64,000 bases of DNA from Nitrospinae bacterium bin107 (GTDB lineage Bacteria; UBA8248), in the NCBI GenBank assembly GCA_002238965.1, contig MPNJ01000003.1, positions 62,001 through 126,000 on the forward strand, given 5' to 3'. Below, one piece after another: positions 1 through 64,000 of the stretch. A program made the position numbers and the translations under genes. A model generated the notes under the pieces. That model was not told where the DNA came from, did no database searches, and saw only the letters and a program-made list of their open reading frames with translations. Numbering within the stretch: position 1 is the first letter of the stretch; each line of letters begins with the position of its first letter.

Positions 1-5
1 GCCAA

Positions 6-302
6 ATGTATAAGCAACAAAAGGCAATCAATATATTCCACGCACTTGTTGTGGAAGATGAGATTAATTTTAGAAATATCGATGACGAAGTTGACAATAT
101 TTTCAGCGGAGATTCGCAAAGAGAGGACCGTCAATTTCGGGTAGGCGTTGCAGGTCTTGTATTTTTCATTTTGGGGTGCATTTTAGTTTTCATTCTTGGG
201 GCTGTTTCACTTGGGATTATTCCAGCCATCTTCGAATGGCTCCAAAACTACACAATAGAAGCAAGAAACCCGCTATTCATGTGGGACAAAGTGTGGGTAT
301 GA
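6..302 (+). CDS. small hypothetical single-pass membrane protein, possibly 5'-truncated
   Basis: This is an unrecognised 98-residue frame. The first ~45 residues are charged and acidic. They are followed by one strong hydrophobic segment at about residues 46-70, rich in Val, Phe, Ile and Leu, and a short tail with Trp and Asn. It reads as a cytoplasmic acidic head plus one membrane anchor. The ATG lies five bases from the window edge and the frame is open before it, so the true start may be further upstream. Base composition is AT-richer than the genes that follow. No family is recognised and no function is proposed. Confidence 0.45.
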   Translation: MYKQQKAINIFHALVVEDEINFRNIDDEVDNIFSGDSQREDRQFRVGVAGLVFFILGCILVFILGAVSLGIIPAIFEWLQNYTIEARNPLFMWDKVWV

Positions 303-393
303 GTTTGATTCTTTTCTCAAATACAAAAATAAATTATATAAGTTATGATTCATTCTGAATCCTGCCAGAGCACCAGCCTGAAACCCAATACCC

Positions 394-687
394 TCAAGTC
401 CACCAGTCGACTGCGTAGGAACCGGCGAAGATAAGAGCGCCGAGGCCCAGCAAACCGACGGCCGGCTTCGTCGCGCCGATGGAGAGCGCCCCCAGTGCGC
501 CGCAGAGCATCAGAGCGCCCGTACCCCACATGACCTTCACGACGATCGCCTTGGCGTCAATGACGTTCAAGGGTCTGTCGTCGCCGGAATCATCTGCGGG
601 CTTCACTTCGGTTGTTCCTCCGCATGCGGGGCAGGCATCACAGCCGGATATTTCAGCCCCGCATTCAGGGCAATGCGTCTCGGCCAT
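394..687 (-). CDS. zinc-ribbon small membrane protein
   Basis: A 97-residue protein. The N-terminus carries two CxxC knuckles (CPEC at ~6-9 and CPAC at ~19-22), a classic double zinc ribbon. An acidic linker follows, then two hydrophobic segments (about 50-66 and 71-92) ending in a Trp-Trp-Thr tail. The ATG at 687 was chosen over a longer in-frame start at 882 because a GGAAGGAAG Shine-Dalgarno lies just upstream and because the zinc ribbon then begins at residue 6. Zinc ribbons of this kind are usually structural. The role of this protein is unknown. Confidence 0.65.
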   Translation of the reverse strand: MAETHCPECGAEISGCDACPACGGTTEVKPADDSGDDRPLNVIDAKAIVVKVMWGTGALMLCGALGALSIGATKPAVGLLGLGALIFAGSYAVDWWT

Positions 688-887
688 GGCGTCTTCCTTC
701 CTGAAACGGATGGCTGATAAGTGGCATTCGTAATGAGAGCGGGATTCTCTCACAAGGCGGGGGAAGGGGAAACGCGCCTGCAATTTCTCCTCCAGGAAGA
801 CGCCCGCGCTTTTCGCCTTCGCGCGCCGTGTGTGATGATGGACGGGTTCATCCTGCTCACCAATAAAGCGAATGAGGAGCAACTGTC

Positions 888-1805
888 GTGCAATATGATA
901 TCGACCCCGAACGCGTCGTCATAACGGAGCCCGTGCCGGGTTCCGAATACCCGGTTCACCTGATGTACGTCGAACTGCTCGACGGCGTCTATGCGCCGGT
1001 AGGTCTGAGGACGCCCGGTGGCGCCGGGCCGCACCCAACCGTATTGCTCGGGCGGGGGAACGGCGGGGGCGGCATGGCCTGGGTGCGCGAGGCGACCCGG
1101 AACATGGGCTGCATACAGGAGCGCCTGCTCGCGGCGGGCTACGCCTGCGCCTGGCTGAGATACCGCGCAGAAGTCGAGCTCGGCTACAACAACGGCGGCC
1201 GCCTCGTCGAGGACATCCGGCAGGGCCGCCAGCTCCTGAACCGGTCACCGCTCGAGTATGAAGACGAGATCGCGATCATCGAATACATGAAGACGCTGCC
1301 CGGGGTGAACGGGGAGCGCATCGGCCTGATGGGCGTGAGCCACGCGGGCGAGATGATTCTCAAGCTCACATCTGAATACGGCGGCGCGCGCGCCTGCGTG
1401 GCCTGCGAACCGGCCTCCCATGAATTCCTGGACTTAGCGCCGGACGATACCGCCTTCGTGAACGAGGAGACGCAGCTCAGAAACATCGAGGGCATGATGA
1501 TGCAGGAGGTCGAGAAGGTGAGGGCGCGCATCAACGAAGAACTGGCGCTCAGGAGGATAAGGAGTATTGAAACGCCGATTCTCATCATGGGCCGGGATGA
1601 GGATCACTTGCAGGGCATCTTTCGCGCCACGTACGATCTGATGGTGGAGGCGGGGAGGGACGTCGAGTGGGCCTCATACGATCACCCGATGCACGGCTAC
1701 ATCTATCCCGAGCGGGGAGAGAACGGAGAATACGCCGTCGATGACACTCAGGAGGCGGCGATTGCGAAGTGCATCGCCTACTTGGACAAATACATGAAGA
1801 ACTGA
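888..1805 (+). CDS. alpha/beta hydrolase (dienelactone hydrolase / S9-like)
   Basis: A 305-residue alpha/beta-hydrolase-fold enzyme, predicted cytoplasmic. The nucleophile elbow is GVSHAG with Ser151. The acid is probably Asp237 or Asp239 in GRDEDH, and the base is His269 in DHPMHGY. This order and spacing fit the dienelactone hydrolase/prolyl oligopeptidase superfamily. A glycine-rich GRGNGGGG stretch near residues 55-62 sits where the oxyanion-hole loop is expected. The GTG at 888 is chosen because GAGGAG lies about 8 nt upstream; the nearby ATG at 895 is out of frame. Substrate unknown. It ends just before the CBS-DUF294 gene. Confidence 0.75.
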   Translation: MQYDIDPERVVITEPVPGSEYPVHLMYVELLDGVYAPVGLRTPGGAGPHPTVLLGRGNGGGGMAWVREATRNMGCIQERLLAAGYACAWLRYRAEVELGYNNGGRLVEDIRQGRQLLNRSPLEYEDEIAIIEYMKTLPGVNGERIGLMGVSHAGEMILKLTSEYGGARACVACEPASHEFLDLAPDDTAFVNEETQLRNIEGMMMQEVEKVRARINEELALRRIRSIETPILIMGRDEDHLQGIFRATYDLMVEAGRDVEWASYDHPMHGYIYPERGENGEYAVDDTQEAAIAKCIAYLDKYMKN

Positions 1806-1813
1806 GCTATACT

Positions 1814-3343
1814 ATGGCTCATCAACGCGCCGTGAGCACGAGACGTTCCCGAACATCCGCCTTGACGCCGGACACAGAAGCCATGAAATCCCAGACGAGA
1901 ATTTTCTCATGTCTTGTGGATGACTTTCTGAAAACCGATTCGCTCATCGTTCCGACTACGGAGAATCTCAGGCTGGTCATTTCCCGCATGGCGGAGAGGA
2001 ATGCAAGCTGCGTTCTCGTGACGGACGAGGAAAACAAACTCACCGGCATTTTTACGGAGAAAGACGTGACGCGCCGCGTCGCGCTGCGGTGCGACGGCTC
2101 GGAATCCATAGAGCAGGTGATGACGTCCCGCGTCTACTCCGCGAATCAGGGAGACTACCTCTATCACACCATTGCGCGCATGCGCCGCCTCGGCCACCGG
2201 CACATGCCCGTTGTGGACGACGCGAACCGCCCCCTCGGACTGCTCGACCTCCAGGACGCCATGGCCGTGGCGGCCTCGCATGTGGTGGAACACATCGACG
2301 CACTCACGCAGGTCCCGGAACTCTACGGCTTGCAAGAGGTGAAAGCCGTGCAGACAGTCGTGGCGCAGGAACTGCTCGAGGACAACCTCACCGCGCCTGA
2401 AATTCAGGCGCTGCTCACCCACGTGAACAACGACATCTACCGCCGCGTGGCCGAAAAAGTGACGGGGACCATCGAAGCAGCAGGCGGGGGCGAACCGCCC
2501 GTACGATACGCTGTGATCGTCATGGGCTCGAGCGGACGGGGGGAGAACTTCATCAACCCCGATCAGGACAACGGCATCATTTTCGAAGACTATCCCGTGG
2601 AGCGGCACAACGAAGTCAACGACTACTTCATCCAATTCTCGGAACTGCTGACCTGGAACCTCGAAGCCATCGGCTTCCCCCTGTGCGACGGCAACGTCAT
2701 GGCCACGAACCCGCTTTGGCGCAAATCGATTTCCGAATGGAAGCAGCAGACCCTGCGCTGGTTCCAGAAGAGGAGCACGTTCCAGGTGCAGCTGAGCGAT
2801 GTCTTTTTCGACTTCGACACCGTTTCCGGGGATCTCTCACTGGGCCGGGAGTTGCGGAATCACCTCACGACTTTCGTGCAGAAAGAACCAGCCGTGCTCC
2901 AGGCGATGTTCCAGACCGAGGCCGACAGGCACGTCGCTCTGGGCCTGTTCGGCATCCTGCGAACGGAAAAAACGGGAGAGGGCCTGCCGCAGGCAATCAA
3001 CCTGAAGCACGGGGGCATCCTTCCTCTGGTCGGAGCGGTGCGGCTGCTCGCCCTGAAAGAGGGTCTGGAGGCCACCTCCACCTACGAGCGCATCCGCCTA
3101 CTGCACGAGGCGGGGATTTTCAGCAATGATGAGGTCGATGATTACACCGCCGCCCTGGAAAATATGACGTTTATGCTGCTGCGACAGCAACTCAGGGACT
3201 ACAGGCGTATCCGGAAGGCGACGCGCTACGTGAGGAAGTCGGCAATCTCACGCAGGGAGAAGCAGGTCCTCAAGATGTCCCTCAAGGCCATACGCTCGCT
3301 CAAGGATCGGGTGCGGACGGAGTTCACCGGCGAGATTCTCTGA
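1814..3343 (+). CDS. CBS-pair / DUF294 putative nucleotidyltransferase
   Basis: About 509 residues. Two CBS domains (roughly residues 10-125) would form a Bateman module, which in this family senses adenine nucleotides. They are followed by a DUF294 nucleotidyltransferase-like domain with the signature GSSGRGEN and the acidic DQDN motif, then a helical DUF294 C-terminal region. The architecture matches bacterial proteins annotated as cyclic-nucleotide or CBS-regulated nucleotidyltransferases. The canonical N-terminal cyclic-nucleotide-binding domain is absent. The reading frame is open from 1769, inside the upstream gene; ATG 1814 is chosen because it avoids that overlap, but its Shine-Dalgarno is weak, and ATG 1883 is also possible. 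Transferred group and target are unknown. Confidence 0.8.
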   Translation: MAHQRAVSTRRSRTSALTPDTEAMKSQTRIFSCLVDDFLKTDSLIVPTTENLRLVISRMAERNASCVLVTDEENKLTGIFTEKDVTRRVALRCDGSESIEQVMTSRVYSANQGDYLYHTIARMRRLGHRHMPVVDDANRPLGLLDLQDAMAVAASHVVEHIDALTQVPELYGLQEVKAVQTVVAQELLEDNLTAPEIQALLTHVNNDIYRRVAEKVTGTIEAAGGGEPPVRYAVIVMGSSGRGENFINPDQDNGIIFEDYPVERHNEVNDYFIQFSELLTWNLEAIGFPLCDGNVMATNPLWRKSISEWKQQTLRWFQKRSTFQVQLSDVFFDFDTVSGDLSLGRELRNHLTTFVQKEPAVLQAMFQTEADRHVALGLFGILRTEKTGEGLPQAINLKHGGILPLVGAVRLLALKEGLEATSTYERIRLLHEAGIFSNDEVDDYTAALENMTFMLLRQQLRDYRRIRKATRYVRKSAISRREKQVLKMSLKAIRSLKDRVRTEFTGEIL

Positions 3344-3358
3344 GACATTCTTTGCATA

Positions 3359-3976
3359 TCAGGATACGGGCGTCTTGAAGCGATCGAACACCCGCCCGAA
3401 GCGCCAGGCGTAGAACTCCACGCTCTCATACAGGCCGGCTCTGTTATAAGGTTCCTCCGCCCAGAATGCGCGCGCCGCCTCGATGTCGGGAAAATCGAAC
3501 AAAAGCACGCTGCCGTTTCTTGTCTCGCCGTCATCGGTGACCAGGGGGCCGCGCACCATCACCGAATCGCCGTGCCCGGTCAGGTAGGCCTTGTGCTCTT
3601 CATGCAGGGACTTTCGGATCGCGCCCCCGTCCGCCTTGTCCAGGGCATGGACGTAGAACTGCAGGTTTCCCTCTTTGCGTGGGCAGTCGCGCCAGGAGTA
3701 GGGCACGGTGGCGCGCCAGCGATGTATGGAGGGCCGCTCCTGGATCCCCTCGATGATGAACGGCTCGTTCGCCACGTGCTCCTCCGCGGCGGAGCGGTCT
3801 GGAAGGTCCAGAATGCGGAAGCTGCCCAGTTCGAGCTTCCCGTCGTCGGTCAGGAACGGACCCGCGAAGCGCGTGACGTCATCGAACCCTTTCAGATAAT
3901 CGAGGTGCGCTTTGCGGTGGACATCTCTCAGAGCGGCCGCTTCGGGCCTGTCGTAAATCTTGATGACGAATTCCAC
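3359..3976 (-). CDS. tandem YCII-domain protein
   Basis: A 205-residue protein made of two successive YCII-like ferredoxin-fold domains, each about 95 residues. Each repeat carries the family pattern of an N-terminal strand, a conserved His in an RKAHLDYL or EEHKAYL helix, a GP..TDDG turn, and an aromatic/acidic stretch (AEEPYNRAGLYE in the second). YCII proteins are small putative enzymes or dye-peroxidase relatives; the activity of this duplicated form is unknown. The GTG at 3976 is preferred over a longer TTG frame because an AGAAGGAAA Shine-Dalgarno precedes it. It converges on the CBS-DUF294 gene with a 15-bp gap. Confidence 0.7.
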   Translation of the reverse strand: MEFVIKIYDRPEAAALRDVHRKAHLDYLKGFDDVTRFAGPFLTDDGKLELGSFRILDLPDRSAAEEHVANEPFIIEGIQERPSIHRWRATVPYSWRDCPRKEGNLQFYVHALDKADGGAIRKSLHEEHKAYLTGHGDSVMVRGPLVTDDGETRNGSVLLFDFPDIEAARAFWAEEPYNRAGLYESVEFYAWRFGRVFDRFKTPVS

Positions 3977-4116
3977 GGATGATTTCCTTCTGATGAGAAG
4001 CAAAAACGAGTCAGTAGTGAAGTTTCGGTTGGCTCTGTTGACGCCCGGATTCTAAGCGCCGATGCGTCAGGCCGCAACGGTCGCAGCAGGGCGTATTGCG
4101 GGGTTGTTGTAAAAGT

Positions 4117-4348
4117 CCTTGTCGGGGGACATCGCCTCTATCGGAAAGACCGCTTCCGCACGAACCCCCGACTCTCCTCGTCAGAAGCAACCCCCCCTAC
4201 CCCCCCTTGTCGGGGGTATAAAAAGGCGATGTCCCTCCACCGGGATGCGCCTCCGCCGGGGAGAGGGGGTTTTGCTTTTTCTTGCCCCCCTGACAAGGGG
4301 GGGTAGGGGGGGGGTTGCCTTTCCAGTCGATAGGGGTGTCCCCTCTAC
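4117..4348. repeat. intergenic field of nested G/C-tract inverted repeats
   Basis: The 630-bp gap from 3977 to 4606 has no convincing gene. Within it, 4187-4216 (a GCAA, C-tract, TACC, C-tract, TTGTC, G-tract arm) is nearly the reverse complement of 4285-4318. The 11-mer GGGACATCGCC at 4126-4136 is perfectly inverted at 4225-4235. CCTTGTCGGGGG occurs at 4117-4128 and again directly at 4205-4216. A separate perfect 8-bp stem with a 5-nt loop (ACTCCCCC/GGGGGAGT) sits at 4372-4392. The arrangement looks like a decayed or composite REP/MITE-type element. The remaining sequence, 3977-4110 and 4393-4606, shows nothing definite. Confidence 0.6.
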
Positions 4349-4606
4349 TCGCTAAAAGGGGGTCTTTTTCGACTCCCCCTCAACGGGGGAGTGCATCTCC
4401 TCTCTCGTCGGTCGTCTAAATATCCAGAATCACGAAATCAGGGCTATTACAACACCTCCAAAGAAAATAATGATTGACGTCCAAGAAGCCTGGATTCTAT
4501 TTGCTATGGCGCAACGGGTGGCGCGTTTTCGCCGCAATCGATAAAGTAGGCGCATCCGGTAAATTATCCAAGAATAAGGGCTTTTGTCGGAAAGGGCTAA
4601 TAAGTA

Positions 4607-5062
4607 ATGAGATTTTCAAATATGCTTAGAGCAGTATTTGTCGTAGTCATTGCGTCGATCTTTGGTTGTGGAATGGCAGGTGATGTTATTGAGGAAAAAC
4701 CGAAACAGGTTGAAATGAAGAAAAAGGAACTGCAATGGGCATGTTATGACCGCACTGAATATATACTTAATCGCCCGGTTTTAGGGCTAGGGGCTCCGGT
4801 AATTTTGAAGCTCAAGCAGTTTCCTGATTGGAATGGCAACTTTTCAGCAAGTACGAGAGGTATCGTTGAAATAACAGGTGGCAAAAAACAATCCGCATTA
4901 TTTTACTTCAAGGGAATTAACCGAACGTGGGCATTCGGCTATAAAAATAATCATCAAATTGTGCTCCAACCGGATCAGAGTGCGTATTATTACGATTTCA
5001 CGGGGGCAAAGGATGGGGAGAGAAGAAAGGCTGGACAGTCTTTCCGCTGTGAGAAACTGTAG
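4607..5062 (+). CDS. hypothetical lipoprotein
   Basis: A 151-residue protein. A short basic N-terminus is followed by a hydrophobic stretch ending in the lipobox IFGC (Cys21), so it is a predicted lipoprotein exported by Sec and matured by Lgt and Lsp. The mature part is Lys-rich at first, then beta-like with many aromatic residues and two further Cys (in WACYD and FRCEKL) that could form a disulfide. No domain is recognised. A GGAAAGGG sequence precedes the ATG. The gene is AT-richer than its neighbours and follows the inverted-repeat field, which suggests a recent insertion. Confidence 0.6.
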   Translation: MRFSNMLRAVFVVVIASIFGCGMAGDVIEEKPKQVEMKKKELQWACYDRTEYILNRPVLGLGAPVILKLKQFPDWNGNFSASTRGIVEITGGKKQSALFYFKGINRTWAFGYKNNHQIVLQPDQSAYYYDFTGAKDGERRKAGQSFRCEKL

Positions 5063-5091
5063 AGCCTGCTTTTCATTTCCCCCGATTTTCC

Positions 5092-6282
5092 TCACCCGTC
5101 GCAGCGGAACGCCTTCATCGGGAAGGTGTGCAGCGAGCGGAACCCCTCCCGGGTGACGATCCCCATATCGCCCATCTGCACGCCCCGGCCTTCCGAGTCC
5201 ATCGGGTTCGGCTGAATGACCATCACCATGTTTTCGCGGTACTTGAAATCGGCTGGCGGAGCGAGATAGTTCGAACCCCGGATGCCGATGGAGGGCTGGA
5301 GCAAGTCCGTGCCGAAGCCGTGGGCGAGGGAATCGTAGATCTGAAAACCCCTCTCTGGCAGCGGGTCCGTGGCCTCGAAGACGGCCTGCGCGGAATTGCC
5401 CGCCTTCATCGTTCTGCCCACGCCCTCGTACACCTCGACCGCAGCCTCGAGCAGCGCCTGATAGGGCGGCGTCGGGTCCGCTCCGATAGTGAAGGTGCGA
5501 AGGCTCTGGCCCGCATAGCCATAATACGCCGCACTAATCTCCATGATTAGCACGTCGCCCACCTCGAGCTTTCGCCTCGTCGGGTTCTGCCAGGGGACGG
5601 GCGTGCGGGGATTCGCCATCGGCGTGGCCGTCACGAACTGCACCATCTGCTCGCCGCCTTGCTCCCGGAACGCGGCGGCCATCCGGCCCGACAGCTCGAT
5701 TTCGGGAATGCCCGGCTTCGCGTGGGTGACGGCCGCCTCCATGGCGAGGTCCGTGAGCCGCGCCGCCTCGGTCAGCCACTCGATTTCCTCCTCGCTCTTT
5801 ATCAGCCTTAAATCCCTGAATTTCGCGCTCACGTCCACCCACTGCGCCTCCGGGAAGCGCGATGTCAAATAGTCCATGTGCTCGAAGGGCAATAGAATCT
5901 TGAAGCGGGGGTTGATTCCCACCAGACCGATGCGCGCGTTCCCGAGTCCCAGGGCGTCGAGCTGGTCCGCCATGCGCTCGGGGTTGCCGTACGCTCCGTG
6001 GCGCACGTCCTTGAAAATACACTGCATTTGCGCGTTATGAAGATGGTTGTAGAGACCCGTGAACAGGGAAGGGAGGCCATCTTTCGGAAAAATCAGGTAG
6101 CAGTGGTTGAAATCCCGGTAGCAGGATAGCCAGTAGATGTTCGCCTGAGCATTGCGGTTCGTGCCCCCCATGCCGAAGAACAAGAGAGTGTCCAGCCCTT
6201 CTTCTTCCATCAGGTCCTTCGCCGCCGCATGACGCCTGTTCATTTCTGCTTCCGAGAAACGCGGATACCAATCTTCTGCCAT
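5092..6282 (-). CDS. M24-fold (creatinase/aminopeptidase P-like) protein with eroded metal site
   Basis: A 396-residue two-domain protein with a creatinase-type N-terminal domain and a C-terminal pita-bread domain, as in M24 enzymes. Of the five usual metal ligands (Asp, Asp, His, Glu, Glu) only the His (LAHGFG, residue 321) is clear. The first Asp is Glu in LIMEIS (248), the second is Gln in AGQSLRTF (259), the first Glu is Gln in VIQPNP (357), and the last is Gly in QMGDMG (371). It therefore resembles metal-free creatinase-like hydrolases more than Xaa-Pro peptidases. The ATG at 6282 follows AAGGAGG by five bases, so the GTG 15 bases upstream is rejected. Substrate unknown. Confidence 0.75.
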   Translation of the reverse strand: MAEDWYPRFSEAEMNRRHAAAKDLMEEEGLDTLLFFGMGGTNRNAQANIYWLSCYRDFNHCYLIFPKDGLPSLFTGLYNHLHNAQMQCIFKDVRHGAYGNPERMADQLDALGLGNARIGLVGINPRFKILLPFEHMDYLTSRFPEAQWVDVSAKFRDLRLIKSEEEIEWLTEAARLTDLAMEAAVTHAKPGIPEIELSGRMAAAFREQGGEQMVQFVTATPMANPRTPVPWQNPTRRKLEVGDVLIMEISAAYYGYAGQSLRTFTIGADPTPPYQALLEAAVEVYEGVGRTMKAGNSAQAVFEATDPLPERGFQIYDSLAHGFGTDLLQPSIGIRGSNYLAPPADFKYRENMVMVIQPNPMDSEGRGVQMGDMGIVTREGFRSLHTFPMKAFRCDG

Positions 6283-6399
6283 GTCGCCTCCTTGCACGAT
6301 AATCCCTCGTGCGAGAGAATAATAATGTCATCGGAAATTTTAAGTTTGCGCGGCGCATTATAGCGAGCGCACCGAGAATATACGACCGGGAGGAAGCAT

Positions 6400-7494
6400 A
6401 TGAGCATCATCGGCCATGGCGTGATTTCAAGAAAAGCGGGCGAGCGCACGGAAGTCGAGGAAATCGAACTCGACTCCCCGGGTCCGGGCGAGGTGCTGGT
6501 GAAAATCCAGGCCAGCGGCGTCTGCCACACCGATTTACACTACAAACTCGGAAAAATCGGGGATGAATTCCCCTATCTTCTCGGCCATGAGGGCTCCGGA
6601 ATCGTCCAGGAAGTAGGGGAGGGCGTATCCGACCTCGCCGTGGGCGACTACGTCGTCCTGGCCTGGCGCGCTCCTTGCGGCGTCTGCCGGTTCTGCTCCA
6701 TCGGCCAGCCCAACCTCTGCGCCGCCAGCCTGAACGCGGCCTCCAGGATGCGGGGGAAAAAAGACGGCCAGGCTTTAAGTCCCTCCCTCGGCATCGGCAC
6801 GTTCTGCACGCACACCGTCGTCGCCGCGAAACAGGCGGTGAAAGTACCCACCGTCTGTACGCCGGAGCAGGCCTGCCTCATCGGCTGCGGCGTCATGACG
6901 GGCGTGGGCGCCTCGCTCTACACGGCGCAGGTGAGGCGCGGGAGCAGCGTGGCGGTGTATGGATGCGGCGGCGTGGGCTGCAGCGTCATCATGGGGGCGA
7001 AAATGTCGCGCGCAGCGAAAATCATCGCCGTCGATATCGCCGACAACAAACTCGCCTGGGCGAGGGAGTTCGGCGCGACCGACGTCGTCAATGCGTCAGA
7101 AACCGACCCGGTCGAAGCGATCAAGGACCTCACCGGCGGCAACGGCGTCGATTATTCCTTCGAGGCCGTGGGAACGCCCCAGACGCTCCTGCAGGCCATG
7201 TGGTCGCGCGACCTGGCCGGCACCTGCACGCTCATCGGCGTGCCGGCGCCAGACATGATGATGGAACTGCCCATGCTCCAGTTCTTCGGCCTGGGCGGAG
7301 CGCTGCGCGTCTGCTGGTATGGGGATTGTCTGCCATCGAGGGATTTCCCGCTTCTTGCCGACTGGTACGAAAAAGGAGAGCTGGACCTCGACAGAATGGT
7401 CACGAAAGTCATTGGTCTCGAAGACGTGGAACCCGCTTTCGAGGCCATGGAGCGCGGCGAAACCCTGCGGTCCGTCATCCGGAATCCGGATTAG
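6400..7494 (+). CDS. zinc-dependent alcohol dehydrogenase (MDR family)
   Basis: A 364-residue medium-chain dehydrogenase/reductase. The catalytic zinc ligands are Cys42 (GVCHTD), His63-Glu64 (GHEGSG) and Cys163 (IGCGVMTG). The structural zinc lobe has Cys93, Cys96, Cys99 and Cys107. The Rossmann nucleotide site is GCGGVG at 188-193, followed by Asp in AVDIAD, which favours NAD(H). The overall pattern is closest to class III-like enzymes such as S-(hydroxymethyl)glutathione or mycothiol dehydrogenase, but the substrate cannot be fixed. A GGAGGAAG Shine-Dalgarno precedes the ATG. It is divergent from the M24-fold gene with a 117-bp gap. Confidence 0.88.
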   Translation: MSIIGHGVISRKAGERTEVEEIELDSPGPGEVLVKIQASGVCHTDLHYKLGKIGDEFPYLLGHEGSGIVQEVGEGVSDLAVGDYVVLAWRAPCGVCRFCSIGQPNLCAASLNAASRMRGKKDGQALSPSLGIGTFCTHTVVAAKQAVKVPTVCTPEQACLIGCGVMTGVGASLYTAQVRRGSSVAVYGCGGVGCSVIMGAKMSRAAKIIAVDIADNKLAWAREFGATDVVNASETDPVEAIKDLTGGNGVDYSFEAVGTPQTLLQAMWSRDLAGTCTLIGVPAPDMMMELPMLQFFGLGGALRVCWYGDCLPSRDFPLLADWYEKGELDLDRMVTKVIGLEDVEPAFEAMERGETLRSVIRNPD

Positions 7495-7497
7495 GCA

Positions 7498-7543
7498 ATA
7501 TAAACAATCACATGAGATAGTTCATGTATCTTACTGTTTATAT
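7498..7543. terminator. hairpin between convergent genes, possible bidirectional terminator
   Basis: ATATAAACA (7498-7506) is perfectly inverted at 7535-7543. Inside it, ACATGA (7510-7515) is perfectly inverted at 7522-7527 around a GATAGT loop. The element fills the gap between the convergent alcohol dehydrogenase and FAD/Fe-S oxidoreductase genes. It is AT-rich and lacks a clean U-tract, so termination is inferred from position and symmetry only. Confidence 0.4.
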
Positions 7544-7563
7544 GCCTTCTTGAAACTTATTAT

Positions 7564-10452
7564 CTAGTCGTCCAGTGCGTCGGCGAGCACTTCGGCGATG
7601 TGGAGAGCCTTCTTGCCGACGCCGGTTGAGATTTGCTGACGGCAGGAGACGCCGTTGGCGATAACCGCCGCATCTTCATCGCCTGCTCTGAGAGCCGGGA
7701 AGAGTTTCGTCTCACCGATGGCGATCGAAATGTCGAAATGTTCTTTCTCGTAGCCGAACGAACCGGCCATCCCGCAGCAGCCCGAAGGAATCTGCGCCAC
7801 CTCCAAATCTGGAATCATGCCGAGTATCCCCAGGGAGGGGCCTGTGCCCACCAGGGCTTTCTGATGGCAATGGCCATGGAAGAGGGCCTTTTGCTGTTTC
7901 GGGGTCTTGAATTTGAGATCCAGCTCACCCTTGTCATGCAAGTTCTGCAGAAATTCCTCGAGCATGTAAGAATTCTCCGCCAGGCGCCCCGCCGCATCAC
8001 CCGCCACGAGGTCCGGATACTCATCCCGGAACGTGAGGAGACAACTCGGTTCGACGCCGATGATCGGAAGGCCCGCCTCTATCGCGGGAGCCAGCCTCGC
8101 AATGTTCTCCTCCGCCAGCTTCTGTCCCTCGCGCAAGAGTCCGTGCGATATCATGGGCCGCCCGCAGCAGCCCGTCTCCGCCAGCCCGACCTCGAAGCCG
8201 GCCGCTTCCAGCACCTTGACCGCGGCCTTACCGATCTCGGGGTAGTTGAAGTTCGTAAACGTATCGTTCAGGAACAACACTTTCCCCCGCGCGCCGACCC
8301 CGTTTCGAGCGGAAGGTCGGCTCTTGAACCATTCCTCGAATGTGGGCGTCACGAGGGGGGGGAGCCTTCTCCGCTTGTCGATGCCAAAGAACCTGTCCAG
8401 TAGTGAACGCACGAAGCTGTTCCCGAACGTCCAGTTCACGATGGGCGCGAGGGGGGCGCTCAGGCGGTTGATGCCCGCGATGCGTCCCATCATTCGCACG
8501 CGCAGAGGCACGCCGTTCTTGTCATAATAGGCCTGCAATACTTCGGCCTTGATTTTGGCCATATCCACGCTCGAAGGACACTCCGCCTTACAGCCCTTGC
8601 AGGAGATGCATAGGTCCATTACCTCATAAAGGCGTTCGCTGCCCAGATCCTCTCCGGGGATTCCGTTCGCAATAACTTCCCTGAGCGCGTTCGCCCGCCC
8701 GCGCGTGGAGTGTTCCTCCTCCATCGTCGCCTGGTAGGAGGGGCACATCGTCCCGTCTCGCTTGCGGCACGCGCCCACGCCGTTGCAAAGCTCGACCGCG
8801 CGCGCGAAGCCGCCGTCGCTCGAGAAATCCATGATCGTCGGTATCTCGGGCGTCTTGTAAGAGCCGTCGAAGCGCAGGTTCTGGGTGAAGGGGAGGGCGT
8901 GCACGATTTTTCCGGGGTTCATCCGGTTCTCGGGGTCAAAGAGCCGCTTCACTTCGACGAACGCCCCGTAGAGTTTCTCGCCGAAGAACTTGGGCACCCA
9001 CTGGCTTCTCGCCAGGCCGTCGCCGTGCTCTCCGCTCATGGCGCCGCCGTATTCGAGCACGAGGTCCGAGACCTCCTCGGCGATGGCGGCCATTTTCTCG
9101 ATCTCCGCGTCTTCTTTGAGATTGATGAGCGGGCGCAGGTGCAGAAGACCCACGCTCGTGTGGCCGTAGTAGGAGGTTTCCGTGTCGTACTTCTTCATGA
9201 TGGCTTCGAAATGCCGGTAATAATCCAGTAGATGCTCGGGGGAGACAGCGCAATCCTCCACGAATGCGCAGGGCTTCCAGTCCCCCCGGCGTCCCAGCAG
9301 AAATCCCAGGCCCGCTTTTCGCATGTTCAGGCAGTCCTGCTTGTGGGCGGGGTCGTCCAGCGGAACGCGCGCGTAGCCAATGTTCTTTGTTTCCAGCTCA
9401 TCGTGGAGGCGCCTGACTTTCTCTTTGGCCTCATCGTCGTCTTCGGCGAAAAACTCAATCGTCAGGAAAGAATCCGGATCGCCCACCACGAAGCTGCTCA
9501 TGAGGCGCTGGGCTTCGAGGTTCTGCTTGGCGAGCTCGATGATCACCCGGTCGATGATCTCTATCGCCGCCACGTCGTGGGCCAGGATCGTCGTGCTCGC
9601 GGCGAGAGCCTCTTCGATGCTGTGGAAATGAACCACGAGGACGCCGAGCGCTTTTGGCTTGGGGCACACGCGCACCTTGGCTTCGGTAACGACGGCCAGC
9701 GTGCCCTCGGCGCCCACCATGAGCTTGGCGAGGTTGAACGGCCCCGTATCTTTGGCGAGTTCATCGAGATTATACCCGCTCACGCGGCGCATGATATTTG
9801 GGTAGCGGTCTGCAATCTCCACCCGCTGCTCGTCCACGATGTCTTTCAGCCCCCTGTGTAGTCTGCCAATGCGTGTATCCTGCTGCGTCAACACTTCCAG
9901 AGACACCGCATCCAGGGGCCCGAAAGAGAAGGGCTCTCCATCTGCGAAATATCCCGAAACTTCGATGACGTGATCCACCGTCTTCCCGTAGACGATGGAG
10001 CGCGAACCCGAAGAATTGTTCCCCAGCATGCCGCCAATGGTGGCGCGGCTGCTCGTGGAGGTATTGGGGCCGAAGACGAATCCATGCGGGCTCAGGTAAT
10101 CGTTGAAATGGTCCTGCACGAGGCCCGGCTGGACGCGCGCCCATTCCTCATCCGCGTTCAGTTCGATCACCTGGTTCATGAACTTGGAAAAATCGAGCAC
10201 CAAGGCATCGCCGACGGTCTGGCCGGCGAGGCTGGTGCCGCCGCCCCGGGGCAGGATGGCGGCGTTGTGCCTATTGGCGATTTGAAGTGTTTTTTGCACG
10301 TCGGCGTTCGTTTTCGGCAACACGACGCCCACGGGTTCTATTTCGTACATGCTTGCGTCGGTGCTGTATATTTTTCTCGTAAAGACGTCGAAACGCACTT
10401 CACCATCGATGGCTTCGCGTAATTCATCTTCAAGTGTTGCAGTAACTTCCAT
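7564..10452 (-). CDS. FAD-linked oxidase / Fe-S oxidoreductase fusion (GlcD-GlcF / D-lactate dehydrogenase type)
   Basis: A 962-residue fused 2-hydroxyacid dehydrogenase. An FAD_binding_4 (PCMH) domain spans about 35-260 with the RGGGTSLAGQ flavin loop and a GNNSSGSRS segment. A FAD-oxidase C-terminal domain spans about 290-530 and includes GEHGDGLARS. A ferredoxin-like region (~555-670) has CNGVGACRKRDGTMCP and CISCKGCKAEC for two Fe-S clusters. Two CCG domains follow, one with the ETGCCGRP and one with the SGCCGMAG motif, likely binding a further cluster. Such fusions oxidise D-lactate, D-2-hydroxyglutarate or glycolate and pass electrons towards quinone or ETF. Substrate not determined. 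A GAGGT site precedes the ATG. Confidence 0.88.
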   Translation of the reverse strand: MEVTATLEDELREAIDGEVRFDVFTRKIYSTDASMYEIEPVGVVLPKTNADVQKTLQIANRHNAAILPRGGGTSLAGQTVGDALVLDFSKFMNQVIELNADEEWARVQPGLVQDHFNDYLSPHGFVFGPNTSTSSRATIGGMLGNNSSGSRSIVYGKTVDHVIEVSGYFADGEPFSFGPLDAVSLEVLTQQDTRIGRLHRGLKDIVDEQRVEIADRYPNIMRRVSGYNLDELAKDTGPFNLAKLMVGAEGTLAVVTEAKVRVCPKPKALGVLVVHFHSIEEALAASTTILAHDVAAIEIIDRVIIELAKQNLEAQRLMSSFVVGDPDSFLTIEFFAEDDDEAKEKVRRLHDELETKNIGYARVPLDDPAHKQDCLNMRKAGLGFLLGRRGDWKPCAFVEDCAVSPEHLLDYYRHFEAIMKKYDTETSYYGHTSVGLLHLRPLINLKEDAEIEKMAAIAEEVSDLVLEYGGAMSGEHGDGLARSQWVPKFFGEKLYGAFVEVKRLFDPENRMNPGKIVHALPFTQNLRFDGSYKTPEIPTIMDFSSDGGFARAVELCNGVGACRKRDGTMCPSYQATMEEEHSTRGRANALREVIANGIPGEDLGSERLYEVMDLCISCKGCKAECPSSVDMAKIKAEVLQAYYDKNGVPLRVRMMGRIAGINRLSAPLAPIVNWTFGNSFVRSLLDRFFGIDKRRRLPPLVTPTFEEWFKSRPSARNGVGARGKVLFLNDTFTNFNYPEIGKAAVKVLEAAGFEVGLAETGCCGRPMISHGLLREGQKLAEENIARLAPAIEAGLPIIGVEPSCLLTFRDEYPDLVAGDAAGRLAENSYMLEEFLQNLHDKGELDLKFKTPKQQKALFHGHCHQKALVGTGPSLGILGMIPDLEVAQIPSGCCGMAGSFGYEKEHFDISIAIGETKLFPALRAGDEDAAVIANGVSCRQQISTGVGKKALHIAEVLADALDD

Positions 10453-10507
10453 TCAGTACCTCATTGATTATAAACAAGAATAATATCTATAATTCATAAA
10501 ATACTTT

Positions 10508-10542
10508 AGGTCTGACGAACGTCTTCATGATATGCCAGACCT
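10508..10542. promoter_or_regulatory. inverted repeat in the divergent oxidoreductase/bioB intergenic region
   Basis: AGGTCTG (10508-10514) is perfectly inverted as CAGACCT (10536-10542) with a 21-nt spacer. It lies in the 204-bp gap between the divergent FAD/Fe-S oxidoreductase and bioB. The symmetry suits an operator or a small hairpin. No regulator gene lies alongside and the motif does not match a BirA operator that I recognise. Confidence 0.35.
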
Positions 10543-10624
10543 GTTATAGAGACAAGGGAAGTATCGCTCCATTGCGCCTGCGTCGCCACACTCGTTTGCC
10601 AAAGGCGAGGCCGCGCGTTAAGTT

Positions 10625-10640
10625 TTGGGCAGAAGCCCAA
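10625..10640 (+). promoter_or_regulatory. tetraloop hairpin in the bioB leader
   Basis: TTGGGC-AGAA-GCCCAA forms a perfect 6-bp stem with a 4-nt loop. It ends three bases before the AAGGAA Shine-Dalgarno and 16 bases before the TTG start of bioB. No U-tract follows, so it is not a terminator. It could influence ribosome access or mRNA stability. Confidence 0.4.
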
Positions 10641-10656
10641 TAGAAGGAATGAAGCC

Positions 10657-11652
10657 TTGAATTACCACGAAATGGCGCGGCGCGCCCTGAAAGATGAAAA
10701 ACCCGGACGTGACGAGGCGCTCTCCGTCATCAATGCGCCCGATGATGAAATTCTTCAGCTTCTGGACGCCGCTTTTTCAGTCCGTCGCCACTATTTCGGA
10801 AAGAAAGTGCAGATTCACTACCTCATCAACGCAAAGAGCGGCATCTGTCCTGAGGATTGTGGGTATTGCTCGCAATCCGCCGTCTCAAGCGCTCAAGTCG
10901 ACAGATACGATCTGGTGGATGAGGAGCAACTCTTCGAGGGTGCAGCAAAGGCCGAAGCGGCCGGTTCGAGGCGCTATTGCATCGTCATCAGCGCAAGGGG
11001 GCCGTCGGACGCGGAAATCGAAAAACTCTGCCGCGCCGTCTCCGAGATCAAATCGCGCCATGGCCTCTCCATTTGCTGTTCTCTCGGCTTACTGGAAGCC
11101 TCCCAGGCCGCCAGGCTGGGCGAGGCGGGTGTCGACCGCTTCAATCACAACCTCAATACGAGCGCGCGCTATTATCCCCAAATTTGCTCCACGCACACCT
11201 ATGACGACCGCATGGACACACTGGGCGCGGCGCGCGGGGCTGGAATGGAACTCTGCTCGGGCGTCATTTTCGGGCAAGGGGAGAGCGCAGACGACGTCAT
11301 CGACGTTTGTGAGGCGCTGAACGCGCTCGCGCCTGAATCTATACCGGTCAACTTTCTCAATCCAATCGGCGGCACGCCACTCGAGGGAAGGCCGCTACTC
11401 GGTCCGCTGGCCTGTCTTAAGCTGTTGTGCCTGATGCGCTTTTACAATCCCCGTTCGGAAATTCGCGTCGCCGGGGGAAGGGAAGTCCAACTGCGGGAAT
11501 TACAGCCTCTGGCGCTCTATCCGGCCAACTCGATATTCGTGGACGGCTACCTCACGACACCCGGCCAGGAATCGGCCATGGCGCACCGCATGATTCGAGA
11601 CGCGGGCTTCGAGCTCGACGTCGAAGGCCATACCGACCCGGTTTTTGCGTGA
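10657..11652 (+). CDS. bioB: biotin synthase
   Basis: A 331-residue radical-SAM enzyme that inserts sulfur into dethiobiotin in the last step of biotin synthesis. The radical-SAM cluster motif CPEDCGYC gives Cys64, Cys68 and Cys71. Other family blocks are visible: YCIVISARGP, CCSLGLL, the NHNLNTS segment, GVIFGQGES, and the late IRVAGGRE with the conserved Arg near the [2Fe-2S] cluster. Length is normal. TTG at 10657 is chosen because AGAAGGAA lies just upstream; an ATG at 10649 hits a stop at once, and ATG 10672 is possible but less well placed. No other biotin gene is present. It converges on rtcB. Confidence 0.95.
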   Translation: MNYHEMARRALKDEKPGRDEALSVINAPDDEILQLLDAAFSVRRHYFGKKVQIHYLINAKSGICPEDCGYCSQSAVSSAQVDRYDLVDEEQLFEGAAKAEAAGSRRYCIVISARGPSDAEIEKLCRAVSEIKSRHGLSICCSLGLLEASQAARLGEAGVDRFNHNLNTSARYYPQICSTHTYDDRMDTLGAARGAGMELCSGVIFGQGESADDVIDVCEALNALAPESIPVNFLNPIGGTPLEGRPLLGPLACLKLLCLMRFYNPRSEIRVAGGREVQLRELQPLALYPANSIFVDGYLTTPGQESAMAHRMIRDAGFELDVEGHTDPVFA

Positions 11653-11733
11653 TATATACCGATCAGATAATATATTTAGAATGAATGAATTATACTGTAC
11701 AATTGGATATATTACATTAACTCATGACCCGAG

Positions 11734-12957
11734 CTAATCCCTGAACTCATCTCGCACTTCCGGCCCCGCCATGGCCACCCCGATAGGCTTGAGCACATGT
11801 AATATCCGTAGTGCGTCATCATGGAGCATTAACACCTCTTTGAGCCGCTTGTAAGCCTGCGGCGCTTCATCCGTATCCGCTCCACGAAGCACGACGCCAA
11901 TATCCGTGACCCACTCATTCATCTGCTCGCGTGTGATAGCGCCTCCCTTGCGTATCATGCGGCCCTTGCGCCATCTTTTTCTGCCTGCCGCCTTGGTTCT
12001 GCTCATCACCCGGCCGGCGCCATGAACCGTGGAGAAGAGGAGAGATTTCGATCCTGGAGTATCCACACCCTCTGCTATAACGGAAATATCTCCCATGCTG
12101 CCGCCGATAAAACATTTCTGGCCGGGCCAGGCAGGTGTAGCGCCTTTGCGAACCACGACACAGCGCATACCGTCGTGCTCTTCCTCCCAGGCGAAATTGT
12201 GGTGGTTATGCACTTCCCACTCAGACGCGGCGCCCAGGATATCGAGCACACGGCCCCCGACGTAATCCCTTCCTGCATAGGCATAGTGTCCTGCCAGATT
12301 CATGGCGGCGAAATAGTCGTTCCCCAGGGGAGAGGAGAGAGAGAACACGGTGGCCCGGGCGTGCATCTCCTCACGGGCGGGGCGGTCATGAAAACGCCTG
12401 TTTTTCGCCAGATTCAAAAAGCCGGTGCACGTTTTGTGGCCAAAACCCCTGGAGCCGAAATGAATTCCGACCCAAAGCGCGTCGTCCACCTCGTCAACGA
12501 ATAAATCGACATAGTGATTGCCCGCGCCAATCGTCCCCAATTGCGAACGGGCCAGCGGCTTCAAATCCTCAAATTCGGGCATGATCTTCCATGTCGGGTC
12601 ATCAAATAGCACATCGTCGATGGGCTCAGGATTTTTCCGGCCCATGCCGAATTCGAGGTTCTGAAATATTTCGTTCATGATCGCGGAGATTTCGGGACGC
12701 ACGTCCGAGGCCCTCAGATTCGTTTTGATGGCTTTGTTTCCGCAAGCTATGTCATAGCCTACGCCGCTGGGCGAAACTGCGTTCTCATAGGCGATGATAC
12801 CGCCGATGGGCATGGAATAGCCCAGGTGATGATCGGCGCACAGAGCGCCTGCTCGCGCTTCATCGTCGGCGAGACAGCACTCTATCTGGCGAAGAGCGCC
12901 TTCATCGACGGGATGCCCACGAATGGCAAGGGGTTTTCCTTGGAGGTGAGTCGTCAT
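11734..12957 (-). CDS. rtcB: RtcB family RNA-splicing ligase
   Basis: A 407-residue GTP- and Mn-dependent RNA ligase that joins 2',3'-cyclic phosphate or 3'-phosphate ends to 5'-OH ends. Visible active-site residues are Asp69 and Cys72 in GYDIACGN, the GTIGAGNHYVD block with His148, His166, His250 in the HNHHN cluster, and the guanylylated His312 in VHGAGR. All metal ligands appear present, so activity is expected. It stands alone: no archease, RtcA or RtcR gene is next to it. The ATG has no good Shine-Dalgarno; no better start is seen. Likely role is RNA repair or tRNA healing. Confidence 0.93.
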   Translation of the reverse strand: MTTHLQGKPLAIRGHPVDEGALRQIECCLADDEARAGALCADHHLGYSMPIGGIIAYENAVSPSGVGYDIACGNKAIKTNLRASDVRPEISAIMNEIFQNLEFGMGRKNPEPIDDVLFDDPTWKIMPEFEDLKPLARSQLGTIGAGNHYVDLFVDEVDDALWVGIHFGSRGFGHKTCTGFLNLAKNRRFHDRPAREEMHARATVFSLSSPLGNDYFAAMNLAGHYAYAGRDYVGGRVLDILGAASEWEVHNHHNFAWEEEHDGMRCVVVRKGATPAWPGQKCFIGGSMGDISVIAEGVDTPGSKSLLFSTVHGAGRVMSRTKAAGRKRWRKGRMIRKGGAITREQMNEWVTDIGVVLRGADTDEAPQAYKRLKEVLMLHDDALRILHVLKPIGVAMAGPEVRDEFRD

Positions 12958-13075
12958 GACTCATTCTATCATGCAGGGGAGTTCAAGAATAAGGGGGCGC
13001 AAACATTTCGGAATGTTATTTTACATAACATATCTTATCGTCATTATCTTGTGGGGCGAATTGCCGGGATTCCTG

Positions 13076-13747
13076 TTATTTGGCGGCTTTTTCGCTGCCC
13101 AGCTTCGCGCGGATTTGCTCGGTTAAAAATGGGCTCTCAGGGTGTTTTTTACTTAATTCCTCATAAGTCTTTCGCGCATCCTCCGCCCGGCCGAGTTTCT
13201 CCTGACAATCAGCTGTGGCGATATACAGATCTTCAGACGTGAGAAGGCTGCCTTTATTGAGAATCGACTCCCATATCGGGATGGCTTCCGCGCAGGCTCC
13301 TTCCAGCATCAAGACGGATGCGATACCGCGCTTCGCCAATTCCTGGTCGGTCTCTGAAGAAATGCTGCTCTTCGCCACAAGCTCATATTGCGCCCGCGCT
13401 CCTTGGTATTCTTTTCTGTCGCGCAGCAAGGCTGCGAGATGTAGACGCGCCAGAAGACCCGGACGAGAGCGTGGGTATTCGTCGGCCACCTTTTGGTACG
13501 CGGCTTCCGCTGCTTCTCCCTGGCCGTCGGGGGAAGCGATTCTGGCCAATCCATAAGCCAAAGACGCTTTTTCGCGCGCGCGCTCATTCCACATGCGGTA
13601 GCCCACAAAAACAGCTGCCACTAGAATAACAACGCCCAGGCCCACGTAAAGAATCTTTTGGTTCTCGATGAACCAGAGAACCACCTTTCTTCCATGTGTC
13701 TGCAGCGCATCCGGTTGACGAATATCTTTTCTGAATGTCCTGGCCAT
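13076..13747 (-). CDS. membrane-anchored TPR protein (YfgM-like)
   Basis: A 223-residue protein with a basic N-terminal cytoplasmic segment, one membrane helix at about residues 33-52, and a C-terminal domain of tetratricopeptide-like helical pairs, for example AAYQKVADEYPRS, ARAQYELVAKS and ARKTYEELSKKHPES. The layout matches the TPR_21/YfgM-type family, which in enterobacteria associates with the SecYEG translocon and periplasmic chaperones. Here that role is inferred only from architecture. AAGGA lies upstream of the ATG. The 221-bp gap up to the MerR-like gene holds nothing I can identify. Confidence 0.65.
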   Translation of the reverse strand: MARTFRKDIRQPDALQTHGRKVVLWFIENQKILYVGLGVVILVAAVFVGYRMWNERAREKASLAYGLARIASPDGQGEAAEAAYQKVADEYPRSRPGLLARLHLAALLRDRKEYQGARAQYELVAKSSISSETDQELAKRGIASVLMLEGACAEAIPIWESILNKGSLLTSEDLYIATADCQEKLGRAEDARKTYEELSKKHPESPFLTEQIRAKLGSEKAAK

Positions 13748-13968
13748 CTTGATATGATCCTTAAGTAAAAAAGCTGCGTATCCGCGTCAAAGGCTTCAAA
13801 GGAAGCGTATCAACTATTATCGCGTAAATTATTCCGAATCAAGACCTCTCGTACGGTTTGCGTCGTTGGGAGTAAGCTGGCGTAATACGAAAAGTGGAAT
13901 GGATTAACCCGTCAACCGCTCCCCTAAACGCGAATTTGTGGAGTTGGGGAAACAAATCCAGACGAGTT

Positions 13969-14391
13969 TCAGCGGTCCTTATCAAGAATTTCCAGTATTT
14001 CCCTGAGTTCTTTTCGAACCCACGTCATATCGAAGTTTTCCAGACTTGAGTTCTCAAACGGCAACAGAGGAGCGACTTCCGGCTTGGCTTCGGCAATCTT
14101 TTTCTCCTTGTTCGCTTCTGCTCTCGCCGCTCTTTGCTTTTGAAGTTGCTTCTTGGCTCCAGCTATTGTGAAGTTCTCTTCGTACAACAATTGCTTGATC
14201 GAAAAAACGAGCTCCACATCTTTGCGGCGGTATATTCTTTGTCCAGAGTCTCCTTTCGCCGGACGGAGCATACGGAACTCACTCTCCCAGTAGCGCAACA
14301 CATGGGGCTTCGTACCGGTCAATTCCGCCACTTCACCAATCTTGAAAAATAACTTGTCGGGTATTTTCGGATTTTGGGCAGTCTGGGCCAT
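13969..14391 (-). CDS. MerR-like helix-turn-helix regulator
   Basis: A 140-residue protein with a MerR-type winged helix-turn-helix at about 14-82: [20 protein letters not shown], then a basic wing with [13 protein letters not shown] short Ala/Lys-rich coiled segment and a Trp-containing tail follow. There is no cysteine array for metal binding, so an effector is not evident. Similar short MerR proteins sit in translation-linked clusters of Deltaproteobacteria. It starts 10 bp after the SPOR gene and is probably co-transcribed with it and the EF-G2 gene. Confidence 0.8.
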
Positions 14392-14401
14392 GTTCGACTC
14401 C

Positions 14402-15646
14402 CTATTTCCTCAACCTTCGGCGCACTACGATGGCATCTGAAAACCCGGCCGACCGGATTTTTTTCCTGAACGCCAAGGCCTGACTAAGGTTCGCGAACTT
14501 TCCGGTGCGAATTGTATAGAGCCGCCCTGTCCCACTACTTCGAACCCGGGAGGCAAGCCGACCACGAAAACCGGAATCCTCGACGCGATCCAGTAGAAGA
14601 GCAGCATCTTCTAAGTTTCTAAAACTTCCTGCAGCCACATTCCATTGATTATTCGAACGGTACACGTTGACCCCGATCTTTTTCTCCCTCGCTCTGCTTG
14701 CGAGAGCCCGGGCTTTACCAAGACTCGTAAACGAGCCGAGGCGCACCTCTGTAATTTGAACACCGCGTCTCCTCGAACGGCTTGTGCTTGCAACTCTGAA
14801 TGCGGAAAACCCCTTGCTCTTCAAGCGTTTCAAAAAAGAGGTTGCACAACGTTCGGTTCTGCAAGAAGCCACCTGAACGCTATAGTAAAAACCCCGAATC
14901 GCCTTTCGGGCACCTGGTGCGTCTCTTCGAACTGTTGCTGCCGGCTTTTTCTTGGCAAGCTGTTTTCCGGGCGCCGCCTTCTCTTGCGGGGCTTTCTTCC
15001 CGGGCATTTGCGCCGCCGGCATCGTTTCACGCCGTGGCTTCTTCATCTTTGGCGGAGTGACGGTCTTTTCCACCATGGCGGCAGCGGCTGTCGGTATCTT
15101 TTCAACTCGGGTTGGAGGCCTCGGTTTTTCCATCGTCGCCACGGCTGCGGCCGACGCATTCCCTGGCTGTGCCGGAGACTTGGGTTGTCGACTCATCATC
15201 GGTGCTGCGGAGGTTCGCGGCGCATTCGCCTGCCGCGAAGGTTTGGGTCGTCCGGATTGCATATTTCTACCCGGCGTGTCCCGGGATTTTTTTTCAACTT
15301 GTGAGCCTGCGGGCTGTGGAATCCGTCCAGGGGCGCCGGGAGCCTTTTGCGCGCGTTTCATTGCACTTTTCATTTTCGCCAGTCGCATTTTCCTTTGCTG
15401 TTCTTGCTTCATGCGCTCTTTTTTGAGTTGCGCCGCCTTTTTCGTTTTGGGTAGCCACCAGAATTGATATCCCGCCCAAGCCACTCCACCCAGCATGACA
15501 CATACGAACAGGATGACCATCAAGACATCGACGAAGCCGCCACTGCGGCGCTCATAACTTCCCCCGTCGTCTCCAGAATCTCTCTCTGGCTCGTCTTCCC
15601 TATCCTCATCATCGCCTTCGAGAAGATTCACACCTTTTCTTGCCAT
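14402..15646 (-). CDS. SPOR-domain membrane protein
   Basis: A 414-residue bitopic protein. The acidic N-terminus (to ~35) is cytoplasmic, and a membrane helix covers about 39-62. A long low-complexity linker rich in Lys, Pro, Ala and Met (70-245) would lie in the periplasm. The C-terminus (from ~248) contains SPOR-type repeats, [20 protein letters not shown] and a second copy beginning [14 protein letters not shown], with a degenerate unit between. SPOR domains bind denuded septal peptidoglycan, as in FtsN and DamX, so a role in division or wall remodelling is likely. It lies 25 bp downstream of the EF-G2 gene. Confidence 0.78.
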
Positions 15647-15671
15647 TACAGGAACCCTCTATATGCGAAAA

Positions 15672-17759
15672 TTATTCGCTCTCGCGGGCGACAGCCGCTT
15701 CAGAAATGATCTTTTCAGTAATCTGTCCCGGCACTTCCTCGTAATGAGAAAACTCCATGGAGAAATCTCCCCGATCCGCGGTCAGCGATCGCAGCGCCGG
15801 CGCATAGTTCAACACTTCCGCCATGGGAACCTGAGACTTGATGACCTGCTTGTCGCCGACACTGGGATCCATGCCAAGAACCCTGCCCCTGCGTGAATTC
15901 ATGTCTCCGATGATGTCGCCCATGTACTCTTCTGGAACGACGATTTGCATATTCATAATCGGCTCGAGAAGAGTAGGCCTGCACTCCTGAACACCTTTTT
16001 TGAAACCGAGAGAGCCGGCAATTTTGAACGCCATTTCAGAGCTGTCGACATTGTGAAAACTGCCGTCATAAAGCGTGATTTTCAGATCTGTCACGGGGTA
16101 GCCCGCCAGGGTTCCAGAGTCCATTGCCTCCACAATCCCCTTCTCCACGGCCGGAATGAATGTTTTAGGAATCGCTCCACCCACGATCTTGTCCACGAAC
16201 TCGAACCCGCCTCCGCGCTGAAGCGGCTCAATCTCAAGCCAGGTGTCGCCAAACTGCCCTCGCCCACCAGTTTGTTTCTTGTAGCGGCCCTGCACCTTGA
16301 TTCTGCCCTTAATCGTTTCCTTGTAGGGAACGCGGGGGGTCTTCATCTCTACTTCCACGCCATACTTGCGCTTGATACGCTCGACTATCACCTCGATATG
16401 CAAAACGCCCAGACCCGAAAGAAGCATCTCTTTTGTCTGAGGGTCACGGCTCACCGTGAGCGCAGGGTCCTCATCGCGCAAACGCGCGAGTGCCGTGCTG
16501 AGCTTCTCCTCATCACCCTTGCTCTTGGGCGCCAATGCGTAGGAGATGACGGGTGACGGGAATTTGATCGGCTCGAACTCAACGGCGCCGGCCTCGTCGC
16601 AAAGCGTATCCCCCGTTCTCGTGGTTTTGAGCTTGGCGAGCGCAGCGATATCTCCCGGCACAAGTTTATCGGAAACGGGAGACTGCCCTTTCCCCTGGAT
16701 GAAGAGCAAAGAACCGATTCTCTCCTTCTCCGATTGCGTGGTGTTGAGAACGGCGGTATCGGAAGAAACTTCGCCTGAAATCACCCGGAAATAATTCAAC
16801 TTGCCGGCGAAGGCGTCCACAACCGTCTTGAATACCAGGGCACGGAAAGGCTCCCCTGAATCCGCTTTGATGCTCACTTCTTCGCCGTTCGTGTTTTTCG
16901 CCTTGAATTCATGCGCTGAAGGCGAGGCGCCGAACTGCTCAATCGCTTGGAGAAAAAGATCCGTCCCTACGTTTTTCACACCACACCCGCATAAAACCGG
17001 CATGAAAGAACCTTCCTGAATCCCCTGACGTAATCCCTGGATAATCTCATCCGGCGAGAGTTCTTCTCCCTCCAGATACTTTTCGAGCGCTTCCTCGTTC
17101 GCCTCCGCCGCAAACTCGATAAGCTGTCCGCGGTACTCTTCATAGGTATCGGCAAGCTCCGCCGGAACGTCACTCTCCAATCCCTTTCCATTCCCCTCCA
17201 CCTCGTAGGTGTAAGCTTTCCCCGATATGAGATCGACGACACCATTGAAACCGGTTCCTGGATTCACGGGCAATTGCAACACCACGAGACGTTTGTCGAT
17301 CGTCTTCTCCGCATATTCCATCGCGCGGCTTAAATCGGCTTGTTCATGATCCATCTGGTTCAGATATATCAATGTGCATAAGCCCTCTTCTTCGGCCCAG
17401 CCCAGCACTTTTTCGGTAATCACCTTCGGCTCTGAATGCGCATTCAGGACGACGACGGCGTTGTCACATGCATGAATGGCCGCAACGGTATCTGATATGA
17501 AATTCGAATACCCCGGCGTATCGAGAAGATTGAGCCGATGCCTGTTCCAGTTTGCGTAGGCCACTGCTCCCAGGATGGAAGAGTTTCGCTTCACTTCTTC
17601 GGGTTCGGCGTCGAGTATCGTGCTGCCGGCATCGACCTTTCCTTGCCTGTCGGTGCTACCCGAGGTGAAGAGGCAGGCTTCGATGAGGGAAGTTTTTCCG
17701 TTTCCTCCCTCTCCCACAAAAGCAACGTTTCGTATTTTTTCAGTTTCGTGCGCCGCCAT
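15672..17759 (-). CDS. fusA2: elongation factor G paralogue (EF-G2 type)
   Basis: A 695-residue translational GTPase with all five EF-G domains. G1 is GEGGNGKTS (16-24), the diverged P-loop of EF-G2 rather than the AHIDAGKTT of canonical EF-G. G3 is LLDTPGY (78-84). G4 is NQMD (134-137), where Lys of NKxD is replaced by Gln. Domain IV and V blocks are present, including GRGQFGD, KGIVEAMDSG and MNSRRGRVLGM. EF-G2 proteins are accessory paralogues with uncertain function. A canonical fusA is expected in the str operon elsewhere. It heads a short set with the SPOR and MerR-like genes; the 217-bp gap upstream has only a possible extended -10. Confidence 0.88.
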   Translation of the reverse strand: MAAHETEKIRNVAFVGEGGNGKTSLIEACLFTSGSTDRQGKVDAGSTILDAEPEEVKRNSSILGAVAYANWNRHRLNLLDTPGYSNFISDTVAAIHACDNAVVVLNAHSEPKVITEKVLGWAEEEGLCTLIYLNQMDHEQADLSRAMEYAEKTIDKRLVVLQLPVNPGTGFNGVVDLISGKAYTYEVEGNGKGLESDVPAELADTYEEYRGQLIEFAAEANEEALEKYLEGEELSPDEIIQGLRQGIQEGSFMPVLCGCGVKNVGTDLFLQAIEQFGASPSAHEFKAKNTNGEEVSIKADSGEPFRALVFKTVVDAFAGKLNYFRVISGEVSSDTAVLNTTQSEKERIGSLLFIQGKGQSPVSDKLVPGDIAALAKLKTTRTGDTLCDEAGAVEFEPIKFPSPVISYALAPKSKGDEEKLSTALARLRDEDPALTVSRDPQTKEMLLSGLGVLHIEVIVERIKRKYGVEVEMKTPRVPYKETIKGRIKVQGRYKKQTGGRGQFGDTWLEIEPLQRGGGFEFVDKIVGGAIPKTFIPAVEKGIVEAMDSGTLAGYPVTDLKITLYDGSFHNVDSSEMAFKIAGSLGFKKGVQECRPTLLEPIMNMQIVVPEEYMGDIIGDMNSRRGRVLGMDPSVGDKQVIKSQVPMAEVLNYAPALRSLTADRGDFSMEFSHYEEVPGQITEKIISEAAVARESE

Positions 17760-17976
17760 CTACCTCAACTCCTCTGTTATCAGCCTTTTGGCGACGTGAC
17801 GTTTGGAACGGGCCTCGCGCCAGACTCGGTGATAAGTTCGAAAACAAGCATACCACAAATCCTGCCATTCAGAGTTCGCTTTGTCAATCAGATTGAAATA
17901 CTTGCGGGGTATCATTAAAGCTGGGCATGAACTATGAAGATGTGCTTTCACCCCAAACTCTCGAAAATCCTTGAAG

Positions 17977-19344
17977 TTATCTCTTCGTCTTTCCACCACG
18001 TCTTCGCGGAGCGCTCTTCCCTCTTTGGCGAAAGCTCACCCGAAGCGGCGTACCCTCAAAATCGAACCGCTCCCTCAATCTGTTCTCCACATACCTCCCG
18101 TATTGCTCCACGGGGATTTGGCTTGCGAGACTCGCAAAGAGTATGACATGGGGCGGAAAAACGCCGCTTTGCGTGGAATAATACATCTTGGGACGCCGCC
18201 CTCCCGAAACGGTGGGAGGTGGGTGCGCATGAACGATTTCCGCCATCGCCCGGTTCAGTTGACCGGTGGAAACACGCCTGCCGTGAGATTCATGTATCTT
18301 TTCTACTACATCAAAAACGCGTTCGCATCTCTGCCCTGTCAGAGCGGACACCGAAAGAACCGGCGCGAAATTGACGTGTACCAGTTTATCCTTGATCTCA
18401 CGCACTTTCTCATCAAACGTCTTGCTCTCCTTCGCCAGGAGGTCCCATTTATTCAACAAAATCGCGCAGGCTCGGCCGGATTCCTTGATGTGGCGTGCAA
18501 TCTGCGCGTCCATTGTCCTTGGGCCTTCGGTTGCGTCGATGAGGAGCAGGGCGATCTGGGCGCGTTCGATACTGCGATAGGCCATAATCATGCTCACCGC
18601 TTCCACCTGGCGCTTGCCAATCTTCCCTCTTCTCCTGATGCCGGCCGTATCCACGAAACGGTATGATTTCCCCTCTCGCACGCATAGGGAATCCACCGGG
18701 TCACGCGTCGTGCCCGGGACTGGACTCACCAGGGTCCGTTCGCTTCCGAGAATTTGGTTGACGAAAGAGGATTTTCCCACATTCGGGCGGCCGACGACGG
18801 CGATACGGCGCTCATCCGTATCTTCAGCCTCCTCTGTTCCTCGTGCGCTCGAAGCGATGCGAAACGCCTCATCCATCACTTCGAACACCCCTGAGCCGTG
18901 CTCTGCCGAAACGGGCCATACTTCACCGAGTCCCAGTTGATGAAAATCCCATTCCGTCTCTCTCGCGCGCTTTGAATCTGATTTGTTCAAGATGAGCAGC
19001 ACCGGTTTTTGCGAGACACGGACCATTTGCGCGACTTCGTGATCCCCGGGCAGGCGGCCCTCGATTCCATCAACAAGAAATAAAACGACATCGCTTTCCT
19101 CGATCGCAGCTGCTGTCTGTTCCAGAATTTTCGACAAGAACGGATCGCCTTCCAAAGCAGCGATACCACCCGTATCGACGGCAAGAAACTTTCTGCCTTC
19201 CCATTCTCCTTCGCCGTAGCGCCTGTCCCGGGTCACACCCGGTTCTGCTTGCACAATGGCGTCCCGTCTGCCGATGAGCCGATTGAAGAACGTGGATTTC
19301 CCCACATTCGGACGCCCTACGATTACGAAAACAGGAGAAGACAT
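17977..19344 (-). CDS. der: ribosome-assembly GTPase Der (EngA)
   Basis: A 455-residue protein with two tandem GTPase domains and a C-terminal KH-like domain, needed for 50S subunit maturation. The first domain starts VFVIVGRPNVGKST and has DTGG and NKSD. The second has VVGRPNVGKSS, DTAGIRRRG and NKWD. The KH-like region (~355-440) includes PPTVSGGRRPKMYYSTQ and ends in a basic tail. The start at 19344 gives a normal N-terminus; an upstream in-frame extension to 19419 would overlap amiC and has no support. It follows amiC by 25 bp and is probably the last gene of a metK-ahcY-amiC-der unit. Confidence 0.95.
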   Translation of the reverse strand: MSSPVFVIVGRPNVGKSTFFNRLIGRRDAIVQAEPGVTRDRRYGEGEWEGRKFLAVDTGGIAALEGDPFLSKILEQTAAAIEESDVVLFLVDGIEGRLPGDHEVAQMVRVSQKPVLLILNKSDSKRARETEWDFHQLGLGEVWPVSAEHGSGVFEVMDEAFRIASSARGTEEAEDTDERRIAVVGRPNVGKSSFVNQILGSERTLVSPVPGTTRDPVDSLCVREGKSYRFVDTAGIRRRGKIGKRQVEAVSMIMAYRSIERAQIALLLIDATEGPRTMDAQIARHIKESGRACAILLNKWDLLAKESKTFDEKVREIKDKLVHVNFAPVLSVSALTGQRCERVFDVVEKIHESHGRRVSTGQLNRAMAEIVHAHPPPTVSGGRRPKMYYSTQSGVFPPHVILFASLASQIPVEQYGRYVENRLRERFDFEGTPLRVSFRQRGKSAPRRRGGKTKR

Positions 19345-19369
19345 GGGAGTGTTCCCAATGAAATGGTTT

Positions 19370-20680
19370 TTAGCGCCTCTGGGCGTTCTTCCTGGCGGCT
19401 CTAGAGCCGATGCCCACAAACCTCATGATACCTTTTGCGATACCTTCCGCAAGCGCCTGGCGGTATTTGGGACTGCGCATCCGTCGCGCTTCCTTTCGAT
19501 TCGAGATGAACGCGACTTCAACCAAAATACTCGGCATCCGGGCGCCGAGCAGCACGTAAAACGGCCCACGCTTCACGCCCAAATTGCGGATACCCCGATA
19601 ACCTGGCTTCAGACGAGAGAGCATTGCTTGCTGAACCCGCTGTGCCAACTGCTGTGACTCCGTAACTTTCGACCGCAACCCCAGGTCGTTCAATATTTTT
19701 TGCAAATCCGTCATGCGCGCAAGCGTCGTCCCGCTTTCTCTGGCCGCCAGCCTGAGCGCCCTGCCCGACGAGGCCTCACTCAAAAGATAGGTTTCGATCC
19801 CGTGGATATGCCGTGAACGCGCGCTGTTCGCATGAATCGACACGAAAATATCCGCGTCATGTTCATTGGCGAACGAAGTCCTTTTGGATAGGGATATGTA
19901 TCTGTCGGTAGTTCGAGTGAGATAGACCCTGTTACCGGGCAAGACGCGCCTCAGCACCCGTCTGGTCCTGAGGGAGATGTCGAGCGCGACTCGTTTTTCC
20001 CTCAAACCGGACAAACCGACCGCGCCCGGGTCCTTGCCCCCATGCCCGGGGTCCAAAACGATTCTGCCAAGCCTGTTACGAAATCTTTGAGACAAATTCA
20101 TCTCGCGGCGCTTTAGCGTTTTTTGGCGAGGGGGCGCCCTGCGTGCTCGGTCGGATTTTTTGGGTTCCGGGCGCTTTTTCCCTCCCCTCTTGGGAAGTTT
20201 CGAGATGACCCTGGTTTTTGCCCAAACGTCGATTACGATCCGTTGCGGACTCGGGAGGGTGAAAATTCGATATTTAACATCATGTTTTTTCGCGATATCG
20301 ATCACGAGGCGTAGACGGTTCTTCCTCGGTTTGCCGAACCTGAGGCGGGATACGATGCTTTTTCCCGGAGGAAATGTCGGAATTTGAACGCCTTGACCGA
20401 TTCGCCCGCGAGGGAGATCAATAAAAATTCGAGAGGGTTTCCTCAAGACGTCTGATTTGAAATCAAATACTTCGCGGTTCAATATAAAGACGATTCGCGC
20501 ATAGTCCGGGGTAGAGAATTCTCGAACTCCAAGAATTCTCGCGACTGAATTTCTGGCGCCGAACGCATACCCCTCTCCTTGCATCCAGCAAACAAGAAAA
20601 AAAAACAGAATGACAATTAAATTCCTCAGCAGCCGTTTTGTCTTTTCTCTTCTGAGAGTGGAGAACGAATTTCTGGCCAC
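19370..20680 (-). CDS. amiC: N-acetylmuramoyl-L-alanine amidase with AMIN domain
   Basis: A 436-residue periplasmic peptidoglycan amidase. A signal or anchor segment (~18-40) is followed by an AMIN domain (about 48-155), which targets such enzymes to the septum or wall. A basic Lys/Arg/Pro linker follows, then an Amidase_3 catalytic domain (from ~207). Zinc and catalytic residues visible are His in LDPGHGG, the downstream Glu in REKRVALD, His in SIHAN and Glu in VEVAFIS. The start is GTG at 20680 with GGGAGAG upstream. It lies 45 bp after ahcY. The symbol is by architecture; AmiB/AmiC distinction is not secure. Confidence 0.88.
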   Translation of the reverse strand: MARNSFSTLRREKTKRLLRNLIVILFFFLVCWMQGEGYAFGARNSVARILGVREFSTPDYARIVFILNREVFDFKSDVLRKPSRIFIDLPRGRIGQGVQIPTFPPGKSIVSRLRFGKPRKNRLRLVIDIAKKHDVKYRIFTLPSPQRIVIDVWAKTRVISKLPKRGGKKRPEPKKSDRARRAPPRQKTLKRREMNLSQRFRNRLGRIVLDPGHGGKDPGAVGLSGLREKRVALDISLRTRRVLRRVLPGNRVYLTRTTDRYISLSKRTSFANEHDADIFVSIHANSARSRHIHGIETYLLSEASSGRALRLAARESGTTLARMTDLQKILNDLGLRSKVTESQQLAQRVQQAMLSRLKPGYRGIRNLGVKRGPFYVLLGARMPSILVEVAFISNRKEARRMRSPKYRQALAEGIAKGIMRFVGIGSRAARKNAQRR

Positions 20681-20725
20681 AGAAATCTCTCCCGTGGCGG
20701 GCGGCGTAACGGGTATGGAATAATT

Positions 20726-23214
<2,489 letters not shown>

Positions 23215-23466
23215 CTACAATCTCCCACAGGAATTGGAGGTCGTGATCAAATAAAACCGTACGCCTCGCTAGACTAGATGCGTATTCCGGCGTCTTTTAT
23301 CATTTCTTGAATTTAGACGGAAGCACGCGGGAATAATGTTGCTTTTTCGTAATACTCCATAAGCAAAAGTTCCTGTATGCGGGGCAGACAATTAAAAGAT
23401 GTCGAACGAAATATTGTGACTTGGAAATTACCTGTTAATAGAATTAATGTCGTTTATGGAATTTAT

Positions 23467-23490
23467 ATAAAGAGATGGGCTTCCAATCTC
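23467..23490 (-). terminator. weak hairpin downstream of HPr
   Basis: On the minus strand, just after the HPr stop, GAGAT (23490-23486) and ATCTC (23476-23472) can pair around a 9-nt loop and are followed by TTTATAT. It could end the hprK-EIIA-HPr transcript. The stem is only 5 bp, so support is weak. Confidence 0.3.
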
Positions 23491-23510
23491 CCTCGCGGCA
23501 TTACGAATCC

Positions 23511-23780
23511 TTATGACATTTCTCCAAAGCCGGTTCGCACCAAATCCGCTAGTTCCGCAACGGCTGCATCTTCATCTGGACCACACGCGCTGATCAGGAG
23601 ATCCGAGCCGGGGGTTGCCGCAAGCATCATGACACCCATTATGCTTTTTCCGTCTACCTCCATATCACGAAATCGAACCAGAATTTCGCTCTCGAATTTA
23701 CTCGACAACCTCACAAACTTGGCGGCTGCCCTCGCGTGAAGCCCCATAAGATTGCGGATGCTGACTTTTTGTTCCGCCAT
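23511..23780 (-). CDS. ptsH: phosphocarrier protein HPr
   Basis: An 89-residue HPr. The phosphorylatable His15 lies in GLHARAAAKFV and the HprK target Ser46 in DGKSIMGVMML, both well conserved. HPr relays phosphate from enzyme I to EIIA proteins. With HprK encoded two genes upstream, Ser46 is expected to be a regulatory site. It starts 8 bp after the EIIA gene. Enzyme I is not downstream: the next gene is metK after a 296-bp gap. With no sugar-specific EIIB/EIIC nearby, this looks like a regulatory rather than transport PTS. Confidence 0.93.
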   Translation of the reverse strand: MAEQKVSIRNLMGLHARAAAKFVRLSSKFESEILVRFRDMEVDGKSIMGVMMLAATPGSDLLISACGPDEDAAVAELADLVRTGFGEMS

Positions 23781-23788
23781 GATGGCGT

Positions 23789-24211
23789 TTATTCCTCCTT
23801 GGCTGGGCGTTGTTTTACGGAATTGATCATCTCGCTCGGCTGGGCCAGGTTCCGCCTCCCATACTCCACTAAAAATCGCGCCGCCTCGGAGACGGTCTTC
23901 CCTTTGATAAACGACAATTTTAAGAGCATCGGCAAATTCACTCCCGTTACGACTTCTACCCCGGAATGGTTCAGCATGGCGAGAGCGGCATTCGTAGGGG
24001 CGCCTCCCATCATATCCGTCATAATAATCACGCCCTCGCCCGCATCTACCTCCATCACCGCTTTTTCAATTTTCTCGGTAAATCCAGCGGGGTCGGCGTC
24101 AGGCTGCAGAGAGAGCGCTTTCATTTGCGTTGTCCCGGCTAGAACAGACTCAGCCGCATGCAGCAACGCATCAGGATAGTCTCCATGGCCGACGATCACC
24201 AAACCAATCAT
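23789..24211 (-). CDS. PTS EIIA component, mannose/fructose family
   Basis: A 140-residue EIIA of the mannose-type fold. The active His9 is in the N-terminal VIVGHGDYP motif. The IIMTDMMGGAPTNAA loop is characteristic of the family. It would take phosphate from HPr. No EIIB or EIIC is encoded nearby, so it probably acts as a regulatory phosphoacceptor. The ATG at 24211 is chosen because it gives the normal N-terminus and has AAGAGG upstream; the longer in-frame extension to 24379 overlaps hprK. Spacing of 31 bp from hprK and 8 bp to HPr indicates one operon. Confidence 0.88.
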   Translation of the reverse strand: MIGLVIVGHGDYPDALLHAAESVLAGTTQMKALSLQPDADPAGFTEKIEKAVMEVDAGEGVIIMTDMMGGAPTNAALAMLNHSGVEVVTGVNLPMLLKLSFIKGKTVSEAARFLVEYGRRNLAQPSEMINSVKQRPAKEE

Positions 24212-24242
24212 GCAGCGAAACCTCTTCTTTTCCTCTTCCCGG

Positions 24243-25181
24243 CTAACTCGTCGCCCCGAGAGCAATTTGAGCGGAGAGTGTCCGACTGAACTCCTCTGCA
24301 GAGAAATAACCCATTCTTTGCAGCAACAGATTCCTGGCCGCCACCTCGATGAGTGTGGGGATATTCCTCCCGGGAGCAACGGGAATTATCACGTGCGGCA
24401 GGCACTTTCCCAGGATGTTTTGGGTCTCGATGTCAATCCCAAGACGCTCGAAAGGCATATCCGGGGTCAAGGGAATCAACTCGACGATCATCTCGACGTT
24501 TTTTTCGTATCGAATCGCTACAACGCCAAAGAGATCTTTCAGGTTCAGAATACCCAGTCCCCTCACTTCTATGTGGTGTTTGAGCAATTCGGTGCTTTTT
24601 CCGACTAACTCATTCCCTCGCAACTGGATGTCTACCACGTCATCGGCAACGAGCCGGTGCCCCCGCGTGACCAGATGCAGAGCGCATTCACTTTTTCCGA
24701 TACCGCTCTTGCCTTGAATGAGCACCCCCACACCATATAAATCAACGAGGACACCGTGCAGTCGCGCATGCAAAGAGAGGTGCTCCTCGAGATATCCCGA
24801 CAATCTCGGCATCAATTCCTTGCCGGGTAATCCTGAGATGATAATCGGTACGTTGGACTTATCAGACGCTTCCTGGATACTTGGGAAGATATCTTTCCCA
24901 CCTGTGACCAACACCGCGCACAAGGGCAAGCGAAAATATTCACGCACGGCCTCGATCCGCTTCTCTTCATCGAGGTCATCAAGAAAACGAACTTCCGTGC
25001 TACCCCATACCTGAATCCTGTCGGGATGTACAGCTTTCAGAAAACCGGCGAGTGGCAAACCATTTTTTTGAAAGTGCGTATGATTGATCTGGCGGTTCAT
25101 GCCAGACTCGCCCGAAATTACGGACAACTTCAACTCTTCCCGCAAATCCGCATACAATTGAGATACCGAGAGCTTGCTCAT
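24243..25181 (-). CDS. hprK: HPr kinase/phosphorylase
   Basis: A 312-residue bifunctional enzyme that phosphorylates HPr on Ser46 with ATP or pyrophosphate and also removes that phosphate. The N-terminal domain covers about 1-130. The catalytic domain has His142 (LHGVLVDLYG), the Walker A GKSGIGKS at 157-164, Asp180-Asp181, and the signature HHIEVRGLGILN near 202-213. The second of two adjacent ATGs (25181) is chosen because GAGG then lies at normal spacing. The 248-bp gap back to rpoN contains no gene; I looked for a ribosome hibernation factor there and saw none. Confidence 0.94.
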   Translation of the reverse strand: MSKLSVSQLYADLREELKLSVISGESGMNRQINHTHFQKNGLPLAGFLKAVHPDRIQVWGSTEVRFLDDLDEEKRIEAVREYFRLPLCAVLVTGGKDIFPSIQEASDKSNVPIIISGLPGKELMPRLSGYLEEHLSLHARLHGVLVDLYGVGVLIQGKSGIGKSECALHLVTRGHRLVADDVVDIQLRGNELVGKSTELLKHHIEVRGLGILNLKDLFGVVAIRYEKNVEMIVELIPLTPDMPFERLGIDIETQNILGKCLPHVIIPVAPGRNIPTLIEVAARNLLLQRMGYFSAEEFSRTLSAQIALGATS

Positions 25182-25429
25182 CATGTTCCTCGATGCTCTA
25201 TACACCCGGGGGATTCATTGTCCGATCCAAGAGAACCAAATGAACATTTGTTACGAAACAATCAAGATACGATGCTGCGTAAAGGAAAATGGAACGCCCA
25301 CCACCGGGGATAATAACAAATATATTTCAAATAACCCACGTATCCAGGAAGCATCATCAGCCGCCCCTAGAAACCATGGAGTGCGTAGGTGAGAATTATA
25401 AGTCCATGCACGAACCGCAATGATAATTA

Positions 25430-26863
25430 TTAACGCATTTTGCGTCTTTTGCTGGTGGGAGAGATGCGCAGTTCTTTGCGGTATTTCGTCACTGTCCGCC
25501 TCGCAATCGCCACGTTGTTCTGTTTGAGTTTTTCCGCAATTTTCTGGTCAGTGAGCGGCTTCTCAGGGTTTTCCTCCGTCACCATTTTCTTGATGATTTC
25601 CTTTACGGCCAGCGAAGAGGTGCTCTCTCCCGCACTTGATTCCAACCCACTGTGAAAAAAATACTTAAGGCTCAAAACACCCTGTGGGGTATCCATATAC
25701 TTGCCCGTCGTAACACGACTCACGGTAGATTCGTGCATCTCGATATCTTGCGCCACATCCTTCAAGATCAGGGGCTTTAGGTGGCTCACGCCATGATCCA
25801 AGAAATCCTTCTGGAATCGCACAATGCTTCGACAAACTCTAAGAATCGTCTGCCTTCTCTGCTCTATACTTTTGACGAACCAGACGGCCGCCCTCAACTT
25901 TTCCTCCAGATACTTCCGCGTATCGGGCGAGGTTCCCGATTTGTCGACTGCCATGGCTGCATACTGAGAGTTCACACGCAGGAGTGGCAAACTGTCGTCA
26001 GTGAGTGTCACCTCATATTCATCTCCTCTTTTGGTGACACTCACATCCGGGACCACTATCTCCGCGCCTTGATCGGAAAAACGCAACCCCGGGCGAGGAT
26101 CGAGACTCCGAATGATGCCGATGGCCTGTACGATGTCTTCCGCAGTAACACCGTTAACCTTGGCGAGTTTCCCATATTGAGGCTCACCTATATCCTCAAT
26201 ATTCTCTAGCACCAGGATTCTAGCCAAATCCACAAAACAACTGTTTCCGTTTGCAGGCAACTCGCTATTTTTCAGTTGGATAAGAAGGCACTCTTGAAGT
26301 GTCCTCGCAGCAACGCCAGACGGATTGAATCCCTGCACCAACGCCAACGCCCTGTTTGCCTCGCGAGGCCCAAGACCAACGTAGGCCGCCAACTCATCCA
26401 CGTCAGCCTCAAGATAACCTTCCTCATTCACATTCCAGATAATTTGTTCAGCAACCCTTGCTATCGGCTCGGGAGCCACCGAAAGACTCAATTGCCGCTC
26501 CAAGTGTTCATATAACGTATCGGGCCGCGTCAAGGTCTGTTCATGAGAGGGGAAATCATCAGCGAGGGCTGGAGACGAAAAATCTTCAAAATTGTCTTGG
26601 ATGATGTTTTCCCAATCAATCTCACCTCTTTCATTATTTTGATTTTCGGGAACATCACCTCTCATTTCCGGCATCTCACCATCAACCACTTCTTTTTCTT
26701 CATCCTGAATTTCTTCCAACAAGGGGTTATTCAACATTTCCTGCTGAACGGCTTGCTGCATTTCCGTGCGGCTCAGAGGCAACAGGCCTATCGCCTGCCG
26801 CAACATGGTGGTCATGACAAGACGCTGCTCTGGCCTCATTGTCATCTTATGCTGCAAAGCCAC
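25430..26863 (-). CDS. rpoN: RNA polymerase sigma-54 factor
   Basis: A 477-residue sigma-54. The Gln/Leu-rich region I starts near RLVMTTMLRQAIGLLPLS and includes NNPLLEE; an acidic region II follows. The core-binding and promoter-binding regions are complete, and the RpoN box reads ARRTVTKYRKELRI near the C-terminus. Sigma-54 needs AAA+ activators carrying a GAFTGA loop; the NtrX-like fusion in this window lacks one. GTG at 26863 is chosen because GAGGGG precedes it and it avoids the overlap with lptB that a start at 26926 would give. It lies downstream of lptB, the common arrangement. Confidence 0.95.
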   Translation of the reverse strand: MALQHKMTMRPEQRLVMTTMLRQAIGLLPLSRTEMQQAVQQEMLNNPLLEEIQDEEKEVVDGEMPEMRGDVPENQNNERGEIDWENIIQDNFEDFSSPALADDFPSHEQTLTRPDTLYEHLERQLSLSVAPEPIARVAEQIIWNVNEEGYLEADVDELAAYVGLGPREANRALALVQGFNPSGVAARTLQECLLIQLKNSELPANGNSCFVDLARILVLENIEDIGEPQYGKLAKVNGVTAEDIVQAIGIIRSLDPRPGLRFSDQGAEIVVPDVSVTKRGDEYEVTLTDDSLPLLRVNSQYAAMAVDKSGTSPDTRKYLEEKLRAAVWFVKSIEQRRQTILRVCRSIVRFQKDFLDHGVSHLKPLILKDVAQDIEMHESTVSRVTTGKYMDTPQGVLSLKYFFHSGLESSAGESTSSLAVKEIIKKMVTEENPEKPLTDQKIAEKLKQNNVAIARRTVTKYRKELRISPTSKRRKMR

Positions 26864-26879
26864 GTGGATTCCCCTCACT

Positions 26880-27644
26880 TCAAAGACGAAATTTTTCGCC
26901 CAGATAAACATGCCGAGCTTTATCACTTACGGCAATTTTTTCCGGGGTGCCGGATTCCAGTATACGCCCCTCATTGATAATGTATGCCCTGTCGGATATC
27001 TGTAGAGCTTCACGTACGTTATGGTCCGTTATGATGACACCAATCCCACGAGCTTTTAAGCCCACCACTATTTCCTGAATGTCGTTAACCACGATAGGGT
27101 CAATTCCTGCGAAAGGCTCATCAAGCAGCATAAAAGTGGGATTTGTGGCCAATGCCCGAGCAATTTCTACACGCCTTCGTTCACCGCCAGAGAGAGCATA
27201 TCCCTTCAAGGATTGAATGTGCTGGATATCCAAGCTCTCTAAAATTTCGTTTAATCTCCTCTCGCGTTGGTCTGGATCACGCAAGACTAATTCAAGTACC
27301 GCCATAATGTTTTGCCTTACCGAAAGGCGACGGAACACAGACGCTTCTTGAGGTAGGTAGCTGATTCCCTTCTTGGCGCGTACATGCATGGGCTGACCGG
27401 TGATTTCTATGCCGTTCAAAAATATTTTGCCCGCATCTGGTGCTATCAACCCGACAATCATATAAAATATCGTCGTCTTGCCTGCCCCGTTTGGTCCAAG
27501 CAAACCCACGATTTCACCAGGATGCACTTCGAGTTCCACGCCGGAGACAACCGTCCGGTCTGAATAGCTTTTCGTTAACTTAGTGGCCTGAACAGAAGCA
27601 GCACCTTCACGTCTTGCAGCACTACCATCGGTTCGCGTAGACAT
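26880..27644 (-). CDS. lptB: LPS export ABC transporter ATP-binding protein
   Basis: A 254-residue ABC ATPase powering LPS extraction from the inner membrane with LptF and LptG, which are not in this window. Motifs are Walker [10 protein letters not shown]-loop PQEASVF, signature LSGGERRR, Walker [11 protein letters not shown] and switch His in ITDHNV. LptB hallmarks [16 protein letters not shown] and the [14 protein letters not shown] block are present. ATG 27644 lies 4 bp after the lptA stop; its Shine-Dalgarno is poor, which suggests coupling to lptA. The longer frame to 27725 would overlap lptA. Residues before about 20 are low-complexity. Confidence 0.95.
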
Positions 27645-27648
27645 GAGT

Positions 27649-28242
27649 CTAGTTCGATTTTTTACGGCGGGGTGTCTCGCTGGAAGGGAAAAGAGTAACG
27701 TTGACTCTCTGGTCATCCGAGCCATGAACTATCGTTTTATCTTCTTTCAAATTTAATTCTATTTTGGCGCCGACTAACCGGTTCTTTCCTTCCCATACGC
27801 GAGGGCTGCCCGTCAAGATTGCGATGCCGGTTGATTCTCGATATTCGAGTCGGGCAGCAGTGGCGAACCTTCGTTTTGCTTGATTCATCTCTACGTTTCC
27901 GATGGCCACGATTCTATCGATTTCCCCCGCTCTGCCTTTTGGGGTTGGCTTTCGCTTGGAGCCGTATTGTTTGGTTTCCAGCGTATAAATTTCGAGGCGA
28001 TTCGCCTTTAGTCTCATCTTCCCCTGGTTCGCTTCCACATTCCCGATGAACACGATGAAATTCTTCCGACTGTTTACTTCCATTTTATCGGAGACAATGT
28101 GGATCTGTACTCGGCGGTTTAAGTGACCTTTTTTGTCTTTTTCCTGTGCAGATAAATTAGTGCCGCTCCACACCAAAAGACCTAAGAATATCCCCAGGCC
28201 AATGAGGGTAAGACGTATCAGGCGGTAGTTTTTCAGTTTCAA
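27649..28242 (-). CDS. lptA: LPS transport periplasmic protein LptA
   Basis: A 197-residue protein with an N-terminal signal segment (about 8-31) and an OstA/LptA beta-jellyroll domain. Typical repeats are visible: [26 protein letters not shown] style strands, then a second [12 protein letters not shown] unit. LptA forms the periplasmic bridge carrying LPS from LptC to LptD/E. It is positioned between lptC and lptB as in most diderms. The middle of the protein carries a basic insert ([11 protein letters not shown]) that is not typical. Confidence 0.88.
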
Positions 28243-28276
28243 AACAGCCCTCCATCAGGGAATGGCCGTATATTCT

Positions 28277-28888
28277 TCAGTTGGCGCGTGTCAGCTTATT
28301 TTCCCTTTTCTCCATGAGGGAATGTCCGCTCCCACCGTATATCGTAGCGCTGACTTTCTCCTTCAGCTTGTACTTCCCGATATCGGTATGCCCCTGTAGA
28401 CCGGTTCCGACAAGACGAAAACGAGCCCCCTCCATTAAGACCTTCGAATCCGAATCAATACGTTTCTCTTTTGAGTGAAAATACAAAGAATCTGTTTTCA
28501 TCGAAACGCCATTAGAAGCCAGGATGGTAACATTTCCGCTGATTCTAATGTTCCGGCTTTCATTTTGCATGGTTCCTTCTTGAGCAGTCACATGCGAGGG
28601 ATCACCTTCATCCGAGTAAAACCGAAGCTTCAGGTTCTTAAGAATGGTCAAGCCTTTTTGGCGATAGACCTTGGCGGAGTCAGCCCACAACTCCCATTCC
28701 CTAACACCTTTTGTGTTCTGGACAACATGCATTTTATCTATGTTTAGGTCCGCATCCGAGTTTGTGAGCGAAAATTCTCCTAAATGGAGTTGATGATTTG
28801 AAGAACCCAAGATGAAATAGGCAATAGTACCGCCCATCACGAGCAGAAAGCCCAGCAACACCGTTCTCAGCATCTTACGGAATAGCAT
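28277..28888 (-). CDS. lptC: LPS export protein LptC
   Basis: A 203-residue bitopic protein: one N-terminal membrane helix (about 7-28) and a periplasmic OstA-like beta domain that hands LPS to LptA. Family features include the WELWADSAKVYRQKG segment and a VTAQEGTM turn. ATG 28888 was chosen because AGAAGG precedes it at good spacing; the longer frame to 28936 has no support. The 190-bp gap to tsaE holds a direct repeat of GTTACATC (28992-28999 and 29001-29008) and a CTTTAC/GTAAAG hairpin near 29050 without a U-tract. Confidence 0.85.
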   Translation of the reverse strand: MLFRKMLRTVLLGFLLVMGGTIAYFILGSSNHQLHLGEFSLTNSDADLNIDKMHVVQNTKGVREWELWADSAKVYRQKGLTILKNLKLRFYSDEGDPSHVTAQEGTMQNESRNIRISGNVTILASNGVSMKTDSLYFHSKEKRIDSDSKVLMEGARFRLVGTGLQGHTDIGKYKLKEKVSATIYGGSGHSLMEKRENKLTRAN

Positions 28889-29078
28889 CGCAAACCTTCT
28901 GAAACACAGGCGGTATTCAACGACAGCACATGTCATATCTGTGATAAGAAACTCATCCCTCCAAAGCCATGAAATTTATTTTCTCGTACTGGTTACATCT
29001 GTTACATCAAAGAAGATAAGCAAAAACAACACCCTGTAAGATTGCCACCCTTTACTTTCTTTGTAAAGAAGAAATATC

Positions 29079-29492
29079 TCACGGACGGGATATGAATAGG
29101 CGTCTACTTTCATCTTCCACAAACTCAAACTTGACGTGAGTCGATACAGAGAAACGCCATTTTTCCACATGGTTAGGCCACTCAATTAAAACAAAATCAC
29201 CCTGACCGATATGATCCCACAAACCCATTTCCATGAGGTCTGAATCTTTGGGAAGCCGATATAAATCGATGTGGTGGGTAGGGGGCAAGGTCGGATAATG
29301 GTGAATATAGACGAATGTGGGGCTTCTGATAATTTGCCCTTCTCCCCCCGGCATCGATTCGATAAAACCTTTTGCAAATACAGTTTTCCCAGCGCCTAAA
29401 TCGCCATCGAGCAAAATGACCTCGCCGGGTCTCGATACTTTCGCCAAGCGAGCACCCAGTTCGGCTGTTTGCTCTACCGAATCACTTTGCAT
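29079..29492 (-). CDS. tsaE: tRNA t6A biosynthesis ATPase TsaE
   Basis: A 137-residue P-loop protein of the TsaBDE complex that makes N6-threonylcarbamoyladenosine at position 37 of ANN-decoding tRNAs. The Walker A is GDLGAGKT; the RSPTFVYIHHYP and HIDLYRL blocks and the IEWPNHVEKW segment are diagnostic. ATG 29492 is the first ATG near the expected start and lies 14 bp after the nnrDE stop. Its Shine-Dalgarno is poor, and a few N-terminal residues could be missing. It forms a unit with nnrDE and pdxJ. Confidence 0.9.
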   Translation of the reverse strand: MQSDSVEQTAELGARLAKVSRPGEVILLDGDLGAGKTVFAKGFIESMPGGEGQIIRSPTFVYIHHYPTLPPTHHIDLYRLPKDSDLMEMGLWDHIGQGDFVLIEWPNHVEKWRFSVSTHVKFEFVEDESRRLFISRP

Positions 29493-29505
29493 CTCAAAGG
29501 GAAAT

Positions 29506-31080
29506 TCAAACAGTTTCAGAATCTCCTGCCTCCATGAGCACTTTCCTTCTCGCCTTGGGAAGAGCCTGTAAAATATCAGTTGCCGTGATTCCGAGCCCGC
29601 CCACTTCCGAGGATGCCAATTCTCCTGACATGCCATGCAGATAAACCCCGCATATCAAAGACCATTTTCGGGAAAGCCCTTGAGCGAGCAAAGCGCCAAT
29701 AACCCCCGCCAATACATCTCCACTGCCTGCGGTAGCCATATTGGAATTTCCAGTGGGGTTGTACCAGATTTCTCCATCCGATGTGGCGACAATTGTTCCC
29801 CAGCCCTTTAAGGCGATGTCAAGATGATGGTGCGAGGCAAATGAGTTTGCGTGTGTAATGCGATCTTCTTGTACTTCTTGTGTCGAGAGCCCAAGGAGCC
29901 TTGCCATTTCTCCTGGGTGTGGCGTCAGGATCAATTGAGCGAGTCTGCCGTCCAGGATAGTCAAATCCTGAGCAAGCGCATTCAGACCATCGGCATCAAG
30001 GACAACGGGTGCGTCAATGTGTTGGATGAGCAAATGGACAAGCTCAATAGTTCTCGGGTTCGTCTGAAGCCCGGGTCCTATCACCAAAGCATTCATGTCT
30101 TCTGAACGCTCAACGAGAAAATCGAATGCCGAGGCGTCAATTGATCCAGACTCAGTGGCCGGCAAAGACAAAGTCATGATTTCAGGGTATTTACTCTCCA
30201 CCAGGGGAGAAATACTTTCAGGCACCGCAAGCGTCACCCGGCCTGCGCCCGTGCGAAGGGCCGACATGGCCGTCATCAATGCGGCTCCTGACATACCGGG
30301 CGCGCCAGCTACCAACAAAAGATGGCCGGCATCCCCTTTGTGCGCATCAGGGCGTCTTTCTGGTAAATTCTCAGCCACATCCGAAGGTTCCGTAACGTGG
30401 AGTGAAATATCTTCTTCTTTCAGGCATTCATGCGGAATCCCGATGTCAAGAGATATGACCTCCCCCACATGCTCAGCCGCCGGCATGAGAAGATGACCCC
30501 GCTTGAGGGCGCCTAAAGCCAAGGTGGTCTTTGCGTTGATATATGGAAGTTCAGCCCTGCCTGTCGTGGAATCGAGTCCAGATGGCATATCAATGGCCAC
30601 GATCGGTATATCGATGGCGGAAAGGATGCGGACGGCCTCCTCTGCAAGACCTCGGGCAGGCGGCCGAAACCCGGTTCCCAGTATGGCGTCCACTACCAGA
30701 TCTGCATTTTTGCCCATCTCTTCCAACAGCGAGGTGTTATCCTCCGCCACCTCTAAGATGGGAATTCGCATCCTATCAAGCGATTTCAAAAAAACTCCCG
30801 GGTCACCTGTGACTTCCCTCAAAGGAAACAAAGTCGCGATATCGACATCGGCTCCTGCATTGAGTAAATGTCTGGCAACAACGAAACCATCCCCACCGTT
30901 GTTCCCTTTTCCGCAAACAATCAGAACACGGAGAGCGGCTCTGCCATATTTTTCCCAAATCTTTTGAGCGGATTTTAACCCTGCCGCCTCCATCAAACAT
31001 GTGGAAGGAATTCCATATTCTTGAATTGCCCTGTTGTCGATATTCGACATTTCCTGGGCTGTTACGACGGGAATCGGCAT
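29506..31080 (-). CDS. nnrDE: bifunctional NAD(P)H-hydrate repair enzyme
   Basis: A 524-residue fusion of an N-terminal YjeF_N epimerase domain (about 1-215, with CGKGNNGGDGFVVARHL and the IPIVAIDMPSGLDSTTG block) and a C-terminal ADP-dependent dehydratase of the ribokinase fold (about 230-515, with DAHKGDAGHLL, LTPHPGEMARLLG and GSGDVLAGVIGA). Together they convert damaged NAD(P)H hydrates back to NAD(P)H. Length matches E. coli NnrDE. The ATG sits 2 bp after the pdxJ stop, so translation is probably coupled. Gene order pdxJ-nnrDE-tsaE is common in Deltaproteobacteria. Confidence 0.94.
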   Translation of the reverse strand: MPIPVVTAQEMSNIDNRAIQEYGIPSTCLMEAAGLKSAQKIWEKYGRAALRVLIVCGKGNNGGDGFVVARHLLNAGADVDIATLFPLREVTGDPGVFLKSLDRMRIPILEVAEDNTSLLEEMGKNADLVVDAILGTGFRPPARGLAEEAVRILSAIDIPIVAIDMPSGLDSTTGRAELPYINAKTTLALGALKRGHLLMPAAEHVGEVISLDIGIPHECLKEEDISLHVTEPSDVAENLPERRPDAHKGDAGHLLLVAGAPGMSGAALMTAMSALRTGAGRVTLAVPESISPLVESKYPEIMTLSLPATESGSIDASAFDFLVERSEDMNALVIGPGLQTNPRTIELVHLLIQHIDAPVVLDADGLNALAQDLTILDGRLAQLILTPHPGEMARLLGLSTQEVQEDRITHANSFASHHHLDIALKGWGTIVATSDGEIWYNPTGNSNMATAGSGDVLAGVIGALLAQGLSRKWSLICGVYLHGMSGELASSEVGGLGITATDILQALPKARRKVLMEAGDSETV

Positions 31081-31082
31081 GC

Positions 31083-31811
31083 TCAGGCGGGGCCTACTCG
31101 TTCAATAATATTCGACATCTCGCGCACGGCTCTCTCAAAACCGACGAAAACAGAATGTGAAACAATGCTGTGGCCAATGTTCAGTTCCTGCAGGTGGGGA
31201 AGTTGGGCCACAGCTTGCACATTGAGATAAGTGAGTCCGTGGCCCGCGTGAACGCCGAGGCCGAGGCCATGGGCTCGTATCGAAGCTTCGCTGAGCGAGG
31301 CCAACTCTTTTTCCTGAGAAAGTTCCCCCCTGGCTTCAGAATAAGCAGCCGTGTTCAGCTCCACGAAATCTGCGCTTAACTCTGTTGCGGCTTCAATTTG
31401 TTCGGGATGAGGGTCGATGAAAAGACTCAAGAGCAGCCCGGCATCTCGCAGCGGCTTCATTAAACCGGCTATCTGTTCGATGTTGCCTGCGACATCCAAG
31501 CCGCCCTCGGTCGTTATCTCCTCGCGCCGCTCCGGAACGAGGGTAACCTGCTCCGGCTTCACATCAAGGGCAATGCCTTGCATCTCAGCTACAGGCGCCA
31601 TCTCGAGGTTGAGCTTGCCCCGAACCACTTGGCGCATCAGCCTCAAGTCCCTGTCCTGGATATGCCTTCTGTCTTCACGAAGGTGAATGGTGATACCTAT
31701 CGCTCCCGCTCGTTCCGCGATGAGTGCAGCCGCCACCGGATCGGGCTCATTCGTCTTTCGCGCTTCACGGATGGTGGCGACATGGTCCACATTCACACAG
31801 AGTTTAGGCAT
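31083..31811 (-). CDS. pdxJ: pyridoxine 5'-phosphate synthase
   Basis: A 242-residue TIM-barrel enzyme that condenses 1-deoxyxylulose 5-phosphate with aminoacetone 3-phosphate to give pyridoxine 5'-phosphate. The N-terminal [15 protein letters not shown], the [13 protein letters not shown] block, the catalytic Glu in NLEMAP and the phosphate-binding [10 protein letters not shown] and NIGHSIV motifs are all present. The ATG at 31811 follows GAGGAGAAAG directly, so an in-frame start 18 bases upstream is rejected. A 112-bp gap with no gene separates it from ftsH. Confidence 0.96.
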
Positions 31812-31923
31812 CTTTCTCCTCAACACCATAAGTCCAATACGATGCCAACAGGACGGTCTCCTCCAGAGCGTCAGACTCCAGAGGCGCTTACATCTGCATC
31901 ATAAATCGAAATATAGGGAGAAA

Positions 31924-33843
31924 CTAGGCTTGGCCGGGCGCCAGGTCAGTCGGCGAAGACTGCGGGTCATCACGAGGTTTTTCCTCCGGTTGTGGTGAAG
32001 CCGAAGTGTCTTGTTCGCCAACCTCGTCTTTTCGCTTGCGACTCCTGGTAATCTGCCCGGTTTCCATCAAAGACTCGATATCTTTGAGATCGATGGTTTC
32101 ATACTCGAGCAGCGCATTGGCGAGCAAATCGAGCTTGTCCCGATTTTCCTCAAGCAATTTATACGCTCTCTCATAACTCGACAAAACCATATTCTTCACT
32201 TCATTATCAATTTCAAGGGCCACCTGGTCGCTATAGTCCCTGTGTTGGGAAATTTCACGCCCCAGGAATATCTGCTCATGTTTTTTCCCATATGCCAACG
32301 GACCGAGCTTTTCGCTCATCCCCCATTCACAAACCATGCTTCTCGCCAAGTCAGTCGACGTCTGGATGTCGGCTTTCGCACCTGTCGTTAATTCCTCAAA
32401 AACCAGCATCTCCGCCGCACGTCCACCCATCAGGCAGGCAAGCTGGTTCGTCAAAAATGTTTTGTCGTTGCTATAACGATCCTCGAGAGGCGAAGACCAC
32501 GTGCTTCCCAACGAAAAACCTCGTGGAATGATCGTCACTTTCTCTACGGGGTCCGTCCCCGGTATCAGCAATGAAACAAGGGCGTGCCCCGCTTCGTGAT
32601 AGGCTGTATTTCTCTTCTCTTTTTCGCTGAGCGCCATGCTACGCCGCTCTTTGCCCATCAAAACTTTATCCTTCGCTTCCATCAGATCTTCATTTTCAAC
32701 GGAGCGTTTTCCCCGGCGCGCCGCAAGAAGTGCGGATTCGTTCAAAAGGTTCGCCAGATCAGCGCCCGCAAAGCGCGGAGTTCCACGCGCTATAAGATTC
32801 AAATCGACGGTTTCATCGAGCGGCACCTTCTCCGCATGCACTTTCAAAATCGCCAAGCGCCCTTTTATGTCGGGCAGGGAAACCACAATCTGGCGGTCAA
32901 AGCGACCTGGCCGTAGGAGAGCCGGGTCCAACACGTCCGGGCGGTTCGTCGCCGCTATCAGGATGACCCCATCATTCGATTCAAAACCATCCATCTCGAC
33001 AAGAAGTTGATTCAGCGTCTGCTCACGTTCATCGTGGCCGCCACCGAGTCCAGCGCCCCTATGACGCCCAACAGCATCTATCTCATCAATGAATATGATG
33101 CACGGTGCATTCGCCTTGCCCTGTTCGAACAAATCCCGAACTCTCGACGCCCCGACCCCGACAAACATCTCCACAAAACTAGAGCCGCTTATCGAGAAAA
33201 ACGGCACATCCGCTTCGCCCGCAATGGCCCGCGCCAGCAGGGTTTTACCCGTGCCCGGAGGACCAACCATCAGAACACCTTTGGGAATACGTGCGCCCAG
33301 GCGTGTGAACTTTTGCGGATCGCGGAGAAAATCAACGAGTTCTTCGAGTTCTTCCTTGGCTTCCTCGATGCCGGCCACATCAGCGAACGTGATTTTTTTC
33401 TTCGCGGATTCGGGCATCATTCGTGCTTTGCTCTTACCAAACGACAGAGCTTTCGAACCACCCATTTGCATCTGGCGCATGAAGAAAATCCAAACGCCCA
33501 GCATCACCAGCATAGGCAGCCAACTCAACAACATATTCATATACCAGGAATTTTGTTCTACCGGCTGCGCCGTGATGCGAACACCTTTGGCCCTGAGGGT
33601 GTCGATCAATTTCGGGTCCTTGGGAGCGTGGGTATGGAAGGATCTACCGCTAAGGTAGCGACCCCGGATGTTGTCACCCTGGACAATCACTTCGCTCACC
33701 TGTCCTTCAGACACCGCTTGCAAAAAATCGCTATAAACAACCGTTCTATCCGTCGAGCGTGGGCTATTGAAGGCCTGGAACAAACCCACCATTATCAAGC
33801 CGATAATCAGCCAAAGCGCCAAATTCTTGTAAAATTGATTCAA
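31924..33843 (-). CDS. ftsH: ATP-dependent zinc metalloprotease FtsH
   Basis: A 639-residue membrane-anchored AAA+ protease that degrades damaged and regulatory membrane proteins; in E. coli it also controls LpxC stability. Two membrane helices (about 8-28 and 105-125) flank a periplasmic domain. AAA+ motifs are Walker A GPPGTGKT, Walker [13 protein letters not shown], the FVEMFVG pore loop and the [20 protein letters not shown]. The zinc site is HEAGH with a downstream Asp. The start is TTG 33843, preceded by AAGAAGGAAGG and giving the usual [12 protein letters not shown]-terminus; a GTG frame from 33894 is rejected. An acidic Pro-rich tail ends the protein. Confidence 0.96.
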
Positions 33844-33940
33844 AATGCCTTCCTTCTTTTTACGGGTGAGTATATCTCTAAACCCTGAAAACACGTTATC
33901 AAGATTTTTCTCATCCGTCTACGAGTTAAACTTCAAATCA

Positions 33941-35425
33941 CTAAGCCAACGAACTTAAGAACTTACTATCTTCATTCTCTAGCAACGCTTTAAGGGTAAC
34001 ACCCCTCTTTTCATCCCCATCAAGCCGGAATTCCGCTGAAACCTGGTGCCCTATGATCCATGCCACCTTATCTCCTACAGTCAGGAGTGGTATCCGACTC
34101 CTGAAGGGTCTCGGTACTTTTTGTTCTATGAGGTAATCCTTGAGTTTCTTCTCTTTTGTTCGTCCCAAAGGATGGAATCGATCTCCATCGCGCCGGGTCC
34201 GGATACAAGCATCCACCCCCAGCTTTTCCAGATCAAAACGCGCCTCCCATGCCCCTTTCGTATGATGCGTGAAATCGCATGAAGCCTCTATTTCTAAACA
34301 TAGTGAATGATGGACCGTCTTTCCTGGAATCCGCAGCTTTTTCTCCTCATCCAGCTTAGAGTCAATATGGGAACAACCGAAAATTAGACGGTCATATTCC
34401 CTTCTCGCTTCCAAGCCACCCGGCAAACTCAACACTGCTGAGGGCTTATCCCCCATTGCCAGGCCTTCCAGGTCTTCAATCCATTTTCGCAGAGCACGCC
34501 TGCGGGCGTGAGCAGGCGATTCGTCCCTGAGCATATTCAGCACCGAGCGCCAAAGCTCGGCTCTAAGCGATTGAGAGAGTTCTTGCACTTCACGTAAAGG
34601 AAAAACAATGAGTTCCCCATTATCTTCACGGATGAATTTCGCACGCAAATCCTTGGACATTTCATTTATGAAAGAGATAAGCGGGGCCGATATCTCGGCA
34701 CTCTTGGCGATTCCGCTGACAGCCGCATCGCCTATATGTTCTCTTACGACTGGCATAATTTTTTTGCGTATCCGGTTTCTAAGGCGGCTCTCGTCTGCAT
34801 TCGTTTCATCCTCGACCCAAGAGATGCCCTGAGCCTCCAAATATTCCAAGATATCCTTGCGCGACACATTCAGCAAAGGCCGGATGATGTCGAACCCGTC
34901 TTCTCCTTTCGACGATAATGGGGTCCGCCACTTCATGCCTGAAATCCCTCTCACGCCTGCTCCTTCAAATAAACGCATGAGCACGGTTTCAGCTTGATCA
35001 TCTATGTTGTGGGCCAACGCGAGTGTATCGGCGCCAATCTCCTTGGCGACCGTCAGAAAAGCCAAACGTCTCGATTCGCGAGCAGCTCCTTCGAGTCCCA
35101 ATTGCGCTATTCGAGACACACGAACATGCTCGCAACGAAAATCGATGTTGAATCGCAAACAGATCTGCTCGGCATGCGCAGCATCTTTTTTTGAAAGATC
35201 TCCACGGAGCCCGTGTTCTACATGAACAGCACACAAGTGTTGTGATTTCGGCAGGGTCGACTTTAAGGATAATAATAGAGCCGTGGAATCCGCGCCACCG
35301 GAAAAACCGACCAGCAAAGGGGTAGACTTGGCCTTATAAACAGATTTTTTGAGACCCTTTCTCACCTTGGCTTCAAATGCTTTTTTGATCTTCAAGATAG
35401 TGGTTGGCGAGGCATCCGATATCAC
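33941..35425 (-). CDS. tilS: tRNA(Ile)-lysidine synthase
   Basis: A 494-residue enzyme that converts C34 of tRNA-Ile(CAU) to lysidine so that it reads AUA. The PP-loop ATP site is GFSGGADSTAL near residue 40, with HVEHGLRG and ALAHNIDDQAETVLMRL blocks. A substrate-binding domain and a C-terminal TilS_C region (ending near PLLTVGDKVAWIIGHQVSAEFR) follow. The start is GTG at 35425 with GGGGAGG upstream. It begins only 31 bp after a CAT-anticodon tRNA gene and ends about 100 bp before ftsH, the widespread tilS-ftsH pairing. Confidence 0.94.
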   Translation of the reverse strand: MISDASPTTILKIKKAFEAKVRKGLKKSVYKAKSTPLLVGFSGGADSTALLLSLKSTLPKSQHLCAVHVEHGLRGDLSKKDAAHAEQICLRFNIDFRCEHVRVSRIAQLGLEGAARESRRLAFLTVAKEIGADTLALAHNIDDQAETVLMRLFEGAGVRGISGMKWRTPLSSKGEDGFDIIRPLLNVSRKDILEYLEAQGISWVEDETNADESRLRNRIRKKIMPVVREHIGDAAVSGIAKSAEISAPLISFINEMSKDLRAKFIREDNGELIVFPLREVQELSQSLRAELWRSVLNMLRDESPAHARRRALRKWIEDLEGLAMGDKPSAVLSLPGGLEARREYDRLIFGCSHIDSKLDEEKKLRIPGKTVHHSLCLEIEASCDFTHHTKGAWEARFDLEKLGVDACIRTRRDGDRFHPLGRTKEKKLKDYLIEQKVPRPFRSRIPLLTVGDKVAWIIGHQVSAEFRLDGDEKRGVTLKALLENEDSKFLSSLA

Positions 35426-35456
35426 CTGAACTATCCTCCCCTAAGCGGCGAGGAAA

Positions 35457-35533
35457 TGGTAGCGGCGGAGGGACTTGAACCCCCAACACTACGGATATGA
35501 GCCGTATGCTCTAACCGGTTGAGCTACGCCGCC
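35457..35533 (-). tRNA. tRNA with CAT anticodon (elongator Met likely; Ile2 possible)
   Basis: The 77-nt cloverleaf on the minus strand has acceptor 5' strand GGCGGCG, the D-arm starting at TAGCTCAA, anticodon stem TACGG/CCGTA around loop CTCATAT (anticodon CAT), and the T-arm loop TTCAAGT. The discriminator is A and CCA is encoded. Position 1-72 is a G-T wobble; the absence of the C1-A72 mismatch argues against initiator tRNA. CAT also fits tRNA-Ile2, the TilS substrate, and tilS is directly downstream, so identity should be tested. It follows two small genes by 13 bp. Confidence 0.9.
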
Positions 35534-35546
35534 AGAATGCACCCCG

Positions 35547-35702
35547 TCAGGGAGACTGCTTGGGTCGGAAGATGGCGAAAATAAACATGGCCGAGAGAAT
35601 ATAGAAAAAAACCTGTATGCCAATGTCATCCATGCGAAAGCCTACCATCAAGCATAAATACCCCAAAAAGAGCAATATCAGAATTTCGATTTCACGCCTC
35701 AT
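35547..35702 (-). CDS. 51-residue hydrophobic membrane protein
   Basis: A 51-codon gene: a charged N-terminus (MRREIE), a hydrophobic stretch of about residues 6-22, a short polar turn (FRMDDIG), a second hydrophobic stretch of about 29-45, and a basic end (FRPKQSP). It would be a two-helix membrane peptide. Its ATG overlaps the stop of the Cys-rich gene upstream in an ATGA arrangement, implying translational coupling, and it ends 13 bp before the tRNA. I do not recognise the family. The coupling and the clean two-helix pattern are the main support. Confidence 0.6.
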   Translation of the reverse strand: MRREIEILILLFLGYLCLMVGFRMDDIGIQVFFYILSAMFIFAIFRPKQSP

Positions 35703-35890
35703 TTGTCATTTGCTCCCTGTTCTAGGCCTTCGGACGAAGACGGCATTTCCTTCGATTGCGTTTGCTGTAACCTCAAGTCCGGTGAAAATTCCGGACAAAA
35801 AATCGCCCCGTTCGGTTCATTGCGATACTTCAGGCGGCAACCCTCTCGCCAAGCGCAGACAGCGCACTCACGAACTCCCTGGTAGGCCAC
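35699..35890 (-). CDS. small cysteine-rich protein
   Basis: A 63-residue protein with four Cys in the pattern ECAVCAWREGCRLKY and, 12 residues on, FCPEFSPDL. The C-x2-C-x5-C then Cys spacing suggests a zinc or Fe-S site. I believe similar CAWR-type small proteins occur in Deltaproteobacteria but cannot name a family. GTG 35890 is selected because GGAAGGAGA lies about 8 nt upstream; a longer frame to 36019 is possible, with a hydrophobic stretch before the GTG. Its stop overlaps the next ATG. The 183-bp gap up to proS holds nothing else. Confidence 0.6.
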   Translation of the reverse strand: MAYQGVRECAVCAWREGCRLKYRNEPNGAIFCPEFSPDLRLQQTQSKEMPSSSEGLEQGANDK

Positions 35891-36073
35891 GCTTGAATAT
35901 CTCCTTCCAAAATTCCGCCTCACTATCAGGAGCAAAATATAAATGCCTGGAACCGAAAACGTCAAGTTTTCTATTTTTTTCGGCTTTCCCTTCCCATGAA
36001 CCCCAGAGCCGAACCGCACTTCATAGAAAATCCAAAAACAGCTTCAAAACAAAAAACCTGAAAACCCTGTGAA

Positions 36074-37786
36074 TTACCTGACGGATTTCATTTCTTCGGA
36101 AACCAGATTTTCCAAAAAAGATACCGACTCGCTAATCGCTACAAGTTGTGTTTCTCCCGTCCTTCTCGATTTTATCTCAATTTTACCTTCCTTGAGCCCC
36201 CGGGGTCCGATGACCGCTTTGTAAGGGAACCCGATGAGATCGGCATCCTTGAATTTCACGCCCGGGCGCTCATCCCTGTCATCAAGCGCGACATCCAGCC
36301 CTGCGGCCTCGAGCGAGTCGTAGATGTGGTTACAAACCTTCATGGTTTCATCATCCACTCTCACCGGAATGATGTCCACATGATATGGAGCGATGGGAGT
36401 CGGCCAGATGATACCGTCCTCATCATGGTTCTGCTCTATCGCCGCCGCGACTGTCCGGCCAACGCCAATGCCATAACAGCCCATGACGATAGTGTGCGTC
36501 TCACCATTCTCGTCCTGATAGGTAGCGTCCAGGGCATCAGAATACTTGCAACCCAGCTTGAAGACATGCCCCACTTCGATGCCGCGCCTGATGCTGAGCA
36601 TCGCCTCGCAATTGGGACAGGTATCTCCTTCCTGTGCAACAGTGAGATCTGCAAATACGCCTGCGGTGAAGTCACGACCCTCCCGAGCGCCTGTGTAGTG
36701 ATAGTTCGTTTGATTCGCCCCGATAATAAGCCCTTCGATATTTTCAATGGCGTAATCCGCCACAAGCCGAACATCCGACAAACCCACAGGGCCTGCAAAG
36801 CCCACCTCAGAGTTTGTAAGCTTTTCTACCGTCTCGGCGTCGGCAAGCTCGATATCCACCGCATCAAGCGCATTTTTCAGTTTGATTTCATTTAATTCCC
36901 TGTGGCCTGGAATCATAGCGGCCACCGGCTCACCATCAGCGACATATAAAAGAGTTTTCAACATGCGATATGGAGGCAACGAAAAGAATTCCGAAACTTC
37001 TTCTATCGAATGAGCGCCAGGGGTATGTACTTTTTCAAGTTCGCCTCCCTCATTCTCGGGCAACTTCAAAGTTACCGGCGATTTTTCCACATTCGCTGCG
37101 TACCCACACGAATCACATACGGAGATTGCCTCCTCGCCAGTATCAGCCATTACCATGAACTCGTGCGAAAAACTCCCACCGATGGCCCCTGAATCCGCCT
37201 CCACAGCACTGAACTTCAGTCCACAACGTTGAAATATTCGGGTATAGGCTTGCACCATTTCTTCATAACTATTTTCCGCGCCCGCCTCGTCTCTATCAAA
37301 GCTGTAGCCGTCCTTCATCGTAAACTCCCGTCCACGCATCACACCGAAACGGGGCCTGATCTCGTCTCTGAATTTCGTTTGAATCTGGTAGAGATTGAGC
37401 GGCAGGTCCCGATAGCTCCTGACCTCGCGCGCCACCAGATCGGTGATTACCTCCTCATGCGTGGGACCCAGACAAAAATCACGCCCATGGCGATCTTTCA
37501 AGCGGATCAATTCTTTGCCATATACTTCCCATCGTCCAGTTTTTTGCCAAAGCTCGGCGGGATTCAGCGTAGGCAGAAAAACTTCTTGCGCACCTGCGCG
37601 ATTCAACTCTTCACGCAGTATCTGTTCGACTTTGCGTTGCACGCGTACGCCGAGGGGCAAGAGCGAATATACGCCAGCCGCCAATCGGCGGATCATGCCT
37701 GAGCGCACCATAAGTTTATGGCTGACGACTTCCGCTTCGGCGGGCGCTTCTTTTAATGTGGGCAAAAACCCTCGTGAGAATCTCAT
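36074..37786 (-). CDS. proS: prolyl-tRNA synthetase, bacterial type
   Basis: A 570-residue class II synthetase charging tRNA-Pro. Motif 1 region, motif 2 (TKFRDEIRPRFGVMRGREFTMKD area) and motif 3 (GCYGIGVGRTVAAAIEQ) are present. Between motifs 2 and 3, about residues 225-385, is the INS editing domain that clears Ala-tRNA-Pro, typical of the long bacterial form. The C-terminal anticodon-binding domain includes ALDDRDERPGVKFKDADLIG. The ATG at 37786 is preferred over a TTG one codon earlier. It lies 13 bp after ispG. Confidence 0.96.
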   Translation of the reverse strand: MRFSRGFLPTLKEAPAEAEVVSHKLMVRSGMIRRLAAGVYSLLPLGVRVQRKVEQILREELNRAGAQEVFLPTLNPAELWQKTGRWEVYGKELIRLKDRHGRDFCLGPTHEEVITDLVAREVRSYRDLPLNLYQIQTKFRDEIRPRFGVMRGREFTMKDGYSFDRDEAGAENSYEEMVQAYTRIFQRCGLKFSAVEADSGAIGGSFSHEFMVMADTGEEAISVCDSCGYAANVEKSPVTLKLPENEGGELEKVHTPGAHSIEEVSEFFSLPPYRMLKTLLYVADGEPVAAMIPGHRELNEIKLKNALDAVDIELADAETVEKLTNSEVGFAGPVGLSDVRLVADYAIENIEGLIIGANQTNYHYTGAREGRDFTAGVFADLTVAQEGDTCPNCEAMLSIRRGIEVGHVFKLGCKYSDALDATYQDENGETHTIVMGCYGIGVGRTVAAAIEQNHDEDGIIWPTPIAPYHVDIIPVRVDDETMKVCNHIYDSLEAAGLDVALDDRDERPGVKFKDADLIGFPYKAVIGPRGLKEGKIEIKSRRTGETQLVAISESVSFLENLVSEEMKSVR

Positions 37787-37799
37787 CAATCAGATTTTC

Positions 37800-39044
37800 T
37801 TAGGAGTGAGTTACTTCAAATTGACCTTTTTCGTATTGCTCCGCAAGTTGCTCTACGCGCTCAACCAAATTTTTCTTGATGTCCTCATAGGATACCAGGC
37901 CTGACTTTTCGCCTTTCATGAAAATCAGAGCGCGCTTATGGCCGCCGGCCACACCGATGTCGGCATCTCTCGCCTCACCAGGACCGTTCACTTCACAACC
38001 CATGACGGCCACCGTGATGGGGGCATCGATATGGGCAAGTTCCTGCTCTACTTCCATGGTGAGCTTATCCACGTCAATTTGAACACGTCCGCACGATGGA
38101 CACGCGACAACATTCACGCCCTTTTGGCGTAATTTCAGGCTCTTCAGGATTTCGTAGCCCACACGCACTTCCTCCACCGGGTCCGCCGCCAAAGAAACGC
38201 GAATGGTGTCGCCAATGCCTTCCGAGAGCAGAATTCCCAGCCCGACAGCGCTTTTTATGCTGCCCGTCTGAAGGCTTCCACTTTCCGTGATTCCCAGGTG
38301 AAGAGGGTACTCGACGCGTTTCGACATCAATCGATAGGCCTTCACCGCCCTCGCAACATCGGAAGCCTTTAGAGAGATTTTCGTATCATAAAAGTTGCGC
38401 TTCTCCAGCATGGCGACATGACGCAACCCACTCTCAACCATCGCCTCAGGCGTTGCGCCGCCAAAGCGATCAAGCAGATGCTTTTCCAAAGAGCCGGCGT
38501 TCACGCCAACACGAATGGGCAAGCCGTGATCCTTCGCGGCAGCGACTACTTCGCTCACCCTTTCCTCCCCATTGATGTTGCCCGGGTTAATTCGCAAACA
38601 ATCGATACCCGCATCCGCCGCCATCAGGGCATAGCGGTGGTCGAAATGGATATCCGCAACCAAAGGCATCTCGGTTCGTTTTCTGATTTCATAGAGCGCG
38701 TTCGCCGACTTCTCGTCAGGAACGGCCAACCGCACAATCTCGCACCCGGCAGCTTCCAGCCGTTTGATTTGGTCTACGGTTGCTTCCACATCATGCGTGA
38801 AAGTGTTGCACATCGATTGCACTACGATGGGAGCACCACCGCCAATCTTGACGCCTCGCACTTCGACTTGAGAACTTTTTCGCCGATTCAGCGGGAACAA
38901 AGACGGATCCGCGCAAGGCAACTCCTCGCCAGTTTCATCCGCACCAACCATCGGCAGGACAGTGTTGTTCTGCTCTTTGGGAGGCAAACCGATTCCTGCT
39001 ATGGGTTTCGTGTAAAACACGTCGTCTGTAAATGGCTCAAACAT
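37800..39044 (-). CDS. ispG: 4-hydroxy-3-methylbut-2-enyl diphosphate synthase
   Basis: A 414-residue Fe-S enzyme of the MEP isoprenoid pathway. The TIM barrel begins near residue 62 with VRGVKIGGGAPIVVQSM; ADIHFDHRYAL and RINPGNI follow. The [4Fe-4S] ligands are the two Cys in ACPSCGR and the Cys in MGCEVNGPGE. Compared with E. coli IspG there are about 45 extra N-terminal residues of no recognised domain. ATG 39044 is preferred over 39050 because AGGGA lies at better spacing. It is 10 bp downstream of rseP, giving an rseP-ispG-proS order. Confidence 0.95.
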   Translation of the reverse strand: MFEPFTDDVFYTKPIAGIGLPPKEQNNTVLPMVGADETGEELPCADPSLFPLNRRKSSQVEVRGVKIGGGAPIVVQSMCNTFTHDVEATVDQIKRLEAAGCEIVRLAVPDEKSANALYEIRKRTEMPLVADIHFDHRYALMAADAGIDCLRINPGNINGEERVSEVVAAAKDHGLPIRVGVNAGSLEKHLLDRFGGATPEAMVESGLRHVAMLEKRNFYDTKISLKASDVARAVKAYRLMSKRVEYPLHLGITESGSLQTGSIKSAVGLGILLSEGIGDTIRVSLAADPVEEVRVGYEILKSLKLRQKGVNVVACPSCGRVQIDVDKLTMEVEQELAHIDAPITVAVMGCEVNGPGEARDADIGVAGGHKRALIFMKGEKSGLVSYEDIKKNLVERVEQLAEQYEKGQFEVTHS

Positions 39045-39054
39045 TGCCAAATCC

Positions 39055-40251
39055 CTATTTGCCTTTGGTGCTCTGAGAAGATGGTTTTGTTACGTCCTTC
39101 ATTTTCCCTACTTGCTTCTCTTTTTTCGTTATCGCTGCCGGTTCACTACCAAAAAGATAGTACACGCTGTCCTTATAGGTGGCAAAGATCATCAAACCGA
39201 TGAGCAGAACAGTACCCACTTGCATGGCCATCTCCCGGACCCTGAGACTAATAGGTCTGCCACGCAAGCTTTCAATAAGCAAGAAAAAAATATGGCCACC
39301 ATCGAGAACCGGAATCGGCAGCAAGTTCAAAATCGCCAGATTGACGCTGAGCAAAATCGTAAACATGACAAGATAGCGAAATCCGCGCTGCGCCTGCTCT
39401 GCGGCCACCACAGAAATACGAATCGGCCCACCAATGTCCGCAGGAATGGTCTTCGTCAGCATCGAATACAACGTAATGACTGTTAAACTGGCGATGCGAT
39501 AGTTCTGCTCAAAACCCTTTCCCAAAGACTCAAAGAAGCCGAAACGCTCGGTATAGGTGCCTTGACCGATACTGATGCCGATTCGGCCGTAACCTAAATC
39601 TTTGCCCGTTGAACTCATCGATGTCGGAACTATGGGCGTTTCAAAGGATTTGCGACCGCGTTCCACCGTCAACACGAGTTTTTGATCGGCATTTTTTCGA
39701 ACTATTTCGACAAGCTCGGACCATCTTTGAATTCGCGTTCCATCAATGGCCACGATGTGATCGCCGGTTTCAAGGTTCGCTTTTTGCGCAGGCGTATCGG
39801 GCAAAACACCGCCTACCCACGTGCCAGGCACTGGAATACCACCAAGGTGCAATCCCCAACTGAGGAGTATAGCCAGGATGACATTAAACAAGGGTCCCGC
39901 TGAAATGACAGCCAATCGGTGACTCACAGGACGTAAATAGAAAGATTTCTCCGGCTCATCCGGCACTTTGGGCGCATCTGGATTGTCAGCTTGCGCTTCC
40001 GGGTCTTCTCCTACAAGCTTTACATAGCCACCCAAGGGGATTAGGGATACGCGATATTCCGTCTCTCCCCGCTGGAAACCCCAGATACGACGACCGAAGC
40101 CCAAGGAAAATGTGGAAACGCCGATTTTGAGCCATTTCGCGACGAGATGATGGCCCAACTCATGGATAAAAATGAGTAACCCCAGAACCAGCACAGCCCA
40201 GAAAATCGTCTGCCCAAACCCCATCACCCAGTTTATGATTTGCATCGCCAT
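39055..40251 (-). CDS. rseP: site-2 protease RseP family
   Basis: A 398-residue intramembrane zinc metalloprotease that cleaves membrane-bound anti-sigma factors and signal peptides. The first helix holds HELGHH; the second catalytic motif is NLLPIPVLDGGH in a late helix, supplying the Asp. One PDZ domain (about 140-225, with VLPDTPAQKANLETGDHIVAIDG) lies between; E. coli RseP has two. Four membrane helices are visible. The basic C-terminal tail is cytoplasmic. It sits between lolA and ispG. Confidence 0.94.
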   Translation of the reverse strand: MAMQIINWVMGFGQTIFWAVLVLGLLIFIHELGHHLVAKWLKIGVSTFSLGFGRRIWGFQRGETEYRVSLIPLGGYVKLVGEDPEAQADNPDAPKVPDEPEKSFYLRPVSHRLAVISAGPLFNVILAILLSWGLHLGGIPVPGTWVGGVLPDTPAQKANLETGDHIVAIDGTRIQRWSELVEIVRKNADQKLVLTVERGRKSFETPIVPTSMSSTGKDLGYGRIGISIGQGTYTERFGFFESLGKGFEQNYRIASLTVITLYSMLTKTIPADIGGPIRISVVAAEQAQRGFRYLVMFTILLSVNLAILNLLPIPVLDGGHIFFLLIESLRGRPISLRVREMAMQVGTVLLIGLMIFATYKDSVYYLFGSEPAAITKKEKQVGKMKDVTKPSSQSTKGK

Positions 40252-40265
40252 TCTCGAATGATTCC

Positions 40266-41000
40266 TTATTTTTTACTGGCCGCACCGGCCGGCATTTGTA
40301 GAACTTCGACATTTGGCGGCACGATAAACTGAAATTCCTCTTTTGCGATTTTGACGTTTTCTTTGACATTTGAAAACCGCAAGTGACTTTTGTTGCCTAT
40401 GTTATCAATATAAGCTAAAGCAAGGATTCTGAAATTCTCAGGTTCCACCTCGAGCCACATCCGGCGAAACGCAGCACCCGCAGACTTCGGCTCCAAGCGA
40501 ATACGATGGGGTTGACCGGCTTTCCAGATTCCTCCGCTTCGTCTGGCAACTCCAATCTCTTCCACTGTGACATGAAAATTCTTCTTCAAATTCCCCTTGC
40601 CGGACAAAAATAACAATGGGGTGGCACCTAATCCACTCCCCCCGTTATCGGAGACCATAACCTGCCTGAAACGCGCAGTATAGAGCCAAAACGTTCGACC
40701 ATCGGAAACCATAACCTGCTTTTCAGGCTTGACATACTCCATGCGCAGTTTGCCGGGTTTCATCCACATGAGGCTTCCGCTCGACGTCGTTGTTCGCCCA
40801 AGAGATTTCAATTCATTTTTCTGCTCGAAAGAGGCTTGCAGAGAATCGAGCACGTCATATTTTTTCTGCAGCTCACTGATTATTTTCTCCGCCTTCAGAC
40901 GCGATTCTTCCGCTAGAGACGTACCAAGAGCGTATCCTTGCATGAGCGCGACAAATAAAAAAACAACTGCCAGTCTTAAGAAGAAACTTGATTTGCGCAA
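40266..41000 (-). CDS. lolA: outer-membrane lipoprotein carrier LolA
   Basis: A 244-residue periplasmic chaperone that ferries lipoproteins from LolCDE to LolB or the outer membrane. A signal peptide (about 8-28, hydrophobic, ending near ALG) is followed by the LolA beta-barrel domain, with LQASFEQKNELKSLGR, SGSLMWMKPGKLRMEY and QVMVSDGRTFWLY blocks. The start is uncertain: TTG at 41000 puts the signal peptide at the N-terminus and has GAGG upstream at long spacing, while the longer frame to 41111 overlaps purN. No LolB is seen nearby. Confidence 0.82.
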   Translation of the reverse strand: MRKSSFFLRLAVVFLFVALMQGYALGTSLAEESRLKAEKIISELQKKYDVLDSLQASFEQKNELKSLGRTTTSSGSLMWMKPGKLRMEYVKPEKQVMVSDGRTFWLYTARFRQVMVSDNGGSGLGATPLLFLSGKGNLKKNFHVTVEEIGVARRSGGIWKAGQPHRIRLEPKSAGAAFRRMWLEVEPENFRILALAYIDNIGNKSHLRFSNVKENVKIAKEEFQFIVPPNVEVLQMPAGAASKK

Positions 41001-41025
41001 AACTTTTGTAATCCTCTTTGAATGA

Positions 41026-41679
41026 TTACTCCGAAACAGGCGAGATGAAACCGCTACCCTCCTGATGAGCGTTCCCTGAATACTGCACAACACCATCGAC
41101 GCAGTGAACACTCCCCTCGGCGATGAGCCTCACCGCCAATGGGTATATTCTGTGTTCATAACCGAGAATTCTCTCCGAAAGGGTTACTTCATCATCATGA
41201 GGTAACACCGGTACGGCGGCTTGTAAAATGATCGGCCCCGTATCCACTCCTTCGTCCACAAAGTGGACCGTGCAGCCAGTCACTGTCACACCAGCATCTA
41301 AAGCTTTTTTTTGCGCATGCAGACCAGGGAAACTCGGTAGAAGCGAGGGATGAATGTTGATGATTTTCCCTGGAAATCGGCTTACAAACTCCGGCGGTAA
41401 AATCCGCATAAAACCAGCACAACAGATTAGATCGATTTCGCAATTTTCGATCTCATCTCCCAACTTCAGGTAAAATCCTTCCTCTTTGGGTGCGAGATGT
41501 CTATGTCGTAATCCAGCTATAGAGGCGCGCTCAAGGGCATACGAATTTTTTTTGTCACTCAGTACCAATACGACTTCCGCCGGAAAATCCGATTTCTGCC
41601 CGGCATCAATGAGGGCTTGCAGGTTCGACCCACGCCCAGAGGCCAAAACACCCACTCGTAATCGTGTCCTTGCATGCAC
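41026..41679 (-). CDS. purN: phosphoribosylglycinamide formyltransferase
   Basis: A 217-residue folate-dependent transformylase, third step of purine synthesis. The N-terminal RVGVLASGRGSNLQALID binds the substrate phosphate. The catalytic block AGFMRILPPEFVSRFPGKIINIHPSLLPSFPG has the key Asn, and the His/Asp pair appears in VHFVDEGVDTGPII. Length is typical. It follows purM by 3 bp, the frequent purM-purN operon. Confidence 0.95.
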   Translation of the reverse strand: MHARTRLRVGVLASGRGSNLQALIDAGQKSDFPAEVVLVLSDKKNSYALERASIAGLRHRHLAPKEEGFYLKLGDEIENCEIDLICCAGFMRILPPEFVSRFPGKIINIHPSLLPSFPGLHAQKKALDAGVTVTGCTVHFVDEGVDTGPIILQAAVPVLPHDDEVTLSERILGYEHRIYPLAVRLIAEGSVHCVDGVVQYSGNAHQEGSGFISPVSE

Positions 41680-41682
41680 TAT

Positions 41683-42735
41683 TTATATGCCTTCAATGAC
41701 GACGGAATGACCACCTTTGGGTTTTCTGACAACTTCGCCAACAACCGTGGGGCGTTCTCCTGCAGTTTTCAAACATTCGAGCACAGATTCAACTCGCTCC
41801 GGCCTCACGAGAAAGACAAAACCCAAGCCCATGTTAAAAATGTGATACATCTCCGCGCTGTCAACCGGGCCAAACTCTTGAATCAATGAGAATATCTCAG
41901 GCATCACCCATTTTTCAGGATAAAATTTAGCCTGCAATTCATCCGGCATCACACGATTTACATTTCCCGGAATTCCACCTCCCGTGATGTGCGCGATGTC
42001 GCTAATCCCCTCATCTCTCCGAACGGAAAGAACCCCTTTCGTGTAAATTCTGGTCGGCTCCAATAATACATCTTCAATGGGAACGCCTAGCCTTTGCCCC
42101 GCCTCATCCCGTGTTTCTTTTGATTCAAATATTTTACGTACCAAGGAATATCCGTTGCTATGAATTCCTGAAGAAGAAAGTGCGAGTATGGCATCGCCGG
42201 TCTTGACAGGTGTCCGATTGTCCAGGTTTTTGCGTTCAACCACCCCCACAGCGAATCCAGCAACATCATACACGCCCGGCTCATACATGTTAGGCATCTC
42301 GGCGGTTTCGCCACCGAGGAGGGCGCATCCTGCCTCCCGGCATCCCAGTGCAATCCCGGATACGACTGCCTTCAAAACATGTTGATTGATCTTGCCTGTC
42401 GCAATGTAATCAAGAAAAAAAAGCGGTTCTGCTCCCATAGTCAGTATGTCGTTGACGCACATGGCCACCAAGTCGACCCCGATGGAATCATGGCGCCCGA
42501 ACTCTTGGGCCAAGAGTAATTTCGTGCCGACGCCGTCGGCGCCTGAAACAAGTACAGGATCTTCATATTCCCCGCCCAGACGGAACAAACCCGCAAAATC
42601 CCCCGTCCCCTTCAGGATACGGTCACTTTGACCAACATGGGTGGATTTTACGATTTGGGCGATAGCCTGAACGAAACCCTCTCCCAACTCCACATCGACG
42701 CCCGCATCGCGGTATGTCAGACGGTCCTCATTCAA
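41683..42735 (-). CDS. purM: phosphoribosylformylglycinamidine cyclo-ligase (AIR synthetase)
   Basis: A 350-residue ATP-dependent enzyme closing the imidazole ring in purine synthesis. Diagnostic blocks are TYRDAGVDVELGE at the N-terminus, VLVSGADGVGTKLLLA, the ILTMGAEPLFFLDYIATG segment, LLGGETAEMPNMY and HITGGGIPGNVNRVMP. It begins 51 bp after the response regulator-LpxC gene and abuts purN. Confidence 0.96.
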   Translation of the reverse strand: MNEDRLTYRDAGVDVELGEGFVQAIAQIVKSTHVGQSDRILKGTGDFAGLFRLGGEYEDPVLVSGADGVGTKLLLAQEFGRHDSIGVDLVAMCVNDILTMGAEPLFFLDYIATGKINQHVLKAVVSGIALGCREAGCALLGGETAEMPNMYEPGVYDVAGFAVGVVERKNLDNRTPVKTGDAILALSSSGIHSNGYSLVRKIFESKETRDEAGQRLGVPIEDVLLEPTRIYTKGVLSVRRDEGISDIAHITGGGIPGNVNRVMPDELQAKFYPEKWVMPEIFSLIQEFGPVDSAEMYHIFNMGLGFVFLVRPERVESVLECLKTAGERPTVVGEVVRKPKGGHSVVIEGI

Positions 42736-42786
42736 TAGTGATGTTCCATGATTTAACAGGCGGAATCGAACGGAATGTACTCAAAA

Positions 42787-44922
42787 TCAGCCATGGACTT
42801 CCATCAATTTCTTGACTAAAGCTACATTATGTCGGTGTCCACTTCTCTCAGCGGTCACTTTTCCGCGGATGGGACGACCGGTTAAATACAGATCTCCTAT
42901 TACATCAAGAATTTTATGGCGAACAAATTCATTGGAGAATCGCAATTGGGTATTCACGACTCGCGATTTGTCTACAAGAATTACATTATCCCAACGACCA
43001 CCTTCGGCCAATCCCATTTTCTCAAGCGACTCGAGTTCAGAGACAAAACCAAATGTACGGGCCGGTGCGATTTCTTCTTGAAAACTCAATGCGTTCTTAT
43101 GTTCATAAAGATATGATTGTTTCCCAATCGGCTTCGGATAATCGATGAGGTATGTAACAGAAAAAGAATCCGCTGGCTCTATGCGAATGTAACCCTTCTC
43201 GTCATTCGGTTCACCTACCTCATATACCTGGTCAACCCACAATTCCTCGCGTTTTTCTTTCTGATCTTCAATGCCAGCTTCTTCAAGCAAGCGACAAAAC
43301 TCCACCGCAGATCCGTCCATTACTGGTACTTCCTCACTCATTTTAACGAGAATATTGCTAATTTTGTATGCGTGCAGCGCACTCATGAGATGCTCTATCG
43401 TTCGAGCCGTCACTGCTCCATTGCGCAAGTTCGTCGCATGGTTGGTGCCATCCACGAAATCGACATTTGCCTTCACGATATCGGGGCTTGTCAGGTTGCC
43501 AAACTGAATTCCGCTCCCCGGCGGCAAAGGTTCGATGATTAATCCCGTCTTCAACCCTGAATGAAGCCCCCGGCCGTACAACACGACACTTTTTGAAATA
43601 CTCCTTTGATTTGTTTCCATTAGGTTCGTCGACGCCGACGTTACGGGCTCTATATTGTATGCTTTAATTTTTCGTTTTAAAGCCGGTTTCGTCATCCCCA
43701 CCGCCTGGGCGGTTTTGAGGATATCCCAACCGTGCTCCTCCAAATGGAAGGAAAGGTATTGTCTCTCCCACTGGGTTCTGGCCAAATTAAAATTGGAAGG
43801 GGCGTCGTCTTTTGATGATGTGTGCGTCGCTAAATCAGAAGCTTCGCGTATCGCGTACGGCAAGTGGCTGATGTCAATCTCCGAGCCTTGCGATGAATAT
43901 GCCGCTTTGGTCACCGCGCCTTTTAATTCAGCAATATTGCCCGGCCAGTCATAGTCTTCCAGAAGCGCAATGACATCCTCTGAAAATTCCTTTTTATACC
44001 TGTCAGCTTCCATGCATTCACTTAAAAATCTGTTGGCCAGCGGCAAAATATCCTCTTTGCGCTCGCGCAAAGGTGGCAGGTGTATTACATCAGCGCCTAT
44101 CTTTGAGGACAAGGCTCTTACATAGGCCTTGTCATTCAGGGCACCCATATGATCAACGGATACCATTAAACGCATTGATCCTTTCGTATGCCCGAGGAAT
44201 CTCACAAGAAATATCTCCTGCTCCGCCATGGGCAGTTGCTCCAAACCATCAAGGTATGCCGTCCCTTGGAAGGCATCAGGCAACAGCCGTTCCAAGACAT
44301 TTTCCCATTCGCTTATTTCCGTCACAGGAAACAGCGAACGGCAATGAATCGGCCTAAATCCTTCTTCTTTCCGAATACCGTTCTTGTGAATCATCCTGGC
44401 AACAAAACGCTTCCCAGTACCTCTCTCACCTGCGATTAGCAAAGGGCTAATATCTTTCGACGCTTTACGTATGGCCCGTTGAACCTTTTGAATATTTTTG
44501 CTATTTCCGTCAAGCATTACATCAACGACATCACTTGCCTTCAGTTCTTTGGCTCTTCGCGCTTGAACGGCGGAATCGACAATACGTAAAACCGCATCAA
44601 TAGACAGGGGTTTTTCAATGAAATTAAAAGCGCCTAACTTTGTCGCAGCTACGGCGGTTTCAATATTGCCATGGCCCGACATCACGACGACTTCGATATC
44701 TGCGTTCGATTCTTTCACTGCTTGCAAAGTCTTGATTCCGTCAATTCCGGGCATCCATACATCAACTAAAACCACATCCGGTGTTTCGGTTCGAACTAAT
44801 TGAAGGGCTGTTTCCCCAGATTCGGCCCGCTCAACACGATATCCTTCATCGTGCAATACATCTTCCAAGCTCGCGAGAATTTCGCGCTCATCATCGACGA
44901 TAAGCACATGTCCCTTATCCAA
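42787..44922 (-). CDS. lpxC: NtrX-like response regulator fused to LpxC deacetylase
   Basis: One uninterrupted 711-codon frame. Residues 1-115 are a receiver with acidic pocket Asp10-Asp11, phospho-acceptor Asp54, Ser82 and Lys104. Residues 140-360 are a degraded AAA+ domain: Walker A GERGTGK (165-171) is kept, but the GAFTGA segment is deleted, Walker B reads YLDGL (Glu lost) and sensor II is NIAEL (Arg lost). Residues 380-424 are a Fis-type helix-turn-helix. Residues 436-711 are complete LpxC (UDP-3-O-acyl-GlcNAc deacetylase), with zinc ligands His511 (TIEHL), His669 and Asp673 (HKILD), and catalytic Glu510 and His696 (SGHRHN). TTG 44922 has AAAGGA upstream and overlaps ntrY by 8 bp. ATG 43620 lies at the domain boundary without a clear Shine-Dalgarno. 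Confidence 0.92.
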   Translation of the reverse strand: MDKGHVLIVDDEREILASLEDVLHDEGYRVERAESGETALQLVRTETPDVVLVDVWMPGIDGIKTLQAVKESNADIEVVVMSGHGNIETAVAATKLGAFNFIEKPLSIDAVLRIVDSAVQARRAKELKASDVVDVMLDGNSKNIQKVQRAIRKASKDISPLLIAGERGTGKRFVARMIHKNGIRKEEGFRPIHCRSLFPVTEISEWENVLERLLPDAFQGTAYLDGLEQLPMAEQEIFLVRFLGHTKGSMRLMVSVDHMGALNDKAYVRALSSKIGADVIHLPPLRERKEDILPLANRFLSECMEADRYKKEFSEDVIALLEDYDWPGNIAELKGAVTKAAYSSQGSEIDISHLPYAIREASDLATHTSSKDDAPSNFNLARTQWERQYLSFHLEEHGWDILKTAQAVGMTKPALKRKIKAYNIEPVTSASTNLMETNQRSISKSVVLYGRGLHSGLKTGLIIEPLPPGSGIQFGNLTSPDIVKANVDFVDGTNHATNLRNGAVTARTIEHLMSALHAYKISNILVKMSEEVPVMDGSAVEFCRLLEEAGIEDQKEKREELWVDQVYEVGEPNDEKGYIRIEPADSFSVTYLIDYPKPIGKQSYLYEHKNALSFQEEIAPARTFGFVSELESLEKMGLAEGGRWDNVILVDKSRVVNTQLRFSNEFVRHKILDVIGDLYLTGRPIRGKVTAERSGHRHNVALVKKLMEVHG

Positions 44923-47179
44923 TGAAAGCCGTCCTTTGTTTTTCAGGTGTGATGTCCACAGTAGGCGCCAGAGGCAACGTTACACGAAAAACAGAACCAA
45001 CAGGATGGTTATCTCGCACGCCTATTGTTCCATTGTGATCTGCCACAATGCGGTGACATATAGCCAAACCTAACCCGGAACCTCTATCTTTTGTCGAAAA
45101 GTAAGGCGAGAATATATGTCCTTTCATATCTTCCGATATACCCTGCCCCTGGTCGGCAACTTCAACAACTATCATATTTCTATCCATATTACTCCATGCT
45201 TGCAAATCTATCTCGCCATCAACTTCATGGGATTCGAATGCGTTCTCCAATAAATTGATGAACACACGTTGCAACTGCTCGGGATCCGCCATGACAACTG
45301 CATTCCCGGTATCAATCTGCATCGAAAATTTCACGTTCCCTTTTCTGTCACGATATAAATTTGCAACATCCTCAATCAGTGGAACAAACTCGCAAAGCCT
45401 TAATCTCGGCTCCGGCATTCGCGCAAACCGGCTGAATTCATTCACCATTTCAATCAGACTCGTTACCTGATTAATAATGGTATCGGTACAAGATTCGAAT
45501 ACTTCCGCAAAATCATAGGCTTCAATTTCAAATTTCCTTCTCATTCTCTGAGCGGAGAGCTGTATTGGCGTAAGTGGATTTTTGATCTCGTGCGCGATGC
45601 CACGAGCCACTTCCTGCCATGCGGCGACTTTTTGAGCCCGAATCAAGGCCGTCATATCATCAAACACAATGACGGCACCAAGCCTGCCACCATCCGCGCT
45701 ATTAAGAAGGGTCAAGCTCGCGCGCAACGTCAATACACGGCCATCAATCATGACTTCCACCTGCTCCGATGCGCTTTGGTGGTCTCGGTTTCTCATAGAA
45801 CGCATCAACTGACGAACAGGCTCGAGATGCGCGCTTTCGAAAACTTCGCTGAACAATCGTCCCACGGCGTTCTGGGGTTCTATGCTCAGCAACTCCCCTG
45901 CCGCTTTGTTTAGAATAGTAACGCGCCCTCGGCGGTTGATTGATATCACACCCGCTCCAATATTTTCGAGCATCGCTTCCATATATCTGCGCCTTCTGTC
46001 GATTTCCATATTGGACCGACGCAGGATTTCAGAAGATTCTTCAATTTTCTCTTTGTTAGCCAGCAATTCTTCCGTCATGCTGTTAAACGCGTTGACCAAA
46101 ATTCCCACTTCGCCATCTGCTTGCGCATCCACGCGATGTTCCAGATCGCCATCCGATACGGCCCTGGTGGCGTCTGCTAACTTTTCGATGGGAACCGTGA
46201 TCCCGCGAGCGAGGTAGAAGCCAAACCATATGGCGGCAAAGAGAATGAGCAAGGTGACAACCAAGAAAGTGATGATGTAATTAGCTTTGATGGGATTCTT
46301 GGACAGTTCCAATTCTTTATAATTCACAAAGGAATCCGATATGCCTCTGATCTTCTCCACGAGCCTATCAGACACATATTTAGATACAACGATAAACCCC
46401 ACCACTTTATTTTGAATCCTCAAAGGCGCCACGCCGTAAATAACATCACCTTTTTCCCAATTCTCAATACTCGATCGTGACTCCCCATCAATTACCTGAT
46501 CCACGTATCCCACCAGTGGCGAGAACATTGCGCCTCGTCCTAAGCCAGGACGCTTGACCGATACAATCTCCTTCCGCTCTCTATCGTAGAGTTGGATAAA
46601 ATCTACCCCCAGGCTCTTTCTCTCGGACTCCAATATTTTTCCGACAGCCTTAGGGTTTTCCAATGAATCGGGATGCGCTTTCTCCAACATAAGAGCTAGT
46701 CGACTGGCGCTGAATAGCGCGTTTCGCTCCACTTCGCGATAATAGGTTTGAGCCACTTCAAACGACCCTTTCAATGCTCTTTCCACATTCATGTTGAACA
46801 AGGCGTTGAAACTTTGGTTAATCAAACCACTAGCCACCACAAAAAGAGCTACTACCGGAATGAGCGTAAAGCCGACAAAAGCCAACACGAGCTTCAATTG
46901 TAAGCGCGAACGACCAGCGCCCGTTCTACCTTCGTAGTAAAGACGCACCAAGTTCTTCGCCACCAATAAAATAACCACCATGAGCAGAATGATACTCAGG
47001 TTCACTAGTGCAAAAACGACGACGTTGTTCAGTAATGGAACTCCCGGCTCAAGTTCCTTGAAATAAATCCAAGCCGTGAATGAAAGAGTCGCTATGATGA
47101 TCAAAGCGATGAATGACCGCAGAAGTGTTCTCCGTCGTCGCAAAGAGGTTTCCTGATTTTTCAAATGAGCTGGATGCAC
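44915..47179 (-). CDS. ntrY: NtrY-like sensor histidine kinase
   Basis: A 754-residue membrane kinase. There are three N-terminal membrane helices (about 20-40, 52-75 and 97-120), a periplasmic sensor of about 175 residues, and a fourth helix (300-323). A HAMP domain (324-378), a PAS domain (about 397-510), HisKA with His530 in IAHEIKNPLTP, and HATPase_c with the N-box Asn646, DQGQG (677-681) and GSGLGL (700-705) follow. This is the NtrY layout. GTG 47179 has AAGGAA upstream and sits 3 bp after the DUF4390 stop. The fused receiver encoded immediately downstream is its most likely phosphorylation target. Confidence 0.93.
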   Translation of the reverse strand: MHPAHLKNQETSLRRRRTLLRSFIALIIIATLSFTAWIYFKELEPGVPLLNNVVVFALVNLSIILLMVVILLVAKNLVRLYYEGRTGAGRSRLQLKLVLAFVGFTLIPVVALFVVASGLINQSFNALFNMNVERALKGSFEVAQTYYREVERNALFSASRLALMLEKAHPDSLENPKAVGKILESERKSLGVDFIQLYDRERKEIVSVKRPGLGRGAMFSPLVGYVDQVIDGESRSSIENWEKGDVIYGVAPLRIQNKVVGFIVVSKYVSDRLVEKIRGISDSFVNYKELELSKNPIKANYIITFLVVTLLILFAAIWFGFYLARGITVPIEKLADATRAVSDGDLEHRVDAQADGEVGILVNAFNSMTEELLANKEKIEESSEILRRSNMEIDRRRRYMEAMLENIGAGVISINRRGRVTILNKAAGELLSIEPQNAVGRLFSEVFESAHLEPVRQLMRSMRNRDHQSASEQVEVMIDGRVLTLRASLTLLNSADGGRLGAVIVFDDMTALIRAQKVAAWQEVARGIAHEIKNPLTPIQLSAQRMRRKFEIEAYDFAEVFESCTDTIINQVTSLIEMVNEFSRFARMPEPRLRLCEFVPLIEDVANLYRDRKGNVKFSMQIDTGNAVVMADPEQLQRVFINLLENAFESHEVDGEIDLQAWSNMDRNMIVVEVADQGQGISEDMKGHIFSPYFSTKDRGSGLGLAICHRIVADHNGTIGVRDNHPVGSVFRVTLPLAPTVDITPEKQRTAFIG

Positions 47180-47182
47180 AAT

Positions 47183-47788
47183 TCACATTCCTTCAGAGCT
47201 AAATGTCTGGGAATAGCTCCAATCAGACTGCTTCCCCCAAAAAGCGAGTAAGTAATTAAAGGGAAAAACAAAATCCACATGATTCAGCCGCGCTCTGATT
47301 TTTACATAATATCGACTATTTGGGGACAAGGTCTTCCCAGTGACAATGGGCGCGCCATTCAATTCACGCATCCAGTCCGTCATCTCACCTTGGCTTTTCG
47401 TCACTTTTCTCTCGATCTCTTTTTCACCTTCTTTGAGATGAAAAGTGTAAGTTTTTTTCAAGGCGCTATATTTCACTTGATGATGTAATTGCCGCGAGGT
47501 GACTTCCAAATCATAAATCAGCTTGCGAGAGCGAAGGAGACTTACATCAAAGATGAACTTCGTCGTCACACCACTATGAATAGCTTCCAACAGTTTTGGC
47601 GTAAATGCGCCCAATAGAGAACCAAAAACAAGCAACTGTCCATTCTTGTTAATTACAATAATATCATTTACCCGGATCCCATCTTGGTTGTCTGTTGCGG
47701 CAAGCGCCGGCGCCACCAGAGCAAAAATTATACAGACCGCCAGGACAAGTTTCCTAAGAACAAATGTTTTCCGGGTGTTAGATAACAT
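47183..47788 (-). CDS. secreted DUF4390 protein
   Basis: A 201-residue protein with a signal peptide (about 10-31, ending APALA-A) and a beta-rich mature domain typical of DUF4390, with FDVSLLRSRKLIYDLEV, LKEGEKEIERKVT and LSPNSRYYVKIRARLNHVD blocks. In proteobacteria this family is often encoded immediately before an NtrY-like kinase. Here the gap is 3 bp, so it may be the kinase's periplasmic or outer-membrane partner; that is inference from position. The function of DUF4390 is not known. The 111-bp gap back to mutS holds nothing notable. Confidence 0.8.
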   Translation of the reverse strand: MLSNTRKTFVLRKLVLAVCIIFALVAPALAATDNQDGIRVNDIIVINKNGQLLVFGSLLGAFTPKLLEAIHSGVTTKFIFDVSLLRSRKLIYDLEVTSRQLHHQVKYSALKKTYTFHLKEGEKEIERKVTKSQGEMTDWMRELNGAPIVTGKTLSPNSRYYVKIRARLNHVDFVFPFNYLLAFWGKQSDWSYSQTFSSEGM

Positions 47789-47899
47789 ATGTTCCCCTTA
47801 GCCTTGAAATTCAATGTTATCGCATATGACAAAAGCTCTCAATACATTGTATGACTTCACTAACTTCATGCTCACGCAGCACTTCCAGATGGTGCGCTG

Positions 47900-50599
47900 T
47901 TAACTAGTCCCACTATTGGGCTTTTCAACGTTTGCCATGACCTTCCTGAGTTCATACAGGGCTTCGAGAGCTTGGCGAGGTGTCATGGAATCCGGATCAA
48001 TACCTTTCAACAACTTTTCAATTTGTGATTCCTGACGTAAGAATAAAGGCAATTGCCCATTCCCCCGGCGATTTTCCAAAGAGGATTTTTCCTCGCTGGA
48101 ACGGGAAACTGCTTCTGTACTTTCAAACTTAGAGAGCAAAGTCTTGGCACGGTCGATCACCTCCTCCGGAAGCCCCGCCAACCTGCCAACCTGAATACCG
48201 TAGCTTCTATCGCAACTCCCTTCGGTTACTTTTCGTAAGAAAACTATTTCATCACCCCACTCTCGGACTTCGACCGTTAAGTTTTTCACACTGGTGAGCT
48301 CTTTTGAGAGTTCGGCCAGCTCATGATAGTGGGTCGCGAACAATGTCCTCGCCCTGTGACGGATCTCATTATGAAGATACTCTACAATTGACCAAGCAAT
48401 GCTCACTCCATCATATGTGCTCGTGCCTCGCCCGACCTCATCCAGCACGATGAAACTTCTCTGTGTAGACTCTTTTAATATGGTGGCCGTTTCCACCATT
48501 TCCACCATGAAGGTGCTTTGCCCCTCTAAAAGTCGGTCATGCGCGCCAACGCGAGTGAACACCCTATCCACTAGACCGATTTTTGCGCTCTTCGCTGGTA
48601 CGAAGCTGCCAATTTGCGCCATTAGAATTATAAGTGCTGATTGACGCAGGTAAGTGGATTTTCCCGCCATATTCGGCCCTGTAATGATGAGGATTCGGCG
48701 ATCGTCACGGATCGATAAATCATTCGGCACAAAAGCGATGCCAGGGTTCTCCGCTTCCATGACGGGATGTCTTCCCTCAATAATTTCAAGATCTGTAGAA
48801 TCCAAAATTTGGGGTCTGACATATCCATATTTGCGCGCAACAAGCGCCAAGGACAAAACGGCATCTAGAATCGCTATTCTCTCGGCGGCGGCAAGAATGC
48901 GCTTGGCTTGTTGAGATATTTGCGCTCTTAATCGTCCAAAAAGCATAAACTCGAGATGATGGGCTTTCTCCTCTGCTCCGAGAATGTCTTCTTCCATTTT
49001 TTTTAACTCGGAAGTGATGTATCGCTCTGCAGAAACGAGGGTCTGCTTGCGCGTATATTCCATTGGCGCCTGCTCACTGAATCGTTTGGATATCTCTAGA
49101 TAATATCCAAAAACGCGATTGAACCCGATTTTCAAAGGCAGTCCCGTTCGTTCTTTTTCCCTGTTTTCATAATCCTTGAGCCACAAATCACCCTCCTGCT
49201 GTGCCTTTCGCAACCTTGCAAGTTCCTGGTCATATTCAGTGCGAAAAATTCCACCCTCTCGAATCGAAACAGGTGGCTCATCCACAATCGCTTTATTCAG
49301 TTCCAACGCTACATCCTCGAGAGAATCCCACCCCCTCAAAACGGAATGAAACAACTCAGCGGCCATCCCTTTGATCGCCTCATAAACCTCCGGCAACATA
49401 GTCAATGAGCCGCCAAGTCCAGCTAGGTCCCGTGCATTCGCAGTTTGAGAACCTACGCGTCCCAGGAGCCGTTCGATATCTTGAATGGGCTCAATGACGT
49501 TTTTGAGCTGATTCAGGATATCGGTATTATTCACGAGTTCTTCTATGGATTCGGCACGAAAATCGATGGCTTGTTTTTGAATCAATGGTGAAAGGACCCA
49601 TTTTTTCAGCAATCGTCCTCCCATACCTGTCTGCGTCTCATCCAACAAACCAAACAAAGTACCTTTTTTCCCACGATCCACCGCCGAGCGAGTGAGTTCT
49701 AAATTTCGCAACGTGGCTGCATCGAGAACCATAGTGTCTGAGAGGCGGGAAAAAAGCACAGGCTTGAGATGAGGGAAATTGCCAGGCTGGTTTTCTTTGA
49801 GATACGTCAAAATACCTACGGCGGAATCAACCGCAGACGGGTTCGTCCGAACACTCGCTTCATCAGGAAATATATTATCCAGGCTATTGAAATCAAGTGG
49901 TTCATGAAAAGTGGCTGGCGGCCTTTTTTCAACATGAATGCTTAGTTCATCAATTTTGTTTTTCAACTCATCGGGCGGGGAAAATACATCTGGCAAGATG
50001 AGTTCGCGAGGAGAGAGTCTCTCCAATTGGTTGCAAATAAGCGTCTCGGCGGCATCTCCTTCCACCTGAGTCGCACAAAACTCACCGGTCGAACTATCTA
50101 GCCATGCCATTCCCCAAAGCGCCTCACCTTCACTGGCCGATACGGTGATCCCCGCCAAATATTGAGATTCCTTGCTATCAATTAACTTGAGGTCTGCAAT
50201 CGAGGTGCCCGGAGTGAGAACGCGAGTCACCTCACGCTTTACCACTCCCTTGCTTTCTCCTGTGTCTTCCACCTGCTCGCAAATGGCGACTTTAAAACCC
50301 GCTTCCAGCAATCGCCCACAATAAGTGGAAGCCGAATGACAAGGCACGCCACACATCGGTATGGGCCCTTTGTCATCACTCTGGCGCGATGTTAATGCGA
50401 GTTCCAGTACTTTCGCCCCGAGTTTCGCGTCTTCATAAAACATTTCAAAAAAATCACCCAATTGAAAAAACAGCATCGCATCCGGATATCGTCTTTTCAT
50501 TTCCAGGTATTGGCGCATCGCAGGAGATGGACCACGGCTCCTGTTTCTCGATGTATTTTTTCCTTTGTTTGATCGCAGTGCACCTTTGGGGGGAGACAT
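47900..50599 (-). CDS. mutS: DNA mismatch repair protein MutS
   Basis: An 899-residue MutS1. The mismatch-recognition domain near residues 30-140 contains the Phe-x-Glu motif in GDFFEMFYEDA. Connector, lever and clamp domains follow, then the ATPase with Walker A GPNMAGKSTYLRQ, the SFIVLDEVGRGTSTYDG Walker B region and FATHYHEL. A C-terminal helical tail is present. The first ~27 residues are a basic extension before the usual start area, so an internal ATG at residue 28 is possible. It starts 2 bp after the lapA stop. MutL is not in this window. Confidence 0.96.
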   Translation of the reverse strand: MSPPKGALRSNKGKNTSRNRSRGPSPAMRQYLEMKRRYPDAMLFFQLGDFFEMFYEDAKLGAKVLELALTSRQSDDKGPIPMCGVPCHSASTYCGRLLEAGFKVAICEQVEDTGESKGVVKREVTRVLTPGTSIADLKLIDSKESQYLAGITVSASEGEALWGMAWLDSSTGEFCATQVEGDAAETLICNQLERLSPRELILPDVFSPPDELKNKIDELSIHVEKRPPATFHEPLDFNSLDNIFPDEASVRTNPSAVDSAVGILTYLKENQPGNFPHLKPVLFSRLSDTMVLDAATLRNLELTRSAVDRGKKGTLFGLLDETQTGMGGRLLKKWVLSPLIQKQAIDFRAESIEELVNNTDILNQLKNVIEPIQDIERLLGRVGSQTANARDLAGLGGSLTMLPEVYEAIKGMAAELFHSVLRGWDSLEDVALELNKAIVDEPPVSIREGGIFRTEYDQELARLRKAQQEGDLWLKDYENREKERTGLPLKIGFNRVFGYYLEISKRFSEQAPMEYTRKQTLVSAERYITSELKKMEEDILGAEEKAHHLEFMLFGRLRAQISQQAKRILAAAERIAILDAVLSLALVARKYGYVRPQILDSTDLEIIEGRHPVMEAENPGIAFVPNDLSIRDDRRILIITGPNMAGKSTYLRQSALIILMAQIGSFVPAKSAKIGLVDRVFTRVGAHDRLLEGQSTFMVEMVETATILKESTQRSFIVLDEVGRGTSTYDGVSIAWSIVEYLHNEIRHRARTLFATHYHELAELSKELTSVKNLTVEVREWGDEIVFLRKVTEGSCDRSYGIQVGRLAGLPEEVIDRAKTLLSKFESTEAVSRSSEEKSSLENRRGNGQLPLFLRQESQIEKLLKGIDPDSMTPRQALEALYELRKVMANVEKPNSGTS

Positions 50600-50601
50600 A
50601 C

Positions 50602-51000
50602 CTAATCCAACTTCGAATCTCGGGGGGATAAGCTCATCTGAGGTTTGGAATCCGTTTGCGACGCGAGTTTATTACTTGAGGTGGCAGATTCCTCGGTTTG
50701 TGGATTTTCCATTGCAAGTAGCTTGCCGCTTTTCTCCCGCACCTCATCCAGATTAATCTCCATCGTCTTTACTTCGCGCTTCAATTTTCCTATCTGGTTC
50801 CTGAACTTCAATCTGTCCAATGCCCCTCCAAGCCATGCAACCATGAAACCGCATGCAAACACGGCCAAAAGCACATAAAAAAGAGGCAAGTTGAAGCTGC
50901 CCTGATAATAGGCAACGGTCACCGGTTTCATGTTGATGACACCGAAGCTCGATATCGCCAAAGCGAGAATCAAACCGATGATGAGTCGAAGACTACCCAT
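50602..51000 (-). CDS. LapA-type small membrane protein (DUF1049)
   Basis: A 132-residue protein with two membrane helices (about 5-22 and 39-60), followed by a cytoplasmic coiled-coil region (about 62-95) and a polar Ser/Gln-rich tail. The NMKPVTVAYYQGSFNLPL loop between the helices is the DUF1049/LapA signature. In E. coli LapA works with LapB, which helps FtsH control LpxC levels. No lapB-like gene is next to it here. Given the LpxC fusion nearby, the link to LPS control is worth noting but is inference. Confidence 0.8.
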   Translation of the reverse strand: MGSLRLIIGLILALAISSFGVINMKPVTVAYYQGSFNLPLFYVLLAVFACGFMVAWLGGALDRLKFRNQIGKLKREVKTMEINLDEVREKSGKLLAMENPQTEESATSSNKLASQTDSKPQMSLSPRDSKLD

Positions 51001-51201
51001 ATCACCACCAAGTCCATAGGGTTTCAGATTTCAAAATCAGGGCGGAATTGATTGCAGACTGTCACTAACTTCAGGGTATCACCCACGCTCCACCGAGGAC
51101 GAGCAACAGTTTATGATCTCTCATACGAGAAACGATGTGTAAATAACTGAAAATTTCTACGTCGTCGTGCCCACAATAATTTACTCAAGATTCCCCGGTT
51201 T

Positions 51202-51663
51202 TTATCGAGACAGCCATCCCCCGTTTAGCAGAAAGGCTATCCTTTTTTCTTCCTCATTCATGCGTGCAGATTCAGGCTCAGTGTAATGATCATACCCCTT
51301 GAGGTGCAAAAGGCCATGCACGAGCAGACGTTCTGCCAGGATTCCGTAATCAACCGCCTCGGGCTCCGCCTGGCGAAACACCTCATCCACGCAGATCACT
51401 ATTTCTCCCAAAAATGCCTCTCCCTCTTTTGGTTCACCCACAACCGGAAAGAAGTCAGCTGGAGGAAATGCCAACACATCTGTTGTTTCGTCCTCCTTCC
51501 GATATCGAGAATTTAACGCTCGCATCTCCTCGTCACGAATGAATACGACGCTGAACCAATCATTTTCGGACCGAAGGGCTTTCCGTATGACGTCCAAACG
51601 TTTCCTCAGCGTTATGTGATCCAGCGCGAACAGCTTTTGCTCGTTTTTGATGAGGACTTCCAT
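51202..51663 (-). CDS. ybeY: endoribonuclease YbeY
   Basis: A 153-residue zinc-dependent RNase involved in 16S rRNA 3' maturation and ribosome quality control. The metal site is HGLLHLKGYDH with three His. The upstream blocks SVVFIRDEEMRALNSRYR and DVLAFPP and the GEIVICVDEV strand are typical. ATG 51663 is preceded by AAAGGGG at good spacing and matches family N-termini; the longer frame to 51729 is unlikely. Its 5' end overlaps the 3' end of pgpH by 104 nt in another frame. The 201-bp gap to lapA contains no gene. Confidence 0.92.
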   Translation of the reverse strand: MEVLIKNEQKLFALDHITLRKRLDVIRKALRSENDWFSVVFIRDEEMRALNSRYRKEDETTDVLAFPPADFFPVVGEPKEGEAFLGEIVICVDEVFRQAEPEAVDYGILAERLLVHGLLHLKGYDHYTEPESARMNEEEKRIAFLLNGGWLSR

Positions 51664-54046
51664 TTGCGGCCCCTTTCCTAGGAGCATCTTCTTGTCCTGG
51701 ATAGTGAATCCGGTGATGATGAATGCCAACCAAAACGCGCATGAAAGCGTCTTGAATTTTGCTTAAATCCCTGAGCGTGAGACTGCAATTATCCAATTGT
51801 CCCTCGACAAAGGCACTTTGGACGATTCTATCCACCAAAGCGCTGAGGCGCCCGAGAGAATGATCCGATAGCGAATGTGATGATGCCTCCACCATATCAG
51901 CCAACATCAGGATGCCCGCTTCCCTTGTCTGCGGTCTGGGTCCCGGATAGCGAAAAAACTCTTCTGTCACGCCATCCCCGTTTAGCTTCTTCGCTTTTTC
52001 ATAAAAAAACTGAATTAAGGATGTGCCATGATGTTGCTGAATTAAATCGATAATTTCTTTGGGTAGTTGGTGGCTTCTGGCAAGTTCCACGCCCTCTTTC
52101 ACATGGCTGATCAGGATGAGCGCGCTCATGTTGGGCTTGAGTCTATCGTGGCGGTTTTCCCGCCCCTGGTTTTCTATGAAATACTCCGGCTTCATCATTT
52201 TTCCGATATCATGAAAATATGCACCCACACGGGTGAGAAGCGGATTCGCGCCTATCGCCTCGGAAGCCTCCTCCGCCAAATTGCCCACGAGAAGGCTGTG
52301 GTGATAGGTACCTGGCGCACTAACGACCATCTTTCTCAACAACGGGTGATTTTGGTCGGCCAATTCCAGAAGGCGCATATCGGTCGTAAGTTTGAAAATC
52401 GACTCCAGCAGGGGCATGGCCCCTGCCACGATAATGACGTTTGAAAGGCCGCCGAGCATGGCGATGGGAACATCCGTCCATTGCATGATCGCGGCACTGA
52501 AACCTTCCTGCACATTAAAACTCAGGGCCAGCGCAGCACCTAGCAAACCCAGGATGAACGCCACGACAAGCACGGAAGTCCTGCGACGATATTCTTTCCA
52601 TCGAATGGCCGCCAGCACACCGCCGCCCAAGGCTACGAGGCTGAAGTTGATGTGGTTCGGCAAAATCAGACCGGTCAGAACGGCGGAGAAAACTGCCATC
52701 AGAACTGCTGATGAGCGTCCCTGTAAAACGGCAGCAAGAAGAGAAGCGGAGCAAAATGGAATAATATAATAAAATGAATGGAGTGGAATCCCACGGAAAG
52801 TTTCATGCAGCACTTCAGAGAAGAGAATACCCATTTTCACCAAAACAGCTTGGCTCAAAAGCAGTATTACAAATAGTGTTACGTTTTTTTGTGATGTCAA
52901 AAAACTCATGTCGTATTTCTGCACACAAATCCATGCCAGGACCAGCAAAATAAAAATCACCAAAGCTGTTCCGGTGAAATTACCAAGCACATGGCTTTGT
53001 CGATAGATTTTCTCAAGGCTCTTAAGTTTTGTTATTTGTCCTTCGCTTAACCGTTCTCCCTCGCGGGCAATCATTTCCCCTTGCTTGAGCACCTCTGAAA
53101 CAGGGGGGACGGAGGCCGCAGCCTTCTCTCTGCTCTCAAGTGTCGCCCTATTATTGAAAGTCAGCGTCGGTTGAACCATCTTCAAGATTTGGGAGACCAG
53201 CAGACCCCGAACACGCCGAGGAATTCTGTTGGATTCCTTTCGAGCTTCTTGCTTGAGCAGTTTATCGACCTGTCGAAGCTCCAGAGGATTCATAGATGGG
53301 CTAACGGATACGCGATTCCCCGTTCTGATATCGCGTGCTGTAATACCCTTCGCGGCATGGGTGGCGTATAATCTTTTATCGCTCACAATTTGGCTCGAAT
53401 ATGCCACCTTCAACAGTTTGGCGATATCCTCCTGGATCCAGTTTGCGAATCTCTCATCTCTCAACCAACCCGATAATTCCTTTGGAACTGCGCCACCCAC
53501 CAGCTTATGAAATGCGCTCTCCGCCTTAAGGAAGACAGGCGTAGCGTACAATTCCTGATAAGCTTCCGACTCGGATAAAAGTGACGGGTTCTTCTGTTTG
53601 GCGCGTATGCTCAAATGCTCGGCTTTCACCTTCTCGATCTCTTTGTCTACCGTCCGTTGTATGGATTCAAATGCGCCTTTCAGTTTTGTGAGGATAACTT
53701 GCGAAAGTTTGGTATCGATATCGTAACGCGGCAGGACTTTGTCTCTGGATGCTTGGCGTTTCGCATTCGTGGCGATCGGATCGACCACGCGCATATCTTG
53801 TGGGGCTTTAATGTCCCTGGGAACGACATCTCCTGCCTCGAAAGACACGCGAGGCGCCGATAAATCGGTTGTGAGCAGAAACGAGAGTACAACGGCAAGT
53901 GTTCCGCCCAGAATCCACGGATAAGCCCTTGTGTTGGCAAACGCCAGGGCATAACCCGCGAGCGGTCGTCCCACCGACAACAATAGACGTAAAAAAATGT
54001 TTTTGGGTTTCCCGGCAGATTTTCCGACGCCGGCTCGATGGATCAC
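51560..54046 (-). CDS. pgpH: PgpH-like 7TM HD-domain phosphohydrolase
   Basis: An 828-residue membrane protein. One membrane helix (about 44-62) is followed by a large extracytoplasmic 7TMR-HDED domain (65-350), a block of seven helices (about 360-540), and a cytoplasmic HD domain (about 565-720). The HD domain has TYHHSLLVGN with the first His and YFHDIGKMMKP with the His-Asp pair. In Firmicutes this architecture hydrolyses c-di-AMP; in this lineage the substrate is inferred. The C-terminus continues about 45 residues past the usual HHHRIHYP end, as a basic tail overlapping ybeY. It lies between phoH and ybeY, a conserved order. Confidence 0.9.
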   Translation of the reverse strand: MIHRAGVGKSAGKPKNIFLRLLLSVGRPLAGYALAFANTRAYPWILGGTLAVVLSFLLTTDLSAPRVSFEAGDVVPRDIKAPQDMRVVDPIATNAKRQASRDKVLPRYDIDTKLSQVILTKLKGAFESIQRTVDKEIEKVKAEHLSIRAKQKNPSLLSESEAYQELYATPVFLKAESAFHKLVGGAVPKELSGWLRDERFANWIQEDIAKLLKVAYSSQIVSDKRLYATHAAKGITARDIRTGNRVSVSPSMNPLELRQVDKLLKQEARKESNRIPRRVRGLLVSQILKMVQPTLTFNNRATLESREKAAASVPPVSEVLKQGEMIAREGERLSEGQITKLKSLEKIYRQSHVLGNFTGTALVIFILLVLAWICVQKYDMSFLTSQKNVTLFVILLLSQAVLVKMGILFSEVLHETFRGIPLHSFYYIIPFCSASLLAAVLQGRSSAVLMAVFSAVLTGLILPNHINFSLVALGGGVLAAIRWKEYRRRTSVLVVAFILGLLGAALALSFNVQEGFSAAIMQWTDVPIAMLGGLSNVIIVAGAMPLLESIFKLTTDMRLLELADQNHPLLRKMVVSAPGTYHHSLLVGNLAEEASEAIGANPLLTRVGAYFHDIGKMMKPEYFIENQGRENRHDRLKPNMSALILISHVKEGVELARSHQLPKEIIDLIQQHHGTSLIQFFYEKAKKLNGDGVTEEFFRYPGPRPQTREAGILMLADMVEASSHSLSDHSLGRLSALVDRIVQSAFVEGQLDNCSLTLRDLSKIQDAFMRVLVGIHHHRIHYPGQEDAPRKGAANGSPHQKRAKAVRAGSHNAEETFGRHTESPSVRK

Positions 54047-54144
54047 GCGATCAACCTCCAGAATCCTTCAAATATGAAGGGATTGTGGACGTATCGGCTA
54101 TATGTGAACGCCCTCGGCTATGCAAGTACTCTTACAGAGTTCGC

Positions 54145-55089
54145 TTATAAACTGTGGGCCTCGTATGCAGAAACGATTTTTCTCACCAAGTGTGTGCGAA
54201 CCACATCTCGTTCACTGAAATAGACGAAACAAACTTCTTGTAAATCTCCCAAGACGTCTTGTGCATGAATCAGCCCGCACCCGGAGGTTTCGGGCAAATC
54301 AATTTGGGTAATGTCCCCTGTCACGATCGCTTTGCTCCGGGTACCGAGGCGGGTGAGGAACATTTTCATCTGCTCGGGCGTCGTGTTCTGCGCTTCATCC
54401 AATATAATAAAAGAATCATTCAGCGAACGACCCCTCATATATGCGAGCGGCGCTATCTCTATCTCACCTCTTTGAATAAACCGCTCCACCCGCTCGAATT
54501 CCACCATATCGTTCAGAGCGTCAAACAACGGCCTGAGGTACGGATTCACCTTCTCTTGTAAATCACCAGGCAAAAATCCGAGCTTCTCTCCCGCCTCCAC
54601 CACGGGCCTTGTCAACACGATACGAGCGTATGCCTTCTCTAACAATCCAGAAACTGCCATCGCCATGGCCAGATAAGTTTTCCCCGTTCCGGCTGGTCCT
54701 ATTCCAAATGTAATCCCTTTTTCGCGAATCGACCTTATGTAATCGCTTTGGACCGGGCCTTTGGGAATAACGTATCGTTTCTTCGATGAAACCGATATCC
54801 GATTTGCCACCAAGGAGCGGAGCGTAACGTCTTGTTCCGCTGCAACGGTCTGAGCCAGTGTCTTGACATTCAACGGGTCGAAGCGAAATCCCTCGTCCAC
54901 GCATTCCGTCAACTCATCCAGGAACAGACGGGCCCTCTCGGCGGCATCAGGAAAGCCTTCAATTACGAACCCCTCTGATGCAATTCTGATTTTTACGTCA
55001 AACGCCCTCTCTACGGCTTTGAGGGATTCATCCCGATTTCCAATAATATGAACCAGCCTTTCCGGCCCAGCCAGCGGGCTTGCAGACAT
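54145..55089 (-). CDS. phoH: PhoH-like ATPase
   Basis: About 314 residues. A short N-terminal KH-like region is followed by the PhoH P-loop ATPase: Walker A GPAGTGKT, VLTRPVVEAGEKLGFLPGDL, Walker B SFIILDEAQNT, and GDITQIDLP. PhoH proteins of the ybeZ type act with YbeY in RNA processing, and ybeY lies two genes downstream. ATG 55089 is chosen because it fits family N-termini; a TTG 60 bases upstream is possible and neither has a convincing Shine-Dalgarno. The 140-bp gap to xerC/D holds nothing notable. Confidence 0.92.
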   Translation of the reverse strand: MSASPLAGPERLVHIIGNRDESLKAVERAFDVKIRIASEGFVIEGFPDAAERARLFLDELTECVDEGFRFDPLNVKTLAQTVAAEQDVTLRSLVANRISVSSKKRYVIPKGPVQSDYIRSIREKGITFGIGPAGTGKTYLAMAMAVSGLLEKAYARIVLTRPVVEAGEKLGFLPGDLQEKVNPYLRPLFDALNDMVEFERVERFIQRGEIEIAPLAYMRGRSLNDSFIILDEAQNTTPEQMKMFLTRLGTRSKAIVTGDITQIDLPETSGCGLIHAQDVLGDLQEVCFVYFSERDVVRTHLVRKIVSAYEAHSL

Positions 55090-55229
55090 CCTAGTCGCCA
55101 ACAGATTCAGGCTCCCCGTATCTACATGATTCGGCTTTAGAAAATTCAAGGTCCATGCGCCATTTGATCGTACGCCCCATATTTTCAGGCGTCAACAAAA
55201 GAACAGTTTTTTATTTTGCTTTTCATTTC

Positions 55230-56183
55230 CTATCCCCTCGGATGGCTCTTGTCTAAAAGGCCACGTAGTCTTTGCCTGTCCACATGCGTATAAACCTCGG
55301 TGGTGGAAATATCCGAATGCCCAAGCATTGCCTGGACGGCCCGCAGGTCTGCCCCGTGATTAAGCAAATGAGTCGCAAAGCTGTGCCGGAATACATGGGG
55401 GCTCACGCCCTTGCCCACACCCGCTTCTTTCGCCCATTTCTTGACCCTCGCCCAGAAAGCTTGACGGGTCATGGGTCCTCCCCGGCTCGTGAGAAATACA
55501 TAATCCGACTTCCGGGCACGCAGAAGGCTCAGCCGAGCGGTATCCAGATATTCCGCAATCATTTCTTTCGCTGCATCTCCTATGGGAACAAGCCGGGATT
55601 TATCTCCTTTTCCATGGACGATGCAAAATCCCGATTCAAGTTCAATTTGAATAAGCTTGAGTTGAATGATCTCGCTGACGCGCATGCCGGTGGCGTACAA
55701 AAGCTCGAACATGGCCCTGTCCCGAACCGCCTGCGGCGTTTTATCATCGGGCGCCAGCAATATCCTGGACATATCTTCTTGTGAAAGCGTCTTGGGCAAA
55801 CGCTTCCATTTTGCAGGTTGAGTAATGTCCGCCGTAAAATCTTCCCTTATGTGCCCGTCGCGAACCAACAATCCGGCGAGCGCGCGAATGGACGCCAGGC
55901 GCCGCCGAAGCGTGGTATCTGATTTTCCCTTCTCCCGCATTTCCTTGAGATAATCGATAATGGTGTTTTTTGACCAATTCGCCGGCGAAGCATCCTCGTT
56001 TTCCTGCAGCCAACAGAAAAACGAATCGATGTCGCGCCCATAACTCTCCACTGTATTCTGAGCACGACGACGCTCGATCAGGAGAAAATCCCTGAAAGTC
56101 CTTGAAATATCGACAAGGTGCGCATCAAGTGATACCCCGTTTGTTTTATTTTGATCATCAACCGAAAACATTTCCTTCGTCAT
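55230..56183 (-). CDS. xerD: tyrosine recombinase XerC/XerD
   Basis: A 317-residue site-specific recombinase resolving chromosome dimers at dif. An N-terminal SAM-like core-binding domain precedes the catalytic domain. Catalytic residues are Arg in YATGMRVSE, Lys near HGKGDKSR, HVFRHSF (His and Arg), LGHSD (His) and the nucleophile Tyr in TEVYTHV. Length and the HLLNHGADLRAVQAMLGH block match XerD best, but XerC cannot be excluded. ATG 56183 has GAGG at normal spacing; upstream starts would overlap murJ. It lies 17 bp after murJ. Confidence 0.9.
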   Translation of the reverse strand: MTKEMFSVDDQNKTNGVSLDAHLVDISRTFRDFLLIERRRAQNTVESYGRDIDSFFCWLQENEDASPANWSKNTIIDYLKEMREKGKSDTTLRRRLASIRALAGLLVRDGHIREDFTADITQPAKWKRLPKTLSQEDMSRILLAPDDKTPQAVRDRAMFELLYATGMRVSEIIQLKLIQIELESGFCIVHGKGDKSRLVPIGDAAKEMIAEYLDTARLSLLRARKSDYVFLTSRGGPMTRQAFWARVKKWAKEAGVGKGVSPHVFRHSFATHLLNHGADLRAVQAMLGHSDISTTEVYTHVDRQRLRGLLDKSHPRG

Positions 56184-56200
56184 CACCGGATCCTCATTGC

Positions 56201-57865
56201 TCAGGATTTTCTCCATGCGAGGCGTGTGAAACGGCACCAGGATTCATACGAGGAAGCATCAATTTTTTTCGCCATGAATGTATAAAAGCAGGCAGCCAAG
56301 GACACCTCAAGCATGAGTAGCAGCGATTTGAGGAGCGACGAACCCTGTGCATCCCATATTTGCAAATGAAGAAAATACGTAAGCAACCCCGTCAACACTC
56401 CAAGCGCCAGAAGCCTGCTCAGAGAACGAGCCAATTCTTGTTTCGGAAAATTGCTCCACTCACGCAGAATGCCTCTCAGCAACAACACTGCATTCAAAGC
56501 GCTTGCACAAGACGTAGCGAGTGCGAGCCCGATAAACCCAAGAGGGAACATCAAAGCGACACTGAGCACTACGTTCGTGAGCACAGCGATATTGGCGCAC
56601 CTCACCGGAAAGCTCGTATTCAATCGAGCATGAAACACCCCGGCCAAAAGCCTCGTAACTCCAAAAAACATCAGCCCCACAGCATAGGCCTGCAATGCGG
56701 CCGCGCTTGCCGCAGTATGGTTTTCCGTAAAAGCGCCACGCTCGAAGATGACCTCCATAATCGGATGGGCTAAAACCATCAAGCCAAATGTAGAGGGGGT
56801 GGTGATGAACAACGTCAGACGTCCCGCTTCAAGTATGGCGTTGCGCTCGGAATCTACAGATTCGGAATTTACTCTATTTTTCGCCGCATGATCAGACAAA
56901 ACCGGCAAGACCGCGGACACTACAGCGAGGCTCAATATGCCATGAGGAAGCTGTACCAATCGGTTCGCATAATAGAGATACGAAATGGAGCCTTCGGCCA
57001 GGAACGAAGCCAACCATCGATCGACAAGAACATTAATCTGAAAAATAGCGCCGCCAAGAGCAGCCGGTCCCATGAGCGCCAAACATCTGCCGACACCCTC
57101 CACTCGCCAGGGGATGGAAGGAACCGGTAATATCCGTAATTTCGCCATGAAGGGGAGTTGGAAAAAGAACTGGACCGCTCCACCGATTACAACTGCCCAA
57201 GCGAGCCACCGAATGGCTTCTGCGCTGCTTACCCAATAACCCGCCAACAAAAGGGCGACGATGATAACCACGTTCTGGAGAGCGGGCGCGAGAGCTGGCA
57301 CGAAAAAACGGCGCGCCGCGTTCAACATACCTGCTGCGACCGCCCACAGACCAATAAAAATAATGAATGGAAACATGATTTTGGTTAGTTGCGCGGCGAG
57401 ATTCAATTTCTCCGGATTGCTCGAAAAACCTGGCGCCAGTGCTCTCATCAAAGGGTCAGCGAACCAAATCCCAATCGCGCAACCCGCACTTCCCGCGAAG
57501 ACGAGAAACACCAACATCCCGCCGGCGAATTTATTTGCCTCTTTGGTCCCGGATTGTTCACGCACGTCGGAGTAGACGGGAAGAAACGAGGAACTCAGAG
57601 CCCCTTCCATAAACATGCGCCTGAAAAGATTGGGAATCGCAAATGCGACGAAGAAGGCATCGGCCATCATTGCGGCGCCAAAGAATTTGGCGATGAGCAA
57701 ATCCCGGAAAAAACCCGCTACACGGCTGATGAGAGTCGCCAAGCTGACGGGACCCGCAAACCTGGAAATGCTCTCCTCCGACGGGGAATCGCCATTCTCT
57801 ACCGGCGCATCGGCAAAAGTATTTTCTTCACGTCCTTGATTAGAGGATTCAGGTGGCGTGGTCAC
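56201..57865 (-). CDS. murJ: lipid II flippase MurJ
   Basis: A 554-residue MOP-superfamily transporter with about 14 membrane helices that flips lipid II for peptidoglycan synthesis. The N-terminal cytoplasmic tail (about 35 residues) is polar and acidic; helix 1 begins VSLATLISRVAGFFRDLLIAK, followed by ADAFFVAFAIPNLFRRMFMEGA with the conserved Arg residues and FLPVYS. GTG 57865 has AGGAAA upstream. It is divergent from rpsT with a 118-bp gap. Confidence 0.94.
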   Translation of the reverse strand: MTTPPESSNQGREENTFADAPVENGDSPSEESISRFAGPVSLATLISRVAGFFRDLLIAKFFGAAMMADAFFVAFAIPNLFRRMFMEGALSSSFLPVYSDVREQSGTKEANKFAGGMLVFLVFAGSAGCAIGIWFADPLMRALAPGFSSNPEKLNLAAQLTKIMFPFIIFIGLWAVAAGMLNAARRFFVPALAPALQNVVIIVALLLAGYWVSSAEAIRWLAWAVVIGGAVQFFFQLPFMAKLRILPVPSIPWRVEGVGRCLALMGPAALGGAIFQINVLVDRWLASFLAEGSISYLYYANRLVQLPHGILSLAVVSAVLPVLSDHAAKNRVNSESVDSERNAILEAGRLTLFITTPSTFGLMVLAHPIMEVIFERGAFTENHTAASAAALQAYAVGLMFFGVTRLLAGVFHARLNTSFPVRCANIAVLTNVVLSVALMFPLGFIGLALATSCASALNAVLLLRGILREWSNFPKQELARSLSRLLALGVLTGLLTYFLHLQIWDAQGSSLLKSLLLMLEVSLAACFYTFMAKKIDASSYESWCRFTRLAWRKS

Positions 57866-57892
57866 AAATTTCCTGACACCAGGGCGGTGAGC

Positions 57893-57920
57893 TTGACAAC
57901 CCTTTGTTCCGTGGTATTTT
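57893..57920 (+). promoter_or_regulatory. sigma-70-type promoter for rpsT
   Basis: TTGACA (57893-57898) is a perfect -35 box, followed by a 16-nt spacer and TATTTT (57915-57920) as a -10 matching four of six positions. It points to rpsT, whose start lies 63 bp downstream. The murJ start is on the other side, so this gap probably holds divergent promoters. Confidence 0.55.
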
Positions 57921-57983
57921 ACCGAGGCTGTGAAACAGCCTCAAGAGAAACATTACGACTATATTCACGGAGAATGAAACAAA

Positions 57984-58241
57984 TTGCCACATATTCGTTC
58001 GGCTAAGAAGCGCAATCGACAGAATATCGTTCGCCGCACCAGAAACCGCGCAATTCGGACGCAGTTTCGCAATACCATTAGGCAGGTTTTGGTGGATAGC
58101 GAAGAAAACCCCGAAGAACTGTTGAAAAAAGCCCAGTCGCAACTGGACCGCGCAGCCACCAAAGGAATTATCCACAAGAAAACAGCGTCGAGACGCGCGG
58201 GAAGATTGGCCAAACGAGTTCATGCGGCATCTTCGAAATAG
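57984..58241 (+). CDS. rpsT: 30S ribosomal protein S20
   Basis: An 85-residue basic helical protein binding 16S rRNA. The N-terminus PHIRSAKKRNRQ and the later KAQSQLDRAATKGIIHKKTASRRAGRLAKRV are typical S20. The start codon is TTG with GGAGAATG upstream; E. coli rpsT also uses UUG, which takes part in its autogenous control. This is the only plus-strand gene between 11.7 kb and the end of the window. Its stop codon directly abuts the convergent holA stop, with no room for a terminator between them. Confidence 0.95.
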   Translation: MPHIRSAKKRNRQNIVRRTRNRAIRTQFRNTIRQVLVDSEENPEELLKKAQSQLDRAATKGIIHKKTASRRAGRLAKRVHAASSK

Positions 58242-59285
58242 CTAAACAACTTGGTGCGTCCCGCTTCGAGAGGAACGCACATCCACCAAAAACAGTTCCA
58301 ATATCTGACGAGCGACCTTCGTGTCGCTTGTTCTCTTGAGCTTGCGATCCACTTGAAGCAGTTTCGCATACAGTTCGCGCAAATAGGCGGAACCCAGCCC
58401 CCTGACCTGTTTCTCAAGCCTTCTCCCCACAAAAGGTGGAAGACCCAACACTTGAGATATGCCCTGGGCGCCCCGGCCACTTCTTATCAAGGCCTTTGAT
58501 ATCGTCCAGCGCCGAATCAGATTGCGTAACAACCCGATGAACATTACGGGGTGTTCGGTTTCCATCATCCGGCGCAAGAGAACGAGGGTTCCATCCAAGC
58601 CCCCCTGGCTGAGTGAATCACCCAGCTTGTAGAGCAATTCCTCTTTGGAGTGGCCGACTATTTCACGAATCTCCTCAGCGCCGGCAAGTGTTCCCGGCAT
58701 TACATAAGAGGCGATCTTCTCGAGCTCGGTGCTAAGTCTCATCATGGAAGGCTTGACCATTTCGACCAACATATCGGCGGCCTCTGGTCGCAACTCGAAT
58801 CCCAACTCCACGGCGCGTCCATGAAGCCATCTCTTTAATTCTTCCCCTTCCAGGATATCCACCCGACAATGCACGCTCGCCTTCACCAGGCGTTGGAAGA
58901 AAGTAGTGCGCATGTCGGCGCTCTCAATACAAAAAACCAAAACTGTGGATTCGGACGGATGATCCAGATAAGAGAGAAAGACGGATTCATCCCTCTCGGC
59001 CGGTCTGGTGAAATTGAGGATTTCGACGAGGCGCTTTTCCGCTATAAATGGCAGCGTCTGGGCAATAGTGATGATAGTGGGCGCATCGGCCTCGGCCCAG
59101 TCGAAACGATCATGGTTGAAATCTGCCGGACCATCCCCAAATACCTTGCGGCGAATAACGCGCAGGTACTCATCCCGCAAAAAGGAGTCTTTGCCTTCCA
59201 AAAGATATACAGGTTGCGTCGGTGCGTTTTGCACATCGGAGATCGCAGCGAGAGAACTCTTCGGTTTCTTGCGACTCTTGGCCAA
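58242..59285 (-). CDS. holA: DNA polymerase III delta subunit
   Basis: A 347-residue clamp-loader subunit that opens the beta ring. The N-terminal domain has QPVYLLEGKDSFLRDEYL and a degenerate AAA fold; FNHDRFDW and TLPFIAEKRLVEI blocks follow, then the C-terminal helical collar (LLRNLIRRWTISKAL, ELYAKLLQVDRKLKR). Length is typical. The start is TTG at 59285, one base after the lptE stop, with AGAGGG upstream. The lptE-holA pair is conserved in many diderms; leuS, often upstream, is absent here. Confidence 0.9.
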   Translation of the reverse strand: MAKSRKKPKSSLAAISDVQNAPTQPVYLLEGKDSFLRDEYLRVIRRKVFGDGPADFNHDRFDWAEADAPTIITIAQTLPFIAEKRLVEILNFTRPAERDESVFLSYLDHPSESTVLVFCIESADMRTTFFQRLVKASVHCRVDILEGEELKRWLHGRAVELGFELRPEAADMLVEMVKPSMMRLSTELEKIASYVMPGTLAGAEEIREIVGHSKEELLYKLGDSLSQGGLDGTLVLLRRMMETEHPVMFIGLLRNLIRRWTISKALIRSGRGAQGISQVLGLPPFVGRRLEKQVRGLGSAYLRELYAKLLQVDRKLKRTSDTKVARQILELFLVDVRSSRSGTHQVV

Positions 59286-59286
59286 G

Positions 59287-59823
59287 CTAAAAGCCCTCTA
59301 ATACGAGGCTCACGACGTCTTTCGACAAAGAAACGGCCACTTGTTGATTGGCGTTCGAGCGGTTCGTGTCGCTTTGCGCTATAGATGATGAAACCGCGAA
59401 TTCGGCATAGGACTCCAAGTCCTGATTGATAAGCAATTTCTTTCGCCCCTTGTCGCGCAGCCGTATTCGCGTACGCACAACGACACGGTATTCTTGAACC
59501 CTGTCGGCCCGAGTGAATCCAATCGGTGAGAGACGATACTCGCGCAATACACCTTCGAGAGCGATGTCGGCATCGGGAGCGTCGGAAAGCCGGAGGCGGC
59601 CGTCCCGCAAGAATATTCCTCTCATCGCTTTCGTAACGGCGCGTCCAAGACCCGGCTCGTTCGTATGGTTCAGGAATGGTGATATCGAAATTGTCTGAAC
59701 AGCTTTGAGGTTTTTGGGGCGTAAAGTTCCCTCAAGGTCGTAGCCACAACCCGCAAGCAGGAAAACGCACAGCAGGAGAGAGAAGCCGAACTTGTAATTC
59801 GTCCTCAATCGTATCCCTCTCAA
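59287..59823 (-). CDS. lptE: LPS-assembly lipoprotein LptE
   Basis: A 178-residue lipoprotein. The signal peptide ends in the lipobox LAGC (Cys26), followed by GYDLEGTL as in the LptE family. The mature alpha/beta domain includes ISISPFLNHTNEPGLG and VTKAMRGIFLRDGR. LptE plugs the LptD beta-barrel at the outer membrane. The start is TTG at 59823 with GGAGG upstream; it overlaps the preceding stop by 4 nt. LptD is not in this window. Confidence 0.88.
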   Translation of the reverse strand: MRGIRLRTNYKFGFSLLLCVFLLAGCGYDLEGTLRPKNLKAVQTISISPFLNHTNEPGLGRAVTKAMRGIFLRDGRLRLSDAPDADIALEGVLREYRLSPIGFTRADRVQEYRVVVRTRIRLRDKGRKKLLINQDLESYAEFAVSSSIAQSDTNRSNANQQVAVSLSKDVVSLVLEGF

Positions 59824-60374
59824 ATCGAAACCTCCAGGGAAAGCTCACGATTCTTCACACTGCTAAAAGCAATTTGCTCACTCAGCATAACCAATTCGTC
59901 ATATTTCTCATCATCCGGCTCACAAACAAGAATATCTACATCCCAAGGATTTCCGATGACGCCTCGAATGGCGCCGTTCATAATCTCCGTGGCCACTGGA
60001 GCAAAGTCATCAGGAAGCTGTGCGAAGCCGGAAACCTGCATTGACAAATTCTTCGCCGACGCTCTCATCATTCTTCCAAAAATATCCTTTGCATGCCGGT
60101 AGAGCCTTGTGAGGGTCAAGTCCTCCAAAGAACCGACCCCTGCGAACAATACATACTCAGGCGCGAGTCGCCCCTTCGAGGCAAGCATGGCTTGCGACTC
60201 CCATGCACCGCTTAATTTGCCGCCCTCGACGAGATGGCTCACCTCGCTCTCAAGCAATTGGTCGATATGTCGCAGTCGCCCTTGAAACGGAAAATGCTCC
60301 ACTGCGAACATGCAGACGGCGGCAAAACTTTTCACCTCATGCAGCCCTTGAGGATACAATCGAAGGCGGATCAT
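59820..60374 (-). CDS. stand-alone M17 leucyl aminopeptidase N-domain-like protein
   Basis: A 184-residue protein resembling only the N-terminal domain of M17 leucyl aminopeptidases: two flanking strand-helix units, the LAPEYVLFAGVGSLEDLTLTRLYRHAKDIF core (split here between about 71 and 100), and a late AIRGVIGNPWDVDILVCEP segment. The catalytic C-terminal domain with its zinc ligands is missing and is not encoded next to it. The N-domain of M17 enzymes has a macro-domain-like fold. Function unknown. It starts 1 bp after nusB and its stop overlaps the lptE start, so it belongs to the operon. Confidence 0.6.
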   Translation of the reverse strand: MIRLRLYPQGLHEVKSFAAVCMFAVEHFPFQGRLRHIDQLLESEVSHLVEGGKLSGAWESQAMLASKGRLAPEYVLFAGVGSLEDLTLTRLYRHAKDIFGRMMRASAKNLSMQVSGFAQLPDDFAPVATEIMNGAIRGVIGNPWDVDILVCEPDDEKYDELVMLSEQIAFSSVKNRELSLEVSI

Positions 60375-60375
60375 C

Positions 60376-60792
60376 CTAGACCGCCATTTTCTCTTGATAG
60401 AGACGGTCCAGAATGCCGTTCACGAATCCGGGAGCATTCTCTGGCCCATATCGCTTGGCCAGACGTATTGCTTCATCTATCGTGACCGCGGGCGGGATAT
60501 CCGTGGAAAAATACATTTCGCAAACGCCCAGACGCAGTATGCTTCTCGATACGGCGTCCATGCGCTCGAGCGACCAACTCGCACTCGCTTCTGTGAGCAA
60601 ATCGTCAATCTGCCGGTTTTTTTCCAAAATGAGTGCTATCAACCTATCGGCGAACATTTTCGACTTTTCATCCGCCGGATGCAGCCGCCAATAACGCTCT
60701 ACCTCCTCCGGAGTGAGACTTCCGATACGATCTGCATGATAGAGGATATGAAACGCAAGCTCTCGTCCAGCCTTTCTGTTTTCCACAATCAT
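60376..60792 (-). CDS. nusB: transcription antitermination factor NusB
   Basis: A 138-residue all-helical RNA-binding protein that binds boxA with S10 in rRNA antitermination. The N-terminus has [17 protein letters not shown]; the C-terminal block is [31 protein letters not shown] followed by FVNGILDRL, the standard NusB signature. The ATG overlaps the ribH stop by 4 nt. The ribH-nusB order is very widespread. Confidence 0.95.
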
Positions 60793-61289
60793 TTTCCCTC
60801 TTCGAGAACATCGTTCTCATCCTCATCCATTTTTGAAAACAAGTTGGCCATCTCCACAGCGGCCAGAGCCCCCTCATATCCCTTGTTTCCCATCTTTGTT
60901 CCCGCACGCTCGATAGCCTGCTCAATCGTATCCGTCGTGACGACGGCGAAAATGGTCGGCACCCCCGTCTGAGCGCCCACTTGGGCGATGCCCTTCGTCG
61001 CCTCGGCACACACCAAATCATAGTGAGATGTTGCGCCCCGTATCACGCAACCCAAGCATACAATGGCATCGTATTTTTGCGATTTCGCCATCTTCATCGC
61101 GGCCGCTGGAAGCTCGAAAGAACCAGGCACTTGCACGTGCGTAATATCGGATGTGGATACGCCGGATTGCCGCAAAGCCGTCTCGGCTCCCCGCACGAGG
61201 TGCGTCACGATAAAATCGTTAAAACGCGACGAGACCAATCCTATCTGCAGGCCACGCCCGTTCAAATTACCTTCCACCGGATTATCCAT
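60789..61289 (-). CDS. ribH: 6,7-dimethyl-8-ribityllumazine synthase
   Basis: A 166-residue enzyme condensing the ribityl-pyrimidine with dihydroxybutanone phosphate. Conserved blocks are [40 protein letters not shown] with the catalytic His, and [23 protein letters not shown] short acidic tail follows. GGAGAGGG precedes the ATG. It lies 20 bp after ribBA and overlaps nusB. Confidence 0.96.
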
Positions 61290-61309
61290 TCCCTCTCCAC
61301 ATACGTTTA

Positions 61310-62542
61310 TTATGGACGCTGCAAGTAGGACTCCTTGCCATCCTTCCTCTTTTTCTGCAAAGACGGCAAGGGCGGCTCCATGTCCAACGCCACCCTGTCC
61401 TCAAGTTCGAGGCCATAGCCTTCGAGCGCCACAATCCGGCGCTCATCATTCGTCATGATCCGAATCCGGCGCAAACCCAAATCCACCAGTATCTGGGCGC
61501 CTATGCCGTAGTCACGCAAGCCTTCGAATGGCGCGCTCTTGATTCCGATTTTCTGCCCCACTTCACGCATGTCGGCAGCCACCTTCTCTATTCTCGCGGA
61601 CTCCTCTCCCATTAAATCGGGTTGCAGGAAAACCAACACCCCTTTGCCCGCTTCCTGAATTTTGGCCAGCGCGTTCTTGATTCTGACCGGACTATCAGAG
61701 CGTAAGAGCGCCAGCAAATCCCAAATGGCGTTCACCGGCTGCACTCGGATGTGAGTCGGCTCATCTGGATTTAACTCACCCATCACCAAAGCGGCGTGAA
61801 TCCTTCCGCTGCTCTGGTTGTGGTACGCATATACCTTGAATGTGCCGAACGCCGTGGGTATTTCGGCCTCCTCCACACGCTCCACAAGGCGATCATGACG
61901 CATACGATAGGCGATGAGATCCTTGATGGTCACAAGGGACAAATTATTTTTTTCCGCTATCTTCCGCAGGTTCGGCAGACGCGCCATCGAACCGTCTTCA
62001 TTCAAGACCTCGCAAAGAACACCCGCTGGCAGCAGGCCGGCCAGACGGGCCAAATCCACCGTGCCTTCCGTGTGGCCCGCTCGCCTGAGCACGCCTCCGG
62101 GCTGCGCCCGCAGCGGAAAAACGTGGCCGGGCGTCACCAGGTCCGACGGCCTGGCGTCTTCCTGTATAGCGGTTTGTATCGTGTGGGCCCTATCGAAAGC
62201 GCTGATCCCTGTCGTAACGCCTTCGCGCGCTTCTATGGAAACCGTAAAAGCCGTGCCGAAAGCGGAGCCGTTATCGCCGCTGGGCACCATCATGGGAAGA
62301 CCCAGAGATTCCACTTTCTCGGGCGTGAGCGCGAGACAAACCAAACCGCGCGCGTGTTTCGTCATGAAGTTGATTGCCTCGGGCGTCACCCTCTCGGCTG
62401 CAAGGATGAAATCGCCCTCATTCTCGCGATCCTCGTCATCCACGAGAATGACGATGCGCCCCTCACGAATATCGCCAATCGCCTCTTCAATCGTGGAGAA
62501 AGGGCTCTCTCCAGAATCCTTTCCCTCCATCGGCTCAGGCAT
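61310..62542 (-). CDS. ribB: DHBP synthase fused to a degenerate GTP cyclohydrolase II-like domain (RibBX-type)
   Basis: A 410-residue protein. Residues 15-215 are a full dihydroxybutanone phosphate synthase (RibB) with the acidic [12 protein letters not shown] loop, [10 protein letters not shown], the STAT/TGISA-type region and RAGHTEG. Residues 229-390 align with GTP cyclohydrolase II but lack the three zinc Cys (the segment is [16 protein letters not shown]) and the RGxGL loop; [15 protein letters not shown] survives. This matches the RibBX variants described in Proteobacteria, which retain only RibB activity. A separate ribA is therefore expected elsewhere. The start overlaps ribE by 8 bp. 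Confidence 0.9.
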
Positions 62543-63185
62543 AGCCTTGCTCCCTTAGTTTCTCCATCGTGACGCCACCTTGAGACCTCGATTCCGCGTG
62601 GGGAGTGAGCAACTTTTCCACGTATTTTCCGATCAAATCCGCCTCCAAGTTTACGACAGCGCCGTCTTTCTTCTCCGTAAGAGTCGTCTGTTCGCTCGTA
62701 TGCGGGATGATGGAAACCGAAAAAGTTTCGTCGTCGCACGCCGCTACCGTCAAGCTGATTCCATCGACCGCAATAGAACCTTTATAAACGACATAGCGCA
62801 TCACCTCCACCGGCGCCTCGAATGTGAGCCAAATCGAGTCACCTTCAGATTTTCTGCCCAAGATCCTGCCCACGCCATCCACATGGCCGCTCACGAGGTG
62901 CCCACCCAAGCGTTCTCCCAGCGCCATGGCGCGCTCAAGATTGCAGCGGTCGCCGACGGCCAGTTCCCCTAAATTCGTGCGCCTGAGCGTCTCGACGGAT
63001 AAATCGGCCTCGAATTTTCTTTCGTCAAAATCAACCACCGTGATACAAACGCCATTGAGGGCGATGGAATCTCCAAGCTGCACGCCATCCAATACACCCG
63101 GCGCCTCGATAGCGATTCGCGCGCCTTTGGCATCTTTATTCAGTGTACGAATTGAACCCACTGTTTCTATAATTCCGCTGAACAC
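62535..63185 (-). CDS. ribE: riboflavin synthase, alpha subunit
   Basis: A 216-residue enzyme dismutating two lumazine molecules to riboflavin. It has two homologous barrels: FSGIIETVGS, LGDSIALNGVCITVV, LSVETLRRTNLG and GGHLVSGHVDGVG in the first, then YKGSIAVDGISLTVA and IPHTSEQTTL in the second. GTG 63185 gives the standard FSGIIE N-terminus and has GAGG upstream; a TTG at 63200 is the alternative. It lies 4 bp after ribD. Confidence 0.95.
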   Translation of the reverse strand: MFSGIIETVGSIRTLNKDAKGARIAIEAPGVLDGVQLGDSIALNGVCITVVDFDERKFEADLSVETLRRTNLGELAVGDRCNLERAMALGERLGGHLVSGHVDGVGRILGRKSEGDSIWLTFEAPVEVMRYVVYKGSIAVDGISLTVAACDDETFSVSIIPHTSEQTTLTEKKDGAVVNLEADLIGKYVEKLLTPHAESRSQGGVTMEKLREQGYA

Positions 63186-63189
63186 CTTT

Positions 63190-64000
63190 TCAATCCTCAA
63201 TATCTTGCCAGATCGGTTTATTGAAATATCCTTGAATCAACAAATCATCGCCAACAACTTCATGTGTTACATTAAATAGCCTCGGTAAAGATTGCAATTC
63301 CTTTTCATCAAGGCCTGTGACCGCGCCCGGCGCTTCGTGATCTCCCACCACCAAGGGAGCCAGAAAATAAAGGAGGCGATCCGCCAAGCCTTCCCTGATG
63401 AAGGAACCGTGAACCCGCCCCCCGCCTTCCACGAGAATATGACGAATGCCGCGACTTCCCAATTCCTCCACCAAAGGAGCCAGCGAAACCCGGCCACAGG
63501 GGTTCGCTTTTACGCGGATGATTTCCGCGCCCGTTTCGCGTAATGCCTCTTCCTTGTCATGTGGAGCTACTGCCGTGGTCGCAATGAGAGTGGAACTCCC
63601 CTGCCGAGGCGCCAGAACCCTAGCTTGAGCGGGCGTCCTGAGCCTTGAATCCAGGACAACCCTCATCAACGGCTTGTCCTCAACTCCATCGGGCCGGGCC
63701 GTGAGCAAGGGATCGTCTTCCAGCACCGTCTCCACACCCGCCAGGATAGCGTCTACTCTATTCCTCAAATGATGACCCGCGTTTCGCGCCGCCTCGCCCG
63801 TTATCCACCTGCTCTGCCCGCTTCGGGTAGCAATTTTTCCGTCCAGACTTGCAGCGATCTTTAATGAAATAAAGGGCCGACCACATCGCCACCAGTGAAA
63901 ATATGTTTCATTCTGGCGCACCGCCTCAGCGGCCATTGTTCCGACTTCCACCCGGACGCCTTGCGCACGCAAGTGTTCGAATCCTTTGCCGGAAACTTGC
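63190..64000 (-). CDS. ribD: bifunctional riboflavin biosynthesis protein RibD, partial at window end
   Basis: The reductase half and the domain linker of RibD. The frame runs off the window at 64000, with SGKGFEHLRAQGVRVEVG leading in from the deaminase domain, so the start lies outside. The RibD_C domain begins PFISLKIAASLDGKIAT and contains SRWITGEAAR, AILAGVETVLEDDPLLTAR, RHILVEGGGRVHGSFI and a late DLLIQGYF. It reduces the deaminated pyrimidine with NADPH in riboflavin synthesis. It is the first gene seen of the rib operon. Confidence 0.94.
   Translation of the reverse strand, partial: QVSGKGFEHLRAQGVRVEVGTMAAEAVRQNETYFHWWRCGRPFISLKIAASLDGKIATRSGQSRWITGEAARNAGHHLRNRVDAILAGVETVLEDDPLLTARPDGVEDKPLMRVVLDSRLRTPAQARVLAPRQGSSTLIATTAVAPHDKEEALRETGAEIIRVKANPCGRVSLAPLVEELGSRGIRHILVEGGGRVHGSFIREGLADRLLYFLAPLVVGDHEAPGAVTGLDEKELQSLPRLFNVTHEVVGDDLLIQGYFNKPIWQDIED

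Follow-up and report, generated by a model that had tools for sequence, protein, structure and literature searches.

What does a two-component response regulator do at the N-terminus of LpxC, the deacetylase of lipid A synthesis? The question is raised by a gene of Nitrospinae bacterium bin107 that joins the two in a single frame. It lies within the window, the stretch of 64,000 nucleotides that was analysed, and its product can be divided as follows.

42787..44922 (including the stop codon), minus strand: ntrX-lpxC fusion gene, TTG start, 711 aa
44581..44907, minus strand: receiver domain, residues 6-114 (Pfam Response_reg PF00072, E 6e-30)
44068..44508, minus strand: degenerate AAA+ domain, sigma-54-activator-like, residues 139-285 (Sigma54_activ_2 PF14532, E 8e-13)
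43822..44067, minus strand: AAA+ lid, residues 286-367 (AAA_lid_14 PF25601, E 9e-21)
43657..43773, minus strand: Fis-type helix-turn-helix (HTH), residues 384-422 (Pfam HTH_8, E 5e-4; at 20.1 bits below the 22-bit Pfam cut-off)
43609..43656, minus strand: linker between regulator and LpxC, residues 423-438, fast-evolving by dN/dS and with no conserved internal start
42802..43608, minus strand: complete LpxC deacetylase, residues 439-707 (Pfam PF03331, 281 bits against a cut-off of 27, E 1e-83)

The frame of 711 codons has no internal stop. A first, sequence-only reading had described it in this way and at these coordinates, but had left out that it lies on the minus strand. The receiver has the acidic residues D10/D11 as well as D54, S82 and K104, the phospho-acceptor set. 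The LpxC half also scores above the cut-off of TIGR00325 (238 bits against 187) and carries E510, H511, T623, H669, K670, D673 and H696, with zinc ligands and catalytic residues among them. D54 and the five LpxC residues named in the sequence-only reading (E510, H511, H669, D673, H696) were thus rightly called intact, and they are conserved across the fused family. Like the stand-alone LpxCs of E. coli, Pseudomonas and Aquifex, the fused enzyme has the full domain, all catalytic residues and the same predicted fold; unlike them, it follows a response regulator and belongs to a clade of its own with fixed residues. PF03331 matches the genome once (profile scan, genome 96% complete), so the fusion is the only LpxC detected in this cell. 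LpxK was found in 18 of 18 fusion genomes, this one included, and the lipid A pathway therefore looks intact. That the sole LpxC belongs to a genome with LpxK lends indirect support to the fused enzyme being an active deacetylase.

The regulator half most resembles NtrX. Its best model is NCBIfam NF051870 (NtrX; residues 5-422, E 8e-77, with 259 bits against a 600-bit cut-off), and it matches Brucella NtrX (PDB 5m7n) with an E-value of 2e-47. In the AAA+ domain, the Walker A motif GERGTGKR is retained. The protein differs from sigma-54 enhancer-binding proteins of the NtrC type in that the GAFTGA loop and an intact Walker B are absent, the second acid of Walker B being replaced (LDG). It differs from NtrX and NtrYX systems by the C-terminal LpxC, by an AAA+ domain that is degenerate or lost, and by the absence of the HTH from many of its relatives. 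Beta-proteobacterial NtrX is without AAA+ (PMC13001219).

The assembly is a draft of 60 contigs, and a frame of this kind could in principle come from an assembly or frameshift error. However, the full-length continuous gene is also present in five sister genomes at 85–89% identity (in a sixth, a contig end truncates it), every genome of the genus whose contig covers the gene has the fusion, and it recurs with 58–59% identity in further genera of the family. The same continuous frame recurs in many independent assemblies from other families and several phyla. An artefact is thereby excluded, including the hidden stop or frameshift that the first reading had named as its own possible undoing.

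A search for receiver-LpxC architectures and their taxonomy, which that reading had proposed, located single-frame proteins with LpxC following a receiver in 17 of about 253 bacterial families from several phyla (386 genomes; profile search, then domain scans of the loci). Matching public contigs are labelled by their depositors as Nitrospinota (Nitrospinaceae included), 'Deltaproteobacteria', Thermodesulfobacteriota, 'Proteobacteria', Nitrospirae and Acidobacteria. In two further phyla, LpxC of the fused clade was present in all good genomes, 15 of 15 in the phylum of G080 and 20 of 20 in that of G025. In the latter, 34 of 38 matching genomes have receiver and LpxC in one frame of 430–496 aa; in the former, the open frames are all 538–962 aa long, with the receiver verified for G080, G221 and G351 only. 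Exactly one LpxC copy was found in 36 of 38 fusion genomes. The two exceptions are G008, with two fragments at contig edges, and G014, which is 70% complete and gave no LpxC.

The fusions come in three forms. Form A, that of the window protein, reads receiver-AAA+-lid-HTH-LpxC. Form B is without the HTH, and its gap between lid and LpxC (both scored) is 22–47 residues as against about 71 in the window protein. The HTH-less form is carried by two metagenome genomes of Nitrospinaceae, among others. Form C consists of receiver, linker and LpxC in about 425–470 aa. The window's family is itself divided, with form A in three genera (g1, g5, g6) and form C in three others (g2, g3, g4). A 1093-aa frame (L075) was considered as a triple fusion of kinase, receiver and LpxC, but Pfam is empty upstream of its receiver; it is a spurious high-G+C extension of the plain short form. 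We also considered whether the frames of ~430–470 aa classed as receiver-LpxC could be LpxC-FabZ, the other natural LpxC fusion (NCBIfam NF009667), and rejected this on finding the receiver at the N-terminus. In LpxC-FabZ, LpxC is N-terminal and its partner is a lipid enzyme, whereas here LpxC is C-terminal to a signalling receiver. Three loci in which LpxC alone was found (L025, L027, L028) were kept as stand-alone.

In a maximum likelihood tree of 94 LpxC sequences, the 51 fused ones form one clade (support 100/100, stem 0.75), and all 43 stand-alone LpxCs, a sample that is not exhaustive, fall outside it. A tree of the regulator half, made by a quick method, likewise split 25 fused from 61 stand-alone NtrX-like sequences by a starred branch. 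Since the fused LpxCs are one clade, the fusion arose once. Members of this clade have shed the HTH on at least eight occasions, and AAA+ together with the HTH on at least five, three of these within the window's family (counted on well-supported branches, with domain loss taken as irreversible). Receiver and LpxC were never seen separated: among the profile matches listed, down to 334 bits, there was no receiver-less LpxC in the fused clade.

The residues required for phosphorylation and catalysis have been kept throughout. D54 and S/T82 are found in 52 of 52 fusions and K104 in 51 of 52; E510/H511 are present in 52 of 52, and H669/D673/H696 in all 51 fusions that reach that far. The AAA+ domain presents a different picture, as GAFTGA occurs in none of the 28 AAA+-bearing fusions, compared with 46 of the 68 NtrX-like regulators counted as stand-alone (among which a fused gene truncated at a contig end was entered twice). 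RpoN is encoded in 17 of 18 genomes, this one included:

25430-26926, minus strand: rpoN (sigma-54), in the same window as the NtrX-like protein without GAFTGA

The gene is flanked by an HPr kinase gene downstream (24243-25205) and preceded by that of an ABC ATPase (26880-27725). The loss of GAFTGA despite RpoN makes it unlikely that the AAA+ part is a normal sigma-54 activator.

Selection within the window's genus agrees with this division. By dN/dS (NG86, dS about 0.45–0.9), the receiver (0.048) and LpxC (0.039) are the most strongly constrained parts, followed by the HTH (0.066); AAA+ is relaxed (0.17), and residues 426–438 of the linker reach 0.47. Eleven LpxC positions, for example G460, K527, E582 and P596, are invariant or almost invariant in the fused clade but differ in stand-alone LpxCs; they are candidates for receiver-contact sites. 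The repeated loss of the DNA-binding parts, with receiver and LpxC kept together, suggests direct control of the enzyme by a kinase. We think it probable that this is an LpxC with its own two-component receiver, an lpxC regulator fused to its target, in which the receiver controls LpxC in cis.

It is also conceivable that the protein is a bifunctional transcription factor and enzyme, with LpxC merely made alongside the regulator or tuning its DNA binding, and with a receiver that does not act on LpxC. The purifying selection on the HTH in the window's genus would fit, as would the unfused relatives, which are NtrX-type transcription regulators. A further parallel is DVU2934, a response regulator of the sulfate reducer D. 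vulgaris whose single target is lpxC (PMC3333781). Both systems have a regulator devoted to lpxC; DVU2934 is unfused and works on the lpxC promoter. However, the HTH was lost again and again and the receiver-LpxC pair never, and the short forms, although devoid of a DNA-binding domain, still keep their receiver. DNA tethering therefore cannot be the general function, and we regard the bifunctional account as unlikely. The earlier idea that LpxC tethers a DNA-binding regulator to lipid A synthesis fails with it as a general role and may hold only as an addition in full-length forms. In the window's genus, the selected HTH means that the protein may still bind DNA. Going by this selection, DNA binding may even be the main role there, and a DNA-binding protein with a passive LpxC may describe that genus in part.

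A kinase that could serve the receiver is encoded next to the fusion, in this order of genes:

47183..47788, minus strand: DUF4390 protein, of the family of the periplasmic NtrY partner PlrP (Pfam PF14334, E 7e-28), preceding the kinase gene
44915..47179, minus strand: NtrY-like membrane histidine kinase (NtrY_N, HAMP, PAS, HisKA, HATPase_c)
41683..42735, minus strand: purM, the next gene downstream of the fusion, an order conserved in the family

The kinase gene lies upstream of the fusion and overlaps it by 8 nt; its NtrY_N domain scores 23.5 bits against a cut-off of 23.2. After purM come purN, lolA, rseP, ispG and proS (the names of purN, lolA, ispG and proS were assigned from sequence). 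These genes are part of a same-strand (minus) run of envelope and core genes at 36074-57865, which comprises murJ, ybeY, mutS, the DUF4390 gene, the kinase gene, ntrX-lpxC, purM/purN, lolA, rseP, ispG and proS, and of which the part adjoining the fusion is conserved across the family. The order of DUF4390 gene, NtrY-like kinase and regulator resembles that of plrP-plrSR in Bordetella. PlrP, a DUF4390 protein, is genetically a third component of an NtrYX system and acts via the periplasmic domain of the kinase (PMC13001219). That study mapped it within the proteobacteria; we observed DUF4390 of the PlrP type beside NtrY-like kinases in many loci outside the alpha-, beta- and gamma-proteobacteria, so that its range looks wider.

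The unfused relatives show where the fusion partners may have come from. Among about 60 loci with an unfused regulator, collected via their regulator match and not via LpxC, 26 have a stand-alone lpxC on the upstream side, so that the genes run lpxC - (DUF4390) - kinase - regulator. An lpxC gene is also found upstream of the operon orthologous to that of DVU2934 in Syntrophobacter fumaroxidans (PMC3333781), the same placement as in many of our unfused loci. With lpxC, DUF4390, kinase and regulator clustered in unfused relatives, the fusion joins two existing members of a cluster. One Acidobacteria-labelled MAG (L071, 1048-7326) has a separate pair of kinase and receiver-AAA+ regulator upstream of a short receiver-LpxC.

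A kinase directly upstream on the same strand was found at 27 of 47 fusion loci (12 of 14 for form A, 5 of 10 for form B and 10 of 23 for form C). The remaining 20 loci speak against control in cis, as do the drifted receivers of family f96 (L149, L150, L155). This family has short receiver-LpxC proteins with no kinase nearby, in which L155 has S in place of D11, L149 has R in place of K104, and all three have Q in place of LpxC H454; from these substitutions, f96 is perhaps a lineage with decaying phospho-control. The same loci and receivers would suit a receiver that works independently of phosphorylation, either dimerising LpxC or docking it onto the kinase, so that lipid A synthesis would be sited at the membrane. 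The location of LpxC can matter, as N. meningitidis LapB/Ght places LpxC at the membrane (PMC12444477). Pure docking or dimerisation would nevertheless have no need for the complete phospho-acceptor set that nearly all fusions retain, and we consider such a module quite improbable.

Predicted structures agree with the domain boundaries. The AlphaFold model of a short form (L016; mean pLDDT 85, pTM 0.79) has a receiver with a long last helix, a disordered linker at residues 131–169 and an LpxC part that superimposes on Aquifex LpxC (1p42) with a TM-score of 0.95. For the full window protein (pLDDT 81, pTM 0.59), receiver, AAA+-like fold, a three-helix HTH (378–396, 401–408, 412–421) and LpxC were modelled, with linkers of low confidence. 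As the models come without inter-domain error, no interface between receiver and LpxC can be claimed from them. Rigid allosteric coupling is not evident either, given the length, variability and predicted disorder of the linker.

Such a linker raises the question of whether the two halves exist as separate proteins in vivo, through internal initiation or cleavage, the fusion then being an operon-like convenience. An ATG (M435) lies four codons ahead of QRSISK, a motif of LpxC, and would fit a normal LpxC N-terminus, and the linker evolves fast and has low model confidence. However, M435 has no Shine-Dalgarno sequence and is an arginine in sister genomes, and we rejected it as a start. Across 57 fused ORFs (duplicate loci included), only 16 have an ATG near the LpxC start, four of them with an SD-like site. 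The two halves share one frame across phyla, and a detached LpxC of the fused clade was not found. Separate products, which the first reading had counted among the outcomes that would overturn it, thus appear very unlikely, at least by a conserved internal start.

Proteins that join a receiver and an enzyme in one kinase-controlled chain are familiar from CheB and the GGDEF/EAL types, whose outputs are signalling enzymes; here, in contrast, the output enzyme is anabolic and serves lipid A synthesis. In E. coli, FtsH, the LpxC protease, controls LpxC output together with LapB and YejM, and in Pseudomonas MurA does so. The window carries an ftsH gene (AAA, Peptidase_M41 and FtsH_ext; 31924-33894, minus strand) ~9 kb from the fusion on the same strand. 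A LapB zinc-ribbon profile gave no match in the genome of the window, with a profile that also matches monoderms and with some candidates unscored. The fused LpxC ends in ...KKLMEVHG and is without the FtsH degron of E. coli LpxC, LAXXXXXAVLA (PMC12444477). The first reading named only proteolysis as the control of LpxC in well-studied diderms, which leaves out other routes: the D. vulgaris regulator (PMC3333781) and NtrYX (PMC12444477) control lpxC as well. NtrYX represses lpxC transcription in two alphaproteobacteria, R. sphaeroides and C. crescentus, in R. sphaeroides apparently indirectly (PMC12444477, PMC7240162). Our literature searches, which covered subscription journals thinly, found no published description of a receiver-LpxC fusion, and the words 'fused', 'receiver' and 'response regulator' are absent from a 2025 review of lipid A regulation (PMC12444477).

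The proposal that the receiver acts on the LpxC of its own chain has gained much support beyond what one gene sequence could give, through the single origin, the strongest constraint on just these two parts, the dispensability of AAA+ and HTH, and the fact that the pair has never been seen separated; control by phosphorylation is what we infer from it. The N-terminus of LpxC acquired an NtrX-type regulator in a single fusion event. The adjacent kinase would phosphorylate D54, and the receiver would then change the activity, association or stability of LpxC. Envelope signals would arrive through the kinase and the DUF4390 protein, and negative feedback is the plainest guess for the sign of control. 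In the window's genus, the protein may also bind DNA, perhaps for autoregulation, while in other lineages receiver and LpxC alone are left. We lean slightly towards a broader history, in which a DNA-binding lpxC regulator fused to its target became a phospho-switch in LpxC along many lineages, with a line from kinase to LpxC that replaces or supplements control by proteolysis and transcription and that became fixed in several diderm phyla.

Control of lpxC is known in few diderms, and we found nothing reported on LpxC control in the phyla that carry the fusion. The fusion puts the link from an envelope-sensing kinase to LpxC into one testable polypeptide, and its full, HTH-less and minimal receiver-LpxC forms constitute a natural deletion series. 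It also bears on the recurrence of the link between NtrYX and LpxC in unrelated groups.
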